DNA of 64,000 bases, taken from positions 1 to 64,000 of the forward strand of contig CAADGK010000099.1 of assembly GCA_900696515.1 (NCBI GenBank). Reading direction: 5' to 3'. Source of the stretch: an uncultured Nitrosospira sp. GTDB lineage: Bacteria > Nitrospirota > Nitrospiria > Nitrospirales > Nitrospiraceae. The notes beneath the pieces are model-generated. The model made no database searches, had not been told where the DNA came from, and saw nothing but the letters and a program-made list of their open reading frames with translations. The position numbers and the translations under genes were made by a program. Positions 1 through 64,000 of the stretch are shown piece after piece (position 1 is the first letter of the stretch; every line of letters starts with the position of its first letter).

Positions 1-44
1 GCATCTCAGTGGGCATCTGTGGACCTAACCAGAGGAGACCATAG

Positions 45-2162
45 ATGATACATGTTGTAGAGGTAGAAGTTGCCGGTCGTACGCTTCGGCTTGAAACCGG
101 TCGCGTCGCGAAACAAGCCGATGGTTCCATTTGGGCCTCCTACGGCGATACAGTGGTTCTGGCCACGGCGGTTTCAGCCCAAACGGCCAAGCCAGGGATC
201 GACTTTCTTCCATTGACGGTCGACTACCAGGAAAAAGCCTATGCGGCCGGCAAGATTCCCGGAGGCTATTTTAAGCGTGAAGGTCGACCGGCAGAGAAAG
301 AGGTTTTGACCAGCCGATTGATCGATCGTCCTCTCCGTCCGCTCTTCCCCGAAGGCTTCTATTTCGAAACCCAGGTCATTGCCTCGGTCCTCTCGGCAGA
401 CAAGACGGGTTCGTCCGACGTGATCGGCATCACTGCCGCCTCCGCCGCCCTGGCTGTGTCCAATATTCCATTCAACGGACCCGTCGCCGGAGTAAAGATC
501 GGCTGTATTAAGGGGCAGCTCGTCGTGAATCCAGACCTCGAAGCCATGGAACAGAGCGACCTCCATCTTGTGGTGGCCGGGACGGCCGATGCGGTCATGA
601 TGGTGGAGGCGGGTGCCAACGAGCTTTCTGAACAAACTATGCTGCAGGCGTTGGAGTTAGCGCACAATGAGATCAAAAAGATTGTTCGGAAGATCGATGA
701 ATTAGCGAAGAAGGTCGGGCGCGCCAAGCGAGACGTCATACAGGAATCGATTGATCCCACCCTGCAGGCGGAGATTAAGTTTCTGGTGGCCCAGCCGATT
801 CGCGACGCCATCATGATTTCCAACAAGAGCGCGCGGCAGGAGCGATTGGATCAGATCCTTGCAGAGACCATTCAGAAGCTCCAAAAACCGGAAGACGGCT
901 CACGGGAGCGGCATGTCAAAATCGTCTTTCATCAGCTGGAGTACACTGAAGTCCGGAAAATGATTTTGGAGAAGCAGTCACGGGCGGACGGACGCGGGCC
1001 GTCTGATATCCGGCCGATCACCTGTGAAGTCGGCGCCTTGCCGCGCGCGCATGGTTCGGCAATCTTCACTCGCGGAGAAACGCAGAGCCTGGCTGTTGTG
1101 ACGCTGGGGACGACGGATGATGAGCAGCGGATTGATGCGTTGGAAGGCGAATATACCCGCACATTCATGCTGCATTACAATTTCCCTCCCTTCAGTGTCG
1201 GAGAAGCGAGACCGCTTCGCTCACCCGGCAGACGTGAGGTCGGCCACGGTGCATTGGCGGAGCGGGCGCTGAAGCCTGTCATCCCTGGTAAGGATGTGTT
1301 TCCCTACACGCTGCGCATTGTGTCCGAGATTCTGGAATCCAATGGCTCTTCCTCAATGGCCACGGTGTGCGGGGGGACGTTGGCCATGATGGACGCGGGT
1401 GTTCCGATCAAGGAGCCTGTTGCTGGTATTGCGATGGGGCTCATTAAAGAAGGAAACGATGTCATCATCTTGTCCGACATTCTCGGCCTTGAGGATCACT
1501 TGGGTGATATGGATTTCAAAGTGTGCGGGACGAAGAACGGAGTGACGGCACTTCAAATGGACATCAAGATCGGCGGGATTACCACTGCCTTGATGCAGCA
1601 AGCGCTGGAACAGGCTCGATCGGGGCGTCTCCACATTCTGAGCCGCATGTCGAACGCGCTCCAGGGACCACGGACCGACCTCTCACCCTTTGCGCCTCGC
1701 ATCCACACGATGAAGGTCAAGCAGGACAAAATACGGGACATCATCGGGCAGGGAGGGAAGACGATCCGTGGAATTCAAGCCGATTGTGGCGTCAAGATCA
1801 GTGTTGAAGACAGCGGGATCGTGACGATCGCCTCTTCGGACGGTGAATCGTTGCAAAAAGCCAAGGATATCATCAACCGCTTGACCGAGGAAGTCGAGGT
1901 CGGGAAGGTGTATTCGGGGACAGTAAGAAAGATCATGGACTTCGGTGCCTTTGTCGAGGTATTGCCGGGGACGGATGGACTCGTGCATATCTCTCAGCTC
2001 GCCCATCATCGTGTGAAGTCGGTGTCGGATGAAGTGGCCGAAGGGGACCAAATTCTTGTCAAAGTGCTTGAAATCGATAAGCAGGGGAAAATTCGCCTCA
2101 GTAGAAAAGAGACGATGCCGGCACCGACCACCAGCGGTGCGCCGGATTCAACGGGTGGGTAG
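45..2162 (+). CDS. pnp: Polyribonucleotide nucleotidyltransferase (PNPase)
   Basis: Cytoplasmic phosphorolytic 3'-to-5' exoribonuclease that degrades RNA with phosphate to nucleoside diphosphates. The 705 residues match the usual family length. Domains in order: first RNase PH-like domain (about 10-145, with GGYFKREGRP), a helical linker, the catalytic second RNase PH-like domain from about residue 312 (DGRGPSDIRPI), a KH domain near 560-615 (IGQGGKTIRG) and an S1 domain from about 619 (DFGAFVEV, DGLVHISQL). The ATG follows an AGAGGAGA ribosome site. Only 44 bases precede the gene, so whether rpsO lies upstream, as is common, cannot be seen. The next gene begins three bases after the stop, so the two are probably cotranscribed. 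Confidence 0.97.
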   Translation: MIHVVEVEVAGRTLRLETGRVAKQADGSIWASYGDTVVLATAVSAQTAKPGIDFLPLTVDYQEKAYAAGKIPGGYFKREGRPAEKEVLTSRLIDRPLRPLFPEGFYFETQVIASVLSADKTGSSDVIGITAASAALAVSNIPFNGPVAGVKIGCIKGQLVVNPDLEAMEQSDLHLVVAGTADAVMMVEAGANELSEQTMLQALELAHNEIKKIVRKIDELAKKVGRAKRDVIQESIDPTLQAEIKFLVAQPIRDAIMISNKSARQERLDQILAETIQKLQKPEDGSRERHVKIVFHQLEYTEVRKMILEKQSRADGRGPSDIRPITCEVGALPRAHGSAIFTRGETQSLAVVTLGTTDDEQRIDALEGEYTRTFMLHYNFPPFSVGEARPLRSPGRREVGHGALAERALKPVIPGKDVFPYTLRIVSEILESNGSSSMATVCGGTLAMMDAGVPIKEPVAGIAMGLIKEGNDVIILSDILGLEDHLGDMDFKVCGTKNGVTALQMDIKIGGITTALMQQALEQARSGRLHILSRMSNALQGPRTDLSPFAPRIHTMKVKQDKIRDIIGQGGKTIRGIQADCGVKISVEDSGIVTIASSDGESLQKAKDIINRLTEEVEVGKVYSGTVRKIMDFGAFVEVLPGTDGLVHISQLAHHRVKSVSDEVAEGDQILVKVLEIDKQGKIRLSRKETMPAPTTSGAPDSTGG

Positions 2163-2165
2163 CAC

Positions 2166-3467
2166 TTGTACCGCAAGGTCATCCTCAAGAACGGGATTCG
2201 CTTGGTCACCGAGCGAATCCCGACCGTCAAGTCCGTCACCATAGGTCTCTGGGTGAATGCCGGTTCTCGGGATGAGCGTTCCGAAGAAGCCGGGTATTCT
2301 CACTTCATCGAGCATATGCTGTTCAAAGGAACAGCGTCACGATCCGCGACGGACATCTCCCGGGAAATTGACGCACTCGGCGGTGAAATGAATGCGTTTA
2401 CTACGCGGGAGACGACGACCTTCTACGTCAAAGTGCTTGATCAGCATCTCTCTCAAGCCTTGGATCTTCTCTCCGATCTGTTCTTGCATTCTCGTCTCCA
2501 CCCGAAGGAAATTGAAAAAGAGAAGCAGGTGGTGCTCGAAGAAATTCGCATGGTGCAAGACGATCCCGAGGATCTCGTTCAAGAGTTACACACCAAGTTG
2601 GTGATGGGCGCGCATGCATTGAGTCGCCCCATCCTTGGGAAGGCATCCACGATCGCTCGCATTCGTCGTCAAGATCTTCTTGAGTACATTGAGCGACAAT
2701 ATCGCCCGGAAGACATTGTCGTGGCGGTCGCGGGGAACTTCGATGAGCGGATGCTTGAGAAAATGATGGCCCGGCTCTTTGGACGTTACCAGATCTCGAA
2801 GACCGGCGATTCGAGAACACGTTGGCCGGCTGAACTGCATGGCGGTGTGACCCTGAAACAGAAGCCCTTGGAGCAGGTCCATCTCTGCGTCGGACTTCAG
2901 GGGATTGCGGCCGGGCATAAGGACCGATATGTGATCTATGCACTCAACAGCGTCTTAGGAGGCAGCGTCAGCTCGAGACTCTTCCAGGAGATCAGAGAGA
3001 AACGCGGATTATCCTACTCAATTTATTCATTCTTATCGGGTTATTCTGATACCGGTACGGTCACTGTCTATGCGGGAACCAGAGCGGGCGAGGTTGCGCG
3101 TGTTCTGGACCTGATTGCTCGGGAAATTCAAAAAATGGCCGGCCGGGGAATGACCAGTGAGGAACTCAAACGGACCAAGGAGCAAATGAAAGGCGGTCTG
3201 ATGTTGAGTCTGGAGAGTTCACACAGCCGTATGAACAAACTTGCGAAGGATGAACTCATTGCCGGAACGCACACTTCCTTAGAGGAAATGATCTCGGAAA
3301 TTGATGCCGTGACGGAACAACAGGTCAGCCGAGTGGCACGCACCCTGTTTACAACCGAGTATATGGCGGTGACGGGTTTGGGACCGCTTTCATCACGACA
3401 GGTCAAGGTGCTAGGAAACCGGTTCCCTCTGTCGATGGCGCAATCACGAGAAAATACGAGAGCATAA
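2166..3467 (+). CDS. M16 family zinc protease (processing-peptidase-like)
   Basis: Pitrilysin/insulinase-type metalloprotease of 433 residues. The inverted zinc motif HxxEH is visible as HFIEH at residues 46-50, and the distal glutamate ligand probably lies in VVLEEIRM about 75 residues later. The second half (from about 220, KPLEQVHLCVGLQG) is the inactive M16 C-terminal domain with the GGSVSSRLFQEIREKRGLSY segment typical of bacterial processing-peptidase-like members. The start codon is TTG, three bases after the pnp stop; a pnp-M16 pairing is common in bacteria. No signal peptide is seen, so a cytoplasmic location is likely. The substrate is unknown. Confidence 0.93.
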   Translation: MYRKVILKNGIRLVTERIPTVKSVTIGLWVNAGSRDERSEEAGYSHFIEHMLFKGTASRSATDISREIDALGGEMNAFTTRETTTFYVKVLDQHLSQALDLLSDLFLHSRLHPKEIEKEKQVVLEEIRMVQDDPEDLVQELHTKLVMGAHALSRPILGKASTIARIRRQDLLEYIERQYRPEDIVVAVAGNFDERMLEKMMARLFGRYQISKTGDSRTRWPAELHGGVTLKQKPLEQVHLCVGLQGIAAGHKDRYVIYALNSVLGGSVSSRLFQEIREKRGLSYSIYSFLSGYSDTGTVTVYAGTRAGEVARVLDLIAREIQKMAGRGMTSEELKRTKEQMKGGLMLSLESSHSRMNKLAKDELIAGTHTSLEEMISEIDAVTEQQVSRVARTLFTTEYMAVTGLGPLSSRQVKVLGNRFPLSMAQSRENTRA

Positions 3468-3543
3468 AACCATCTAAGCTATTGTTTTCCTGTTGCGCAT
3501 CGTAGTATTTTCGAAACTAAGGCTGTACGTGAGAAACATGCCC

Positions 3544-3572
3544 TTGACAGAACAGCTCAGTTTCAGTACCGT
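3544..3572 (+). promoter_or_regulatory. Possible sigma-70-type promoter
   Basis: A perfect TTGACA (3544-3549) is followed after 17 bases by TACCGT, a weak -10 match. It lies in the 272-base gap between the M16 gene and the first exported-protein gene. It would give a leader of roughly 160 bases. Only the -35 box is convincing. Confidence 0.3.
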
Positions 3573-3739
3573 TCCACGTCTATTACCCTGGCTTGTGACT
3601 TCTGCCTTGGGCACTGAAGAAGTTAGAGGGCAAGTGAGTCTGTAAGAGAATAATTCGCTGCATCCACGATGATCAGCTGAAAGTGATCAATAGCTTATCG
3701 AAGACAAGAGCAATCAATCTGATGAAGGAGGGACGAGGT

Positions 3740-4255
3740 ATGAAAAAGGCTGTCATTCTAGCTGCCGCCATCCTATCTACCAGTTTCGGCTTGCTAGCGG
3801 CCGAATCTTCATTCGCTGCTGGCGCCATCGAACATCTTGGTCTTGCGGATGCCGTCGTTGGGGGAAAGCCAATGAAGGCCGAAGCTGGGGTTAAGACGTT
3901 GCAAGGCCGTGTCTGGTCTCAGTGGGCGGATAATCCAGATGGAGAACTGTTGTTCGGGATTCAGTACTGGAATTCAGGCGAGCAAGGATCCGGAGACGCG
4001 GGTGGTCGATCATCCACCATGCTGGATGTGAAACCGCCGGACCCTCTCTTTACCTGTTGTGCCTGGGGGTTTGTCGGGGGAACCGAAAAGAACTCGGCCT
4101 ATTCCGGCTGGTACCACGCCGCCACGACCGTTCGGCTTGCCGTGAAGGATAAGGCCCTGATGGATAAAATCATCAAGGCCTCACAAGAATTGGTCGCCAT
4201 GGAGGTCACCCTCGACGGTCGGACCATCACCGGCTTCAAGATATTGAAAGACTAG
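3740..4255 (+). CDS. Exported protein of unknown function
   Basis: Not recognised. The track starts at 3683, but the ATG at 3740 is preferred: it follows a strong GGAGGGA site and begins a clear signal peptide (MKKAVILAAAILSTSFG, likely cleaved after SFAAG). The mature protein is about 145 residues, with a CC pair in the middle (FTCCAWGFVGG) and no membrane segment, so it is probably periplasmic or secreted. It is followed 44 bases later by a second exported protein, and both end before one strong terminator, suggesting a two-gene operon. The two proteins share the idea of an N-terminal phrase reading LQGRVWS / IQGRVIV, but I see no strong overall similarity. Confidence 0.8.
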   Translation: MKKAVILAAAILSTSFGLLAAESSFAAGAIEHLGLADAVVGGKPMKAEAGVKTLQGRVWSQWADNPDGELLFGIQYWNSGEQGSGDAGGRSSTMLDVKPPDPLFTCCAWGFVGGTEKNSAYSGWYHAATTVRLAVKDKALMDKIIKASQELVAMEVTLDGRTITGFKILKD

Positions 4256-4299
4256 CCACTTCTTTAGTCCAGCACGTTGATGTGAAGGAGGACGCGATT

Positions 4300-4962
4300 A
4301 TGATGTTTTCGAAACAAGGTGGAGCCATCTTGGCAGCCGTTGCCCTCGTAGCCGGCATGGTGTCGAGCGCCTCGGCCATTGAATCATTTCAAGAGCGATT
4401 CGAATGGGGCGATATGAGCAAGCCCACGACGATACAGGGGCGAGTGATTGTCCTGGATCCCTATGATGAAGCCGTGTGGATCAACGTGGCTGTGTTCGGT
4501 GGTAATGCCGAGAGTGGCTTATACTGGCAGAAAGTTCACCCCGGTAAGAACCTGAAGTTCTATGCTGAGAAATCTGCCTGGCAAGAATTGCAGAAAATGG
4601 GGCGCCCTCATGCAGGACCAGCGGCCGCGAAGGAAGTTCCACCCGGGAGTACGACAGACCTGATTGAGTTTGTCGCCACAGAAACAGAACAGAACCATCG
4701 GGTGATTTCTGCGGTGAAGAGGATTCCCGAAGTATCCGGTGCAATGGGTAAACCTCTAAGCATGTCCGCGCTTCGACTCAAGGAATGCGCCGGGAAAAAC
4801 GAATTCGAGTCAGCCTGTAACAAAGCCAAGACCGGCCTCAATACTTCACCGGTCACACCCGACGGAAGCAATGTCGGCATGCAATACGATGTGATGCTTC
4901 CTGGTGGGAAGACCCTCGGCGGCTTGATTCCTTGGACCGCGCAGTATAATCAGGCCCACTGA
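4300..4962 (+). CDS. Exported protein of unknown function
   Basis: Not recognised. 220 residues from the ATG at 4300; the GTG at 4282 used by the track would place AAGGAGGA inside the gene, whereas this site sits ideally before 4300. The N-terminus is a signal peptide (GGAILAAVALVAGMVSSASA). The mature part contains TIQGRVIVLDPYDEAVWINV, charged and soluble in character, and two cysteines near the C-terminus (KECAGKNEFESACNKA) that could form a disulfide in the periplasm. It forms an apparent operon with the preceding exported protein and ends 20 bases before a strong terminator. Confidence 0.8.
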   Translation: MMFSKQGGAILAAVALVAGMVSSASAIESFQERFEWGDMSKPTTIQGRVIVLDPYDEAVWINVAVFGGNAESGLYWQKVHPGKNLKFYAEKSAWQELQKMGRPHAGPAAAKEVPPGSTTDLIEFVATETEQNHRVISAVKRIPEVSGAMGKPLSMSALRLKECAGKNEFESACNKAKTGLNTSPVTPDGSNVGMQYDVMLPGGKTLGGLIPWTAQYNQAH

Positions 4963-4981
4963 ATACGCTATTAAACGGCAG

Positions 4982-5023
4982 AGAGGGCGGCACTCCTTCC
5001 GGGAGTGCCGCCCTCTTTATTTT
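4982..5023 (+). terminator. Strong rho-independent terminator
   Basis: A 14-base-pair GC-rich stem (AGAGGGCGGCACTC with GAGTGCCGCCCTCT) and a short loop are followed by a T-rich run (TTTATTTT). It closes the operon of the two exported proteins. mutS converges from the other side, about 200 bases away. Confidence 0.9.
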
Positions 5024-5235
5024 GGGCCTGGGTTCCACGGTTGCCACCCAAGGCACGGTCAAAAACTCCAGTCGTGACGAAAGAACTCCTGTGTTGCAGC
5101 AAGAAAGCATTTACCAGGTTCAATTACAGGCGCAGTTCAAAATTGACAACGTAAAACATCAAGGGGCAACATTTTTGGAGAAACATGTTATGGCAGGCCT
5201 CTTTTAATGGGAACTCTGGAATGAGTGGGTCAGGA

Positions 5236-7893
5236 TTATTGACTGATCGATGATTCGTTTGTGTCTATTCTAGCCATCCGTTGTAGCTCGGCGAGACGGT
5301 TCAGAGCATCGAGTGGGGTTAGTGAGAATAGGTCGATCTGTTTAACCTCCTCTATCAAGGGGTGGGGTTGAGGAAGCGCGGGGGAAGCGGATTGTGATGG
5401 AACGGTAGCAGAGACGTGAGCGGACGCCTCGGGTCGTTCAAGTTGCGATAAGACTGCTTGAGCACGATGAACCACTTCCGGAGGAAGCCCTGCAAGTTTG
5501 GCCACGTGAATGCCATAACTACGATCTGCCTTCCCGGCAACGATTTTTCTCAGAAATACAATATCTCCATCGCGCTCCTGCACGGCCACACGATAGTTCT
5601 TAATCCCCGTGCGTTGAGATTCCAATTGAGTCATTTCGTGATAGTGTGTGGCAAAGAGTGTGCGCGCGCCCAGCTTGGTGCAGTCATGGATATACTCCGC
5701 TATGGCCCACGCAAGGCTGAGACCATCGTAGGTGCTGGTCCCGCGGCCAATTTCATCGAGTAAGAGCAAACTCCGCTGCGTGGCGTTCCTCAGAATATGG
5801 GATGTTTCAACCATTTCAACCATGAAGGTGCTTTGCCCTGCAGCCAGATTGTCAGATGCACCTACTCTGGTGAAAATGCGATCGGCTATGCCGATGTGAG
5901 CCTCTGTTGCCGGGACAAAGCTTCCTACCTGAGCCATTAACACGATCAAGGCTACCTGCCGAAGATAGGTGCTCTTGCCGGCCATATTGGGGCCGGTGAT
6001 GATGAGCAGTCGATCCGTTCCAAGATCCAGTTTCGAGTCGTTCGGCACAAAAACGGTGTCGTGACAGAGCCGTTCGACGACGGGATGTCGGCCGTCTTTT
6101 ATCAGAAGCGTACCCCCGTCCGTGACCGCCGGCTTTGCGTAGCGGTAGAGGGCTGCTGCCTCGGCTAAACCGGCTAGGACATCGACCAGCGCCAACAATG
6201 TCGCCATCCTGTCCAGTCGATGGGTCTCTGTTGCCAGTCGAGAACGAAGAGTCGTGAAGGCTTCCTGTTCGGAGGCGAGGAGTTTCACATCGGCACCGAT
6301 CACCCGTTGTTCCAGTTCCTGTAGTTCAGCCGTCGTAAACCGCTCTGCATTGACGAGTGTTTGCTTTCGAATGTAGTCCGGTGGGACTCGGTTCAGGTTG
6401 GTTTTGGTAATCTCAATGTAGTAGCCGAACACCTGATTGTAGCGCACCTTCAACGACTCAATTCCGGTTCGTTCTCGCTCTCGACTTTCCAGTGCGGCAA
6501 TCCATTCCTTCCCTTCCTTGCTGGCTTTTCGAAGTTCGTCGATCTCAGGAGCATAGCCTTCTTGAATGATATTCCCGTCACGTAACGAATGCGGCGCATC
6601 CGGCCGGATCGATCGTTGAATCAGATCGTACAGATCCTCAGCCTGATCCCATGTTTCAAAGGACTCCGCCAATAGTCGGCTGTGAAGTGATGTCAACTGG
6701 GCGGAGATCTCAGGCAGGGCGGCAAGAGACTGCTTTAACGCCAGCAATTCACGCGGGTTGGCTAAACCAAGGGTGATACGCGTGCCCAACCGGGCAATAT
6801 CTTGAACCTCCCGTAACGCTCTGCGTAGGGCTGTTCGTACGAACAAACTTTCCTTAAGTTCCTCGACGGCATCAAGGCGTGCTTGGATTCGCTCGCAATG
6901 CAACAAAGGCATCACCAACCACTGGCGCAACAGCCGACATCCCATTGCAGTAACCGTGTGGTCCAATACGGATAGCAGCGTTAAAGGACCAGTTGCCTCC
7001 GTCTGCTCCTTGGCAGACAGGGGTTTCAGGAGTTCCAGATTTCGAATGGTCGTCGCATCGAGATGCATGATCTCGTTGTTCCCACGAACCGATAATCGGC
7101 GGATATGATCCAACGGCACGGTCGGCTGAGTCTCACGGAAATAGTCCAGCACCGCACCGGCTGCACCAAGAGCGGCTGGGAGTCCAGGACATCCCAGACT
7201 TTCAAGTGAGTTGCAGCGAAAGTGACTGGTCAATATCTGTGTGGCACGTTGTAGCTCAAATGCAGCCGCCGGACGTGCACATAGGCGCGGGCCTGTAATC
7301 TGTTTGAGCCATCGCGCGCTCTGGCTATCGAGGCCGGTCGGGAAGATCAGTTCCCGGGGTTCGAGGCGAGAGAGGTCATTCTGAGCCTGGCTCACTGCGT
7401 CTGATCCTCGAAACTCCGTCAGCCAGAACTCACCTGTGGACACCTCGAGATTGGCAAGTCCGATCCGCATGCTGAAATCGGCATCGGGATGAACGGCGAT
7501 GGCAGCCAGATAGTTGAGCTCTCCCGGGATCAGGAACTCGGTGTCCACTAATGTCCCGGGTGTGTAGAGTCGGACGACCTCGCGCCGCACGAGACCCTTG
7601 GCGGACTTGGGGTCCTCCACTTGCTCACATAAGGCGACCAATCGTCCGGCGCTGAGCAATTTCGCAATGTAGCCAGTCGCAGAATGGTACGGGACGCCGC
7701 ACAGCGGGATCGGCTGAACACTGTTCTTGTCTCGGGAGGTCAAGGCAATGGAAAGGAGCCGGGACGCTTCCAGGGCGTCTTCGTAGAACATCTCGTAAAA
7801 ATCTCCGACACGGAAAAATAAAATCGCGTCAGGGTATCCCTGCTTGATGTCTCGGAACTGGCGCATGAGAGGACTGAGAGCCGTCTCACTCAT
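5236..7893 (-). CDS. mutS: DNA mismatch repair protein MutS
   Basis: Recognises mismatches and small loops and starts methyl-independent or MutL-dependent repair. The track ORF has 96 extra residues that are merely a read-through of the upstream gene region; the ATG at 7893 gives 885 residues starting MSETALSP and matches family length. The mismatch-wedge motif F-x-E is FYE at residues 32-34 (GDFYEMFYEDA). Walker A is GPNMAGKST at about 634, Walker B LLLLDEIGRG follows, then the STYDGLSLAWA segment. The C-terminal tail (LIEEVKQIDLFSLTPLDALN) is the usual dimer/tetramer tail. Its start overlaps the stop of the upstream membrane-protein gene by 8 bases, so translation is probably coupled. No mutL is in the window. 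Confidence 0.97.
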   Translation of the reverse strand: MSETALSPLMRQFRDIKQGYPDAILFFRVGDFYEMFYEDALEASRLLSIALTSRDKNSVQPIPLCGVPYHSATGYIAKLLSAGRLVALCEQVEDPKSAKGLVRREVVRLYTPGTLVDTEFLIPGELNYLAAIAVHPDADFSMRIGLANLEVSTGEFWLTEFRGSDAVSQAQNDLSRLEPRELIFPTGLDSQSARWLKQITGPRLCARPAAAFELQRATQILTSHFRCNSLESLGCPGLPAALGAAGAVLDYFRETQPTVPLDHIRRLSVRGNNEIMHLDATTIRNLELLKPLSAKEQTEATGPLTLLSVLDHTVTAMGCRLLRQWLVMPLLHCERIQARLDAVEELKESLFVRTALRRALREVQDIARLGTRITLGLANPRELLALKQSLAALPEISAQLTSLHSRLLAESFETWDQAEDLYDLIQRSIRPDAPHSLRDGNIIQEGYAPEIDELRKASKEGKEWIAALESRERERTGIESLKVRYNQVFGYYIEITKTNLNRVPPDYIRKQTLVNAERFTTAELQELEQRVIGADVKLLASEQEAFTTLRSRLATETHRLDRMATLLALVDVLAGLAEAAALYRYAKPAVTDGGTLLIKDGRHPVVERLCHDTVFVPNDSKLDLGTDRLLIITGPNMAGKSTYLRQVALIVLMAQVGSFVPATEAHIGIADRIFTRVGASDNLAAGQSTFMVEMVETSHILRNATQRSLLLLDEIGRGTSTYDGLSLAWAIAEYIHDCTKLGARTLFATHYHEMTQLESQRTGIKNYRVAVQERDGDIVFLRKIVAGKADRSYGIHVAKLAGLPPEVVHRAQAVLSQLERPEASAHVSATVPSQSASPALPQPHPLIEEVKQIDLFSLTPLDALNRLAELQRMARIDTNESSISQ

Positions 7894-8230
7894 CAGCAAA
7901 ATGTCTCGCAGGTTCCAGATCTCCCGGGGCGGGGGTCCGTCCGGATACCTTCTCGATCGATTGTCGGAGCCGCTCGAGGTCCACTTCCGCTTGTTGCAGG
8001 GCCTTCGTCTTTCGGCGTAGTTGAATACGGCTGCGCACCCAAGGAGGGCAGAGCAGGATGGCGGCAACCAGGAGCCCCACGACGAATCCGGCCATAACGG
8101 GTTTATAAATGGGTGTGGAGGCCTCAAGCAAGCCGAAGAAATACCGCAGGGTGACTTCCTGTTCCTGGTTTTGGAGAACAAATGCCAGTGAAAGTAGCAA
8201 GAGGATGCCGACGAGAATCAGTCGCGTCAT
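7886..8230 (-). CDS. LapA-domain (DUF1049-like) small membrane protein
   Basis: 114 residues with two predicted membrane helices (about 4-21 LILVGILLLLSLAFVLQN and 45-62) followed by a basic stretch and a short coiled coil (KTKALQQAEVDLERLRQS). The order helix, NQEQEVTLRYF-like strand, helix, coiled coil is that of the LapA/YciS (DUF1049) family, inner-membrane proteins linked in enterics to lipopolysaccharide assembly control. Its ATG overlaps the tsaE stop by 4 bases (ATGA) and its stop overlaps the mutS start. Function here is not established. Confidence 0.75.
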   Translation of the reverse strand: MTRLILVGILLLLSLAFVLQNQEQEVTLRYFFGLLEASTPIYKPVMAGFVVGLLVAAILLCPPWVRSRIQLRRKTKALQQAEVDLERLRQSIEKVSGRTPAPGDLEPARHFADE

Positions 8231-8778
8231 CGAGGAGACGCCTTTCTCTTTCCACTCAGTCCGGATTGTTGCAGTCGACCGCGCCTCTTGGCCGAAGGCA
8301 AGACTTTCATGATACGTGCCAATAGGGCACGGGACCCTTCCCCCTGTGCCACGAACTGAACGGATCGAGTAGCGACTGTCCTGTGGGCTAATAGGACTTC
8401 GAGTCGGTCGGAAGGGAGTAGGCTTGGGAATCGATCAGCCCACTCAACAACCGTCACTCCGTTGTCGGCAAAGACCTCAGCGAAGCCAATGGCCTCGGCT
8501 TCTTCAGGGCTTCTCAATCGGTATAGATCCATATGCGTTAACGGGAGTCGCCCGTGGTATCGGTGCATCAGCATGAATGTTGGACTGGTCACCGAGCTGG
8601 GGGGTGCCTCAAGGCCGGAGACAATTCCGTGGACTAATGCAGTCTTACCAGCTCCCAGATCACCGATCAATGCCAGCACGTCTCCTTCACGAAGGACCTG
8701 TCCGATAGCCGTCCCTATCAACTCCGTCTCACGTCGAGAATTCAGAACAAGACCACGGGAGCGAGCTGGTCGGGCCAT
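8227..8778 (-). CDS. tsaE: tRNA threonylcarbamoyladenosine biosynthesis ATPase TsaE
   Basis: ATPase partner of TsaB and TsaD in making the t6A37 modification of ANN-decoding tRNAs. Walker A is GDLGAGKTALVHG near residue 40; SPTFMLMHRY, HMDLYRL and VVEWADRF are the other family hallmarks. The protein from ATG 8778 has 183 residues; the track's TTG at 8793 adds five. Neither has an obvious ribosome site, so the start is uncertain. The C-terminus is longer than in E. coli and basic (AKRRGRLQQSGLSGKRKASPR). It sits just after nnr, a pairing found in many bacteria, where the two are sometimes fused. Confidence 0.93.
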   Translation of the reverse strand: MARPARSRGLVLNSRRETELIGTAIGQVLREGDVLALIGDLGAGKTALVHGIVSGLEAPPSSVTSPTFMLMHRYHGRLPLTHMDLYRLRSPEEAEAIGFAEVFADNGVTVVEWADRFPSLLPSDRLEVLLAHRTVATRSVQFVAQGEGSRALLARIMKVLPSAKRRGRLQQSGLSGKRKASPR

Positions 8779-8801
8779 AGAGATGCCGTTCAATCAGACC
8801 G

Positions 8802-10385
8802 TTAGGTGCCCGGCGGGAACGGGTGTGCGGGGGTTTCAAGAATCCTGTTCAGGGCAGTGGGAACGTGCTCAAGCAGGTCCCCCGCGATCATTCCGATTTC
8901 CCCCTTCATAGCAGCAGCCAAATCGCCTGCCGCTCCGTGCAGGTAGGTTGCCGTGCAGGCAGCTTCCCAGGAGGGCAGGCCTTGCGCCAACAGACCAACG
9001 ACCATTCCCGTCAGGACATCACCGGTACCGGCAGTCGCCATACCGGGATTACCGGTTGGACAGATCGCAACGGCTCCATCCGGCCGCGCAATAACCGTCC
9101 GTGCTCCCTTTAAGATGACGAACAAACCACGCTCTCGCGCAAAACGAGTTGCGGTGCCGATCCGATCACGATTGACGGACTGAGGCGTTGCTTCAGCCTC
9201 CAACCGCGCCATTTCTCCCGGATGGGGAGTGATGATCGGCGGCGTCTTGCATGAAGCGAGGATCGCGGTACGCCCCGTCAAGGCATTCAGGGCATCAGCA
9301 TCAAGCACGGCCGGTCGGTCAAGTCGTGCGGTCAAAGCCTGGACGAGTTCAACGGTCTCATGATGAGTTGATAAACCTGGGCCTATCGCCACGGCATCTC
9401 TGGTCGCCATGAAGGGGAGGAGCCGATCCAGCGCAGCACGGGACAGCGTCCTGGCCTTCGTCTCCGGCATCGGCAGGGTCATGACTTCCAGGAGTTTGGC
9501 TTCCAGTATGTCGTTGACGCTTGAAGGAGTCGCGACGGTGACAAGGCCGGCCCCTATCCGCAGCGCCGCTTGTGCAGCCAGTGCTGCCGCTCCGGTTTTT
9601 CCGATGGACCCTGCGATGATCCCGGCGTGTCCGTAGGTTCCCTTGTGACCGGATCGTTCACGCCGTGGGAGACCGCTCTGAACCCACTGAGGTGTGATCA
9701 CGGTGACGTGACTCTTCATCGCGTCGACATAGGACGGCGGTATCCCTATATCGACAAGGGTGATGGTCCCGGACAAGTCAATCCCCTGATTCTGGTACAG
9801 CCCCGTCTTGGGTAGACCAAAAGTCACTGTGAGCGAGGCACGAACGGCCTGACCAGACGCGGTTCCAGTATCGGCGTGAAGGCCAGAGGGTACATCAACA
9901 GCCACAACAGGGCGGTTCACCCCATTCATGCACTCGATGACCTCGCCGTACCGACCCGTGACAGCCGAAGCCAGTCCCGTCCCAAGCAGGGCATCCACCA
10001 GCAGGTCGCTTTCCTGCAAAAGCGCTTGCGCCGTCTCCTTGGATCTGTAGGGAATGACGGAAGACTTGCCGGCGACTTTCACAAACTGCCGGTACATCAC
10101 CGCAGCGTCGCGGCTTAATTCCGATAAGGAGGCCAGGGTCAGGACGCGGACATTGGCACGGCGTTTCCGAAGGAGGCGAGCCGCCACGAACCCGTCGCCG
10201 CCATTATTTCCTTTCCCGCAGACCACGGTAATGGTCTTACTGCCGACGGGACCGACCCACTGCTCGATGCAGGCGGCTACGCCCGACCCTGCCCGTTCCA
10301 TCAATGTGGTCGCTGGGATCCGACCTTCGCCGATGGTTCGGCGCTCAAGTTCCCGCATTTGTGCAGCGGTAATGACTTTGATCAT
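8802..10385 (-). CDS. nnr: Bifunctional NAD(P)HX epimerase / ADP(ATP)-dependent NAD(P)HX dehydratase
   Basis: Repairs hydrated NAD(P)H: the N-terminal half epimerises NAD(P)HX and the C-terminal half dehydrates the S form. 527 residues, the usual fused length. Epimerase domain about 1-215, with GKGNNGGDGFVAARLL; dehydratase domain about 235-515, with GTYGHAGIIAGSIGKTGAA, GPGLSTHHE and the nucleotide-binding NPGMATAGTGDVLTGMV. It lies 53 bases downstream of pdxJ and just upstream of tsaE. In many bacteria acpS sits between pdxJ and nnr; it is absent here. Confidence 0.95.
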   Translation of the reverse strand: MIKVITAAQMRELERRTIGEGRIPATTLMERAGSGVAACIEQWVGPVGSKTITVVCGKGNNGGDGFVAARLLRKRRANVRVLTLASLSELSRDAAVMYRQFVKVAGKSSVIPYRSKETAQALLQESDLLVDALLGTGLASAVTGRYGEVIECMNGVNRPVVAVDVPSGLHADTGTASGQAVRASLTVTFGLPKTGLYQNQGIDLSGTITLVDIGIPPSYVDAMKSHVTVITPQWVQSGLPRRERSGHKGTYGHAGIIAGSIGKTGAAALAAQAALRIGAGLVTVATPSSVNDILEAKLLEVMTLPMPETKARTLSRAALDRLLPFMATRDAVAIGPGLSTHHETVELVQALTARLDRPAVLDADALNALTGRTAILASCKTPPIITPHPGEMARLEAEATPQSVNRDRIGTATRFARERGLFVILKGARTVIARPDGAVAICPTGNPGMATAGTGDVLTGMVVGLLAQGLPSWEAACTATYLHGAAGDLAAAMKGEIGMIAGDLLEHVPTALNRILETPAHPFPPGT

Positions 10386-10438
10386 GAAAAATTGTCGGTC
10401 GCCGGATCGACGGAAGTTGACAGGAGACGACCTTCCCC

Positions 10439-11152
10439 CTAACCAAGCAACGTCTTCATTTCCTTGACGGCTTGCACGAGACCCACGAGGACCGCACGCG
10501 CGATAATGCTATGCCCGATGTTGTATTCGACGATTTCAGGAATATGGGTCAGCCGTTTGATATTACGGTAGTTCAGCCCATGTCCTGCGTTCACCCCGAT
10601 TCCGAGTTTATAGGCAAGTTTCGCGGCGAGGCTGATGGCCTCAAACTCGGTATCGGCTTCTTTCGAGCGCGTGGCATTGGCGTAGCGGCCGGTGTGCAGC
10701 TCGACAAAATCCACCGCTATTTTATGGGCGGCCTTGATCTGGGCCAAATCAGGATCAATGAAGACGCACACCGGGATTCCGCCATTCCGGAGCAAGTTCA
10801 CGATGTGCTGAATGCGTTCTCGCTCACCTACGACGTCGAGGCCCCCTTCCGTCGTCAGTTCCTGCCGTTTCTCCGGTACAAGCGTCACCAGATCCGGTTT
10901 GATAGTGAGGGCGATCTTTGCCATCTCAACGTCAGCTGCCATCTCAAGGTCGAGCTTCGTCCGAGAGATTTCACGAAGAAGATGAAGATCGCGATCCTGG
11001 ATGTGGCGCCGGTCTTCTCGAAGATGAACGACTAAACCATCAGCCCCTGCCAGTTCAACGAGAACGGCGGCTGCCAACGGATCGGGGTCGGTTCCACCGC
11101 GAGCCTGTCTCAAGGTCGCCACATGGTCGATATTCACGCCGAGCCGAGCCAT
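10439..11152 (-). CDS. pdxJ: Pyridoxine 5'-phosphate synthase PdxJ
   Basis: Condenses 1-deoxyxylulose 5-phosphate with 3-amino-2-oxopropyl phosphate in the last ring-forming step of the DXP-dependent vitamin B6 pathway. 237 residues, standard length. Conserved segments include NIDHVATLRQARG at the N-terminus, HLREDRRHIQDRD, the TTEGGLDV strand and VNAGHGLNYRN. It is the first gene of the leftward cluster pdxJ-nnr-tsaE-lapA-mutS and is divergent from the amino acid operon. Its start (MARLGVNID) follows a GGAGGG-like site on the minus strand. Confidence 0.96.
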   Translation of the reverse strand: MARLGVNIDHVATLRQARGGTDPDPLAAAVLVELAGADGLVVHLREDRRHIQDRDLHLLREISRTKLDLEMAADVEMAKIALTIKPDLVTLVPEKRQELTTEGGLDVVGERERIQHIVNLLRNGGIPVCVFIDPDLAQIKAAHKIAVDFVELHTGRYANATRSKEADTEFEAISLAAKLAYKLGIGVNAGHGLNYRNIKRLTHIPEIVEYNIGHSIIARAVLVGLVQAVKEMKTLLG

Positions 11153-11330
11153 TTACCCTCCTTCACAGCGATGCCACTGGGTAAACTGAAAGACATGAGG
11201 CAGATGAGGGAGATAAACCCAGCGCTATTAGTAGCAGAAAGGGGGGAAAGGGGGCAAGAACGGTCTGAAGAGGGAAACGACCATCTCGGATCCATCGCCA
11301 TGAATGGGGAATCTCTAAAAACACGGGAAA

Positions 11331-11359
11331 TTGACTGGGCTAGACCGCTCCATTAAAAT
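11331..11359 (+). promoter_or_regulatory. Sigma-70-type promoter of the aspartate-family operon
   Basis: TTGACT at 11331-11336, a 17-base spacer and TAAAAT at 11354-11359, five of six matches in each box. Transcription should begin near 11366 and give a leader of about 75 bases before the aminotransferase ATG at 11441. No leader peptide rich in Thr/Ile and no attenuator hairpin is apparent in that leader. The rest of the gap (11153-11330) shows no gene. Confidence 0.65.
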
Positions 11360-11440
11360 AGGCGCTTCTTAAACTTCCACACTCGTTTGCCACAGCGAGT
11401 CGGGTGAGCATTCTCTCGTACGAACAGTCAAAGGAACTTC

Positions 11441-12637
11441 ATGGGGTTGGGCGACGGGTTTTATCGAATCAAGCGATTGCCTCCGTATGTCTTCGCGCAA
11501 GTTCAAGCGCTCAAGCTGGAGGCACGGCAGCGGGGTGAGGACATCATCGACTTCGGCATGGGGAATCCCGATCAACCCACGCCCGCGCACATCGTCGAAA
11601 AGATGATCGAGGCCGCTCGTAAAGCGAAGAACCATCGTTATTCCGCGTCACGAGGGATCACCAAGCTCCGGCATGCCATTTGCGGATGGTACAAGCGGAA
11701 CTACGACGTCGATCTCGACCCGGAGACGGAAGCGATCGTCACGATTGGGTCAAAGGAAGGCCTAGCCCACCTGGCCCTGGCCATGATCGGTCCTGGCGAT
11801 GTGGTACTGACCCCGACTCCGACCTATCCGATCCACATGTATAGCTTCATTATCGCCGGGGGCGAGGTTCGCGGCATAGAGCTCCGTCAGGACAGTGATT
11901 TTTTTGAAGACCTCACGCGTGTCTATCGGCAAACCTTTCCGAGGCCTAAGATTCTGGTGATCAATTTCCCGCACAACCCCACGACGGCGGTCGCTGATCT
12001 TGGATTTTTCAAGAAGATCGTGGCGTTTGCCAAGGAACACAATGTCATTGTCATCCATGACCTTGCGTATGCCGATCTGGTGTTTGACGGGTACAAGGCT
12101 CCGAGTTTTCTCCAAGTTCCAGGCGCAAAGGATTGCGGAGTAGAGTTTTATACCCTTTCCAAAGCCTACAATATGCCGGGCTGGCGCGTCGGGTTCTGTG
12201 TCGGTAATCGAGAGGTCGTCGGAGCCTTGGCGAAGATCAAAAGTTACCTCGATTACGGCATTTTCCAGCCCATTCAGATTGCGAGCGTGATTGCACTCAA
12301 CGGTCCACAGGACTGTGTCAAAGAAACCGTGCATCGATATCAAAAACGCCGCGATGTGTTGGTCGGCGGACTGAACCGGATCGGGTGGCAGGTCGCAAAG
12401 CCGTTGGCTACGATGTTTGTATGGGCGCGCATTCCTTTGCCGTATCGCCACATGGGGTCGTTGGAGTTTTCGAAACTCCTGCTCAAGGAAGCCAAAGTCG
12501 CGGTCTCGCCGGGGATCGGATTCGGCGAAGGGGGAGATGAGTACGTGCGGTTTGGACTGGTGGAGAATGAACACCGCACACGCCAAGCGGTGCGTGGAAT
12601 CCGCAAAGCCCTCAAGCTTGAGGGAGGCGAGGAATGA
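11441..12637 (+). CDS. PLP-dependent class I/II aminotransferase (AlaC / LL-DAP aminotransferase-like)
   Basis: 398-residue fold-type I aminotransferase. The PLP lysine is K241 in [15 protein letters not shown]; other landmarks are [12 protein letters not shown] near the N-terminus, NFPHNPTT and HDLAYADL. The sequence resembles the AlaC (glutamate-pyruvate) and LL-diaminopimelate aminotransferase groups; substrate cannot be fixed from sequence. As first gene of an operon with hom, thrC and lysC, a role in lysine (diaminopimelate) or alanine synthesis is plausible. An AAGGA site precedes the ATG. Its stop overlaps the hom start by 4 bases. Confidence 0.9.
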
Positions 12638-13947
12638 AGTCTCGGATCGGAGTGGGGATCATCGGGTTCGGGACGGTCGGCACGGGCGTCGCCAAAACAC
12701 TGCTCAACAATACCGATCTCATCCGCCGAAGGGTCGGCGTGCCCATCGAAGTCGTTCGAGTGGCAGACCTGGATGTCGTCAAGGATCGCGGGGTGACGAT
12801 GGCTCCAGGGGTTCTCACGACCGATGCCAAGCAAGTGTTGTCGGATCCTGCTGTCGATATCGTGATCGAATTGATCGGCGGATACGATACGGCGAAGCGA
12901 ATCATAATGGAAGCCATCACTGCGGGGAAGCATGTCGCTACGGCGAATAAGGCGCTCCTGGCGCTGCACGGCGAAGAAATTTTTGCCGCCGCGACAAGGC
13001 ACGGTGTGGAACTGGGGTTTGAGGCCAGCGTGGGCGGCGGAATCCCCGTGCTTCGTGCATTGACGGAAGGGCTGGCCGGCAATAGGATCGAGTCCATTTA
13101 CGGCATCATCAACGGGACATCCAACTATATTTTGTCGAGAATGACCCGCGAAGGGCATGACTTCCAGGCGGTGCTCACGGAGGCCCAGCAGGCAGGCTAT
13201 GCGGAAGCGGATCCCACGTTCGACGTTGCCGGAGTCGATTCCGCGCACAAACTGGCCATTCTCGTGAATCTTGCGTACGGCACTCCCCTCAACTTCAAGG
13301 AAATTTATACGGAAGGGATCACGAACATCACGCCGACCGATATCGCGTACGCCAAACAGTTCGGTTGCACGATCAAGCTGTTGGGCATCGCGAAGTCTGT
13401 GAACGGAGCAATCGAAGCGCGGGTGCATCCCACGATGCTTCCGTCCACCTCGCCCATTGCACAAGTCGAAGATGTGTACAATGCCATTCAACTCGTCGGG
13501 GATGCCGTCGGCGATGTCGTGCTCTACGGGCGCGGGGCCGGATCCATGCCGACCGGAAGCGCGGTGGTCAGCGATGTGATCGCCATTGGGCGCAATATTC
13601 TCAAAGGGGCGATCGGGAGGGTGCCGGTTGCCTCCTTTCAACAGGATCATCGGCGACCGTTGCGGCTTCTGGCCATGGAAGAAATCAGCTCACTTTATTA
13701 TCTGCGGTTTACGGTGGTGGATCGGCCCGGAGTGTTGGCGCAGATCGCGGGGGAACTCGGGCGTTGCGGGATCAGCATCTCCTCGATGGTTCAACAAGGG
13801 CGACGAGAGGGACAGACTGTTCCTGTCGTCATTAAGACCCATATGGCCAAAGAGCGGGATGTGCAAACCGCGCTTCGGGAAATCAACAGGCAACCGTTCG
13901 TAGCCGAACCGACAAGACTGATCCGTGTGGAAGGCAGAGACGAATAA
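12634..13947 (+). CDS. hom: Homoserine dehydrogenase
   Basis: Reduces aspartate semialdehyde to homoserine with NAD(P)H, the branch step to threonine and methionine. 437 residues. N-terminal Rossmann nucleotide site [13 protein letters not shown]; catalytic region with [11 protein letters not shown] and [19 protein letters not shown]-terminal ACT domain from about 350 ([19 protein letters not shown]), the usual site of threonine feedback. This is the monofunctional form, not fused to aspartokinase. Coupled by ATGA overlap to the aminotransferase and followed after three bases by thrC. Confidence 0.96.
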
Positions 13948-13950
13948 CCG

Positions 13951-15009
13951 ATGAATCGTTGGCGAGGCGTCATAGAGGAATACCGTAAATTCCTCCCTGT
14001 TACGGAAAAGACCCCCATCATCAGCTTGGGAGAAGGAAATACCCCGCTGATTCGCGCCGCGCGATTGGCCAAGGCCATTGCGCCGGGGATTGAACTCTAT
14101 CTCAAGTTCGAAGGAGTCAATCCTACCGGATCGTTCAAGGATCGCGGGATGACCTTCGCTATCTCCAAAGCCGTGGAGGGCGGGGCTCGGGCCGTCATGT
14201 GTGCGTCGACGGGGAATACATCAGCATCCGCGGCCGCCTATGGAGCTCGGGCTGGGTTGTCGGTATACGTGTTGATCCCGGCCGGCAAAATCGCAATGGG
14301 GAAGTTGTCGCAGGCGATGATGCATCAGGCCACGGTCATTCAGATCGAGGGGAACTTTGATCAGGCTCTGACGCTTGTCAAGGACCTCTCGGCCTCACTT
14401 CGCATTGAGTTGGTGAACTCCGTAAACCCGTTCAGGATTGAAGGGCAGAAAACCGCCGCCTTTGAGGTTTGCGATCAGCTCGGCGATGCTCCGGCCGTTC
14501 ACGTCTTGCCGGTCGGAAACGCAGGGAATATCACGGCCTATTGGAAGGGCTATTCCGAATATCGTGCCGCCAGTCAGATCACGCGACTGCCCCGCATGAT
14601 GGGGTTTCAAGCGGCAGGTGCGGCGCCCATCGTATTGGGGAAGATCGTCGAGCAACCGCAAACCATTGCAACGGCCATTCGGATCGGCAATCCCGCGAGT
14701 TGGTCCTCGGCATTGAACGCTGTCGAGGAGTCCAGCGGCGCGATCGATATGGTGACGGACGAGGAGATTCTTCAGGCCTATACACTGGTGGCCTCCACGG
14801 AAGGGGTCTTCTGCGAGCCGGCCTCGGCTGCCTCAGTGGCCGGCGTGGCCAAGCTTCATCGCAGCAAGGTTTTACGGGAAGGTGACACGGTGGTATGCAC
14901 TCTGACGGGACACGGGCTGAAAGATGCCGATACCGCCATCTCCGTGTCCAAACAACCACTCACTGTCAAGGCGACGCGCGAGGATGTCGCCCGTTTATTG
15001 AACGTGTGA
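13951..15009 (+). CDS. thrC: Threonine synthase
   Basis: PLP enzyme turning O-phosphohomoserine into threonine. 352 residues, the short bacterial class. PLP lysine is K63 in [12 protein letters not shown]; the phosphate cradle is [15 protein letters not shown]. The substrate requires a homoserine kinase, but no GHMP-type thrB is present in the cluster; the next gene is an ApgM-like protein instead (see that entry). Three bases separate it from hom. Confidence 0.96.
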
Positions 15010-15025
15010 AAGGCGTGTGGACTCG

Positions 15026-16231
15026 ATGAAATATGTGATCGTGCATGCCGGTGGAGTAGCGGACCACCCACAGGCAGAACTTAATGGTCGAACACCGCTG
15101 CAAGCGGCAACTACCCCCCACCTCGATCAGCTTGCGCAAACCGGAGAGCTGGGACAACTGGTCATACCGGGCGAGGGTATTCGCCACGGAGGCGGATTGC
15201 TCGGTGCGGCGATTCTCGGCTATGACCCGAAGAAATACTATCAAGGGCCAGGTCCGCTGGAAGCGGCAAGTCTGGGCGTCTCGGTGACGGAACACGACGT
15301 GGTCTATCGGTGCACGATGGTCACGCTGCGTCCGGAGGGCGGCAAGGGCGCGGAGATCAAGAAATTGGGGCCGAACGTCCTCATGGACGATGCGACCGCC
15401 GGCTTGATCGAAACCGAGGAGGCTCGTGAGCTGTTGGAAGCGATCAACGAACAGCTCGGGTCTGAAACCATTCAGTTCTATCCTGGCGCCGGTCATCGTC
15501 ATCTCATGGTCTGGGTCAATGGGAAGCCGCGGGCCATCTGTAACGATCCGCAATCCTTTCTCGGTCAATCCATCGCGGACGCCCTCCCCACAGGGGATGG
15601 GGCAGACATTCTCCGCAAGCTCATGGATGCCGCGCATGTGATCATGCGTGATCATCCGGTCAACGACGAACGGATTGCCGAGGGGAAGAAGCCGGCAAAT
15701 TGTGTGTGGCTGTGGGGGGAAGGGCGAGCCGTCATGTGGCCGAGCTTGACGGAAAAATACGACATCACCGGGGCTGTTGTGGCGACCAGCGATGTCTATC
15801 GTGGCGTCGGGATCTGCGCCGGCCTTGAGGCGGTCGATCCCGAACGACTCGCCGACGGCGATCTTCGCACCCGGGCGTCCGTGGCGCTGGCTGAGTTCGC
15901 CAAGAAAGATTTCGTGTATGTCCATGCGAGGTTGACGGACGAGATCATCCATGGCGCCGACATCAAGGCCAAGGTGCGCGCGATCGAAGAGTTGGATCAG
16001 CACTTAGTCGGTCCGCTTGTCGAAGGCCTGGCCAAACAAGGGCCCTATCGGTTCCTGGTCGTGTGTGAACATGGACGAGGGGCGAACGGTCAGCCGTTCT
16101 ATACGTTCGGCGAGGGAGGCAAGAAGGCCGGATCAGCCGGCCGTCGCTTCACCGAGGTGGATGCGCGGGCCTCCGAGATGCCGGCCCGTGATGCCACAAA
16201 ATTCGTCAACAAATTTTTCTCCAAAAGCTGA
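15026..16231 (+). CDS. ApgM-like (alkaline phosphatase superfamily) protein, candidate homoserine kinase replacement
   Basis: 401 residues from ATG 15026; the track's GTG at 15017 adds three. Overall sequence follows archaeal-type cofactor-independent phosphoglycerate mutase ([53 protein letters not shown]). A subgroup of this family found beside threonine genes has been proposed to be a homoserine kinase in genomes lacking thrB, which fits the position between thrC and lysC. Compared with my memory of the family, the metal ligand Asp of the N-terminal GDGMAD is Gly9 (HAGGVAD), the nucleophile Ser of PGSDVAN is Gly56 (HGGGLLG), and the late PDH motif is CEH. The Asp and His of DEIIH remain. 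Mutase activity is therefore unlikely; the true activity is open. Confidence 0.8.
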
Positions 16232-16236
16232 GCATC

Positions 16237-17460
16237 GTGGCGCTGATCGTTCAGAAATACGGTGGCACGTCGGTCGGGACGATCGAGCGCATCCGGCGGG
16301 TGGCCGATCGGGTCGAAAAAACCCATCGAGAAGGCAATCACGTCGTCGTTGTGCTGTCCGCGATGAGCGGGGAGACAGACCGTCTGATTAAACTTGCCCA
16401 CGAAGTGACCGCGAATCCCGATGATCGGGAGATGGACATGCTGCTCTCAACCGGAGAGCGGGTCACCATTGCCTTGTTGGCGATGGAATTGCGTGGCCGG
16501 GGCCTTGATGCCCGTTCCTTTACGGGGCGACAGGTGGGCATCATGACCGACAGCGCCCATACCAAGGCTCGGATCGCACGTGTGACGTCCGGACGGCTCC
16601 GCGAGGCTCTGGATCAAGGCGTCGTGCCTGTGGTGGCGGGCTTTCAAGGGATCAATGAACGGTCGGATGTGACGACGCTGGGCCGAGGTGGGTCCGATCT
16701 TTCCGCCGTTGCGGTGGCGGCGGCACTCAAAGCCGATCGCTGCATTATCTTCACCGATGTCGACGGGGTCTACACAGCTGATCCCAACATCGTCCCGGCA
16801 GCCAAACGCATCGACAAAATTTCCTATGAAGAGATGCTCGAAATGGCCAGTCTCGGCGCCAAAGTGCTGCAGACCAGATCGGTGGAATTCGCGGCCAAGT
16901 TCAACGTGCCGGTCGAAGTGAATTCCAGCTTCAAAGAAGGAAAGGGAACGCTCGTGACGAAGGAAGATACGGATATGGAAGCGGCGGCGGTCTCAGGAGT
17001 CACGGGAGACCGGAACCAGGCGAAGATCACGATTATCGGTGTCCCGGACAAGCCTGGTATTGCCGCCAGGATCTTTGGTCCTGTGGCAGAGGCGCATATC
17101 AATGTCGACATGATCATCCAGAACATCAGTCAGGCGGCCCTGACGGACCTCTCTTTTACCGTCCCCCGGGCGGATCTGAAGAAAGCCGTGCCGCTCATTC
17201 AAGGCGTGGCAAAGGACATCGACGCCAAGTCGGTTTCAGTCACGGAAGCCATTGCGAAAGTCTCGCTCATCGGCGTTGGCATGCGGTCACACTCCGGTGT
17301 GGCGGCTAAGATGTTCAACGTGCTGTCGCGCGAGGGGGTCAACATCATGATGATCAGCACGTCGGAGATCAAAATCTCCTGCGTGGTAGAAGAGAAGTAC
17401 CTCGAACTGGCCATGCGCTCCCTCCATTCGGCGTTCGGGCTGGATCAAGTGCAGTCCTGA
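16237..17460 (+). CDS. lysC: Aspartate kinase
   Basis: Phosphorylates aspartate, the first step to lysine, threonine and methionine. 407 residues, monofunctional. The kinase domain begins with KYGGTSVG at residues 6-13 and contains [13 protein letters not shown]; two ACT domains follow (from about 265, [17 protein letters not shown], and about 345, [17 protein letters not shown]), the allosteric sites for lysine and threonine. Start codon GTG, five bases after the previous stop. It is the last gene of the operon begun at 11441. Confidence 0.96.
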
Positions 17461-17695
17461 CGACAACCGGAACAAGCTCAGTAATCGTCCAAAACTGTTG
17501 GTCCGTAGCAGGGTGTCGTCTCCTCGCCATAACGCCGTTTCCTCACCCTACTAGCCGCTGTTCACTGGGTCCATCAGTAACATTTTCTCGAGGCACAGAG
17601 ATTCAAAGAGCGACAGAGAGGAGGATTTGACTCTGCCAAGAGCCTGGGCATGACGTCTCGACAGAAGAGCCCCTCTCCTGCTACCCTTTCTGCCC

Positions 17696-19345
17696 ATGGC
17701 TAAAAACACCAAACAATCACGTGTTTCCCGCACTGTCCGTGAACGGATTCCAGTTTCCGTGAACCAACCATCCACCGAACGGGCGGAGAAATTAGAAATC
17801 TATGACACCACATTGCGTGATGGCGCGCAGGCGGAAGACGTCAGTTTCTCTGCGGAAGACAAGGTGCTGATCGCGCAGAAGCTGGACAGTCTCGGCGTAC
17901 ATTTTATTGAAGGCGGATGGCCCGGCGCGAACCCGAAAGATATTGAATTCTTTCGGATGATCAAGACCATTCCTCTGAAGCATGCGGACGTGATCGCATT
18001 CGGGTCGACGAGAAAAGCCAGCAACACAGTCCGCAAGGATCCGAATCTTCAAGCGTTACTCGGCGCAGACACGAAGATCATCACGCTCTTCGGGAAGACC
18101 TGGTCGCTCCACGTCACCGATGCGCTTGGTATCTCCCTCCACAAGAATCTTGAGCTGATCGGCGACTCCATCGCTTATCTCCGCGGAAAAGGACGCCGCG
18201 TCTTCTACGATGCGGAGCATTTCTTCGACGGGTATAAGACCAACCCGGACTATGCGTTGCGCACGATCAGGAAAGCGGTGGAGTCGGGTGCGGAGCGAGT
18301 GATTCTTTGTGACACTAACGGGGGCGCGATGCCGTGGGAAATCCGTGAGATCTGCGGTGTGGTGCAGCGTGAGTGTGGGGTACCGCTCGGTATCCATGCC
18401 CATAACGATTGTGAAATGGCCGTGGCGAACTCCCTGGTGGCGATCGAGATGGGCATTCAGCAGGTACAGGGGACCATCAATGGCATCGGGGAGCGCTGCG
18501 GAAACGCCAACCTGTGCTCGATTATTCCGAATCTCGAGCTGAAAATGAAACGCCAGGCCTTGACCAATACCTTGAGCCATCTCAAGGATGTGTCCGGGTT
18601 TGTGACGGAAATTGCCAATCTCATGCCCAATAAGCATCAGCCGTATGTCGGAGATTCCGCGTTTGCCCATAAAGGCGGAGTGCACATTCACGCGGTCCTG
18701 AAGAACTCGGCTACCTATGAGCATATCGATCCGGCTCGCGTCGGCAATCGGCAGCGGATGTTGATCTCCGACTATGGAGGACGCAGCGGCCTGCTCGACA
18801 AAATCGAAGCCTATGGGATCAGGCTTTCGAAGAACCATGCCAAAGTCGATGAGCTGGTCCATACCTTGAAGGAACGGGAAAGCCAGGGCTATCAGTTCGA
18901 AGGGGCCGAGGGCTCATTTGAATTGTTGATGCGAAAGGCGATGGGGAGCCACACGTCGTCGTTTCGATTGCTCGGGTTTCGGGTGATCGTTGAGAAAAAA
19001 CAGGAGGATGGATCCCTGCTTTCCGAAGCGACGGTGATGGTCAAGGTCGGGGAGGCGGTCGAGCATACCGCGGCGATCGGGGCCGGGCCGGTCAATGCGC
19101 TGGATCATGCGTTACGCAAAGCCTTGGAAAAGTTTTATCCGCAGCTTCGAGAAGTGAAACTGCTCGACTACAAGGTCCGGGTGTTGGCGGCAAACCGGGG
19201 GACCGGATCAAAAGTTCGGGTCTTAATTGAGTCGGGTGATCACAAAGACAAATGGGGAACGGTGGGGGTCTCTGAAAATATCATTGAAGCGACATGGCAA
19301 GCTCTTGTCGATAGTATCGAATATAAGCTGCTGTCCAAAAACTAG
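17696..19345 (+). CDS. cimA: (R)-citramalate synthase
   Basis: Condenses acetyl-CoA and pyruvate to citramalate, the threonine-independent entry to isoleucine. 549 residues, the long CimA class. N-terminal HMGL/TIM barrel with YDTTLRDGAQAEDVSF, HAHNDCEMAVANSL and GTINGIGERCGNAN; C-terminal LeuA-type dimer/allosteric domain from about 415. The first roughly 30 residues (KQSRVSRTVRERIPVS) are an extension before the conserved LEIYDTTLRDG. It is 235 bases after lysC; a weak TTGACT box lies in this gap but no good -10 box follows. Confidence 0.94.
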   Translation: MAKNTKQSRVSRTVRERIPVSVNQPSTERAEKLEIYDTTLRDGAQAEDVSFSAEDKVLIAQKLDSLGVHFIEGGWPGANPKDIEFFRMIKTIPLKHADVIAFGSTRKASNTVRKDPNLQALLGADTKIITLFGKTWSLHVTDALGISLHKNLELIGDSIAYLRGKGRRVFYDAEHFFDGYKTNPDYALRTIRKAVESGAERVILCDTNGGAMPWEIREICGVVQRECGVPLGIHAHNDCEMAVANSLVAIEMGIQQVQGTINGIGERCGNANLCSIIPNLELKMKRQALTNTLSHLKDVSGFVTEIANLMPNKHQPYVGDSAFAHKGGVHIHAVLKNSATYEHIDPARVGNRQRMLISDYGGRSGLLDKIEAYGIRLSKNHAKVDELVHTLKERESQGYQFEGAEGSFELLMRKAMGSHTSSFRLLGFRVIVEKKQEDGSLLSEATVMVKVGEAVEHTAAIGAGPVNALDHALRKALEKFYPQLREVKLLDYKVRVLAANRGTGSKVRVLIESGDHKDKWGTVGVSENIIEATWQALVDSIEYKLLSKN

Positions 19346-19377
19346 AGTATTTTCATAAGCATTCGCCAAATTTATTC

Positions 19378-19406
19378 TTGACAGGTGTCATAACCTCACG
19401 TAACTT
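19378..19406 (+). promoter_or_regulatory. Probable sigma-70-type promoter for ihfA
   Basis: Perfect TTGACA at 19378-19383, then 17 bases and TAACTT at 19401-19406. Predicted start near 19413 gives a leader of about 70 bases before the ihfA ATG at 19484. The gap between cimA and ihfA holds no gene. Confidence 0.45.
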
Positions 19407-19483
19407 AAGACAAACTTACCGCAATGAGTGGACGGTTCCAGCGGAGAGTGCGGTGGGTGGTCGTCACGTAGAGGGGGGATGGC

Positions 19484-19759
19484 ATGAGAAAGGCGGATAT
19501 CGCTGAGGAAATTTTTAAGCAGGTCGGCATCTCGAAAAACGAAGCGGCTGATATCGTCGAATTCGTGTTAAATCTCCTCAAGTCGGTATTGCAGAAGGGA
19601 GAATCGGTTAAAATCGCAGGGTTCGGCAATTTTGTCGTACGGAGCAAAGGCGCCCGGAAGGGGCGCAACCCACGGACCGGAGAAGAGATTGGGATTACCC
19701 CCCGGCGAGTCGTTACATTTCGTCCAAGCCAGGTATTCAAGAAGTACGTCAATTCGTAA
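19484..19759 (+). CDS. ihfA: Integration host factor alpha-like DNA-bending protein
   Basis: 91-residue HU/IHF family histone-like protein. The beta-arm signature GFGNFVVRSKGARKGRNPRTG is complete, followed by ITPRRVVTFRPSQVFKKYVN, closer to IhfA than to HU. It bends DNA in transcription (often at sigma-54 promoters), replication and recombination. In proteobacteria ihfA follows pheST; here cimA precedes it, but the downstream order (MerR regulator, tRNA-Pro) is the familiar one. GGGGGG-rich ribosome site upstream. Whether it acts as a homodimer or pairs with IhfB cannot be seen. Confidence 0.93.
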   Translation: MRKADIAEEIFKQVGISKNEAADIVEFVLNLLKSVLQKGESVKIAGFGNFVVRSKGARKGRNPRTGEEIGITPRRVVTFRPSQVFKKYVNS

Positions 19760-19801
19760 GGCGACTTCACCCACATTGTCGACCGCACCGTGAGGCCGGT
19801 C

Positions 19802-20152
19802 ATGGGAACTGAGCCCAGGCTGGGCAGCAAGGTTTTCTATAAGATCGGCGAGGTGAGTCGACTGACAAGGCTTCCCTCGTACGTACTCCGTTTCTGGGAA
19901 TCCCAATTCACATTTTTAAAGCCCAAGAAGAGTCGAGGGAATCAGCGACTGTATGTTCAACGCGATATTGAAACCGTCTTGCACATCAAGCGCATGCTGT
20001 ATGAAGAAGGGCATACGTTGGAGGGTGTGAAGCGGTATTGGGTTCGCCGTGGAAGGGCCACTACCCGCCGGCTGAGACCGAGAGAGATCGCCAAAAAGCT
20101 GAGGGGTGATCTCCAAGTCATTCTGAAGATCATCGATTCGCATTCATCATAA
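19802..20152 (+). CDS. MerR-family transcriptional regulator
   Basis: 116 residues from ATG 19802 (track GTG at 19790 adds four). N-terminal MerR winged helix-turn-helix: YKIGEVSRLTRLPSYVLRFWESQF, then GNQRLYVQRDIETVLHIKRMLYEEGHTLEGVKRY. The C-terminus is short and basic with no cysteine or obvious effector domain, so the inducer is unknown. The position directly after ihfA and before a tRNA-Pro gene is conserved in many proteobacteria, where the protein is usually annotated only as MerR family. Confidence 0.9.
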   Translation: MGTEPRLGSKVFYKIGEVSRLTRLPSYVLRFWESQFTFLKPKKSRGNQRLYVQRDIETVLHIKRMLYEEGHTLEGVKRYWVRRGRATTRRLRPREIAKKLRGDLQVILKIIDSHSS

Positions 20153-20234
20153 ATCACAAAGAGACGGTGCATTTCACCGAAGACAATCACGAGAGAATCT
20201 GCGACAATCATCGACGCAAGAGTCGAGAACATGT

Positions 20235-20311
20235 CGGGGCGTAGCGCAGCCCGGTAGCGCACTCGCTTGGGGTGCGAGTGGTCGTGGGTTCAAATCCCGC
20301 CGCCCCGACCA
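20235..20311 (+). tRNA. tRNA-Pro (anticodon GGG)
   Basis: A 77-base cloverleaf can be drawn: acceptor CGGGGCG/CGCCCCG, D stem GCGC/GCGC, anticodon stem CTCGC/GCGAG with loop TTGGGGT (anticodon GGG at 20269-20271), T arm GTGGG-TTCAAAT-CCCGC, discriminator A and encoded CCA. It reads CCC and CCU codons. Confidence 0.98.
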
Positions 20312-20316
20312 ATGAT

Positions 20317-20396
20317 GTGAGACGTGACAGGTGAAACATTAGGCGTGTCGGAGTGAGACGAGACACTCTCCGGCCCCTCACACCTCACTCCTTACC
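20317..20396 (+). repeat. Diverged palindromic heptamer repeat after tRNA-Pro
   Basis: The left part (GTGAGACGTGACAGG) is a partial reverse complement of the right part (CCCCTCACACCTCACTCC). The right arm has period 7 (CCCTCA, CACCTCA, CTCCTTA) and matches, in the same register, the right arm of the repeat inside the methyltransferase gene at 51765-51840; both also share GTGTCGGAGT in the middle. I read them as two members of one dispersed repeat family, this one more decayed. Confidence 0.55.
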
Positions 20397-20408
20397 GACG
20401 TAATTGGG

Positions 20409-20432
20409 AGCTGCCTCGGGCAGCTTTTTTAT
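20409..20432 (+). terminator. Rho-independent terminator
   Basis: AGCTGCC-TCG-GGCAGCT stem with a three-base loop followed by TTTTTTATT. It would end transcripts from tRNA-Pro and the MerR gene, just 13 bases before the surE start. Confidence 0.85.
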
Positions 20433-20444
20433 TGCAGTCCTTCC

Positions 20445-21257
20445 ATGCGTATCCTAGTGACCAACGACGACGGCATCCAGTCTCCAGGGATCGCGGCCTT
20501 GGCGCAAGCACTGGCTGCCATCGGAGAGGTGTGGGTTGTGGCTCCGGATCGTGAGCGCACCGCCGTCGCTCACGCCGTCACCCTCCACAAGCCATTGCGT
20601 GTTCATCGCGTAGCCCCCAGGACCTACAGCGTCAACGGGACGCCGGTCGATTGTGTGAATCTGGCCCTGCTCAAGGTGATGCCGAAACCTCCGGCCCTTG
20701 TCGTGTCCGGCATAAACAAAGGTGTCAACCTTGGAGATGATGTCATGTACTCGGGGACCGTCTCTGCGGCGATGGAAGGCACCATTCTTGGTGTGCCGTC
20801 ACTGGCGGTCTCACAGGAAGGGCAGGAGGTGTTTCGCTTCAATATCGGGGCGACGTATGCCGCTCGTGTTGCCAGGCTTGTGCTGGACCACGGTCTTCCC
20901 GAGGAAACCCTCTTGAACGTCAACATCCCGGATCTGATTTCGTCCAAGATTCGAGGAGTACGGATTACCCGTCTGAGCCGACGACGCTTTCATAATCCGA
21001 TCATTGAAAAATTGGACCCGCACGGGCGCACATACTATTGGATTGCCGGTAAGCGCATTTCATGGAGCCGCAGTAAGGATGCGGATCATGAGGCTGTTGA
21101 GGAAGGATATGTATCCCTCACGCCAATCCGTTTGGATAGCACTCACCACGAAGCAGTGGCTCAATTCAGAGCGTGGGAGGACGTGGTCGCAGGGCGAGGG
21201 CGCCCTGCCGTTGTCCCAAAGTCGAACCGTCGTTCATCGAAGCAGGTGGGGAAATGA
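20445..21257 (+). CDS. surE: 5'/3'-nucleotidase SurE
   Basis: Metal-dependent nucleoside monophosphate phosphatase implicated in stationary-phase survival. 270 residues. Metal site VTNDDGIQSPG at residues 5-15; SGINKGVNLGDDVMYSGTVSAAMEG is the second catalytic signature. The C-terminus has a basic tail (KSNRRSSKQVGK) beyond the usual fold. Its stop overlaps the next start (ATGA). Confidence 0.96.
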   Translation: MRILVTNDDGIQSPGIAALAQALAAIGEVWVVAPDRERTAVAHAVTLHKPLRVHRVAPRTYSVNGTPVDCVNLALLKVMPKPPALVVSGINKGVNLGDDVMYSGTVSAAMEGTILGVPSLAVSQEGQEVFRFNIGATYAARVARLVLDHGLPEETLLNVNIPDLISSKIRGVRITRLSRRRFHNPIIEKLDPHGRTYYWIAGKRISWSRSKDADHEAVEEGYVSLTPIRLDSTHHEAVAQFRAWEDVVAGRGRPAVVPKSNRRSSKQVGK

Positions 21258-21895
21258 TCGGAGGTTTGATCGAGTCCATCATTGGTGAACTGAGTCGATT
21301 CACCATCGCCTGCATCTCAAGGTTTGGGTACGGGGGGATTCTCTTCACGATGGCGGTTGAGAGTGCCTGTATCCCGCTTCCCAGCGAAATCATTATGCCC
21401 TTCTCCGGGTACCTCGTTATGACCGGAGAGTTTACGATGTGGGGGGTCACTCTGGCTGGTGCGGTCGGCAATGTGTTGGGCTCCATCGTGGCCTACTATG
21501 CGGGAGTGTGGGGAGGCCGGCCGTTTGCCGAACGCTATGGCCCCTATTTTCTGGTCTCGCGCCATGATCTCGATGTCGCCGATCGCTGGTTTGCTAAATA
21601 TGGAGAGGCGGCCGTCTTTTTCGGCCGAATGCTTCCCGTGGTACGCACGTTCATTTCGCTTCCGGCCGGTATCGCGAAGATGAACTTCCCGCGATTCGTC
21701 ATCTTCACCTTTGTCGGGGCCTTGCCCTGGTGCTATCTCTTGGCGTATATCGGGCTTCGGATGGGTGAACAGTGGGAACATCTGCGAGATTACTTTCATC
21801 AATTTGACATTGCTATCGGACTCGTCCTTGCTGCAGCCATAGGCTACTTCCTCTGGTCCCACTGGCCAAGACGACGAACAAATCCTGGGGCATAA
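21254..21895 (+). CDS. DedA-family membrane protein
   Basis: 213 residues; the track's GTG at 21173 lies inside surE, while ATG 21254 overlaps the surE stop by 4 bases. SNARE-associated/DedA (VTT) fold with several membrane helices, the ESACIPLPSEIIMPFSGYL entrance motif and the FGRMLPVVRTFISLPAGIAKM signature with its conserved arginines. Inner-membrane proteins of this family are linked to undecaprenyl-phosphate or phospholipid flipping and envelope stress; the substrate here is not known. Confidence 0.92.
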   Translation: MIGGLIESIIGELSRFTIACISRFGYGGILFTMAVESACIPLPSEIIMPFSGYLVMTGEFTMWGVTLAGAVGNVLGSIVAYYAGVWGGRPFAERYGPYFLVSRHDLDVADRWFAKYGEAAVFFGRMLPVVRTFISLPAGIAKMNFPRFVIFTFVGALPWCYLLAYIGLRMGEQWEHLRDYFHQFDIAIGLVLAAAIGYFLWSHWPRRRTNPGA

Positions 21896-21900
21896 ACTTC

Positions 21901-23379
21901 ATGCTCACGCTCTTCAATACTCTGACAGGACGGCAAGAAGTCTTCGAGCCGATAGAACCGAACAAGGTCCGCATGTACGTCTGTGGTGTGACGGTCTATG
22001 ACTATTGTCACATCGGCCACGCGCGCAGCGCACTGGTCTTTGACGTGCTCCGTCGTCACCTGGAATCGTGCGGGTATGCCGTGACGTTCGTGAAGAACTT
22101 TACGGATGTGGACGACAAAATCATCAAGCGGGCCAACGAACAAGGTGTGTCTTGTGATGCCGTGACGGCCAAATACATTCAGGCCTACCATGAAGATATG
22201 GGCAGACTGGGAATCCGTGCAGCGACGGAAGAGCCGAAAGCCACGGAACATATCGTCGACATTATCCAGCTCACGGAGCGATTAGTCGCCAAGGGCCTGG
22301 CGTACTGCGTGGATGGCGATGTGTATTTTGAAGTTCCGAAGTATCCGGAATATGGCCGACTGTCAAAACGGCGGCTTGAGGACTTACAAGCCGGTGCGCG
22401 GGTCGACGTGGACGAGCGGAAGCGTCACCCGATGGATTTTGCCTTGTGGAAGAGTAGTAAGCCGGGTGAGCCGGCCTGGGAGAGTCCCTGGGGGCCCGGT
22501 CGACCCGGGTGGCATATTGAATGTTCCGCCATGTCGATCAGGCATCTTGGTGAAACGTTCGACATCCATGGCGGTGGAATGGATCTCATTTTCCCGCACC
22601 ATGAGAATGAGATCGCCCAATCCTGCGGTGCCACGGGAAAAGACTTCGCACGCTATTGGGTCCACAATGGGTTTGTACAGGTCAACCAAGAGAAGATGTC
22701 GAAGTCCCTGGGAAACTTTTTCACCATTCGGGAGATCTTTGAGAAGTCGGAATGGCCGGGCGAAATCATGGGAGAAATACTCAGATACTTTCTCCTTTCA
22801 ACGCACTACCACGGCCCTCTGGATTTTTCAGATCAAGCCTTAAAAGAGGCAAAAAACGCCTTGAATGGGTTCTATGATCTCTTTGGGCGATTAGCTGAGC
22901 CTGGTGGAGATGCGACGCCGGATCAGAGCTTGAGCCAGGGAATTGATCGTTGCAGGACTGCATTCAAGGCTGCAATGGACGATGACCTCAATACGCCTGT
23001 GGCAATTGCCTCGTTACAAGGGCTGCGAAGTGATGCAAATAAGTTGCTTGGAGAGGGGCTTTCCAGCGAAGGGCGACGACAAGTCAGAGAGGCCTTTCGA
23101 TCACTTGGTCATAACCTAGGGCTGTTTCAGCTGGAACGGTGGGATTTTAATGTGCGAGTTGAGCCAGCGTCTGCTCATCTCACTCTTACAACCTTTTCTC
23201 CAACGACGAGGATGGAAGAACGACTCACGGACCTGCAAATAGAAAACAAATTGGCAGAACGAATTGAGGCCAAGAAGCGCAAAGACTTCAAGCGGGCCGA
23301 TGCCATTAGAGAAGAACTGAGGACACTAGGAATCACGATCGAGGACAAGCCCGATGGCACCAGCCGATGGAAGCGCTGA
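21901..23379 (+). CDS. cysS: Cysteinyl-tRNA synthetase
   Basis: Class Ia aminoacyl-tRNA synthetase charging tRNA-Cys. 492 residues. HIGH motif HIGH at 37-40 (CHIGHARSAL), KMSKS at 265-269, and zinc ligands in YVCGVTVYD, ECSAMS and HGGGMDLIFPHHENE. Five bases after the DedA gene. Its last 26 bases overlap the rlmB start, so the two are probably translated together; cysS-rlmB is a common pair. Confidence 0.97.
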   Translation: MLTLFNTLTGRQEVFEPIEPNKVRMYVCGVTVYDYCHIGHARSALVFDVLRRHLESCGYAVTFVKNFTDVDDKIIKRANEQGVSCDAVTAKYIQAYHEDMGRLGIRAATEEPKATEHIVDIIQLTERLVAKGLAYCVDGDVYFEVPKYPEYGRLSKRRLEDLQAGARVDVDERKRHPMDFALWKSSKPGEPAWESPWGPGRPGWHIECSAMSIRHLGETFDIHGGGMDLIFPHHENEIAQSCGATGKDFARYWVHNGFVQVNQEKMSKSLGNFFTIREIFEKSEWPGEIMGEILRYFLLSTHYHGPLDFSDQALKEAKNALNGFYDLFGRLAEPGGDATPDQSLSQGIDRCRTAFKAAMDDDLNTPVAIASLQGLRSDANKLLGEGLSSEGRRQVREAFRSLGHNLGLFQLERWDFNVRVEPASAHLTLTTFSPTTRMEERLTDLQIENKLAERIEAKKRKDFKRADAIREELRTLGITIEDKPDGTSRWKR

Positions 23380-24175
23380 CCCTCAAGAAATCCTCTACGG
23401 TTTGCATGCCGTCAGGGAAGCACTGAAAGCCGGAGGCCGTCCACTCCAACGGATCCTGGTTCTTCGAACCGATAAACAATTCACGGATCTTGTCCAATTG
23501 GCCCGATCGCGTCGGGTTCCCGTTCATATCCAGCCCATCAGTTCCCTCGACCGCCTTGTTCCCAATGGGAAGCATCAAGGTGTGGTTGCCTTTGCTGCAG
23601 CCAAAGCCTATCAGACTCAGGAGGAGATTTTGGATCGCGCGGTCCAACGACAGGAACCACCGTTGCTTGTGATTCTGGATGGAGTCGAAGACCCGCACAA
23701 CCTCGGTGCCGTTCTCCGGACGGCGGAAGGGGCCGGCGCGCATGGCGTCTTTATTCCTGAACGAAGGGCCGTCGGGCTCACCTCTGTGGTTGCCAAAGCC
23801 TCGGCCGGCGCGATTGATCATATGCCAGTGGCGCGTGTGACGAACCTGAGCAGGCTTCTCGACTCCCTGAAAGCCGCCGGAGTGTGGATCTACGGAGTCA
23901 CCCCGTCCGCCAAGAAGGTCTTTACGGACATCGACTATCGGGGGCCGGTCGGATTTGTCCTGGGGGCCGAGGGGACTGGAATTCGATCAGGCGTGGTCCA
24001 GCATTGTGACGAGTGCGTGCGAATCCCGCTCCGAGGCAAAGTCCAATCCCTCAATGTGTCGGCTTCTGCGGCGATTATTTTGTACGAGGTGGTGCGACAA
24101 CGGGAGCGAAGCAACCACGCGGCAGGTCGATCAGCGGATTCGGAGCGCCCCCCCCTGGATAGCCGTCTTCAGTAG
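23354..24175 (+). CDS. rlmB: 23S rRNA 2'-O-ribose methyltransferase (RlmB / TrmH family)
   Basis: SPOUT-fold SAM-dependent methyltransferase of 273 residues. N-terminal substrate-binding domain (YGLHAVREALKAGGRPLQRI), then the three knot motifs DGVEDPHNLGAVLRTAEG, GFVLGAEGTGI and IPLRGKVQSLNVSASAAI. In E. coli RlmB modifies G2251 of 23S rRNA. A short charged tail (QRERSNHAAGRSADSERP) follows the fold. The 3' end overlaps the convergent LuxR-type gene by 45 bases. Confidence 0.92.
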   Translation: MAPADGSADPQEILYGLHAVREALKAGGRPLQRILVLRTDKQFTDLVQLARSRRVPVHIQPISSLDRLVPNGKHQGVVAFAAAKAYQTQEEILDRAVQRQEPPLLVILDGVEDPHNLGAVLRTAEGAGAHGVFIPERRAVGLTSVVAKASAGAIDHMPVARVTNLSRLLDSLKAAGVWIYGVTPSAKKVFTDIDYRGPVGFVLGAEGTGIRSGVVQHCDECVRIPLRGKVQSLNVSASAAIILYEVVRQRERSNHAAGRSADSERPPLDSRLQ

Positions 24176-24409
24176 CTGAGCTGTATTCGACACGCGCAGC
24201 TTTTTCATCATGTTGGCACGATGGGCTTCTACCGTCTTGACACTGATCTTCAGTCGCTGACCGATTTCTTTATTCTTAAAACCGGCCCAAATCAACTCGA
24301 GAATTTCCTGCTCCCGCGAGGTCAGGGATTCCGGCCGGCGGGGGCGTGGGGGAGGCTGAAGGTCAGCAAGAGATTTTCGCGGGCGAGTCTTTGCACTTGT
24401 CTTGGCCAT
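24131..24409 (-). CDS. Stand-alone LuxR/GerE-type helix-turn-helix protein
   Basis: 92 residues with a basic N-terminal tail (about 1-28) and one complete LuxR-type DNA-binding domain: LTSREQEILELIWAGFKNKEIG, then the recognition helix SVKTVEAHRANMMKKLRV. No receiver or ligand domain, so it may act like GerE or serve as a partner of another regulator. It lies just before the prepilin peptidase gene, on the other strand, and its end overlaps rlmB. Regulation of pilus genes is possible but unproven. Confidence 0.85.
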   Translation of the reverse strand: MAKTSAKTRPRKSLADLQPPPRPRRPESLTSREQEILELIWAGFKNKEIGQRLKISVKTVEAHRANMMKKLRVSNTAQLLKTAIQGGALRIR

Positions 24410-24565
24410 GATGTTGAGTTCTCCTTTGATCGTACGCTGTTTCGGGTATACTCGAAGTCAATCGTTTCCGGACGGCGGCAATTATGGGGCGTCGGCCGGT
24501 AAAAGTAAAGATCGGCGATTCGGCCCTGGTGGGGTTGCTAGGTAGGGAAAGCACTCTGAGCAATT

Positions 24566-25351
24566 ATGCATGACAGCCACGACTTCCTGCCCTTGCTATT
24601 CAGTGGCTTCTTCGGGGCCGTGGTTGGAAGTTTTCTTAATGTCTGCATTTATCGGTTGCCGAGGCGTGAATCAGTGGCCTGGCCTGGGTCGCATTGCCCG
24701 GCCTGCTCTCATCCCATTTCCTGGTACGACAATATTCCGATTCTGAGTTATGCGGCCTTAGCCGGACGCTGCCGACATTGCGGGGTGCGCATTCCGCTAC
24801 GATATCCGGTAGTGGAGATACTGAACGGTCTCGGGTATGTGGGTGTCTTGTGGTTTTTTGGGCTTACGTGGAGCACGGTGGCCTATTGGGGACTCTATTC
24901 CTCGCTCCTGGTAGTTGCGGGAACCGATCTCTCCCATAAAATCATCCCGAATGTAATTACCTTCCCGGGAATTGTGCTCGGCCTGATCAGTGCCGGGACG
25001 ATTCTGCCGCTTGGGCTCGTCAATGGGATTATCGGGCTGTTCGTTGGCGGAGGAATTCTCTGGTTGCTGGCTTGGGCGAGTCCGTATCTCTTCGGCAAGG
25101 AGGGAATGGGCGGGGGCGACATCAAGTTGCTCGCCATGATCGGAGCATTCTTGGGATGGAAACCGGCGGTCATGACGATTATGTTAGGGTCATTTCTGGG
25201 ATCGGTCGTCGGGGTTGCCCTCATTCTTTCCAAAGTGATTCGGCGAGAAGACTACATCCCCTTTGGGCCATTTCTTGTTTGTGGCGCACTGGTGTCTCTC
25301 TTCTTTGGGCAGACCATTCTTGATTGGTACGAGGGTCTATTGTCAGGATAG
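24566..25351 (+). CDS. pilD: Prepilin leader peptidase / N-methyltransferase
   Basis: Inner-membrane aspartic protease that cleaves type IV prepilins after the glycine and methylates the new N-terminus. 261 residues. N-terminal VGSFLNVCIYRLPRRES, a cytoplasmic zinc loop with two CxxC pairs (HCPACSHP and CRHCGVRI), then the membrane core with the catalytic aspartates in GTDLSHKIIPN and GGGDIKLLA. It opens the pilus region and should process the eight prepilin-like proteins encoded downstream. Confidence 0.95.
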   Translation: MHDSHDFLPLLFSGFFGAVVGSFLNVCIYRLPRRESVAWPGSHCPACSHPISWYDNIPILSYAALAGRCRHCGVRIPLRYPVVEILNGLGYVGVLWFFGLTWSTVAYWGLYSSLLVVAGTDLSHKIIPNVITFPGIVLGLISAGTILPLGLVNGIIGLFVGGGILWLLAWASPYLFGKEGMGGGDIKLLAMIGAFLGWKPAVMTIMLGSFLGSVVGVALILSKVIRREDYIPFGPFLVCGALVSLFFGQTILDWYEGLLSG

Positions 25352-25576
25352 TGGCTCTGGTGGCCGACTCTAGACGGATCAACTGTATCTTTTCTGTTAA
25401 GGGCTGTATCGATTCCGTTTGGTCGTTCTCTTCGTACGGCAACCCCCCATCAGGCAGGATTCTGCCTAGTCTGATCTCTTTCATGCGCGTCTTTCTTCCG
25501 GTACTTCATAGGTTTACGCCAATCCACTTCAAGTAGTTTCCGTCAAGATCCAAGTCCATATCGGATGGTTTCAAAG

Positions 25577-25592
25577 CGGCACGAGTCTTGAG
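25577..25592 (+). promoter_or_regulatory. Candidate sigma-54 promoter of first minor-pilin set
   Basis: cGGCACG-N4-TTGAG: the -24 box is nearly perfect, the -12 box has GA in place of the expected GC, with correct 12-base phasing. The predicted start is about 35 bases before the FimT ATG at 25638. The rest of the 286-base gap after pilD shows nothing else clear. Confidence 0.35.
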
Positions 25593-25637
25593 ATACCGCT
25601 CCGCCAGTGGATTGTGAACGGAACAAGGGAAGAAGAG

Positions 25638-26069
25638 ATGACTCAAGAGGGAAAGACAGTGACGGAACTCCTGGTCGTAGTCGGGATCATCGCCATCGTG
25701 GCGGGTATGGCGCTACCCAACTTCATGAACCTCAACTCCCGCACGCAGGTTCGCTGTGCTGCGGAAGAAATCGCCTCGGAACTCCGCCTTGCCAAGCAGC
25801 TGGCCCTGACCAACCACGATCGTGTGCGGGTTCTCGTCGACCTGGAGCAACGCGAACTTATCACCCAGTTTGTGCAGAGTGGGCTCACACATCATGTCTA
25901 TCGGTACAGCGATCGGCAACTTGTGATCGAAGAGCCGAGTGCAGGGACGGAGATCCTGTTCCATCCGAGCGGTCGATCTGCCACGGCGACGACGCTTCAT
26001 CTCCATGGCCGAGAGGGTCAGAGCCAGAAATTGACCGTGAGTATTACCGGTCGGGTATCCATTCTATGA
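25638..26069 (+). CDS. Type IV minor pilin, FimT/GspH-like (set 1)
   Basis: 143 residues from ATG 25638, preceded by GGGAAGAAGAG; the track's GTG start lies upstream of that site. A very short leader MTQEG is cleaved before KTVTE, with the required Glu at +5, followed by the hydrophobic helix LLVVVGIIAIVAGMALP. The C-terminal half ends in GRVSIL like GspH/FimT folds. Minor pilins of this type prime pilus assembly at the inner membrane. The stop overlaps the next start by ATGA. Confidence 0.88.
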   Translation: MTQEGKTVTELLVVVGIIAIVAGMALPNFMNLNSRTQVRCAAEEIASELRLAKQLALTNHDRVRVLVDLEQRELITQFVQSGLTHHVYRYSDRQLVIEEPSAGTEILFHPSGRSATATTLHLHGREGQSQKLTVSITGRVSIL

Positions 26070-26551
26070 GACAGACGCTGAAGAGTGACGGCATCAGCAT
26101 GGTGGAGGTGATGGTGGCGATGATGATTTCCGGTATTGCTCTGATGGGGACACTGGGCGCAGTGGAGATCTCCTCCCGACACGCTCAACAAAGCGTGATG
26201 AACAGTCAGGCGTTGGAGTTTACGCAGGGGAGGCTGGAAGTGAAGCGGTCCGTTCGATGGCAGTTGCTGTTGGAAGACGATCTTGATCGAGACGGCATTC
26301 CCGAAACCCACATGACCGACGACGGCACCGGATTCGACGTAGCGCCGGGCGATGGCATCTATACTGCCATGTATGAGCGAGATGGCATTACCGTGGTCTG
26401 GACGATCGAGACGGATCGCCCCGGCCCGCTGAGTGCAACCAGTATGGTCAAGATTCAGGCGACGGCATCTTATCTGGGGCGGAATAGGGAGCAGCGGGAG
26501 GTGCGAGTGGCGACGATGCGGGCGAACCCCAGTTATGTGGGGCAACGATGA
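26066..26551 (+). CDS. Type IV minor pilin, PilV-like (set 1)
   Basis: 161 residues. The track shows a 314-residue ORF from 25607, but its first half is only a shadow of the FimT gene; the ATG at 26066 overlaps the FimT stop. Prepilin site SDG before ISMVE, Glu at +5, then VMVAMMISGIALMGTLGA. The middle holds an acidic DRDGIPETHMTDDGTG segment. Gene order FimT-PilV-PilW-PilX identifies it as the PilV position. Confidence 0.87.
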   Translation: MRQTLKSDGISMVEVMVAMMISGIALMGTLGAVEISSRHAQQSVMNSQALEFTQGRLEVKRSVRWQLLLEDDLDRDGIPETHMTDDGTGFDVAPGDGIYTAMYERDGITVVWTIETDRPGPLSATSMVKIQATASYLGRNREQREVRVATMRANPSYVGQR

Positions 26552-27306
26552 ATCCGAGTACTTCCCTCTCAAGGACGATACAGCCGCGTCCTGCCCATGT
26601 CGTCGTACATGGCCAGTCCGGCTTCACACTCATTGAGCTGATGCTCGGCCTGACCATCGGTGTAGCGGTACTGGCCGCCGCCTTGAAGATCTTTACTGTG
26701 GCCAATGCCTATGCGAACAGCCAGTTTACAGCAATCAGACAACAGCAAGACGTGCGACTGGGGCTCGAAGTGTTCGAGCAGGAAGTTCGACTCGCAACTC
26801 CCGACTCGATCCAAATTGCGGACCCAGATCGGATTCTCTATCACGCAAATCTCAGCGCATTGCGGACCACTACGACCGGCGCTCTTCTCCCGGGACAAGC
26901 CGTGATCGCCGTACAGGACGGCAGTGGATGGGGTGCGGGGAAGACCATCATGATTTGCAGTTCAACGCAATGTGAGTCACACCGGCTCGCCAGGACAGGG
27001 CAACGGTATCAGCTGACATTGGTCGAGCCCATCGAGTCCACTTTTCCTGCGGGAACCACGGTGGAGGTTCGTAATCGGGTTGTGTATTACGCCAAACATG
27101 ATGAGACCGGAACCGCGCAACTTATGCGAATGGTCGACGGCGGGGCGAGTGTGATGATCGGGCATCTTCGGGACATCCGACTGTCGTATTGGAATGAGAT
27201 GGGGAAACAAGCGGACGCAATATCTCATGTAAAGCGGGTCGTTCTAGAAATTCATTCCGACCATTCCCGGGCCAGGAGGTTGCGGGACGTGTCGATTCAA
27301 TCATAA
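26548..27306 (+). CDS. Type IV minor pilin, PilW-like (set 1)
   Basis: 252 residues. Prepilin cleavage site SG before FTLIE (Glu +5), preceded by a 24-residue leader, then LMLGLTIGVAVLAAALKIF. The C-terminal domain is a PilW/GspJ-like beta fold with IRLSYWNEMGK near its end. Coupled to PilV by ATGA overlap. In the minor-pilin complex PilW normally bridges the PilV-PilX tip to the shaft. Confidence 0.87.
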   Translation: MNPSTSLSRTIQPRPAHVVVHGQSGFTLIELMLGLTIGVAVLAAALKIFTVANAYANSQFTAIRQQQDVRLGLEVFEQEVRLATPDSIQIADPDRILYHANLSALRTTTTGALLPGQAVIAVQDGSGWGAGKTIMICSSTQCESHRLARTGQRYQLTLVEPIESTFPAGTTVEVRNRVVYYAKHDETGTAQLMRMVDGGASVMIGHLRDIRLSYWNEMGKQADAISHVKRVVLEIHSDHSRARRLRDVSIQS

Positions 27307-27321
27307 GTAAGGAATCACATC

Positions 27322-28791
27322 ATGCATCACCGGACTCTCACAGAAAACCAACAGGGGATCGCGCTGCTTGGGGCGATGGTTATCGTCTTGCTCGTGTCGA
27401 TCCTTGCATCAACGCTCCTCGGTCTATCCGGGCAAGAGGTCGTCAGTGCTCGTGCCGGAAATCAGTTGGTCGTCGCGCAACAGCTTGCCGATGCCGCAGG
27501 TGAGCTGGCGGTCGCCTGGTTTCATGATCCACAGTCCACCGGTGGTGAACCGCGACTCGGACTCGTTCGAGAGAAGCGACAACGCGATGCCCAAGGAGGC
27601 CCGTCTTTCTTCGACCCCAATGGCCGATCCCAGTTTGTAGGGACGAGCGAACAGCCGGATGTGACCTTTCTGGCGGCAAATCCAGTTGATGAACGGCTTC
27701 TGAATGATCCTGAAGTCGGCGCCTTCCGAGCCATGCGCCACTTGGGGCATATCGAAGAGGTCAAGGTTTATGCACCATCCAATCCGGGTCTGCTCTGTAC
27801 CGTTGATGCCACGATCACCACAGGGACCACTCCCTCAGTCAAGCAGTCCGTCTTATTCCAGATGGGGGCCTTGAATCTTCGGCCGTTGAAGGCTGCCGTC
27901 CAAGTAGCACGACATCTGGGGGAATTTCGGCAGGGGAGTGAATCACCGGTCAAGGTCCATTGGGGAGATCTGCGAGTGGGCGAGACCCTTGTCCTCAGTC
28001 ATGAGAACGATATTCCGACCAAAAGCGCCATGGCAATGATAACGGGGCAGAGCTATGACGAGACGGCTCAACGCGAAGATCGCTGGGTGGAAGCGTGGGT
28101 CGGCGGACAGGTCCTGGTTACGCAACCAGATCCGGCGCAGGGACAGGGGCTTCCAGCGAATATTCACGAAGAGCAATCGCCGATTCCCGGCGTACGGCTG
28201 GATCAATGGGGTTATGAAGATCTGAAACGCATGGCGAAGCGCTTCGGACGCTACTTCGCGATTGACCGAGAAGGGCTGTTATATCCCCAAGGGCTCATAG
28301 AGCCGGGCCGAGGGCTATCTCCGGATGAGGTGTTGAAATCTCAGGTCTCGGGCGATCAACAAGGGTTGATCTTTATCGACACGCTCGATCAACTCCCGCC
28401 ACGTGCGGACAATCTCGGCGTCCTCCGAGTGCGGTCCCCCTATCTGGAAGCAACGGTCGTCATGCAGGGGCATGTCCAGATCAGTCCCAGTGGACCTGGA
28501 ACGACCATCAAGGCGCTCAGCCCGTCCTCGATCGATCTCAATGGCACCGTGGTTCGGACGGCAGTTCAGCTCCCGGGAATCCAGGTGAACGGTGTACTCT
28601 ACGCCACCGGAAATATCATGGTGACAGGAAAGTCAAAGGTGTACGGGGCAGTGGTGAGTGGCGGAACGATTGCAGGAATGGATTCACGAAGTACCATCGA
28701 AGTCTGGTACGACCATGATATCGGACAAGGATGGTTCCGCGGTCTGCCGGTCGTCTATCGTGCTCCAGGAACATGGGTCGCCAAATATTGA
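27322..28791 (+). CDS. PilX-like pilus assembly protein (set 1), large form
   Basis: 489 residues, far longer than typical PilX (about 200). N-terminus QQG before IALLGAMVIVLLVSILAST lacks the +5 Glu, as in GspK/PilX-type tip pseudopilins. The C-terminal third (VQISPSGPGTTIK, then VNGVLYATGNIMVTGKSK and VYGAVVSGGTI) has a repetitive beta-helix look resembling the C-terminal domain of large PilX-like proteins. Its position after PilW fixes the assignment; detailed function is unknown. Confidence 0.8.
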   Translation: MHHRTLTENQQGIALLGAMVIVLLVSILASTLLGLSGQEVVSARAGNQLVVAQQLADAAGELAVAWFHDPQSTGGEPRLGLVREKRQRDAQGGPSFFDPNGRSQFVGTSEQPDVTFLAANPVDERLLNDPEVGAFRAMRHLGHIEEVKVYAPSNPGLLCTVDATITTGTTPSVKQSVLFQMGALNLRPLKAAVQVARHLGEFRQGSESPVKVHWGDLRVGETLVLSHENDIPTKSAMAMITGQSYDETAQREDRWVEAWVGGQVLVTQPDPAQGQGLPANIHEEQSPIPGVRLDQWGYEDLKRMAKRFGRYFAIDREGLLYPQGLIEPGRGLSPDEVLKSQVSGDQQGLIFIDTLDQLPPRADNLGVLRVRSPYLEATVVMQGHVQISPSGPGTTIKALSPSSIDLNGTVVRTAVQLPGIQVNGVLYATGNIMVTGKSKVYGAVVSGGTIAGMDSRSTIEVWYDHDIGQGWFRGLPVVYRAPGTWVAKY

Positions 28792-28867
28792 GCGGGAAAG
28801 CGCGGCGTTTCCAATACGACGCCTTCCAAACCACATTCTAGATGTCGAGGCACAAGGAAGAACTGAC

Positions 28868-30694
28868 ATGATCGCACAAGCCGCCGGACCGCAGAACAAA
28901 CGGGAAGTCCTTTCCGTTGCAACTGTGAAAAGACTACAGGTGAACAAGAGGCCCAGAAAAAAGCCCATGGAACGCAGTCTCCTGGATTATATCCTGTATC
29001 GAGGACTCGTGAGTACCGACGCATTGGATGCGGCAATGGAAGAATCCCTCGCCCGGGAAGTCGATCTCGAGACGGTTCTCATCGACACATATCGTGTCCC
29101 GAAACCGGCTCTCGGCTCTGCGCTGAGCGAGTTTTACCAATATCCCTACCTTCCATATGACGAACGGACGATCATTGATCCGGAGCTCTTCAGAAACCTC
29201 AGCTTTGACTATCTGAGGAAAAACTCGTGGGTGCCGTTGAAGCGTCAAGGCTCGATGCTCGACATTGTCACGAATGATCCTCGCGATGTGGAAAAAGACC
29301 TGGATATGCGGCGGGCGTTCCCAGGAGCCACGATCCGCTTTTCGGTCGGCCTCCGAAGGGACATCGAACAATATCTCCTGGTCGCAGCGGGCCAAGCGAG
29401 CGGTGGCTCAATCACGAAGATCCTTGGAGAACTGGTTGATGAAGTCGGAAGCGAGCGGAACGCTGAAACAGAGCGACGGGAGATCGATGAAAACGATTCC
29501 GCCATCGTCCGGTTGGCCAACCAGATTATTGCCGAGGCCTATCGATTGGAGGCCTCAGACGTCCACATCGAGCCTTACTCCGATCGCAAAGAAACCGCGG
29601 TACGGTTCAGAGTGGACGGCACCTGCTTTACCTATATGCGGATTCCGGCCACATACCGACGCGCAATTGTGTCGCGGTTGAAAATAATGGCCAATTTGGA
29701 CATCGCCGAGCGGCGGAAGCCTCAAGACGGGAAGATCCGCCACAAGTTGGCGAAGGACCGTGAAATTGAACTACGGGTGGCGACGCTCCCTACGGCAGGC
29801 AACAATGAGGATGTTGTGTTACGGCTCTTGACCGCCAAGGAGACCATGTCCTTGGAAGCCATGGATTTTCCCTCCGGCGTGTTACGGACCGTGAAAGAGC
29901 TTTCCGAGCAGCCCCATGGCATATTCCTGTGTGTGGGACCGACCGGGTCTGGGAAGACCACGATGCTCCATGCCGTGATGAAGCACATCAATACCGATGA
30001 GCGAAAAATTTGGACGGCGGAGGATCCCATTGAGGTGACACAGGAGGGGTTGAGGCAGGTCCAAGTGCATCCCAAGATCGGGTTTACCTTTGCCTCGGCA
30101 ATGCGGGCATTTCTCCGAGCTGATCCGGATGTCATCATGATCGGAGAGATGCGCGACAAAGAGACGGCGGACACTGCCATAGAGGCGTCGCTCACCGGCC
30201 ACCTCGTGATGAGCACGCTCCACACCAATAGTGCGGTCGAAACCGTCACGCGATTGCTCGACATGGGGTGTGACGCATTCAACTTTGCCGATGCTATGCT
30301 GGGCATTCTCGCCATGCGTCTCTGTAAACGCATCTGTTCCCATTGTAAGGAAGAGTACCACCCGAGCAAGCAGGAATATGATGAGCTTGTGCAAGGATAT
30401 GGAACAAGACAGTGGGAAACGCTGGGAGTCGCCTACTCAGAGGACATGAGGCTGTATCGCGGGAAAGGATGCGAGGTCTGTAACCAGACGGGATTCAAGG
30501 GGCGGGTTGGACTGCATGAACTCCTGGTCGGTACAGAAGAGATCAAGTGCCGGATTCAGAGCAGGGCGCGTACGACTGAAATCTTGAGTGTCGCCATGCG
30601 GGATGGGATGGTCACCCTGTTGCAAGATGGCATTCAGAAAGTGTTGAAGGGCCTGACAACGTATCGCCAAGTCCGGGCCGTCGCGGTCAAGTAG
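28868..30694 (+). CDS. GspE/PilB-family assembly ATPase
   Basis: 608 residues from ATG 28868 (AAGGAAGAA site upstream); the longer track ORF runs back into the PilX-like gene. Order: N-terminal GspE/MshE-N domain (about 40-180, LLDYILYRGLVSTDALDAA), N2 domain, Walker A GPTGSGKTT at 357, Asp box, Walker B around 420 (DVIMIGEMRD), His box LMSTLHTNSAVETV and a C-terminal zinc loop with two CxxC pairs (CKRICSHCKEEY and GCEVCNQTGF). Powers pilus extension or type II-like secretion in the cytoplasm. No PilC platform or PilT retraction gene is in the window. Confidence 0.93.
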   Translation: MIAQAAGPQNKREVLSVATVKRLQVNKRPRKKPMERSLLDYILYRGLVSTDALDAAMEESLAREVDLETVLIDTYRVPKPALGSALSEFYQYPYLPYDERTIIDPELFRNLSFDYLRKNSWVPLKRQGSMLDIVTNDPRDVEKDLDMRRAFPGATIRFSVGLRRDIEQYLLVAAGQASGGSITKILGELVDEVGSERNAETERREIDENDSAIVRLANQIIAEAYRLEASDVHIEPYSDRKETAVRFRVDGTCFTYMRIPATYRRAIVSRLKIMANLDIAERRKPQDGKIRHKLAKDREIELRVATLPTAGNNEDVVLRLLTAKETMSLEAMDFPSGVLRTVKELSEQPHGIFLCVGPTGSGKTTMLHAVMKHINTDERKIWTAEDPIEVTQEGLRQVQVHPKIGFTFASAMRAFLRADPDVIMIGEMRDKETADTAIEASLTGHLVMSTLHTNSAVETVTRLLDMGCDAFNFADAMLGILAMRLCKRICSHCKEEYHPSKQEYDELVQGYGTRQWETLGVAYSEDMRLYRGKGCEVCNQTGFKGRVGLHELLVGTEEIKCRIQSRARTTEILSVAMRDGMVTLLQDGIQKVLKGLTTYRQVRAVAVK

Positions 30695-31154
30695 CAAAAC
30701 CTTTCAATGTGCAGTGAGGGAGTCTGCTCAAGCAGGCCGACAAACGGAATTCGACCGGATCAGTACTTCTGGTGAGATCCGGGCACACTCGAGTTCCCAT
30801 CGCTTTTCAGAGACACGCCGAATTCAATCAATCTCGATAGCTTTCTCCTCGAATCATCGGTTGGATAGCTTGTCGATGCTAGGAGTGGGGCATTCCCTCA
30901 CGCGCATTGCCGGTATGCTGGCCTTGACCGTTCCGCCGGAAGACGGCCCCTGATCGGCCTGTACAAAACCGTACAACATCCCGGCCGAAAATTGTCGCTC
31001 CTGAGCACGGAAAGGGACCGACTTACTATAGGCTATGAAGAAAGAGAGGACCATAAAATCAACAGGTTAGTTGACAAGGCAGGGCTGCCTGGAGCGGCAT
31101 GTCCCTTGCTTTGGCTTCGCACGCAAGAAGGTGTCTCCTAAGGATAATTTTAAG
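30695..31154. other. Intergenic region between ATPase and second minor-pilin set
   Basis: 460 bases without a convincing gene. The 79-codon ORF at 30714 has no family features. The end of the region holds the candidate sigma-54 promoter described separately, and TACTAT at 31024-31029 is an isolated -10-like box. A small inverted repeat GGCAG-GG-CTGCC lies near 31080. No terminator with a T run was found after the ATPase gene. Confidence 0.5.
31095..31110 (+). promoter_or_regulatory. Candidate sigma-54 promoter of second minor-pilin set
   Basis: cGGCATG-N4-TTGCT: GG and GC are at exact 12-base phasing and the -12 box is perfect. Predicted start about 34 bases before the FimT ATG at 31155, almost the same distance as in set 1. 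Sigma-54 control of pilin genes is known in other bacteria. Confidence 0.45.
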
Positions 31155-31613
31155 ATGAATGGTAGTCCGTTGCATGACGCCAGAGGGTTTACGCTGATTG
31201 AGATGGCTGTTATCGGTGCCATTGTGAGCGTCACCACCATGATCGCAATTCCCTCCTTTACGCAATGGAAGACGAATTATCAGATGAAACAAGCGGCAAT
31301 GGAGCTGGTGGGAAATTTGAACCTCGCGCGTGCGGCTGCGATGAGCAGAGGCACCGGGATAACGGTGACGACAGCGCTTGAAAGCGGGAGAGCTACGCTG
31401 ACGTTTGGAGGGGTATTCCCCCCCGTCATCCTCAATGAGGGAGTCGCAAATATTACTGTGGCAGCCGTAGGGTTCAACATGTTTGGGTTGCGGGCGGGTG
31501 GCGGTACGGTCAACACACAGATCACCCTGACCCCGTCCCAAGGAACGGCCTATTCGGTCACTGTGACTCCCTCCGGAAAGGTCGACTGGTGTGCCATGGC
31601 CAGTTGCTCGTGA
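31155..31613 (+). CDS. Type IV minor pilin, FimT/GspH-like (set 2)
   Basis: 152 residues from ATG 31155, with AAGGA about 10 bases upstream; the earlier start in the track is unlikely. Leader MNGSPLHDARG, cleavage before FTLIE (Glu +5), then MAVIGAIVSVTTMIAIPSF. C-terminus is a GspH-like beta domain ending SGKVDWCAMASCS, with a cysteine pair that may form a disulfide. First gene of the second pilin set. Confidence 0.9.
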   Translation: MNGSPLHDARGFTLIEMAVIGAIVSVTTMIAIPSFTQWKTNYQMKQAAMELVGNLNLARAAAMSRGTGITVTTALESGRATLTFGGVFPPVILNEGVANITVAAVGFNMFGLRAGGGTVNTQITLTPSQGTAYSVTVTPSGKVDWCAMASCS

Positions 31614-31639
31614 GTGGGCGACCAGGGAACACAGACTAT

Positions 31640-32146
31640 ATGAACTATCCACGAAGGATCGGACATGAGGGCGGCTTCACCATGATCGAAGCGCTGATGG
31701 CCGGCGCAATTCTGAGCATCGTGCTGCTGGGAATTGCGGGGTCTCAAGCCGCATCGTTTTCAAAGAACGCCCAGTCAAAAGACACCACGGTGGTGACGAA
31801 TTTCGGCGTCGAAATGTTTGAGCGGATACAGAGTAATCGACAAAGGATATTGGACTACAACGGCATTGATACGACCGCCTCAACTCCCTGTCCGCAAGTG
31901 ACCACGGCTCAGCGACAAGCTCTTGCCGATTGTCAACAGTGGCGAACCGCCCTGACAGCGTCCAACATCAACGGTGTGCGAGGGACTGTGACGGCCACCC
32001 GACTCGACCCCGATCCGACTACGGGGGCGGTGAGCCTGAACCGTACCAATGTCGACATCGTGGTTACGTGGAATACGTCAGCAGGGAGCGGGACGTCCAT
32101 GCAGTCCAAGACCATGACCTTTCGGACCATTGTCGCTCCGGAATGA
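31640..32146 (+). CDS. Type IV minor pilin, PilV-like (set 2)
   Basis: 168 residues from ATG 31640, which follows the FimT stop; the track start at 31589 lies inside FimT. Leader ends HEGG before FTMIE (Glu +5), then ALMAGAILSIVLLGIAGSQ. The PilV identity rests on position and on the NFGVEMFERIQSNRQ segment typical of PilV proteins. No strong ribosome site, so coupling to FimT is likely. Confidence 0.88.
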   Translation: MNYPRRIGHEGGFTMIEALMAGAILSIVLLGIAGSQAASFSKNAQSKDTTVVTNFGVEMFERIQSNRQRILDYNGIDTTASTPCPQVTTAQRQALADCQQWRTALTASNINGVRGTVTATRLDPDPTTGAVSLNRTNVDIVVTWNTSAGSGTSMQSKTMTFRTIVAPE

Positions 32147-32167
32147 CCCTTCAGGAGATGCAAGCGA

Positions 32168-33283
32168 ATGAGAACTGATCGGACCACCAGGTACGACATG
32201 CGCCATGAAGCCGGCCTGACGCTGATCGAGGTACTGATTGCGGTCACTGTGGGACTCGGGGTCATCGCTGCGGCGTTGTCCATGCTGGTCATGAGTCAAA
32301 AAGCTACCACGGTCAATGAGCAGGTGGTCGAGACTCAGCAGAATGTCCGGGTCGCAATGGAACTGCTCGCTCGGGATGTGCGGCTGGCCAGCTATAACTA
32401 TGTGGCGAGTGCGCCAGGGGCACCGACTGTCGGGACCTGCAGCGTGACCAACGGAGCCGTTCCCCGTCCCGTCGGTATTCGCCCAATAGATCAGAATCCC
32501 GCAGGCGCTGATACCGGTCCCGATAGTATTTCAATGGTCGTGCCGCTACTTACTGATGTCGTCACGCCGTGGGTTCTCTCGGCAAATGTCGGAGGAACAG
32601 GGATTGATCCGGTTCCCTTCAATTCGCTCCCTCTGAGCGCAGCGGCCATCACCGATATGGTCGGTCAAGGGCTAGTCGTCGGGTCCGTAGTTTCCATCGG
32701 CGGAGGCGGGGTAAGGACTGTATCGGCGGTCAACGCAACCTCACTCACGCTCTCCAGCCATATCGAGGGGAAATTTCCTGCACAAACACCGGTCTATTTA
32801 CTTCAATGCGTCACATACGCAGTTGCAACGGCGACGGCGACCTGCGGCACGGGGAACAGCACTTGCCTGACAAGAAATGGAGTGGCCTTAGTCGATGGAA
32901 TCGAGGACATCCAACTCTCATACGGTTGTGATGGCTGCAGTACTGCCGCGCCAAATCCCCTATCGCCGGACGGGGTGATCGATGAAATAGACGGTGTGAA
33001 TACGACGAGCGGGCCATCGATCAATGATTTTGTCACGAATCATGCTTGGAATTTCCCCCCGATGTTGCCTGAGACCATCAAACAAGTCCAGATCAGCGTG
33101 GCGGGCAGGCAGATGACGCCCGACCAAGGCTTGGGCGAGATTTCTACGCCAGGACTCAATACGAGCGGACCGGTGATCATGAGCGATCACAATCCTTCAC
33201 TCGATTCCGGCTATGACGCGTCGGCGTATTCGAAGTTCAGACGGCGGATCGTCACGAGAGTGCTGCAGCCACGGAATTTATGA
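32168..33283 (+). CDS. Type IV minor pilin, PilW-like (set 2)
   Basis: 371 residues. Leader MRTDRTTRYDMRHEAG, cleavage before LTLIE (Glu +5), then VLIAVTVGLGVIAAALSML. The QQNVRVAMELLARDVRLASY segment is the PilW/GspJ helix signature. The C-terminal domain is larger than in set 1 and has two CxxC-like loops (TCGTGNSTC and CDGC). Stop overlaps the PilX start by ATGA. Confidence 0.9.
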   Translation: MRTDRTTRYDMRHEAGLTLIEVLIAVTVGLGVIAAALSMLVMSQKATTVNEQVVETQQNVRVAMELLARDVRLASYNYVASAPGAPTVGTCSVTNGAVPRPVGIRPIDQNPAGADTGPDSISMVVPLLTDVVTPWVLSANVGGTGIDPVPFNSLPLSAAAITDMVGQGLVVGSVVSIGGGGVRTVSAVNATSLTLSSHIEGKFPAQTPVYLLQCVTYAVATATATCGTGNSTCLTRNGVALVDGIEDIQLSYGCDGCSTAAPNPLSPDGVIDEIDGVNTTSGPSINDFVTNHAWNFPPMLPETIKQVQISVAGRQMTPDQGLGEISTPGLNTSGPVIMSDHNPSLDSGYDASAYSKFRRRIVTRVLQPRNL

Positions 33284-33918
33284 GGGTATTCAGGATGGGA
33301 TCCGAGGAGAAACTGGGGGTGCAAGGAGTGAATCGGGATCGGATGGGAGAACGGGGAGTTGCCTTGTTGACCGTCATGATCATCATGCTCTTGATGGTGG
33401 TGTTGGCGATCTCCGCGATTACCGTGACGGGGCTGGAGACCAGGATGTCAGGATTCGTCAACACAAAGGAAGCGATGTCGACGGCCGCGGAATCTTGCGA
33501 GGGGACGGCGGTGAACATTATTCAGCAGACGTTGTATTACTCAGAAATAAAATCGGAGTTCCTCAGCAGCGCGACGATCCCGGGGCCGGTTCCGGCGTCA
33601 AACAGCGCGATTCTCTACAGCGAAATTTCGGGCCAACCTCTTCCTCCGCCCGCTCCTGCCAATACAATCGGAGAAAACTACGGTGATGACGCATCAGCTG
33701 TGCCGAATCTGACGCTGAGCCTTCCGGGGGCGACGGTGAATGGGGATATTGATCGACTGTTCAAGCGCCGCAAAGAAGGTTCAGGGGAGATCAAAGAGAT
33801 CGTCTATCGCATTACCTGTGTCGCGACCAACACAGCCATGGGGACGAAAAGTACGGTCACGTCCGTATATAGCTGCACCGTCGGTGAAACCTGCATGAAA
33901 CAAATCGGGGGGGCCTAG
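33280..33918 (+). CDS. Type IV minor pilin, PilX-like (set 2)
   Basis: 212 residues, normal PilX length. Leader ends GERG before VALLTVMIIMLLMVVLAISA, lacking +5 Glu as usual for PilX. The ETRMSGFVNTKEAMSTAAESCEG segment is the PilX N-terminal signature. Coupled to PilW and followed by a small exported protein and PilY1, the order seen in proteobacterial pilVWXY operons. Confidence 0.9.
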   Translation: MRVFRMGSEEKLGVQGVNRDRMGERGVALLTVMIIMLLMVVLAISAITVTGLETRMSGFVNTKEAMSTAAESCEGTAVNIIQQTLYYSEIKSEFLSSATIPGPVPASNSAILYSEISGQPLPPPAPANTIGENYGDDASAVPNLTLSLPGATVNGDIDRLFKRRKEGSGEIKEIVYRITCVATNTAMGTKSTVTSVYSCTVGETCMKQIGGA

Positions 33919-33929
33919 GAGGTAGGGCG

Positions 33930-34253
33930 ATGAGCAGAGCAAGGCTGGGCAACAGGTTTGTGGCCGGGGCGTTGTTTCTAGGGATTACCTGGTCCATCGT
34001 CGTGCCGTTTGTTGATGCTGAGGTGATTCCCGCCGCCGTACTGGCGAGTTTCAAGAAGGGAACGGTCGATGCTGTCTCTACGGCATCGATTCGGATCAGC
34101 GGGACGGATTACCGAGTCCAGTCTGACGCCAAGGTCATGGATCACAAGGAGAACGAGATCACCCTGGAAGAAGTATTTCTGCGGTCCGAGGCAAAGTTTC
34201 ACCTCAACAAGCTCGGCGAGATCGACATGATGATCGTGATGAGACCTCAGTAA
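33930..34253 (+). CDS. Small exported protein in pilus operon
   Basis: 107 residues; not recognised. Signal peptide about 1-30 (FVAGALFLGITWSIVVPFVDA). The mature part reads as a small beta-rich domain (GTVDAVSTASIRISGTDYRV, then EITLEEVFLRSEAKFHLN). GGAGG ribosome site 8 bases upstream. Its position between PilX and PilY1, where PilE or other small genes sit in other species, suggests a periplasmic helper of pilus assembly. Confidence 0.75.
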   Translation: MSRARLGNRFVAGALFLGITWSIVVPFVDAEVIPAAVLASFKKGTVDAVSTASIRISGTDYRVQSDAKVMDHKENEITLEEVFLRSEAKFHLNKLGEIDMMIVMRPQ

Positions 34254-34347
34254 GGCAACGGACCTACCCAGAGTGCAAAAGCGGTTCTCATCACCCTTGC
34301 GTCGCGACATTCACACGAGCTGTGTGACTGAGCAGTAGGAGGAAGAC

Positions 34348-37300
34348 ATGGCGAAACGGTGGACCATCAAAACGTTTGCGACCCTGACATTCGTCGTAAC
34401 CGGAACCTGGTTTCTGCCGAGCCTTGTGCAAGCAACCGTGCCTGTGCGTGTCAATGCCGACTATGCGTCCTCACCGCCGTTCGTTTCCAACATCGCGACG
34501 CCGAACATCCTAGTCGTGATGGATAACTCGGGAAGTATGTCCAACCGGGCCTGTGAATCTGCAAGCTGCGGAGTGTTGCCGGATGGAACGACGTCCACGA
34601 CCACAACCTTCCTGGCCACCACCCGGTACAACGGATTTGCCGATCCCCTGCGGTGCTATGTGTGGGACGCAGGGGACAACCGGTTTGAGAACGGCGCGGT
34701 GAAAACGGCGCTCAATAGCGCCTGTGCAGGGACGGAATGGGACGGCAATTTCATCAATTGGGCCAGCTTCCGGCGATTCGATGCGGTGAAGAAGGCTATG
34801 ACGGGCGGCACCTGCTGGCATCCGACTGCGTCGCCGGTGCGGAATGCGGATGGAACCTGTAAACCTTCCGGCACGCCCTCGTTGCCGACCGTCAAGGTGC
34901 AGAATCTCGGCACCAGCGTTGAGACAACACCCGCAATTCCCTATGCCGGTGGCACCGGTAATACGACCTATGTCGGGCGAATCCCGACCGCAATGCATCC
35001 GGGGAATCCAGCCAATCTCTTTATGCACTACGAGGCCGATGGCGACATGTGTATTGACGATGAGAATGGAACTTCCTGCGGCAATCCTGGGTCGTCGGAT
35101 GGAGATGCCTTCGTCGAAACGGAACTCAATGAGATTGCCTTCGCGATGTATAGTGAACCCACAGGAGTGATTCAGCAGATCGGGGACAAGGCCCGCTTTG
35201 GTCTTGCCGTGTTCAACGGTTCAGGTTCGGACAATGGGATCAAGGTCTTGACCGGCATCGGCTCACGGCAATCCATCGATTTCAACGGATCCACGGTCGA
35301 AACGTTCAACACAAACACGGCGGCTATGGTCGACGCGGTCGATGAGGCCTATCCGACGACCTGGACGCCCCTTGCGGAGAGTTTGTACGATGCAGTTCGA
35401 TATGTGGCCCAGATCAACTCTGCCTATTATCCCACCGTGTATACATTTCCCATCGCGTTTTCCGGAGGGAGTTCGAATGGCGTCGGTTTTCAAGGGAACG
35501 GCGTCGGGTCAATCGGCGGCAGTGAAGTCTCGGCATTGATTTCCGGCGAGACCTGCCCGTCGGGCTACATTACCAGCGCCTGTGGACGCGATCCCTACTT
35601 CTTCGCGGCCAATCACACGCCGGCCTGGGCGAGCACCTCTCAAGTCGTGAATTGTTGCAAGACCTTCATCCTCATCTTTACAGATGGAGAGCCGACACAG
35701 GATCAGAACATTCCGAGCGGATTGCGGGATAATGCCTACAACGGGGTCGATTGCACCAATAGTGATGGTGCCGTGCCCCCTCGTCCCGTCGATGGGACGT
35801 GCAATACCCATTCGTCAACACCCTTCACCGACCTGCTGGGCGAGCGAAAGACCGATTATGCCAGCAATGGCAGCGGGTATCTGGATTCCGTCGCGTTCTG
35901 GGCGCACACCAACGACATGCGTCCCTGCAGCGGGACCAGTGATGGGACGATTGCGGTGATCGGTGAGACCGGCCACTGCTTGTCTGGCATGCAAAACGTC
36001 ACGGTCTATACATTTTTTGCCTTCGGAAACATCAACGGGCGTGGGCTCCTCGCCCAAACGGCCAGATTGGGTGCATTTGATGATGCGAACGGGAACGGAA
36101 TTCCAGATGTCGGAGAATGGGACAAGGAGAACAATTATACCGGCACCACCGGAGCGGATGGCATCCCCGATGCCTATTTTGAGTCGTCCGATGTTGACGA
36201 CATTCAGAATAAGATGTTGGCAACGCTCTCCAGTATCATCAGGAAGAGCTCGTCCGGTGCGGCGGTCTCCGTCTTAGCCACATCCAGTACCGGCGAGGGC
36301 GCCCTCTATCAAGCCTATTTTTATCCAAGCACTCAAGTGGGGACGAGAGATGTGACATGGACCGGATACACGCAGAGTCTGTGGGTCGATACGTTCGGAA
36401 ACATGCGTGAAGATACGGACGGTGATGGGAAACAGGATTACCTCGTGGATCTTATCGTGAAAACGCGGCTCGATCCCGCAACCGGCATCGTTTATGTCGA
36501 CAAGTACATCGACGCTGATGGAAACGGGATTGCGGATGATCGGAATTCCGACGGAGTCCTCACTCAGACAGACTGCTACGAGTGCGGCACGTTACTCAGC
36601 GAGATGAAGCCCATCTGGGAGGCGGGGAAACAGCTGGCCTTGAAGGACGCGAGTACGAGAACGATTCTGACGTGGGTCGACGTCAATAATGACAAGATCG
36701 TCGATGCGTCCGAGCAGATAGATTTCACGACGGCCAACTCCGCGACGTTGAGCCCATATCTTCGTGCCGAAACGGCTGTGGGGGCCGTGTACACGGCCGA
36801 TGCCATCATCAACTTCATCCGCGGATGCGAGGTCGCAACGTGCGCCGAGCAGGCAAGCTTGCGAGATCGTCGCCTCACGGTCGGCAGCAGCGGACTCAAG
36901 ACCTGGAAGCTCGGGGATGTCATCAACGCACCTCCGACAATCGTTGCCGCCCCGAGAGATCGCTATGACATTATCGAAGGAGACCCAAGTTACACGGCGT
37001 TTTTCATCAAATATCGAACGCGCCGCCAGGTGGCCTATGTGGGCGCCAATGACGGGATGCTCCATGCGTTCAATGCGGGGTATTATCGTCCGGGAGACGA
37101 TCCGAGCACCACGACCGTGATCGAACACGGGAGGTTCACCCGTACTCCGAACGACAACAGCGGCGGCCCATTGCTGGGTGAGGAGCTGTGGGGCTTCATT
37201 CCATACGAGCTGTTGCCTCACTTGCAGTGGTTGACGCGGTCTGATTATCAGCATGTGTACTATGTCGACATGCCTCCAGTGGTAAAGGATGTCAGGATCT

Positions 37301-38760
37301 TCGACAATGATACGGACCATCCAAACGGATGGGGCACCGTGCTGATCGGCGGATTCCGGTTGGGGGGAAGCTGTGGCGCCTGTACTCCCGGAGGCGGAGG
37401 ACCGCCCATGGGTGTGACTGTTAGCGGAACCGACCGGTATTTCTACAGTGCTTACTTTGTGTTGGATATTACCAATCCGGAAGTCCACCCAAAACTGTTG
37501 TGGTCGTTCTCGGACAGCAGCCTCGGCTTGACGTCAAGTGTGCCGACGGTCGTGCGGGTCAGTCCGTTGACCGACTTTCACGCCGACAACACCAATGCGA
37601 AGTGGTATCTGCTCGCCGGGTCCGGGCCGACCGGCTACGATGGCCGGGCCACGCAAAGCGCCAAAGTGTTTGCGATCGATCTGAAGGCAGGGCCGGGGAG
37701 TTCCAATAGCCTGGTCAGCAGTTTTAGTGTCGGCTCGTGGAGTTCCTTCATCGGCGATATGACCGCGTTCGATCGAAACCTCGATTATCGCACCGATGTC
37801 GTGTATTTCGGCCGGACGATCACCGATGATACTCCTAGCGCTGGTCCTACGTGGAGGGGCAAGGTCTATCGCCTGACGATGGGAGCGACTCTTCCATTTG
37901 GTGGAGCGACGGGGCCAGGGTCCTGGGGAATCTCCGGAACAAGTGGAACCCGAGTGCCGACCGAAATGCTCGATACGATCGGAGTCTCATCACCGGTCGA
38001 GATGGGTCCTGTCATGGCCGCACCGGGTATTACGGTCGACGATGCCGCTCAGGCCTGGGTTTTTGTCGGCAGCGGGCGGTATTTCGGTGGCGCGGACAAA
38101 ACCGATAAGTCGACACAGTACTTTGTCGGGATGAAAGATTCGGTTATTAATGGAGGGTGTACGCAGACGAGTACAGGGTGTCGAGAGAATGATCTGGTCG
38201 ACGTGACTACTGCGACGATCTGTCTTGTGGAGTATGGAAACTGCGGACAGGTATCCGGAACAAACCAAGTGACAGGTGTGACCGGTGCAACCACCATGGC
38301 GGAACTCATGAGTCTTGTCGGAACGAAAGACGGATGGGTTGCCAAACTTCTCCCAAGAGACTCGTCCGGAGCGTTGCTGCCAGGGGTCGGTGAGCGGGTA
38401 TTGAGCGCCGCCACGGTATTCGGTGGCATCGTGTTTTTCCCGACCTTCACGCCGACGGATGATATCTGTGCTTCAACAGGAAGCAGCAGTCTGTACGCGC
38501 TCTTCTACAAGACAGGTGGCCCCCATACGTCACCCATCGTCGGTTCAACCGCGGGAACCGGAGGGATCGTCAATGTGAATCGGTCGACATCCCTGGGAGA
38601 CGGGTTGGCGTTCGGAGCGGTTCCGCACGTGGGTTCGGGTTCTGATGGAACCAGCCCCTTCAAATTGTTCATCAATACCAGCACGGGTGCGTTGGATGGA
38701 AGAGATGTGAATTTGGCGATCGATCCAAGAGCGCACTTTGCGTCATGGATCAACATGTAA
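34348..38760 (+). CDS. pilY1: PilY1-type pilus tip adhesin / assembly protein
   Basis: 1470 residues with a signal peptide (FATLTFVVTGTWFLPSLVQA). N-terminal von Willebrand A-like domain with MIDAS motif DNSGS near residue 58; C-terminal PilC/PilY1 beta-propeller from about 880 (GANDGMLHAFNAGYY, VLIGGFRLGG). Several Asp/Asn loops resemble calcium sites: DANGNGIPD, DTDGDGKQD, DADGNGIAD and DVNNDKIVD at about 776, the last matching the DxNxDxxxD pattern of known PilY1 calcium sites. PilY1 proteins cap the pilus and control extension, adhesion and surface sensing. Last-but-one gene of the set-2 operon. GGAGGAAG ribosome site. Confidence 0.95.
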   Translation: MAKRWTIKTFATLTFVVTGTWFLPSLVQATVPVRVNADYASSPPFVSNIATPNILVVMDNSGSMSNRACESASCGVLPDGTTSTTTTFLATTRYNGFADPLRCYVWDAGDNRFENGAVKTALNSACAGTEWDGNFINWASFRRFDAVKKAMTGGTCWHPTASPVRNADGTCKPSGTPSLPTVKVQNLGTSVETTPAIPYAGGTGNTTYVGRIPTAMHPGNPANLFMHYEADGDMCIDDENGTSCGNPGSSDGDAFVETELNEIAFAMYSEPTGVIQQIGDKARFGLAVFNGSGSDNGIKVLTGIGSRQSIDFNGSTVETFNTNTAAMVDAVDEAYPTTWTPLAESLYDAVRYVAQINSAYYPTVYTFPIAFSGGSSNGVGFQGNGVGSIGGSEVSALISGETCPSGYITSACGRDPYFFAANHTPAWASTSQVVNCCKTFILIFTDGEPTQDQNIPSGLRDNAYNGVDCTNSDGAVPPRPVDGTCNTHSSTPFTDLLGERKTDYASNGSGYLDSVAFWAHTNDMRPCSGTSDGTIAVIGETGHCLSGMQNVTVYTFFAFGNINGRGLLAQTARLGAFDDANGNGIPDVGEWDKENNYTGTTGADGIPDAYFESSDVDDIQNKMLATLSSIIRKSSSGAAVSVLATSSTGEGALYQAYFYPSTQVGTRDVTWTGYTQSLWVDTFGNMREDTDGDGKQDYLVDLIVKTRLDPATGIVYVDKYIDADGNGIADDRNSDGVLTQTDCYECGTLLSEMKPIWEAGKQLALKDASTRTILTWVDVNNDKIVDASEQIDFTTANSATLSPYLRAETAVGAVYTADAIINFIRGCEVATCAEQASLRDRRLTVGSSGLKTWKLGDVINAPPTIVAAPRDRYDIIEGDPSYTAFFIKYRTRRQVAYVGANDGMLHAFNAGYYRPGDDPSTTTVIEHGRFTRTPNDNSGGPLLGEELWGFIPYELLPHLQWLTRSDYQHVYYVDMPPVVKDVRIFDNDTDHPNGWGTVLIGGFRLGGSCGACTPGGGGPPMGVTVSGTDRYFYSAYFVLDITNPEVHPKLLWSFSDSSLGLTSSVPTVVRVSPLTDFHADNTNAKWYLLAGSGPTGYDGRATQSAKVFAIDLKAGPGSSNSLVSSFSVGSWSSFIGDMTAFDRNLDYRTDVVYFGRTITDDTPSAGPTWRGKVYRLTMGATLPFGGATGPGSWGISGTSGTRVPTEMLDTIGVSSPVEMGPVMAAPGITVDDAAQAWVFVGSGRYFGGADKTDKSTQYFVGMKDSVINGGCTQTSTGCRENDLVDVTTATICLVEYGNCGQVSGTNQVTGVTGATTMAELMSLVGTKDGWVAKLLPRDSSGALLPGVGERVLSAATVFGGIVFFPTFTPTDDICASTGSSSLYALFYKTGGPHTSPIVGSTAGTGGIVNVNRSTSLGDGLAFGAVPHVGSGSDGTSPFKLFINTSTGALDGRDVNLAIDPRAHFASWINM

Positions 38761-38778
38761 TCGGGCCGAATGGCTTGC

Positions 38779-38810
38779 GGCAGGGAAGGGGGTACTCCCC
38801 TCTCCCTGCC
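38779..38810 (+). other. GC-rich hairpin after pilY1
   Basis: GGCAGGGA pairs with TCCCTGCC; after one mismatch GGGG pairs with CCCC around a TACT loop. No T run follows, so it is not a classic terminator. It lies between the pilY1 stop and the preferred start of the next gene, where it could limit read-through or protect mRNA. Confidence 0.6.
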
Positions 38811-38828
38811 AGGTTGGATTCCCCCCTC

Positions 38829-39761
38829 ATGCTGTTCATTATTCTGGTCGTGCTGACTGTCTTCTCCGGTTGTTCCCGGCCTGACGACGGGAATCCTGTA
38901 CCAGCCGGTCCTCGGGCTACCAATCAACCGTCTTTCACAGGACTCGGAACGATCACGATTGTTCCCAATCCGATGACCCGCATGGAACCGCTCATGGTCT
39001 CGATCGAGAAAGGCAGGGCTCAGGAAGGAGCCCTACTCTATCGGTATCAATGGTTCGTGAACAAGATTGCTGTGCAGGGCGCGACCGCATCATCATTCGA
39101 TACGTCAGCCCTTCGTCGCGGCGATCGGGTGCACGTGGTTGTGACGCTTCCAAACGTTAAGGGCGGGGATGCGTCATTCCAGACCTCATCCGTGACAGTT
39201 CCCAACGCTCTGCCCGTTATTCAGCACGTCATGCTCGAACAGGAGTCCACCTCGGCTGGCAGCCGCCTTTTAGCAAAGATAGACGCGTTCGACGCCGATC
39301 AGGACGACATGGAGTTCAAATTTCGATGGTTGCGTAACGACACGGTAGTCTTGGAGGGATCAGAACGTACAGCCGTCCTGCCCGACCTGGCCAAGAACGA
39401 CATTGTGACGGTGGAAGCAATCGCGTATGACCATGACGGTTCCGGAAAACCGTTCCGTGCGAGGCCGCTGATCGTCGGCAATAATTCTCCGAAAATTCTC
39501 TCCGCGCCGATGATGATGGCCACTGCGGAATTATACGAATATGCCGTTCGAGCAGAAGATCCGGACGGAGACCCGGTGTCGTATGAATTGGAGGGCGCAC
39601 CGAATGGGATGACGATTGACCCTGCCGCTGGACGTGTAGTCTGGAGGCCGGCTGCCGGCATCAACGGTACGCATCATGTCAAAATCATTGCGACTGATGG
39701 GAAGGGGGCACGAGCCTGGCAGGAGTTTGACTTGTCCGTGCCGACGACGCGATCTCAGTAA
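38829..39761 (+). CDS. Ig-like/cadherin-like repeat lipoprotein
   Basis: 310 residues from ATG 38829, which opens a lipoprotein signal (LFIILVVLTVFSGC, lipobox FSGC). The track ATG at 38745 overlaps pilY1 and would add 28 residues before the signal, so it is less likely. Three beta-sandwich repeats are visible: YRYQWFVNKIAVQG, FKFRWLRNDTVVLEG and DPDGDPVSYELEGAPNG with VVWRPAAG, the last like putative-Ig/He_PIG domains. Probably an outer-membrane-anchored protein working with the PilY1 pilus. Confidence 0.8.
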   Translation: MLFIILVVLTVFSGCSRPDDGNPVPAGPRATNQPSFTGLGTITIVPNPMTRMEPLMVSIEKGRAQEGALLYRYQWFVNKIAVQGATASSFDTSALRRGDRVHVVVTLPNVKGGDASFQTSSVTVPNALPVIQHVMLEQESTSAGSRLLAKIDAFDADQDDMEFKFRWLRNDTVVLEGSERTAVLPDLAKNDIVTVEAIAYDHDGSGKPFRARPLIVGNNSPKILSAPMMMATAELYEYAVRAEDPDGDPVSYELEGAPNGMTIDPAAGRVVWRPAAGINGTHHVKIIATDGKGARAWQEFDLSVPTTRSQ

Positions 39762-39820
39762 CTGTCGCCAGCTGTTCGCAGAATACGTAACGCCGCCATA
39801 TCACCCCATCATCCACTCTC

Positions 39821-39850
39821 TTGTTCGTGCATGGCGTATTTTGATAGAGT
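39821..39850 (+). promoter_or_regulatory. Possible promoter for phoH operon
   Basis: TTGTTC, 18 bases, TAGAGT in the short gap before phoH. Moderate matches only; placement about 30 bases before the GTG start is sensible. Confidence 0.3.
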
Positions 39851-39879
39851 GTGTGTGAGAGAGGATATGAAGACTGGGT

Positions 39880-40947
39880 GTGCGTAAACTCAAACTACGA
39901 GAAGGCACCAACACTGCAGCCCTATTCGGTTATCACGACCGGCATCTCAAGCTTATCGAAGACGAGTTGGGCGTACGGCTTTCCGCACGAGGGGAAGAGC
40001 TGACGCTGGACGGTTTGCCTGAGGCTGTCCGCCAAGCAGAGCGCATTCTCCTTGAACTTGCTTCCCTGACACACGACGGCATCGTCCTCCAGGCGGAAGA
40101 TGTCACGCATGCCCTCACCGCGTTGCGCCGAACGCCTGAGGCGCCCCTCCGAGACCTGCTCGATAAGTCGGCGATGATCGTCACCAAGAAACGGTTCATT
40201 GGCCCAAAATCTCCGACTCAAAAATCCTATATCGAAGCGATCGAACAACATGATGTCGTCATCGCGATCGGGCCGGCCGGGACGGGGAAGACCTATCTCG
40301 CGATGGCCATGGCCGTGAGTGCGCTCCTGAACAAGGAAGTCAGCCGGATTATCTTGGCTCGGCCGGCGGTCGAGGCAGGCGAAAAGCTTGGTTTTCTGCC
40401 GGGTGACATTTATGAAAAGGTCAACCCCTATCTGCGTCCGCTGTACGACGCTCTCTTCGACATGATGGAAATGGAACGAGCCAACCGGCTGATTGAACGG
40501 GGTGATATCGAAATTGCGCCGCTGGCGTTCATGCGCGGGCGGACGCTGAATGATTCGTTCGTGATATTGGATGAAGCACAGAATGCGACGGCCGAACAGA
40601 TGAAGATGTTTCTAACGCGGCTTGGATTTCACTCGAAAGTTGTCGTGACCGGTGATGTTACGCAAGTGGATTTGCCGAATGACCGAGTGTCCGGACTCAT
40701 TCAGGTCAAGGACATCCTGCGTGGCATCGAAGGGATTGCGTTCGTCTACTTCGATGAAAAAGATGTCGTGCGGCACCGGCTGGTTCAGGAGATTATCAAG
40801 GCCTACGATCGTCATCAGACCGTGCAGAACAGTGACCCGCGGGCGTCGAGAGAACAGCGTCCGCCGTCCCAGCGCCACAACCCTCGCCCTCGCAACTCGC
40901 CTGCAGCGGGACCGTCGGCCTCGACTGGTACAGAGAGTTCAGACTGA
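39880..40947 (+). CDS. phoH: PhoH-family ATPase (YbeZ type)
   Basis: 355 residues; start is GTG (no in-frame ATG nearby). N-terminal KH-like region (about 1-90) and then a helicase-like NTPase: Walker A GPAGTGKTYLAMAMA near 130, PAVEAGEKLGFLPGD, Walker B FVILDEAQNAT and VVTGDVTQVDLP. YbeZ cooperates with YbeY in rRNA processing; here the ybeY start overlaps the phoH stop (TGATG). The C-terminal tail (about 320-355) is low-complexity, rich in Arg, Pro and Ser. Confidence 0.94.
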   Translation: MRKLKLREGTNTAALFGYHDRHLKLIEDELGVRLSARGEELTLDGLPEAVRQAERILLELASLTHDGIVLQAEDVTHALTALRRTPEAPLRDLLDKSAMIVTKKRFIGPKSPTQKSYIEAIEQHDVVIAIGPAGTGKTYLAMAMAVSALLNKEVSRIILARPAVEAGEKLGFLPGDIYEKVNPYLRPLYDALFDMMEMERANRLIERGDIEIAPLAFMRGRTLNDSFVILDEAQNATAEQMKMFLTRLGFHSKVVVTGDVTQVDLPNDRVSGLIQVKDILRGIEGIAFVYFDEKDVVRHRLVQEIIKAYDRHQTVQNSDPRASREQRPPSQRHNPRPRNSPAAGPSASTGTESSD

Positions 40948-41441
40948 TGGCCGTCTGTCTTCGTGTGAGGCTTAGGAAGCACCTCGTTCGGCAGGCGCGG
41001 TTGGTCGAATTGGCTCAACGGGTGCTGTCGGTTGCCGGAGAGGCGCAATCGGAACTCAGCCTCGAACTCATCGGGGATCGTCGAATGCGACGGCTCAATC
41101 GGGACTATCGCCAACGTGATCGTACAACGGATGTGTTGGCATTCTCTACGCGTGAAGCCGTTGTGCCGAAGGGACTATCCTGTCCTACGAGCTTGCTGGG
41201 CGATGTTGTAATCTCGTTGCCGACGGCTATTCGGCAAGCCAGGGCAGGCGGTCGATCGGTCGACGAGGAGTTGGCGATACTCCTGGTGCACGGGGTGCTT
41301 CATCTGTGCGGTTATGATCATGAACGGAATGCGCACGAAGCGGAGCGGATGTCGCGCCGAGAACAGGCCGTGCTCCGTCGTATCTCTCCGGTTCCTCCTC
41401 TTATCACCATTCGCCCAGGCCGGCGGATAAAGGGCGACTGA
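40947..41441 (+). CDS. ybeY: Endoribonuclease YbeY
   Basis: 164-residue zinc metalloprotein for 16S rRNA 3'-end maturation and ribosome quality control. The triple-histidine motif is HGVLHLCGYDH near residue 115, and RDRTTDVLAFS is the second conserved block. Extra basic C-terminal tail (ITIRPGRRIKGD). Translationally coupled to phoH and followed three bases later by ftsY. Confidence 0.95.
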   Translation: MAVCLRVRLRKHLVRQARLVELAQRVLSVAGEAQSELSLELIGDRRMRRLNRDYRQRDRTTDVLAFSTREAVVPKGLSCPTSLLGDVVISLPTAIRQARAGGRSVDEELAILLVHGVLHLCGYDHERNAHEAERMSRREQAVLRRISPVPPLITIRPGRRIKGD

Positions 41442-41443
41442 CG

Positions 41444-42379
41444 ATGGGTTGGTTTCAGCGACTGAGCAGCGGGCTTGGGAAGACGCGGCATGTGGTTCAG
41501 CAATCGCTGGATCGCTTCCTTGGTCGTACTCCCGACCAAGAATTACTGGAAGACCTTGAATCATCGCTGCTGACGGCAGATCTCGGGGCCCGGGTCGTCG
41601 ATCGCTTGATGCGAAAGGTCAATGAGGAATCGCGTGGAGCTGAAGCGCAAACGACGGAGGGACTTCAAGGGGTCCTGAGTCGGGAGCTCTACGGGATCCT
41701 GAAACCCGTGGCGGATGTCACGCTCGACCGTCTCATCACGGAGGGCTCTACGCCGTTTGTCTTCCTGGTCGTCGGTGTGAACGGAGTCGGTAAGACCACC
41801 ACGATCGCCAAAATGGCACAGCGGATAGCGCAGACGGGACGAAGGCCGTTGCTGGTTGCGGGCGACACTTTTCGGGCGGCCGCGATCGAACAGCTGCAAG
41901 TGTGGGGGGATCGCATCGGCGTGGAGGTTGTGCGTCAGCGACATGGCGCTGATCCCGCGGCCGTGGCTTTTGATGGGATCGTCGCGGCAAGGGCGCGCAA
42001 GGTCGACGTGGTGCTGATCGACACCGCGGGACGACTGCACACGAAGTCCAACTTGATGGATGAGTTACGGAAGGTGAAGCGAGTGATCGGGCAGGAGTTG
42101 CCTGGTGCGCCTCATGAAGTGTTGTTGGTGTTGGATGCCACGCTCGGCCAGAACGCCTTGGCTCAGGCGCGTCAATTTCACGAGGCGGTGGGAGTCAGTG
42201 GTCTTGTTCTGACGAAGCTTGATGGAACGGCCCGGGGCGGGATTGTGGTGGCAATCGCCGAGGAGCTGAAGATTCCCATCCGTTTGATCGGTATCGGAGA
42301 AGGTGTCGAGGATCTGCAGGATTTCAATGCCGAGGCCTTTGTCGCGGCATTGTTCGGGCGGATCGAGACTCACACGTAA
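41444..42379 (+). CDS. ftsY: Signal recognition particle receptor FtsY
   Basis: SRP-type GTPase that docks ribosome-SRP complexes at the inner membrane. 311 residues: NG domains only, with a short N-terminus in place of the long acidic A domain of E. coli. G1 GVNGVGKTTT near 107, DTFRAAAIEQL, G3 DTAGRLHTKSNLM, G4 TKLDGTARGG. Forms a run with phoH and ybeY. Confidence 0.96.
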   Translation: MGWFQRLSSGLGKTRHVVQQSLDRFLGRTPDQELLEDLESSLLTADLGARVVDRLMRKVNEESRGAEAQTTEGLQGVLSRELYGILKPVADVTLDRLITEGSTPFVFLVVGVNGVGKTTTIAKMAQRIAQTGRRPLLVAGDTFRAAAIEQLQVWGDRIGVEVVRQRHGADPAAVAFDGIVAARARKVDVVLIDTAGRLHTKSNLMDELRKVKRVIGQELPGAPHEVLLVLDATLGQNALAQARQFHEAVGVSGLVLTKLDGTARGGIVVAIAEELKIPIRLIGIGEGVEDLQDFNAEAFVAALFGRIETHT

Positions 42380-42465
42380 ACCGCGCATTATCTTCTCTCA
42401 CTCCCGTACCCTGTGCTACCCTTGGCTCTAGCAATCGGCGTTTTCCTCATGAACGAGGGAAGATT

Positions 42466-43251
42466 ATGGCCACGCTCCTGATCGTCGACGACGATCAAAT
42501 GAATTGTGACCTCTTGCAGGACTTGTTCAGCCGTCAAGGGTACGATGTCACCTGTGCAACGAGTGGGAGAGAGGGACTCGACCTGTTCCGCTCGATCAAC
42601 CCAAAAGTGACGCTCGTCGATCTTCGTATGCCGGAGATGGATGGATTGACCGTGTTGAAGGAGATCCGGGCCCTCGATCCCCACGCGGCGGTGGTCATTT
42701 TGGGCGGTGGGGCGACTGACGCGCATGAAAATCAGGCACGAGCTCTGCGGGCCACGGATTTCATACGGAAAGGGTTGTCGCTGGACATTCTTGTTGAGGC
42801 GGTGGGGCGGATCTCGCAGCTTCCAAGGCCGGCGATGGCCACGCAGTCGCCACTCACGAACAGGGAGATCGGGGAGCAGCTTGGGGAATCAGTCCTGGTA
42901 TTGGACGACGAACCTCTCGTGTGTGATCTGCTCGTCCAGTTCTTGAGTCTTCGCGGGTACCGCACGCTCGGAGCGAGAAACGGACAGGAGGCGCTCCGGA
43001 TGCTCGATGAGATGCATCCGGATGTCGTTTTGGTCGACATGATCATGCCGGGGATGGCGGGAATCGATGTGCTCCGAGCCCTACGGGCCAGGGAATACCC
43101 TGGCGGCATTATCATTATGACCGGGAGTCATAACGAGGAGCTACTGCAAGAAGCTTGGAGCCTTGGGCCCCATGAACTTCTGGTCAAACCGGTGGACCTT
43201 GACCGTCTTTTGATGGCGATCCAGCTTGTACTCGTCTGCCGCGAGTGTTAA
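42466..43251 (+). CDS. Tandem double-receiver response regulator without output domain
   Basis: 261 residues with two CheY-like receiver domains. REC1 (about 3-113): acidic pocket D8-D10, phosphoacceptor D52 (VDLRMPEMDG), lysine K102, but the switch Thr/Ser is Gly80 (VVILGGG). REC2 (about 142-255): D147-D148, D191 (VDMIMPGMAG), T219 (IIMTGS), K241-P: complete. No DNA-binding or enzymatic domain, so it likely signals by protein contact or phosphotransfer. No histidine kinase is adjacent. GAGGGAAG site before the ATG. Its last bases overlap the next gene start. Confidence 0.92.
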   Translation: MATLLIVDDDQMNCDLLQDLFSRQGYDVTCATSGREGLDLFRSINPKVTLVDLRMPEMDGLTVLKEIRALDPHAAVVILGGGATDAHENQARALRATDFIRKGLSLDILVEAVGRISQLPRPAMATQSPLTNREIGEQLGESVLVLDDEPLVCDLLVQFLSLRGYRTLGARNGQEALRMLDEMHPDVVLVDMIMPGMAGIDVLRALRAREYPGGIIIMTGSHNEELLQEAWSLGPHELLVKPVDLDRLLMAIQLVLVCREC

Positions 43252-45473
43252 AACGCTTCCTGATGCAGGTCAGGACACAAGCGCTTCTTCTCAGCTTCAT
43301 CATCTTGCTATCGGCCGCTGCCACAGAGAGACAGGCTGCGGCAGCGCCCCCATCGGATCAAGAGAGTCCACTCCTCCGTCATCACCTTTCCGTTGAGTTG
43401 ATACCGGGCACGCATGAAATCACGGCGATCGATCGGATTGAATTGGAGATCGAGCCGAACTGCCCCTCTCTCAGCTTCACCCTTGCACCGACGCTGCGTA
43501 TCGAATCGATAAGAATAGGAACCCCGTCTGCTGTAGGCAGGGACGGGACGACTGGTATGCCCGTCCCCTTCGCCCGGATGCGTTCCGGGGAATCGGCCGG
43601 TCAACAGGTGATCGTGACTCTTCCGCGGGATTATAGCCGGAAGATGGTCCTGACCTGGACCTATCGAGGGGCCATCAATGATCCCCCGAAGGAGCCCCGG
43701 CACTTGCGATTTGTGACGCCGAGTGAAACGGCGGGATATATCGGGGAGGAAGGGGTCTACTTGAGCGGGGAAAGCCAATGGTATCCGGACCTTCCCGGGT
43801 CATTCGGGACCTATCGCATGACGGCTCACGTTCCGAAGGGGTGGACGGTCATTGCCTCCGGACGGAAGGAAGGCGAAACGCCGAATGCAGGGAAGGTTGC
43901 CTCGACCTGGTTTGCGCAGGACCGATCGGAGGCCTTCACGCTCGTGGCAAACCATTTTGTGACCAAGACACGAGAGTGGTACAGTAGTACAGGGCAGCGG
44001 ATCGACCTCCGGACCTATTTCTTTCCCGACAATGCCGCGTTGGCGGATGAGTATCTTGACGCGACCGCGCAGTATCTTGAGATCTATGTCAGGATCTTAG
44101 GGGACTACCCCTTTGACGCATTTGCGGTCGTGGAAAATTTCTTTGCCAGCGGGCTTGGAATGCCCTCCTTCACCCTTCTTGGCAGCGGCAGCATCAAGCG
44201 ACACTATGTGCAGCCGTACGCGTTAGGTCACGAAATCGTTCACTCCTGGATCGGGAATTCCGTATTTAACCGCGATGGGTCCGGGAATTGGGTCGAAGGG
44301 CTGACTACCTATCTGGCGAACTATTACTGGCATGAAGTGACTCATGATGCTCGCCAGGCCTGGGAGCAGCGGCGCCTGATGCTGCAGGGTTACAATCTCT
44401 ATGTCAAGGAGGAGGAGGATTATCCGGTCTCCCATTTCTTGAGAAAACACGACGAGAAGGATAATGCCATCGGGTACCAAAAGTCGGCGTTTGTGTTTCA
44501 TCTGCTTCGGCAGGAAATCGGAGATGAGCCGTTTTGGCGTGGGCTCAAGACGTTCATCAGGGAATATCGCAATGAGCCGGCGGATTGGGTGGCGATCGAA
44601 AAAGTGTTTTCTCGGGAAAGCGATCGGAACCTCCGATGGTTTTTTGAACAATGGGTCGAGCAATCCGGCGCCCCGATCATCGCCTTGGGGGACGTTCGTG
44701 CGCGCAAGGTGACGGGAGACAGCGGTAAGGATGCCTGGCTGCTCACGGTCCAGGTTCGTCAGAATGAGGGCCCCTTTCGGCTGGCGGTCCCCATCCGCAT
44801 CATCATGAAGGAATCGACCGAAAGCCGGTCGGTCCGGCTCAGCCTCTCGCAGGCGAGTGTCGCTCAATTTGTCCTTCCCGATCAACCGTTACAGGTTGAG
44901 CTGGATCCTGATCTACTGACGTTTCGGCGGTTGGCGCGGCATCAATTGCCGCCGATGCTGAACGGCTATGTCACGGATCCGCACAAGGCCGTCCTGAGGG
45001 CGTTCGGAGATCCTGCCTCTCCGTTGCAACAGATTGTCTCGCGCATCGCCGATCACGAGCTGCCGGATTCCAAACGTGCAACCGGGATCGTGTCGGAGGC
45101 GTCGTCGCTTCCTCAAGAAGGGTCGGTTCTGGTTCTGACCGGGGCGGGTCGGCCTCAGAGCGTCGACAAGCTCGTGCGCGACTCTTGTGGAGACCGGGTT
45201 GATCTCAAAGAGACCGGCTTCCAGATCGACGGCCAGGCGTACGATGGACCAACGATGGCCGTCCTTTTTTCCTGTCATCGAGCACAGGTGCCGGGGAGCG
45301 TCATCACCGTTCTCTATGGCGTCACCTCAGGGGCGGTAGAAAAACTGTCGCGCTTTCTGTTCTATTATGGGTGGCACAGTTATGTGCTTTTTCAGGATGG
45401 GGCTGTCACGAAACGCGGTCTCTGGCATGGAACGCCGGAAATGAAGGAGGTAGGAGTTGATGCGACGTCGTAG
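43245..45473 (+). CDS. M1-type zinc aminopeptidase-like exported protein
   Basis: 742 residues, starting GTG inside the end of the response-regulator gene (an ATG at 43263 is the alternative). Signal-like N-terminus (LLLSFIILLSAAA). Zinc motif HEIVH at 329-333 with the third ligand E351 in WVEGLTTY: 17 residues between, one fewer than usual. The GAMEN exopeptidase motif is replaced by SGLGMPSFT, seen in some divergent M1 members. C-terminal about 230 residues are not recognised. Probably periplasmic; peptidase activity likely but substrate unknown. Confidence 0.87.
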   Translation: MLKRFLMQVRTQALLLSFIILLSAAATERQAAAAPPSDQESPLLRHHLSVELIPGTHEITAIDRIELEIEPNCPSLSFTLAPTLRIESIRIGTPSAVGRDGTTGMPVPFARMRSGESAGQQVIVTLPRDYSRKMVLTWTYRGAINDPPKEPRHLRFVTPSETAGYIGEEGVYLSGESQWYPDLPGSFGTYRMTAHVPKGWTVIASGRKEGETPNAGKVASTWFAQDRSEAFTLVANHFVTKTREWYSSTGQRIDLRTYFFPDNAALADEYLDATAQYLEIYVRILGDYPFDAFAVVENFFASGLGMPSFTLLGSGSIKRHYVQPYALGHEIVHSWIGNSVFNRDGSGNWVEGLTTYLANYYWHEVTHDARQAWEQRRLMLQGYNLYVKEEEDYPVSHFLRKHDEKDNAIGYQKSAFVFHLLRQEIGDEPFWRGLKTFIREYRNEPADWVAIEKVFSRESDRNLRWFFEQWVEQSGAPIIALGDVRARKVTGDSGKDAWLLTVQVRQNEGPFRLAVPIRIIMKESTESRSVRLSLSQASVAQFVLPDQPLQVELDPDLLTFRRLARHQLPPMLNGYVTDPHKAVLRAFGDPASPLQQIVSRIADHELPDSKRATGIVSEASSLPQEGSVLVLTGAGRPQSVDKLVRDSCGDRVDLKETGFQIDGQAYDGPTMAVLFSCHRAQVPGSVITVLYGVTSGAVEKLSRFLFYYGWHSYVLFQDGAVTKRGLWHGTPEMKEVGVDATS

Positions 45474-46584
45474 TATCGCGCACCCGGGTGTGTGGGGAAT
45501 CTGTATGGTGATGGGGGTATCACCCTTCGTATCGGCCGGTGATCAGTCTCAAGCCCCGGTTCTTCAGATCGCCTCCGGCGAGCGGCATCTCGCAAATATT
45601 CGGCAGCTGACGGTCGGACGCCAAAACGCCGAAGCCTATTTCTCCTTTGACGGGACAAAACTGATCTTTCAATCGACCAACAAGTGGCCGGACGACTCGC
45701 CGGGGAACACGCGGAAACCCGCGGACGGCGGACTGGGCTGTTATCAGATGTACGTGTTGGACCTGGACAGTGACAGGGTGCGTCTCGTCAGCACCGGGAA
45801 AGGGGCCACGACGTGCGGGTATTTTTTCCCGGGAGATCGGCGGGTACTGTATTCCTCAACGCATGCCGCTGGGAACGAGTGTCCGCCAAAGCCGAAACGG
45901 GACGGCGCCTATCGCTGGGCACTGGACGACTACGATGTCTATTCCGTTCGACTTGATGGACAGCAGCTGCAACGGTTGACCTCTTCATCGGGGTATGATG
46001 CAGAGGCGACGATCTCGCCGGATGGGAAAACCATCGTGTGGACCTCCGTCAAGGACGGAGATCTCGATCTCTATACGATGAATCTGGACGGCACGCAGGT
46101 GCGCCGGTTGACGAACGATGTGGGATACGACGGAGGCGCATTTTTTTCTCCGGACAGCACGAGGATCGTCTATCGCGCGGCCCATCCAAGCGATCCCGCC
46201 GAAGTAGCCAAGTACCAGGACCTGCTGGCTCAACGCCTGGTCGAACCGGGCCAACTTGAAATCTTTGTGATTAATGCCGACGGTTCGAACAAACGGCAGG
46301 TTACATCGAACGGCGCGTCGAATTTTTCCCCATACTTTCACCCTGATGGCAAGCGCATCATCTTTTCCTCCAACCTCGAGACGAGAGGAGAAGGCGGTCG
46401 CCCCAGCTTCCATTTGTACCTCGCGGGTGACGACGGGACGGGCGTCGAACGTCTCACCACCGAAGGGCACTTCAATAGCTTTCCCATGTTTTCGCCGGAC
46501 GGGAAACGGCTCGTGTGGGTCTCCGATCGACACGCGACAACACCGGGTGAGTTCAACGTGTTTCTCGCCGATTGGGTTCCATAG
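45460..46584 (+). CDS. TolB-like WD40/PD40 beta-propeller exported protein
   Basis: 374 residues from ATG 45460, with AAGGAGG ten bases upstream. Signal-like N-terminus (GVWGICMVMGVSPFVSAG). Five PD40-type repeats are visible: YFSFDGTKLIFQST, YFFPGDRRVLYSST, TISPDGKTIVWTS, FFSPDSTRIVYRA and MFSPDGKRLVWVSDR. Such propellers occur in TolB and in Tol-Pal-like periplasmic proteins. It overlaps the end of the M1 gene by 14 bases, suggesting joint expression and perhaps joint work in the periplasm. Confidence 0.88.
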   Translation: MRRRSIAHPGVWGICMVMGVSPFVSAGDQSQAPVLQIASGERHLANIRQLTVGRQNAEAYFSFDGTKLIFQSTNKWPDDSPGNTRKPADGGLGCYQMYVLDLDSDRVRLVSTGKGATTCGYFFPGDRRVLYSSTHAAGNECPPKPKRDGAYRWALDDYDVYSVRLDGQQLQRLTSSSGYDAEATISPDGKTIVWTSVKDGDLDLYTMNLDGTQVRRLTNDVGYDGGAFFSPDSTRIVYRAAHPSDPAEVAKYQDLLAQRLVEPGQLEIFVINADGSNKRQVTSNGASNFSPYFHPDGKRIIFSSNLETRGEGGRPSFHLYLAGDDGTGVERLTTEGHFNSFPMFSPDGKRLVWVSDRHATTPGEFNVFLADWVP

Positions 46585-46659
46585 GCCGCGGCGAGCAGTA
46601 CTGGGCGAGCGGTCGAGAGTTTCAGGATTTCACAGCCTCCGGTTCCAGTCGCAGCTCTC

Positions 46660-47751
46660 ATGAGCGTCCCGTCGCAATCACCCAATCCTACGGCTGCCGT
46701 ATTCGGCCAAGTTGTTTGTTCCTGCCTGGCCGTGGGTATCAGCCTGTTCGGGCTGGCCCGGTTTGATCTTCCGATCACCAAGTATGTCCGTTCGGTGACG
46801 GTTCATCTCCCCTGGGATCAACTGACCGTTCCATGGATGGCGTTGACCAGCAACCTGGGAGACTGGATCGGCCAAGGGTGGCATCTGGCGTTGTTCAGCC
46901 TATTCCTTCTTGCCATTGCCTGGGTTCTTGAAAAGCCGAATATCACGGCCGCGGCCGTTCAGACGTTGATCGCCCACGGTATCGCGGCGTTGTTGGCCAA
47001 TGTGCTGAAACATCTCATCGGCAGGCCTCGCCCAAAATTCGTGCACTCAGGGGACTGGCAGGCCGGTGTCTCCTGGGTCTCCGGCCTCGACTCCTTTCCG
47101 TCCGGCCATAGTACGGCGAGTTTTGCCATCGCGACGGTGCTGGCGAAGCGATTTCCTGCGGCGAGTCCACTCTGCCTGGCGATTGCCCTGTTTGTCGGAA
47201 TCAGCCGTGTGCTCCGGGGATCGCATTTCCTGACTGATGTGATAGGAGGGGCCATTATTGGAATCCTCAGTGGTTCTGTCGCGGCGGCTCCCTTACGGCA
47301 ATGGCGCACATCATTGCGGGATGGAATCCACTATGCCGCGATCGCTGCCACGAGTGTGCTTGGTGGGCTCTGGACCTTGTCGCACCGGATGGAAGACGGA
47401 ATGATCGGGGTTGTCTTGCTGTCGGTGGGGATTATCGCTATTGCTGCGGGGATCTGGAGCAGGAAAAACTATTGGCTACGCGGTAACTGGTCTGACCAAG
47501 CTTCATCACCGGGGAGGGGGTCCATCCTGCTCATGGCCTTCGGGGCTGCTGCCATGACGACCTCCCTGCTCGTGGTTGCATCGGCAGGCTGCGTCTGTGC
47601 AGCAACCTGGTTTCGGGATGACACGTGCTCTCATGGCCCAATTGAGCAGGCCACACAAGGGGTGTATCTACGAGAAGGGATCATCCTCGGGAGTCTTTCG
47701 CTTGCCCTGGCGATTCTTGCGGGTGCGCGAGGCATCCTGCCGTTTTGGTAA
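46660..47751 (+). CDS. PAP2-family membrane phosphatase
   Basis: 363 residues with about eight membrane helices. All three PAP2 motifs are present: KHLIGRPRP, the PSGH block FPSGHSTASFA and SRVLRGSHFLTDVIGG with the catalytic histidine. The C-terminal third adds further helices (TSVLGGLWTL, GVVLLSVGIIAIAAGIWS) beyond the core. Acts on a lipid phosphate such as undecaprenyl pyrophosphate, phosphatidylglycerophosphate or lipid A. Next to glycosyltransferase genes, a lipid-carrier or lipid A role is plausible. Confidence 0.92.
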   Translation: MSVPSQSPNPTAAVFGQVVCSCLAVGISLFGLARFDLPITKYVRSVTVHLPWDQLTVPWMALTSNLGDWIGQGWHLALFSLFLLAIAWVLEKPNITAAAVQTLIAHGIAALLANVLKHLIGRPRPKFVHSGDWQAGVSWVSGLDSFPSGHSTASFAIATVLAKRFPAASPLCLAIALFVGISRVLRGSHFLTDVIGGAIIGILSGSVAAAPLRQWRTSLRDGIHYAAIAATSVLGGLWTLSHRMEDGMIGVVLLSVGIIAIAAGIWSRKNYWLRGNWSDQASSPGRGSILLMAFGAAAMTTSLLVVASAGCVCAATWFRDDTCSHGPIEQATQGVYLREGIILGSLSLALAILAGARGILPFW

Positions 47752-47834
47752 TCCTTTCCTCGAATGCTCATCATCCGGGCGATACATCAGGAGAAATTGC
47801 GAGTGAATCGTAGACGTGTAAATCCGACAAAAGG

Positions 47835-49583
47835 CTAATGGCCCGACGTCTTGGATGGTTGAGAGGGAGCGCCATCGACTCCCTGAGGTGCGGCGACGAC
47901 GGGCTGATTGCTGAGCAAAAGAAAGCCATATCGTTTGAGGATGGGCTGAAACCCTGCCGCTTCTTTTGGCAAGGTATCTCGCAGGTATTCCGGCAACAGA
48001 ATCATGATAGGCCCGTCTTTGCTGAGAGCGGTGCGCAAGCGGTCAAGCTCATTGGATGGGATGAAACTCAAGGTCCGTCGCGCATAGAAGGCGAAGGATG
48101 GGCGTGTGATGCCGAACGCGATGAGTTGGTCCCGTGATTCGAGATTCAACCCGGCGGCATAAGCCAGCTCTTGGGGCGGCGCAATGGCATAACGGTTGAG
48201 TCCCGGCACGACGGTGAGGAGGGCAACAAGAAAGACACTTGCCAAGGCGCCTCCGGCCGCGCCGAATGCAAGTCCACGCTTCTCATCATTCAGTCCGAAA
48301 TATCCGACCAAGCCCATGGCAACCACCACGATCATCGAGCACACGTAGGGGGCAGGACCGAGGTCGAACTGGGTGGCGAGGGGAAACTCTTTCACCATTT
48401 TCCCGGAGAATTGCTGGAATAAGGCAGGCCCACCAGCCAATCCGATTGCGAGGAGATACCCGATGCCCATCAACGCATGAATGGAGGCGCGCAAACCCTT
48501 CGTGAGCGGATCCTGTAATCCTTGGGTCCAGTAGGAAGCAGCGAGGACCGCACAGGCGGGAAACAGCGGGCCGATGTAATGGGGCAATCGAGTGGATGAG
48601 AGGCTAAAGAAGATGAATACCCCGACAATCCAGAACCCCATAAACCAATCGAGTTCGTCGTCAGAAACCGATTCGGCCGGTGCATGGGGATTACTCGGCT
48701 GCGTACGGAATGCGTGCCAACTCATGTAGGCACGATAGAGTCCGGCGGGCAGGAAGCTACTCCAGGGATAAAACCCGAGCAGCAACACGGGAAAGTAGAA
48801 CCACCAGCCCACTCCATGCCCCTCCATCGGGGCGAGAAAGCGTCCCACTGTATGGACCTGTGCTTGCGAGGAGTAGGCATCGCCGTGGATCAGGAACATC
48901 GCGGCATACCAAGGCCCGGCCAGGATGAAAAACAACAGCGTGCCGGCCAGGGGAGTGCCTCGTTCCCAAAAGAGCCGCCATCGCCTCGTGGCGAGCAGGT
49001 AGAGAAGCACCGTGATCAGTGGAACCGCAAATCCTACCGGTCCCTTCGTCAAGGTGGCCAAGGCCATGCCCACATAAAATCCCCAGATCCAGTGTCGACC
49101 TGAGCCAGGTTCGTGAAGGCCGAGCCAAAAGCTATAGAGCGACAGTGTGGTGAAAAAGATCAAGACGCTGTCGGTGATGGCCATACGACCGAGCGCCAAG
49201 ACTTCGATGTTCAGCAACAACATGAGGGCACCGTACAATCCGACCGTGGGCCCACGAAGTCGGGTGAGAAACAGATAGTGCATCACGATCAAGGCGACGC
49301 CGAACAGCGCGGATGGGAATCGGGCTGCAAATTCATTCACTCCGAAGGCGTGATACGACATCGTCATCAGCCAATAGAGGAACACCGGTTTGGCGACGCG
49401 GAGTTCTCCGTTGAAGGTGGGGGTGACCAAATCACCGGACGCGAACATTTCGCGGCCGGCTTCGGCATTGCGTCCCTCATCACGATCGGTTAAGCCCATG
49501 CTCCCGAGGCCGATGAAAAACAGCAGAGTGGACAGGAGAAACAGCAGGAGCAGGTGTATGGGAGGAGGTGCGATCCGATCCAT
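47835..49583 (-). CDS. GT39-family (ArnT/PMT-like) membrane glycosyltransferase
   Basis: 582 residues from ATG 49583 (track GTG at 49589 adds two). About twelve membrane helices and the N-terminal periplasmic-loop signature MGLTDRDEGRNAEAGREM with acidic catalytic residues. Resembles ArnT, which moves aminoarabinose from a polyprenyl carrier to lipid A, and other GT39/GT83 enzymes; the donor and acceptor are not certain. With the GT2 enzyme and the lipid A synthase N-domain gene upstream it forms a three-gene leftward cluster for envelope glycolipid modification. Confidence 0.9.
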   Translation of the reverse strand: MDRIAPPPIHLLLLFLLSTLLFFIGLGSMGLTDRDEGRNAEAGREMFASGDLVTPTFNGELRVAKPVFLYWLMTMSYHAFGVNEFAARFPSALFGVALIVMHYLFLTRLRGPTVGLYGALMLLLNIEVLALGRMAITDSVLIFFTTLSLYSFWLGLHEPGSGRHWIWGFYVGMALATLTKGPVGFAVPLITVLLYLLATRRWRLFWERGTPLAGTLLFFILAGPWYAAMFLIHGDAYSSQAQVHTVGRFLAPMEGHGVGWWFYFPVLLLGFYPWSSFLPAGLYRAYMSWHAFRTQPSNPHAPAESVSDDELDWFMGFWIVGVFIFFSLSSTRLPHYIGPLFPACAVLAASYWTQGLQDPLTKGLRASIHALMGIGYLLAIGLAGGPALFQQFSGKMVKEFPLATQFDLGPAPYVCSMIVVVAMGLVGYFGLNDEKRGLAFGAAGGALASVFLVALLTVVPGLNRYAIAPPQELAYAAGLNLESRDQLIAFGITRPSFAFYARRTLSFIPSNELDRLRTALSKDGPIMILLPEYLRDTLPKEAAGFQPILKRYGFLLLSNQPVVAAPQGVDGAPSQPSKTSGH

Positions 49584-49647
49584 CGTCACGGTCGTCGTTA
49601 CCAGTGGGTCTTGAGAGGCGTCAACACGTGGACTGTCTCCCTATCTC

Positions 49648-49938
49648 TCATGTCTGCGATGGAGACTGGCTCTTGGCTTGGTCGGCGCGATGAATGAGGA
49701 CGAGATTCCGCACGTAGACGACTGAGCCGATGGCCTGCCCGGAAATAAATACCGGGTCCATTCGGTAGATGGCGTACGTGAGCGTAATCAACCCTCCGAT
49801 AAGACTCATGTACCAGAATGAAACGGGCACACGGCTCTCTGCGGTTCGCTCGGACGCGATCCATTGCACGACCCAACGGCCGAAAAACAGAGCTTGCCCG
49901 AAGAAACCGATCCCGAGCCAGATGGTTTCAGTGGTCAT
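49648..49938 (-). CDS. Lipid A synthase N-terminal domain (LAB_N) small membrane protein
   Basis: 96 residues with three hydrophobic helices. The signature FFGRWVVQWIASE...PVSFWYMSLIGG is that of the LAB_N family, named after the N-terminal extension of some lipid A disaccharide synthases. Stand-alone members commonly sit beside GT2 and GT39 genes, as here, and are thought to act as small membrane partners of glycolipid transfer. Its start overlaps the GT2 stop by 11 bases. Confidence 0.9.
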   Translation of the reverse strand: MTTETIWLGIGFFGQALFFGRWVVQWIASERTAESRVPVSFWYMSLIGGLITLTYAIYRMDPVFISGQAIGSVVYVRNLVLIHRADQAKSQSPSQT

Positions 49939-50737
49939 GAGGCGTTTGGAGGGAGATGCTCATGGTCTGTTCTTGCAGCAGCGTTTTGAGTTTGGCGGGG
50001 TTGGGTTGCTGGTTACGGAATTTGTACTGGATCACACGCTGTTGCATCCACCGCACCGCGATCAGGTCGTACAACGATTTGAATAACCGATTGCCCATTC
50101 CATATTTCGACACTCCATGGATGCGGGGATAGTGGCGAACGGGTACTTCGGTGACCGTGAATCCATGCATCAAGGCGAGGGCCGGGAAAAATCGATGCAT
50201 GCCCTCAAAAAGCCTGATTCGCTCCAACACGGGACGGCGAAACACCTTCAGGGGACAGCCGGTATCATGGACCCCGTCGTGAGTGAACGCATTTCGCACA
50301 CGGTTCGCGATCCGAGAGGAGAGCATCTTTACAAAACCGTCCTGTCGCTGTTGTCGCCAGCCACACACCACGTCGTGCGTTGCGGTATGCGGAAGCAATT
50401 TGAGGATATCGTCGCTGTCCTGTTGGAGATCGCCGTCGATCTGAACGATGATCTCGCCGGACGACTGATGAAAGCCGGCCTCCAGGGCACAGGTCTTGCC
50501 GTAATTACGGTCGAAGTGAAAGACACGAACCCGGTGGTCTTCCTTGGCCAATCGGTCCAATTCCTCACTACTGCCGTCGCTGCTTCCGTCGTCAACGAAA
50601 ATAATTTCGTAAGGACGAGAGCGCGAGGGTTCGTACGAATCCATGACTTTCGTCAGATTGGCCATGAGAGGGGACAAATTTTCCCGTTCATCCTTGATCG
50701 GGATGATGACAGAGGCCCAAATGGATGGCGAGGTCAT
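49928..50737 (-). CDS. GT2-family polyprenyl-phosphate glycosyltransferase (DPM1/ArnC-like)
   Basis: 269 residues from ATG 50737 (track GTG at 50746 adds three). GT-A fold with SVIIPIKDERENL, the nucleotide-sugar site FVDDGSSDGS, the QIDGDLQQD metal-binding DxD and a distal HRFFPALALMHG block. No C-terminal membrane helices are clear, unlike ArnC. Probably makes a polyprenyl-phosphate sugar donor used by the GT39 enzyme of the same operon. Confidence 0.92.
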   Translation of the reverse strand: MTSPSIWASVIIPIKDERENLSPLMANLTKVMDSYEPSRSRPYEIIFVDDGSSDGSSEELDRLAKEDHRVRVFHFDRNYGKTCALEAGFHQSSGEIIVQIDGDLQQDSDDILKLLPHTATHDVVCGWRQQRQDGFVKMLSSRIANRVRNAFTHDGVHDTGCPLKVFRRPVLERIRLFEGMHRFFPALALMHGFTVTEVPVRHYPRIHGVSKYGMGNRLFKSLYDLIAVRWMQQRVIQYKFRNQQPNPAKLKTLLQEQTMSISLQTPHDH

Positions 50738-50850
50738 AGTCCGCACAAACTGGAGAAGGTGAAAATTTTACCGGACGGAGCATTCTAGCGGAAGGGGAAA
50801 GGGGGGTCAAACACTGGACGGGAATGATCAGAGGATGTGACCGGATGGGG

Positions 50851-51414
50851 TCATGTACCGGGAGGCACGATCGTGAAGCGAAGAGTGCCCATCAGGCTCA
50901 TCTCGTTGATCTGTTCACCGGTATGGATTTCAACTTTGTACCGTCCGGGCTTCCATCCTCCGCCGGGCGGTGGCAGTCTGAGGTAGCCGCTTTCATCTTC
51001 CAAGGCGATGTGCATGGCGTCCTCGCTCACAATGGTCTCCGGCGGGAGGTCTGCCACCCGTTCAGGCAGGCAACGACCGAACACCGTGAAGGCTTGATAG
51101 TGCTGGTGAAGGGCGAAAACAATCACAATGGCGTCCACATTCGCAGGGAATTGTTCCGTCGGGTTGATCGGCACGATCTCATGAGTGCGCTGGAAACCCA
51201 ACCGCTCCTCAAAATCCTCCGCCAGGCTGATCGAACGAAACAAACCCTGGGGAGGGGCATCAAAATCATAGCTCGTGGCGTCCTCTGTGCGGTTCTGGAA
51301 CTCGGAGATCGGCACATTTTCCGTGAGGGGGAGGTCTTCACCCCGCGCAGCCGCGCTCCAATGGAAGGCTACCAGCATCACGATGGCGGCAGCAGTTGAT
51401 CGGTCGATGACCAT
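50851..51414 (-). CDS. Exported protein of unknown function
   Basis: 187 residues; not recognised. Signal peptide about 1-25 (AAAIVMLVAFHWSAAARG). The C-terminal half (GRYKVEIHTGEQIN, then GTLRFTIVPPG) has the look of an immunoglobulin-like beta-sandwich of the kind found in secreted proteins. Transcribed leftward ahead of the GT2 operon with a 113-base gap, and divergent from the methyltransferase gene. Confidence 0.78.
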   Translation of the reverse strand: MVIDRSTAAAIVMLVAFHWSAAARGEDLPLTENVPISEFQNRTEDATSYDFDAPPQGLFRSISLAEDFEERLGFQRTHEIVPINPTEQFPANVDAIVIVFALHQHYQAFTVFGRCLPERVADLPPETIVSEDAMHIALEDESGYLRLPPPGGGWKPGRYKVEIHTGEQINEMSLMGTLRFTIVPPGT

Positions 51415-51558
51415 GCCTGTCTGCTACACCCCAAGCCGTCGTACTGTCAAGAAAACACGAAATGAGCAGCCCATTGCGGCGATTTCCAGCCATCTGTTAG
51501 GATTTCGGCCACGCTTCGTCCGCTGGCCCGAGAACATTCATGATGGTGATGGAACGAT

Positions 51559-53016
51559 ATGTTGCAAGACGCTGATGCCCTTCCGCAGCTGATCGGCGAA
51601 TACAAGCCGCTCGATCAGTGGCAGACCCATCTCAACCAGATCTTCTATAGGTTACGGGGAAACCAACTCCGGTCGTATTATCAAACTTTTGCCTCCGCAG
51701 ACTTCAGGCTGGCCCATGCGCTGGCAGCCGATTACTACGACCGCGTCACGAAACGCGAAAAATCGTCAGGCGTCAGGCGTCAGGCGTCAGGCGAGAATGT
51801 GTCGGAGTCACGCCTCAGCCCTCACGCCTCACTCCTCACCGTCTTGGAGTTGGGTCCCGGCAACGGCAATCTGGCCGCCTGCTTTCTCAGCCATCTCAAA
51901 ACTCTCGATACCCAAGGCACGATCTATTCCCGTGTGCGGTACGTCATGGTGGATTGGGAGCAACCCGTGTTGGATGGCGCGTTGGCCCATCCGGGTTTAT
52001 CGGCCCATCGGGATCGCGTGGACAGTCATTGCGGTTCCATTGAACATCTGGCAGGTCTGGCCGAGGGGAGCGTGGATCGCATCTTCTGCAATGAGTTGTG
52101 GAACGATCTGCCGACGAAATTGTTGGCCAAACATGGGGGGGATATCGAAGAAGAGTATATCCGTCCGAACCTGAGCGAATTTCTCCATGCCCAGATCCAG
52201 GATTGGTCCGGGTTCGTCCGGGCATTTCAGGAGAAGGATCTCCAGGCGCTCAAGACCTTCCCGCCGTTTCTGGATGAACTGGTCTGGGAAAAGGAGTATC
52301 GGAAGGTTGAGTGGAAGGATGTGCCCTACCGCAAAACGATCGTGGAGTTTCTGCAGGCCATTGATCAAGAAGTTTTGGTGCCCGTGAATCTCGGGGCCTT
52401 TGCCACGCTGAAGGAGGCCAAGCGAGTGCTGGCCCCGGACGCAATCGGGCTCAGCGTGTTCGATGCGGGGACGGGGGACATAAAGGTATTGAACGACCCA
52501 GAGAAGCCTTGCTACGGACAGTTTGGCGGGCAATATAGCTTTATGATCAACTTTGCGTTGGTCGAGGCGGTGGCCAAACACCTGGGCCTCAAGCAGACGA
52601 CCCTGGAGCCTCAACGGGAGTTTGTCGGGCGATCATTGAACACGAACGTCGTCACGCTGATGGATCTCTTGGCCACCCATCCGTCCGCAGGGCCGAAGCT
52701 CCAAGCCTGGGAACAAGATCGGCTGGTCCTGAAAACCATCAAGGCGCTGAACGGAACGTTTGAAAGCGCCTATCACCATCGGCTCGAATTTCCGTTAGGT
52801 GCCAATATGCCTCCTGAGGAACGCGATACGTTAGGTGCGATCTTGCGTTCACTGAAGGACAACGGTGTCCCCGACACCGTGGCCTATGTGACCGAGGAGG
52901 AACTTGCGGGTGCACAGAAGGATTTAGAAGCCATCGGTTATGATCCTGACTCTATAGCGATGGCCATGAGCGCCCCTCCCAGCCCGATTGAATACTGCCA
53001 CTTCGCCTGTCGATAA
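51559..53016 (+). CDS. SAM-dependent methyltransferase, MidA/NDUFAF7-like
   Basis: 485 residues. N-terminal helical region, then Rossmann motif I LELGPGNGNLA near residue 96, the acidic VDWEQP strand and NELWNDLP, matching the MidA/NDUFAF7 arginine-methyltransferase-like family. A segment of about 25 residues just before motif I (SSGVRRQASGEN, then SRLSPHASLL) is encoded by a palindromic heptamer repeat and looks like an in-frame insertion. The weak ribosome site leaves the start somewhat open. Target unknown. Confidence 0.83.
   Translation: MLQDADALPQLIGEYKPLDQWQTHLNQIFYRLRGNQLRSYYQTFASADFRLAHALAADYYDRVTKREKSSGVRRQASGENVSESRLSPHASLLTVLELGPGNGNLAACFLSHLKTLDTQGTIYSRVRYVMVDWEQPVLDGALAHPGLSAHRDRVDSHCGSIEHLAGLAEGSVDRIFCNELWNDLPTKLLAKHGGDIEEEYIRPNLSEFLHAQIQDWSGFVRAFQEKDLQALKTFPPFLDELVWEKEYRKVEWKDVPYRKTIVEFLQAIDQEVLVPVNLGAFATLKEAKRVLAPDAIGLSVFDAGTGDIKVLNDPEKPCYGQFGGQYSFMINFALVEAVAKHLGLKQTTLEPQREFVGRSLNTNVVTLMDLLATHPSAGPKLQAWEQDRLVLKTIKALNGTFESAYHHRLEFPLGANMPPEERDTLGAILRSLKDNGVPDTVAYVTEEELAGAQKDLEAIGYDPDSIAMAMSAPPSPIEYCHFACR
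51765..51840 (+). repeat. Palindromic heptamer repeat inside a coding region
   Basis: Four perfect tandem copies of TCAGGCG/GTCAGGC (51765-51792), a 15-base centre (GAGAATGTGTCGGAG), then four period-7 units of the CGCCTCA type (51808-51840) that form the complementary arm. The frame stays open through it. A diverged relative follows tRNA-Pro at 20317-20396 in the same register. Confidence 0.8.
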
Positions 53017-53043
53017 CAGGCGGTGCCTGTTGGGGCTCGGTTG

Positions 53044-53071
53044 CATTCTGAGTGCTGATGTATTCAGAATG
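53044..53071 (+). other. Inverted repeat before small membrane protein gene
   Basis: CATTCTGA (53044-53051) and TCAGAATG (53064-53071) are perfect 8-base arms separated by 12 bases, ending about 20 bases before the ATG at 53094. It could be an operator or a 5' UTR hairpin. Confidence 0.35.
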
Positions 53072-53093
53072 TGAAAGACAAAAGGAGATGGCG

Positions 53094-53300
53094 ATGAGTT
53101 CTTTCGGTACAGGGATAGCCGGACTCGTGGGGACCGTGGTGTTTCTCATGGGCATGTTGTCCTTTTGCCAACGACGATGGATTGTTGGCTGTGCCTGGCT
53201 GATCTCAGGTGTGTTCCTGATCGGCCTCTTGACGTTCCTCGACAAGCCGGGATCCCACCCATCAGAAGAGCCGGCGACGGTACGACCGACCCGCGGATAG
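53094..53300 (+). CDS. Small two-helix membrane protein
   Basis: 68 residues from ATG 53094, preceded by AAAGGAG; the longer track start has no such site. Two hydrophobic helices (GIAGLVGTVVFLMGMLSF and WIVGCAWLISGVFLIGLLTF) joined by CQRRW, with a soluble tail. No family recognised. Confidence 0.65.
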   Translation: MSSFGTGIAGLVGTVVFLMGMLSFCQRRWIVGCAWLISGVFLIGLLTFLDKPGSHPSEEPATVRPTRG

Positions 53301-53490
53301 TCTCCATCCCTGCATTCAACCGCTCGCTGCTATCCGATCACGCTGCGACCCGCGTTCCCAACATCATTCCGCAGATCTGATTGCCAAACGGGTGCCCTGG
53401 TGCGGGATTCAACATTACCTTCGGTTTGCCGTAGCGTTGACTCACCAACAACCCGTTTATATACTTACGAATCACCCGGAGGCGATTGAT

Positions 53491-55140
53491 ATGAAAATAG
53501 CCGTTGGCTTGCTCGTCCTCGTCGCACTTCTTGTCGGCGGGGTGCTTGCGCTTCCGTTCCTGGTCGACCTCAACAGGTATCAAGATCAGTACAAACCGCT
53601 CATTGAAGAGGCGCTGAACCGAAAAGTGCAGCTGCAAGACATTCGTTTAACGGTCTGGCCGAGGATCGGTGCGCGCGTGGCGGGGTTTTCGGTATTGGAT
53701 GATTCTGCTTTTAGTTCAGGCCCGTTTGCGTCGCTGTCGTCGTTGGATGTGGGTGTGAAGCTGATGCCCTTGCTGAGCGGCAAGGTGGAGGTCGAGGAGA
53801 TCACGCTCCACGGTCCGGTCATCACGGTCATCAAGAATAAGAATGGGGTCCTCAATGTGTCGACGATCGGGCGAAAAGGCGTGCCGGTTCCCGAGAAGCC
53901 GTCGCGTGCGCCGATTCCCTCGACGGAAGGGCCGCTCAAGCTTCTGGCGTTGCTGGCGGTGGACCGCGTGTCGATTGCTGGAGGCAAGCTGACCTACCGT
54001 GACCTCTCAGCTGCCACGCCCACTGAGTACGTAGTGCAAGACCTCGAGCTGCTCCTGCGTGATGTTCGGCTTGGTCAAACACCACAGCTCCATGTCGCCT
54101 CGCTCGTTCAGACCTTCAACCTACCGGTAAAACTTGACGGCACGTTTGGTCCGCTGAAAGAAGCCATCGACATTGACAAGATCGATTTCAAGCTGGCGGT
54201 AGGAAAAACGGACTTTACCATCACAGGAAACGCAGCCGGGAATGATGCGATGGTCACCATCAGCTCGCCGGTGATCAATACGGCGAACCTGCCGATGAGT
54301 CTTCCGTTGAAAAAGCCGGTCGACATCAAGGATCTCAAGATCATCGCAGAGGTGAAGGGGCAAGAGGCGAAGCTCAATTCCCTGTCGTTCCGTCTCTTTG
54401 ATGGAGAGGTGAAGGGACAAGGAAAAATGATCGCAGGGGCGGAGGGGCCACCCTTTAAGGGGTCTGTCGCACTGCAAGGGCTGCAGCTTGGTCCTGCGCT
54501 CAACGCTGTCGCAGAAACACCCGTCACGATCAGCGGGACAGCCGGCGCCGATCTTTCGTTGCAAGGCAAGGGGTTCTCTATGCCGGATCTCACCAAGGCC
54601 TTGGAGGGGACCGGTCATCTGGCCGTGAAAGATGGAAAGATCGAAGGGGTGAATATCCTCCAAGAAGTGGTTGACGCGCTCAAGGTTGCCGGTATTTCAA
54701 TGGGGGATGCAAAGGTGACGGCCTTTTCGACGATCGAGACCGATCTGGCGATCAAGCAAGGGGTGATCAACGTGCAGCGGCTCTTGATGGATAGCCATGA
54801 CTTTCAGGCGACCGGCGGAGGCACCGTCGGGTTCGACCAAAAGCTGAACTTGATCGTGAATCTCACCCTGTCACCAGACGTGAGCCAGAAGATTTCAGCC
54901 GCGTCGCCGGTCGTCAAAATCGCCATGAAAGATGGTCGACTGAGCCTTCCACTGACGATTACGGGAACGGCTCAGGCTCCCTCCTATGGAGTTGATGTGA
55001 AGGGCTTGACCGGAAAGGTGCAGGAGCAGGTGAAGAAGAAGGTGGAAGAAGCGGTCGGCGGGCTGCTCAAAGGGACGACCAAACCAGAGGATTTGAAGAA
55101 AGAGGGACAGGAGCTCCTCAAAGGCCTGTTTGGACGATAA
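53491..55140 (+). CDS. AsmA-family envelope protein
   Basis: 549 residues from ATG 53491 (GGAGGCG upstream). N-terminal membrane helix (VGLLVLVALLVGGVLALPFLVDL) then a long beta-rich periplasmic region: AsmA N-domain with ALNRKVQLQDIRLTVWPRIG, and AsmA_2 C-domain from about 355 (GTGHLAVKDGKIEGVNIL). AsmA-like proteins are bridge-like phospholipid carriers linked to outer-membrane assembly. A charged tail (VQEQVKKKVEEAVGG) ends the protein. Thirteen bases before an MscS gene; MscS is likely in the same transcript. Confidence 0.9.
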   Translation: MKIAVGLLVLVALLVGGVLALPFLVDLNRYQDQYKPLIEEALNRKVQLQDIRLTVWPRIGARVAGFSVLDDSAFSSGPFASLSSLDVGVKLMPLLSGKVEVEEITLHGPVITVIKNKNGVLNVSTIGRKGVPVPEKPSRAPIPSTEGPLKLLALLAVDRVSIAGGKLTYRDLSAATPTEYVVQDLELLLRDVRLGQTPQLHVASLVQTFNLPVKLDGTFGPLKEAIDIDKIDFKLAVGKTDFTITGNAAGNDAMVTISSPVINTANLPMSLPLKKPVDIKDLKIIAEVKGQEAKLNSLSFRLFDGEVKGQGKMIAGAEGPPFKGSVALQGLQLGPALNAVAETPVTISGTAGADLSLQGKGFSMPDLTKALEGTGHLAVKDGKIEGVNILQEVVDALKVAGISMGDAKVTAFSTIETDLAIKQGVINVQRLLMDSHDFQATGGGTVGFDQKLNLIVNLTLSPDVSQKISAASPVVKIAMKDGRLSLPLTITGTAQAPSYGVDVKGLTGKVQEQVKKKVEEAVGGLLKGTTKPEDLKKEGQELLKGLFGR

Positions 55141-55153
55141 GGGAACATCCGTT

Positions 55154-55951
55154 ATGAATACCGTGGATACGCTTACACAATATGCCGTGCAGTACGGCTT
55201 ACAAGCGGCGGTCGCACTGGGGATCCTTGTGGCCGGCAGTGTCGGTTCACGTTGGGCCGGGAATTTTGCTCAACAGGCGCTCGAAAAACAGACGCTTGAG
55301 CCGCCTGTCCGGTTGCTGCTTGTGCGCATCGTCAAGATCGTGGTGATGCTGTTTACCGCCATGATCGCGCTCCAGACGGTAGGGGTTCCCATTGCGCCGC
55401 TCATCGCCGGCGTGGGTGTTGCCGGTGTGGGGATCGGGTTGGCATTGCAGGGCGTGCTGAGCAACGTGATGGCGGGGCTTTCAATCATCTTCAGCAAGCC
55501 CTACAAGGTCGGTGAACATATTTCGTTGCTCGGGGTGCATGGAGATGTCGTTGTCATCGATATCTTTACCACGACACTGATGCATGCCGATCGATCGCGC
55601 GTCATCATCCCCAATCGTAAGATTGTCGGAGAGATTCTCCATAACTTCGGCGCCATTCGTCAGGTCAATCTGACCATTCCGGTGTCTCACCGAACCAATA
55701 TTGATGAGGCATTGGCACAGGTGAAGGACATTCTCCAACAGCACCCTAAGGTCTTGAAGGATCCAGCTCCCGGTGCGGGCGTGTCGTCGCTGGGCGAATC
55801 GTCGATCGGGATTTCCGTGGCTCCATGGACAGCGGTGGGAGATTATGGCTCGGTTCAAGGAGAGTTGAACAAGCTGATTTTGGAACGATTCCGAGCGCGT
55901 GGGATTGAATTGCCGTCTTCCCATCACACGGTTCACTTGGTGAACGCCTAA
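55154..55951 (+). CDS. Small-conductance mechanosensitive channel MscS-family protein
   Basis: 265 residues from ATG 55154; the track TTG start overlaps asmA. Three N-terminal membrane helices, with the pore helix VGVAGVGIGLALQGVLSNVMAG, then the beta domain KPYKVGEHI and a C-terminal alpha/beta domain. Length and domain order match small MscS channels that open under hypo-osmotic tension. Part of a neighbourhood with MscL and an OmpA-like lipoprotein. Confidence 0.93.
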   Translation: MNTVDTLTQYAVQYGLQAAVALGILVAGSVGSRWAGNFAQQALEKQTLEPPVRLLLVRIVKIVVMLFTAMIALQTVGVPIAPLIAGVGVAGVGIGLALQGVLSNVMAGLSIIFSKPYKVGEHISLLGVHGDVVVIDIFTTTLMHADRSRVIIPNRKIVGEILHNFGAIRQVNLTIPVSHRTNIDEALAQVKDILQQHPKVLKDPAPGAGVSSLGESSIGISVAPWTAVGDYGSVQGELNKLILERFRARGIELPSSHHTVHLVNA

Positions 55952-56317
55952 AGGGTTCCAGCCATCCACGGCAGCGGCAGTATTGGTCTTGTGCGCGGTG
56001 AATACCGTTGGGCCTGTTGGGAGCAGCTGCCGGCGGCAGAACGCACAAGCCTTCTATCACAGCACCTGATGCGGGTCTCAGCGGACTTCCACTGACCAAT
56101 CGGCCGCTTGCGGAACATTGACCGCGCCCACGCAGGATCAGCAAGGCTTGCGCGAACGGGCTCAGGGAAAATGTTTCGGCATGACTCGCCCGACGATCTT
56201 TACGGGGAGAGTGTCCGGTGACGTCTCAAAAGAATCCTTGAGGTGTGCTTGTAAAGACGGTATATCCGTAAGGCCGACTAGCGCTATGAAAGTACGTATA
56301 CAGGAAAAGGAGGACCA
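55952..56317. other. Intergenic region upstream of DUF481-like gene
   Basis: 366 bases with no convincing gene; the 67-codon ORF at 56118 overlaps the DUF481-like start and has no family features. The region carries the promoter listed next. A CTTGTGCG/CGCACAAG inverted pair with a long loop also occurs early in the region; significance unknown. Confidence 0.5.
56238..56266 (+). promoter_or_regulatory. Probable sigma-70-type promoter
   Basis: TTGAGG (56238-56243), a 17-base spacer and TATATC (56261-56266). Start near 56273, about 45 bases before the ATG at 56318. Confidence 0.5.
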
Positions 56318-57433
56318 ATGAGGCCATCGAGAGTCACGATTGGGTCGATCCTGGTGTGGTGTCTGGCAACCATGGTGAACGTTGCGTTTTCTGCTGATGA
56401 CGCGGCGACGGTCGGCCAGCCTGCACCGGTACAGGACGTGGTCACTCTGAAAGACGGCAGTGTGATACACGGGGAAGTCGTCGAAATGACCGGTGGGCTT
56501 CTGGTCATCAAGAGTGCGCTGGCCGCGGACCTCATCAAGGTCAAGTGGTCGGAGGTGAGCAAGATTGCAGTCTCCCATCCTATCCCCTTTCATCTGAAGG
56601 AAGGGACCATTCTGAACGGGACGGTGGAAGAAGGGGACCCGGGGACGATGAAGGTGAAGGCGGGCCCCACCGGAGATACCATGACGGTCCCGATGGATGC
56701 GGTGACTCAGGTCAATCCGGTCATCCAATCACCGGTCATTTACACAGGGAGCCTCAACGCCGGCTACTCGCAGTCCACGGGAAACAGCAGTCTCCGGAAC
56801 ATCAGCGTACTCGGAGATCTGGTGGCCCGGAGTGAGCAATTGCGGTTGACCCTATTGGGCCGCTACGTCTATGGAGACAACAGCGGGAGCCTGAATGTCC
56901 GGAATGCACGCGGAACGATCAAGTTGGACTTCTTTATCACCAAACGGTTCTTCTGGTTTGCATCGGCCTATGTCGAGAACGACTTCCTCCAAAACCTTAA
57001 GTTGAGAACGGCGATCGCCAGCGGACCGGGGTATCAATTCATCGAGCGCGGAGATCTGAGCGGTATTTTTAAAGAGATGACCTTTTACACCGAAGCTGGT
57101 GCGACGTATTTCAACGAAGACTATCGTGACAATCGGTTCACCGACGATCGGGCGAGCTTTCGCGCGAGGGTTGCGATGAAATGGGATTGGCCGCTATTCG
57201 ACGGCCGTGTCACGCTGTATCATTACAACGAGATTTTCCCCTCGGTCCAGAATGCATCGGACTTCTTCTTCACGATGGATAACGGCGTTCGCATGAAAAT
57301 CTTGGCCGGTCTGGCAAGCGGGTTTCAAGTGACGACGCGATACAACAATCGGCCGCCCGCAGGAACGGGTGATACCGACAACCTGTATTTGCTCACGTTA
57401 GGCTATGCATTCGACACCACTCGCAAACGCTAG
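56318..57433 (+). CDS. DUF481-family outer-membrane beta-barrel protein
   Basis: 371 residues with signal peptide (SILVWCLATMVNVAFSA). About 40-140: repeated soluble motifs VTLKDGSVIHGEVVEM and FHLKEGTILNGTVEEG, SH3-like strands. From about 145 a DUF481 barrel with alternating strands (YTGSLNAGYSQSTGN, LRLTLLGRYVYGD) and C-terminal LLTLGYAFDTTRKR. Homologues in enterics (YdiY) are acid-inducible. AAAAGGAGGA ribosome site. Confidence 0.88.
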   Translation: MRPSRVTIGSILVWCLATMVNVAFSADDAATVGQPAPVQDVVTLKDGSVIHGEVVEMTGGLLVIKSALAADLIKVKWSEVSKIAVSHPIPFHLKEGTILNGTVEEGDPGTMKVKAGPTGDTMTVPMDAVTQVNPVIQSPVIYTGSLNAGYSQSTGNSSLRNISVLGDLVARSEQLRLTLLGRYVYGDNSGSLNVRNARGTIKLDFFITKRFFWFASAYVENDFLQNLKLRTAIASGPGYQFIERGDLSGIFKEMTFYTEAGATYFNEDYRDNRFTDDRASFRARVAMKWDWPLFDGRVTLYHYNEIFPSVQNASDFFFTMDNGVRMKILAGLASGFQVTTRYNNRPPAGTGDTDNLYLLTLGYAFDTTRKR

Positions 57434-57482
57434 CGTCCCTCTGGGGGCGTAGATCAACGAGTCCGTTGAGGAGGAGGGCATC

Positions 57483-57905
57483 ATGTTAAAAGAATTCAAA
57501 GAGTTTGCCATGAAGGGCAATGTCCTGGACATGGCGATCGGGGTGATCATCGGCGGGGCATTCGGGAAGATTGTGTCGTCTTTGGTCAGCGATGTGTTGA
57601 TGCCACCGCTTGGGCTGTTGATGGGCAAGGTGGATTTTTCCAGCCTGTTCATCGATCTATCAAGAACCGCGCCGCCATCATTAGCCGCAGCGAAAGCCGC
57701 AGGGGCTCCGACGCTGAATTACGGAGTGTTTCTCCAGAGTGTGTTTGACTTCATCATCATTGCCTTTGTGATTTTTATGTTGGTCAAGCAAGTCAATCGA
57801 TTTAAGAAGGAAGCTCCACCACCTCCACCCCCTGCACCGCCGGAACCAACCAACGAGGAGAAGTTGTTGATGGAAATCCGTGATTTGCTCAAGAATCGTC
57901 CCTAA
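57483..57905 (+). CDS. mscL: Large-conductance mechanosensitive channel MscL
   Basis: 140 residues forming a pentameric emergency-release channel. N-terminal [27 protein letters not shown] (first helix), second helix [20 protein letters not shown] and the C-terminal bundle [14 protein letters not shown] proline-rich linker ([13 protein letters not shown]) is typical. GAGGAGG ribosome site; 50 bases after the DUF481-like gene. Confidence 0.97.
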
Positions 57906-57971
57906 ATCGGCATCACAACCTGACCGGAGCGTTGCGGGGCGATGCCGCGCGACGGAGAAGGAGAGGACATC

Positions 57972-58988
57972 ATGCGAACGCGTAACACCGCTATGGCCCT
58001 GGCAGGGCTGGTTGTCTTGGTGGGGTGCTCTTCCTCCGCCACCCACTCTGGTTCCTATATTAAGCAGCCTAACGTATGCATCGATAAGAAATGGTACGGC
58101 TATCATCAGGGCAGCGGGTGCCCATCGACCGCGAAAGCCGTGGCATCCGATTCGACGGCCGAACGTCTTGCGGCTCTCGATCGGGAACGTCAGCGGTTGG
58201 CAGACGAACTTGAAGCGGCGCGGAGGCACAATGGGGTCCTGCGTAGTCGGGTGAGCGAAGTCGAGCAACAGCTGGCGGACCGGGAGCGAGAAATGGCTCA
58301 TCTTCGTTCCGGAGCCGGTGACCACGAGACGGTTTCGAGCCGGTTGCAGGATGAGAGAGATCGACTCGCATCGGAACTGGCTGCGGCAAAACTTCACATG
58401 GACGAACATGATCGGTTGGCAGCAGAGTCAGAGGCACAGTTGGCGGCGTTGCGACAGCGAACGGCCGATCTTGAAGCTCAGCGTGCGGATCGAGAGAGGG
58501 AACTCGCAGGTCTTCGTGGTGATCTCTCCGCGGAGATGGCGAAGCTGAAACAGGCGGAGCGAGGATTGATCCGGGCACTCAAGCCGCAAATCGATCAAAA
58601 GAATATTACCGTTGATCTGAACAACGAACGGCTCCTCATCAATTTAGCGTCAGCCTATTTGTTTGGATCCGGAGAAGATCAACTCAAACCGGCCGGAGCG
58701 GAGGCACTCAAGCAGGTCGGGGCCGTCCTGAAGAACTTTCCTGAATATCAGGTCCATGTCGAGGGGCATACCGACAATCGGCCCATTCTTGGTGCACTCA
58801 AAAAGAAGTTCCCCTCCAATAAGGAATTATCCGAGGCACGTGCAGCGAACGCCGCACAAGCATTGGCAGACGGTGGGTTCTCCGGCGCCCATGCTACGGG
58901 ACTAGCCGAGACCAAACCGGTGATGTCCAACGCAACCAGCGAGGGACGGGCCAAAAACCGTCGAGTCGAAATCAGCGTGACGAAGTAA
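57972..58988 (+). CDS. OmpA-like peptidoglycan-binding lipoprotein with coiled coil
   Basis: 338 residues from ATG 57972 (GGAGAGG upstream; track start 57942 is less likely). Lipoprotein signal ending LVVLVGC. A long coiled coil (about 50-215, with ERLAALDRERQRLADELEAA) is followed by an OmpA C-terminal domain from about 235 with the peptidoglycan motif EGHTDNRP and SEARAANAAQALADGG. Likely anchors the outer membrane to the cell wall. Confidence 0.93.
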   Translation: MRTRNTAMALAGLVVLVGCSSSATHSGSYIKQPNVCIDKKWYGYHQGSGCPSTAKAVASDSTAERLAALDRERQRLADELEAARRHNGVLRSRVSEVEQQLADREREMAHLRSGAGDHETVSSRLQDERDRLASELAAAKLHMDEHDRLAAESEAQLAALRQRTADLEAQRADRERELAGLRGDLSAEMAKLKQAERGLIRALKPQIDQKNITVDLNNERLLINLASAYLFGSGEDQLKPAGAEALKQVGAVLKNFPEYQVHVEGHTDNRPILGALKKKFPSNKELSEARAANAAQALADGGFSGAHATGLAETKPVMSNATSEGRAKNRRVEISVTK

Positions 58989-59039
58989 TGCGGTGCCGGT
59001 ATCGGTCCGAGGAGAAACTGTTTTCCACGTCAACGTGAA

Positions 59040-59119
59040 CTTCCTCGAAAGGCAAAGCTGCTAGACAAGAGTGGCTGGCGCATCATCGATGCGCCAGCCA
59101 CTCCCAGCCTTCGAGGAAG
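59040..59119. terminator. Nested long inverted repeat, probable bidirectional terminator-like structure
   Basis: Inner perfect 16-base-pair stem (GAGTGGCTGGCGCATC, loop ATC) is enclosed by an outer stem CTTCCTCGAA/TTCGAGGAAG with three further GC pairs and one bulge. It lies between the convergent OmpA-like and DUF1348 genes. No T run follows either side, so termination is inferred from position and stability. Confidence 0.6.
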
Positions 59120-59175
59120 ACGACATTCTCCTGTGAATCAGGTCTTCTGGCGATCACTCGACCTTCACAATGTTT

Positions 59176-59661
59176 TCACAATCCCAGCTCGCTGAGCGAG
59201 GGGTGTGTATCAGGACGCCGGCCCAGCGGCCAGTGGTACTTCCGTTCAGCCTCCTTGATGGAAAGATCGTTAATGCTGGCGAGACGACGTCGCATCAGAC
59301 CATTGTCGGCAAACTCCCAGTTTTCATTTCCATAGGAGCGAAACCAGTTTCCCAAGTCATCATGCCACTCATACGCAAATCGCACGGCGATGCGGTTATC
59401 TTGCCAGGCCCACAGTTCCTTGATGAGCCGATAATCCAATTCCTTGTTCCACTTTTGCGTTAAGAACGGAATGATTGTTTCCCGACCAGTCAGAAATTGT
59501 GAACGGTTCCGCCAGATGCTATCGGTGGTATATGCCAGTGACACTGCCTCGGGGTCTCGCGTATTCCACGCGTCCTCAGCCATCCGTACTTTTTGAATTG
59601 CTGACTCCATATCGAATGGGGGCAAAGGAGGCCGAGGCTGCTCAAGAGTGCGAATGGTCAT
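59176..59661 (-). CDS. NTF2-like protein, DUF1348 family
   Basis: 161 residues from ATG 59661 preceded by GGTGGAG; the track start is 26 codons further out without such a site. NTF2/SnoaL-like cone fold with [21 protein letters not shown] and the DUF1348 block [21 protein letters not shown]. Members are small enzymes or binding proteins of unknown role. Last gene of the leftward group begun by the DsrE-like gene, with a 100-base gap from the previous gene, so it may have its own promoter. Confidence 0.85.
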
Positions 59662-59761
59662 AGTCTCCACCCAGTGGCTTGTAGGCTCTGGTGATAGCTT
59701 TGAGATGCGAGGTGGGAGTGAACGGCATGGGCTGTCCACCCCCGACTCTCACGATGCATAC

Positions 59762-60121
59762 TTAGCTGTGATAATACCGTTCTTTAACGATGAGACCATC
59801 CTGCCAGTCTGTCTTGACGACCTGCTCGAGGCTGATGGTTTGCCCGTTCTTCAATTTCACGGTCAGCACAGAGTCGTAGAAGCTGGTATTCCCAGAAACA
59901 GCCACGGTGCCGATGGTATAGCTGACAAAGGCGGCCACCCCGATCGTCTCTCTAAATTTGTCCAGTCGCTCAATGGCGGCCTGTTTTCCCACGACCGGTG
60001 CCTGATTGCCTTCCTGTGTCACGACCGAATCCGCAAAGTAGCTCTTCTGACCTTCAGTCATTTGACCCTGCTTCAAAATGCCCAACATTTCCTCCAACGT
60101 GTCCTTCACGGACTTGCTCAT
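59762..60121 (-). CDS. NTF2/SnoaL-like small protein
   Basis: 119 residues; AAAGGAG precedes the ATG. The N-terminal helix DTLEEMLGILKQGQMTEG and the following AAIERLDKFRETIG, then alternating strands (SYTIGTVAVSGNTSFYDSVL) fit a SnoaL/NTF2-like fold. No active-site pattern is recognisable. Between the PNPOx-like and DUF1348 genes. Confidence 0.75.
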   Translation of the reverse strand: MSKSVKDTLEEMLGILKQGQMTEGQKSYFADSVVTQEGNQAPVVGKQAAIERLDKFRETIGVAAFVSYTIGTVAVSGNTSFYDSVLTVKLKNGQTISLEQVVKTDWQDGLIVKERYYHS

Positions 60122-60182
60122 GATGATTGCTCCTTTATGCCTGAAGGCGTTAAATGGTGCTACTACTGAATGGCCGAAGTCT

Positions 60183-60782
60183 TTATGATTTTCGCAGAGG
60201 CAGCTGAGCCTCGAGTTCGGCGATTCTGGCTTTCAACGGGCCCACCAGCTCTTCGACCTCTTCGAGCGAGTATCGTGGTGTGATGTACTTCGGACAATTC
60301 CAGTCGAACGACACCACGTCGATGAAGACGATGCGTTCCACTCGTGCTTTCATGCCGGGGTTGGCGAGTTGTGCCGCAAGGTCTGGATGTAATCGGCCAT
60401 CTTCCACCCTCGCATGGCCCAGGATTTTCAGTCTGGCCCGATTCGGGTAGTCCATCAGAAAGAGGGATACACGATTGTCCACGGACAGGTTGCCTGTGCT
60501 CAAGAGTTGTCGGTTCCCTTGATAGTCCGCAAAGACCAAGGTCGAAGGGTTGAGTAGGCGTAGGAACCCTTTCGGCCCTCCGCGATGCTGGACATAGGGC
60601 CAGCCGGTTTCGCTCACCGTGCCCAGGTAGAAACTATCTCTGGCTGCGAGAAACTCAGCCTCTCCTTCGCCGAGGAGATCGCGCTCAGGAGCACTCGTGA
60701 TATTCGCCGCATGTCCGTAGTAGTGGTGCTGCGCACGAAGCACCGACTCCGTCATCATGGTGTCGAGATATTTCATCGCCAT
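60183..60782 (-). CDS. Pyridoxamine 5'-phosphate oxidase-like flavin-binding protein
   Basis: 199 residues from ATG 60782, with GGAGG nine bases upstream; the track ORF starts inside the DsrE gene. Split-barrel FMN-binding fold: FYLGTVSETGWPYVQHRGGP, FADYQGNRQL, and DNRVSLFLMDYPNRARLKILGHA. C-terminus coiled (LVGPLKARIAELEAQL). Members reduce or sense small molecules with FMN or F420; substrate unknown. Follows the DsrE-like gene by 73 bases. Confidence 0.88.
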   Translation of the reverse strand: MAMKYLDTMMTESVLRAQHHYYGHAANITSAPERDLLGEGEAEFLAARDSFYLGTVSETGWPYVQHRGGPKGFLRLLNPSTLVFADYQGNRQLLSTGNLSVDNRVSLFLMDYPNRARLKILGHARVEDGRLHPDLAAQLANPGMKARVERIVFIDVVSFDWNCPKYITPRYSLEEVEELVGPLKARIAELEAQLPLRKS

Positions 60783-60855
60783 TGGCTTAGCCTCCATCGA
60801 GTCAGCCTGGCAACGGATAACCGTTACCAGGCTGATCTCTTCCCTATTCGTGCTG

Positions 60856-61230
60856 TCAGAATACGACTGTGTTCCAGCCTTCACTGACATATCGGCGCAA
60901 GCTCAACAGACCCGACGTACCAGCCAGTGCATGGTCCTTCTTGAGCGGGACGCCGCACGATTCCACGCTTTCTTTCGCGCCAAAGACATCCGCGCAGCCG
61001 CAAGATGCGCCTTGCACAACATCCCGTACGGCGTTGTAGAGTCCGTTGGCGGGATGCGAGAGTTTGGTGAGTTCCGCCGGCCAACGGGTCCCAGTGCCGT
61101 TGAAGACGACAGCGACTTCATCACCCTTCTGTTTGCACTCCGCAGCCAACGCTAGCGCATTAAAGACCCGCCCTAGGGCTTCTTCTGAACCATTCTTCGG
61201 GTCTGACATCACAATGATTGCGGTTTTCAT
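60856..61230 (-). CDS. DsrE-family sulfur-relay-like protein
   Basis: 124 residues from ATG 61230 (GGAGGAT upstream); the track start adds 34 residues without support. DsrE-like fold: TAIIVMSDPKNGSEEALGRVF, then VAVVFNGTGTRW and a cysteine-rich loop SCGCADVFGAKESVESCG where DsrE/TusD proteins carry their sulfur-carrying cysteine. Could move persulfide sulfur or act as a redox sensor. First gene of the group downstream of the sigma-54 activator. Confidence 0.87.
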   Translation of the reverse strand: MKTAIIVMSDPKNGSEEALGRVFNALALAAECKQKGDEVAVVFNGTGTRWPAELTKLSHPANGLYNAVRDVVQGASCGCADVFGAKESVESCGVPLKKDHALAGTSGLLSLRRYVSEGWNTVVF

Positions 61231-61283
61231 GGATCCTCCTTGATGGTTAAGCGGTCTTGATAAACGGTTTGTGATGGGCTGTT

Positions 61284-61298
61284 GCATGTGAATCGCCA
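61284..61298 (-). promoter_or_regulatory. Candidate sigma-54 promoter of DsrE-like operon
   Basis: On the minus strand TGGCgatTCACaTGCA: GG and GC at exact 12-base phasing; the -24 box keeps TGGC but not its remainder, and the -12 box has one mismatch. Start would be about 43 bases before the DsrE ATG. CTGACCTG (61304-61311) and CAGGTCAG (61371-61378) form an inverted pair upstream, possible activator sites. Confidence 0.35.
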
Positions 61299-61484
61299 TC
61301 GTGCTGACCTGATATGGCAAGGCGGATGCCATGACTTGTCGTCATCGACGAAAGCGAAGAAACTGCTGAACAGGTCAGGAGTTAGATGAAAGAATGGTTC
61401 AACATGATGTGAGAAGGCAGACGGACAGTTCAACGATATCTCGTGGCCCTACGATATATCGGAGGAAGTCTGTCGGATGTGTGA

Positions 61485-63062
61485 TCAGGAGGAGGGACGT
61501 GGTTTCTTGATGCCAAGTTTCTGCATGCGGGATCGCAACGTATTGGGATGAAGGCCCAGTCTCGTCGCCGCGCCCTGCTTCCCTTCGACCACCCAATCAA
61601 CCTCTTGAAGAACCAGGGTGATATGGGCCCGCTCAACTTCTTCGAGCGTGCGTGACGTGTCAGGGGCTGCCGCTCGATCTGATTGAAACAGCACCTCATC
61701 AACCTGGAGGATAGGTCCTGGTGAGAGGATGGCGGCCCGTTCGATGACATTCTCCAGTTCGCGGACGTTGCCGGGCCAGGCGTAGCGCATGAGGCGATCC
61801 ATGGTCTGTTGGGAAATCTGATCGAGTCGTTTCCCAAACTTCTTGGACAATCGTCCGGCAAAGGTACGCACGAAGAGCGGAATATCCGATGTCCGATTTC
61901 GCAAGGGTGGCAGGTCGATCGGGAAGACGTTGAGCCGGTAGAGGAGATCGGAGCGGAAGGAGCCGGCCTCCACCGCAGCAGGGAGGTCTCGATTCGTCGC
62001 TGCGATCACTCGGATATTCACCTTTGTGGAACGGCCGCTGCCGATCCGTTCGAACTCCCGTTCTTGGAGCACACGCAAGAGTTTCACCTGTGCATCCAAC
62101 GGCAATTCACCCACCTCGTCCAGAAAGATGGTTCCGCCATCGGCCAGTTCAAAGCGCCCGATTCGCTTGGCGAGCGCGCCGGTGAAGGCACCCTTCTCGT
62201 GGCCGAACAATTCGCTCTCGACAAGATTGGCGGGGATCGCGCCACAATTGACGCGCACGAGCGGTCGCGCGCTGCGGGGGCTGAGGTCATGCACGGCCCG
62301 AGCGATCAGCTCCTTGCCGGTCCCAGTCTCGCCCAAGAGTAAGACGGTTGAATCGGTCGGTGCGACTTGTTCGACTTTCTTCAACACAGCCTTCATCGCC
62401 TGGCTCTCACCGATGATTTCATCGAAATGATGGTCGAGTTTGATCTCTTCCCGGAGGTACACATTTTCGGCCTGAAGCCGATTGGTGAGTTGCTCGACTT
62501 CGGCGAAGAGCTGGGCGTTCTTGATTGCGGTGGCTGCTTGATGGGCAAACGTGGCGAGCCGTTCACATTCCTCATCCGCCAAGGGGCGTCGCCCGAACAT
62601 CGCGATGACGCCAAGCACGTCCCCGCGAAAGACGAGGGGGTATCCGGCAAAGGACTGGAGCCCGTTGTCTTTCATCCATTGCTTGTTCGGGAGTCGATCG
62701 TCGCCGACTACGTCGTTGGTCTGCATCGGACCGGCCCCTTGGGCGATCTTGCCGATCTTCAGCGACCCCAACGGAATGCGGCGGTATTCCCCATCGAGGG
62801 TTGAATAGAGTCCCGCGCTCGCCCTGAGATGTAAACACTGGGTGTGGTCTCTGCAGGCAGAGGCCTTGTAACAGCCGGTACAGAGATCGCCAGGACCGAG
62901 CAGCCAGATACGGGCAAAGGCGGCGTCCAGGTCATCGACAAGACCTTGTGTGATGGTGGTAAGGACGACATGGAGGTCTAGACTCGACGCCATTTGCAGC
63001 GCGATGCGATCAAGCGCCTTCTGAGCAGGGGAGGATGGGGTTGACGAGGAAGGACTCTCCAT
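61485..63062 (-). CDS. Sigma-54-dependent transcriptional activator with GAF sensor domain
   Basis: 525 residues. N-terminal GAF domain (about 20-175) containing [16 protein letters not shown], a CxxCx5Cx5C cluster that could bind iron-sulfur or metal. Coiled linker, then AAA+ domain from about 215: Walker A GETGTGKE, the sigma-54 contact loop GAFTGA, Walker [14 protein letters not shown]-finger region. C-terminal Fis-type HTH ([27 protein letters not shown]). The next genes on the same strand (DsrE, PNPOx, NTF2-like) have a candidate sigma-54 promoter, so they may be its targets. Confidence 0.93.
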
Positions 63063-63206
63063 CTGGTGGTCTCCGATGTGGACGAGGTCCAGCGTGGAGG
63101 ACGATAAGTCCCGGACCGAGGATTGTCAATCTATAGGAGGAGGCTGGTTGCGGGATAGAAATGCGCTGCTGATGAGAGAGGTGGTGCTGAGAACCGGCCT
63201 CTGTTT

Positions 63207-63419
63207 TCACAGGTCTTCTGGTTTAAGACCTGTCACCTTGGCTAGGCGGGCCAACATACGTGGACCAATCTCGTCGCGATCGTAAAACGCAAAGACGACA
63301 TCGGGCTATCCAGTCCGTTGTAGAATTTTATGAGAGCCAGTTGTGCGTTTGATCTGCCAACCGATGCGGAGGAGTCCGGAGAGAACACGAGAAGCGTGAG
63401 TCGACGGCCAACGGCTCAT
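63207..63419 (-). pseudogene. hicA: HicA-like toxin gene with in-frame amber codon
   Basis: Not in the ORF track. Starts ATG 63419, overlapping the hicB stop (ATGA). Codons 1-37 read MSRWPSTHASRVL... with the catalytic histidine in TTGSHKILQR (His30). Codon 38 (63306-63308) is TAG, then the same frame continues PDVVFAFYDRDEIGPRMLARLAK and ends at TGA. The 70-codon length and the GPRMLARLAKVTGLKPEDL tail match HicA/YcfA. A TGG-to-TAG change would explain it. Either a real nonsense mutation or a sequencing error. Confidence 0.8.
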
Positions 63420-63637
63420 GCCGCAATAAACGAGACGTTCAGCAGCTCCTCAGGTACCGCCTCGTCATGTTCGAGGCGATCGGCCATTGCACGAAGAGCC
63501 AAGGCTTGGACAGCCGCGAGGGCAGCACCTTTCGTTTGCCCATAGGCCATCACGCCGGGCAGTGATGGCACCTCGCCGATCCAGCGGCCATCTTCCTCTT
63601 GTTCTAACTCGATTTTAAATTGAGTAACCTTTGCCAT
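63416..63637 (-). CDS. hicB: HicB-like antitoxin (type II toxin-antitoxin)
   Basis: 73 residues. The HicB fold core FKIELEQEEDGRWIGEVPSLPGVMAYG followed by ALAAVQALALRAMADRL matches short HicB proteins that neutralise HicA mRNA interferase. No C-terminal DNA-binding domain, as usual for the short form. Directly followed by the hicA-like pseudogene with ATGA overlap, so order is antitoxin first. The toxin partner seems broken here. Confidence 0.87.
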   Translation of the reverse strand: MAKVTQFKIELEQEEDGRWIGEVPSLPGVMAYGQTKGAALAAVQALALRAMADRLEHDEAVPEELLNVSFIAA

Positions 63638-63737
63638 GAGTATCCTCTAAGTCGTTCAACTAGTGCTAGGCTAAGCCCCACTCGGCTAAAAATCAAGTAA
63701 CTCTCTGAAGGGGGTTAGGACGCGGCCAGGTGTCCCT

Positions 63738-64000
63738 CTATACTGCCCTAAGACATTGCCGTGCCAGGATATCCAGAGTCTTTTGGTCGGGCTTGCCGTC
63801 GAAGTATTTGAGCAGAGCATTCTTGAAGAGGGTGTTGTCGGTGGCAGCGTTCATGAACAAGGTCATGCAGGATCGGAATTTCAAGTTGTCGGGATAGCCG
63901 AAGATCTCCTCAGCGTTGCGACCCTCCACATTCAGAACAAGCTGTGTGCATTCTTTGAGTCTGGGACCTAAGACAGGGTGTTGCAGGTAGGTCTTGGCCT
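63738..64000 (-). CDS. DUF1810-family protein, 5' end beyond the window
   Basis: The track shows only 63 residues from an internal GTG, but the frame is open to the window edge: AKTYLQHPVLGPRLKECTQLVLNVEGRNAEEIFG precedes it, and SCMTLFMNAATDNTLFKNALLKYFDGKPDQKTLDIL follows. This is the C-terminal half of the DUF1810 family (usually about 140 residues). Function is not established for the family. The last 98 bases before hicB show nothing else. Confidence 0.83.
   Translation of the reverse strand, partial: AKTYLQHPVLGPRLKECTQLVLNVEGRNAEEIFGYPDNLKFRSCMTLFMNAATDNTLFKNALLKYFDGKPDQKTLDILARQCLRAV

Follow-up and report, generated by a model that had tools for sequence, protein, structure and literature searches.

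Gene organization of the locus

The window, that is, the whole stretch of 64,000 nucleotides analyzed here, belongs to a genome of 4.6 Mb whose completeness is given as 99.99%. It carries an operon with the gene order aminotransferase, hom, thrC, ApgM-like gene, lysC and citramalate synthase, without thrB. An earlier note on this DNA had read hom, thrC, ApgM-like and lysC in this order, likewise without thrB, and both the ORF and the gene order are confirmed. The relevant features are:

12634..13947, + strand: hom, homoserine dehydrogenase with an ACT domain (NF004976, 542 bits; PF00742; PF01842)
13951..15009, + strand: thrC, threonine synthase (TIGR00260, 324 bits; closest solved structures, the threonine synthases 2zsj and 1uim)
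15017, + strand: in-frame GTG, an alternative start of the ApgM/ThrB2-like ORF (three additional residues)
15026..16231, + strand: ApgM/ThrB2-like protein with a degenerate catalytic site (401 aa; ATG at 15026)
15242..15793, + strand: insertion (lid) domain of this protein, residues about 73-256, its most conserved part (boundaries approximate)
16237..17460, + strand: lysC, aspartate kinase (NF005155, 640 bits)
17696..19345, + strand: cimA, citramalate synthase (TIGR00977, 747 bits)

The ApgM/ThrB2-like gene is the least conserved of the operon. An artefact of start codon or frame was rejected, since dozens of genomes carry the same ORF. Its product passes the cut-off of the ApgM family TIGR00306 (335.6 bits against 320) and fails that of the ThrB2 family TIGR02535 (320.9 bits against 446.3). 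The AF2 model (pLDDT 91.1, pTM 0.89) finds its best fold matches in the archaeal ApgM structures 3idd, 3kd8 and 2zkt, and the nearest named relatives by sequence are from Nitrospira. Intact ThrB2 copies of other Nitrospirota occupy the same place in the operon, and in a tree obtained by a quick method the sequences of the order Nitrospirales form one clade next to these intact copies (SH-aLRT 96). Synteny and tree together establish the descent of the protein from the family once proposed as homoserine kinase, into which the earlier note had fitted it. An intact ThrB2, 36% identical to the window protein, was also seen in a record titled Nitrospira sp. (K_DeepCast_150m; L186), whose genome is probably misnamed or misbinned.

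The neighboring ThrC is canonical: the NSxNP(F/Y)R motif, which we take to be its phosphate-binding motif, is present in 77 of 79 copies, so that phosphohomoserine is still needed. A ThrC of changed substrate was rejected, as this motif is kept and just two columns (111 and 153) are group-specific. Each of the eleven order or class genomes searched with ThrC, whether it has thrB or not, also contains a second threonine-synthase-like paralogue (about 413 aa, about 36-39% identical; e.g., G065:C7:128363-129370 and G163:C38:68488-69504, among others).

Degeneration of the catalytic site

Examination of the seven ligand columns in an alignment of 133 relatives (positions counted from the ATG at 15026) gives GGDHEHG for the window protein, as opposed to DSDHDHH in the family. 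The corresponding codons are:

15050..15052, + strand: Gly9, at the column of a metal-2 Asp (alignment and sequence; also visible against the solved ApgM 2zkt)
15191..15193, + strand: Gly56, at the column of the nucleophilic Ser (alignment and sequence; also visible against 2zkt)
15938..15940, + strand: Asp305, metal-1 Asp, kept (alignment)
15950..15952, + strand: His309, metal-1 His, kept (alignment)
16067..16069, + strand: Glu348, at the column of a metal-2 Asp (alignment)
16070..16072, + strand: His349, metal-2 His, kept (alignment)
16079..16081, + strand: Gly352, aligned with the lost second metal-1 His (the alignment is gappy here, and the call leans on the absence of the entire HTxxPVP block)

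The window protein consequently contains neither the catalytic Ser and metal ligands of ApgM (TIGR00306) nor the two-metal site and nucleophile (DSDHDHH) of ThrB2 (TIGR02535). The replacements by Gly9, Gly56 and Glu348, named in the earlier note, are borne out by the relatives, the first two also by 2zkt. The note also described the Asp and His of the first metal site as kept, which is only two-thirds true: Asp305 and His309 are present, but the third metal-1 ligand, the His of the HTxxPVP block, is gone as well.

The comparison was extended to the order set, which comprises 84 sequences placed there on the basis of group code, identity and tree (f1, f2, f3, f5, f9, g2, g13 and g15 are group codes from the genome search). 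All seven ligands are present in 47 of the 49 relatives outside the order, as opposed to none of its 84 members, and both exceptions outside it are class-mates that own a thrB. Because nearly all outside relatives are intact, the loss is not a matter of chance. One to five ligands are kept in family f1 (just one to three in several of its genera), one to three in f2 and five in f3 (DGDHNHH, DTDHNHH), with no set of remaining ligands common to f1. The genus group g2, which includes N. defluvii, keeps five of the seven, Ser56 among them. Within the genus, Asp9 has generally become Gly and the last His has generally disappeared, while the change of Ser56 to Gly is variable and many members keep the Ser. 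Other f1 genera with the same operon lack His309, His349 or both. On the quick tree, Asp9, Ser56, His309 and His349 underwent seven to nine changes each, as if these positions had been released from constraint. Residues that are new and common to the whole order are Pro75, His157, Asp174 and Lys112-Lys113.

Constraint on the rest of the protein

The remainder of the protein is under purifying selection. Within Nitrospira, omega is about 0.04-0.13 at dS values from 0.7 to above 1, as estimated by a simple pairwise method in which dS is partly saturated in the wider pairs; this upholds the view that the active site changed without decay of the gene. The lowest dN among the parts is that of the insertion domain in most comparisons. 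Of the columns invariant in the family, those that at least 90% of the order's members retain number 10 of 17 in the N-terminal part, 23 of 36 in the insertion domain and 7 of 31 in the C-terminal half, which holds five of the ligands. The other conserved blocks, described as intact in the earlier note, are so in the insertion domain and not in the C-terminal half. Arg158, His159, Asn213, Arg216, Trp228 and His300 are nearly invariant in the order, and a ligand pocket may therefore persist. Among 39 other genomes of the genus that were drawn, 38 have a match, and none of the matches listed contains stops; the exception (G257) is also without a close thrC match, probably because its assembly lacks the locus. 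Catalytic residues that are gone from a protein otherwise under purifying selection represent the pattern of a pseudoenzyme.

Distribution and loss of the gene

Many of the genomes compared are metagenome-assembled. Across the phylum, 233 of the 256 genomes without thrB have an ApgM/ThrB2-like match, as opposed to 8 of the 40 with thrB, a near-complementary distribution (Fisher p about 9e-21, relatedness ignored). ThrB2 and thrB are likewise complementary in gut genomes (PMC9026213).

The gene has disappeared from part of the order. In five checked genomes of the f2 genera g13 and g15, which belong to the same order as the window's genome, hom, thrC and lysC follow one another with no gene between, and thrB was not found in the genomes of these two genera. 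Besides IspE, those checked show one other GHMP match at the most, which in G179 is a heptose-kinase-like gene. In genome G206, several stops and a frameshift have turned the ThrB2-like gene between intact thrC and lysC into a pseudogene (L090, about 6118-7311), and the congeners G137 and G243 keep the gene open.

Degenerate copies also occur in class-mates that own a thrB, both in f9 (NSDPDHP) and in f5 (no ligand left in a 390-aa ORF). These copies in two class-mate lineages are open ThrB2-like ORFs that have degenerated independently, and they lie in the same operon place in G131 (L091, 3636-4805, - strand) and G183 (L061, 4001-5221, + strand). Both genomes have a GHMP thrB of their own, and the ORFs offer a natural counterpart to what is seen in Nitrospira. 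Among the thrB-bearing lineages of the class all stages are seen, from an intact ThrB2 (G119) through partly degenerate (G183) and fully degenerate but open (G131) to deleted copies (others). This suggests that the ThrB2 site is lost once another kinase takes over, and that in Nitrospirales the other kinase is one that is not recognised.

Search for a homoserine kinase

In many prototrophs, homoserine kinase is an acknowledged gap (PMC5764234, PMC7311316); in Desulfovibrio a relative of shikimate kinase serves in this role (PMC5764234). The profile search of the window's genome revealed no GHMP homoserine kinase (TIGR00191) above cut-off, no match to the APH-type enzyme (TIGR00938) at E 0.001, and no Desulfovibrio-type enzyme (NF040667) above the cut-off of 197 bits. 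Of its two GHMP genes, one is IspE (57 bits to thrB, 221 to ispE) and the other is heptose-7-phosphate-kinase-like; its sole gene of shikimate-kinase fold, which adjoins an aroE-like gene, scores 101 bits to NF040667. The searches covered known kinase families, and the shikimate-kinase type was searched for in the window's genome only; as all were negative there, none of these families accounts for the homoserine kinase. The earlier note was thus right that a kinase is missing beside thrC. It had also called for a search for a second phosphoglycerate mutase, and an ordinary GpmA was found on the same contig (TIGR01258, 272 bits against a cut-off of 81.7), with no match to gpmI in the genome.

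Two further candidates were rejected. A single strong APH protein is present in nearly all order members searched. It is AmgK-like, occurs also in thrB-bearing class-mates, and forms a pair with a MurU-like gene, in the window's genome as in others. A GHMP paralogue was rejected because in eight genomes of the order IspE is the one and only GHMP match. The pair of AmgK-like kinase and MurU-like uridylyltransferase (L209, contig C39 of the window's own genome, 406-2415, - strand) is present across the order and suggests recycling of peptidoglycan sugars in Nitrospira. Another cluster of the same genome (L003, contig C143, 155-2964, - strand), comprising nucleotidyltransferase-like, heptose-7-phosphate-kinase-like GHMP and epimerase-like genes, probably serves surface-sugar synthesis.

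Interpretation

We favor, with somewhat better than even confidence, the view that a former ThrB2 persists in the aspartate/threonine pathway in a non-catalytic role, beside a kinase that lies outside the recognised homoserine kinases. According to this scheme, ThrB2, which in Nitrospirota is the proposed homoserine kinase derived from ApgM, would have lost metal-dependent phosphotransfer in Nitrospirales, a loss to which the residues themselves point, and would have been retained as a partner or sensor. The conserved insertion domain would most likely bind an amino acid, with or without a phosphate group, and the protein would act on, or scaffold, a neighboring enzyme (Hom, ThrC or LysC). The phosphohomoserine used by ThrC would be supplied either by a kinase that belongs to none of the known homoserine kinase families or by a known kinase that has an additional activity. 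Support may be seen in the apparent dispensability of the gene where hom and thrC are kept (the g13 and g15 genomes and the G206 pseudogene). On the other side, the order-wide Pro75, His157, Asp174 and Lys112-Lys113 could be the mark of a rebuilt site, the genera without the gene may have gained an unrelated kinase of their own, and, since no alternative kinase was found, parsimony could still favor the ApgM/ThrB2-like gene as the kinase in f1.

The closest competitor, which we consider unlikely, is that the window protein is the homoserine kinase of Nitrospira and works by a changed mechanism, with direct transfer, no phosphoserine and one metal or none. It would agree with the operon place, the near-complementarity with thrB, the failure to find known homoserine kinases in the window's genome, the newly conserved residues and the five ligands, Ser56 included, of g2. 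In a specific form, to which we give a rather low probability, the substrate-binding domain would be kept and the site rebuilt for direct transfer by Pro75, His157, Asp174 and Lys112-113. The earlier note had proposed a mechanism other than phosphoserine transfer, and the comparative evidence speaks against it: the gene is deleted in order genera that have intact hom and thrC but no thrB, it is a pseudogene in G206, the ligands left in it vary among the genera of a single family, and lineages with thrB show degeneration as well. Moreover, BT2402, an intact member of TIGR02535 that retains its zinc sites (PMC9765024), failed to complement an E. coli thrB strain (PMC7311316). The absence of thrB points to another kinase at least as much as to the window protein.

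Other metal-dependent chemistry, such as that of a phosphatase or transfer to another acceptor, appears very unlikely. Chemistry is widely varied among members of the alkaline phosphatase superfamily, and the four metal-binding residues remaining in the window protein and its close relatives (Asp305, His309, Glu348 and His349) could form a one-metal site; however, His309, His349 or both are gone in genera of the same family with the same operon, and the nucleophile is Gly in many sequences. We give little credence to a relic on its way to loss, kept by inertia only. Complete loss in g13 and g15, the pseudogene in G206 and the low conservation relative to the other operon genes are in line with it, but the low omega over such dS values in the genus and the open frames in all matches listed already disfavor it for f1; for f2 it may be true. 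A working phosphoglycerate mutase, suggested by the TIGR00306 score and the ApgM fold, is scarcely credible, as nucleophile and metal ligands are gone and the GpmA of the genome makes such activity unneeded.

With the metal site lost, the gene kept in most members and the known enzymes apparently absent, this step of threonine synthesis is unexplained in Nitrospira and its order. Among the papers searched there was none on a Nitrospira homoserine kinase or on the window protein. The automatic annotation as phosphoglycerate mutase is wrong for Nitrospirales. ThrB2 is a putative candidate to fill the homoserine kinase gap: phosphate transfer to homoserine was proposed for TIGR02535, and BT2402 mutants need threonine (PMC7311316). 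Nitrospirales, in which active site or gene is lost, hom and thrC are kept and no known kinase appears, form a natural test: either it exposes a new homoserine kinase in the nitrifying Nitrospira, or it shows that the assumed mode of action of ThrB2 is not the real one.

Comparison with known systems

The GHMP ThrB, the TIGR00938 ThrB and the NF040667 kinase (PMC5764234) perform the step that is missing here, and their folds are unrelated to that of the window protein. Like the ApgM proteins 2zkt, 3idd and 3kd8, the window protein has the fold and the insertion domain and passes the TIGR00306 cut-off; unlike them, it has lost the active-site residues, and its genome has a GpmA. With TIGR02535/ThrB2 proteins such as BT2402 it shares homology over the full length, an operon place adjacent to hom and thrC and a genome without thrB, whereas BT2402 keeps the zinc sites and the window protein, at 321 bits against a cut-off of 446, is without the metal and nucleophile residues. 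Its nearest intact kin by tree and place are the ThrB2 proteins of other Nitrospirota (L062-L072, and L060 of the class-mate G119), which are mostly syntenic with the window gene and, in contrast to it, carry DSDHDHH; those tested pass the TIGR02535 cut-off.
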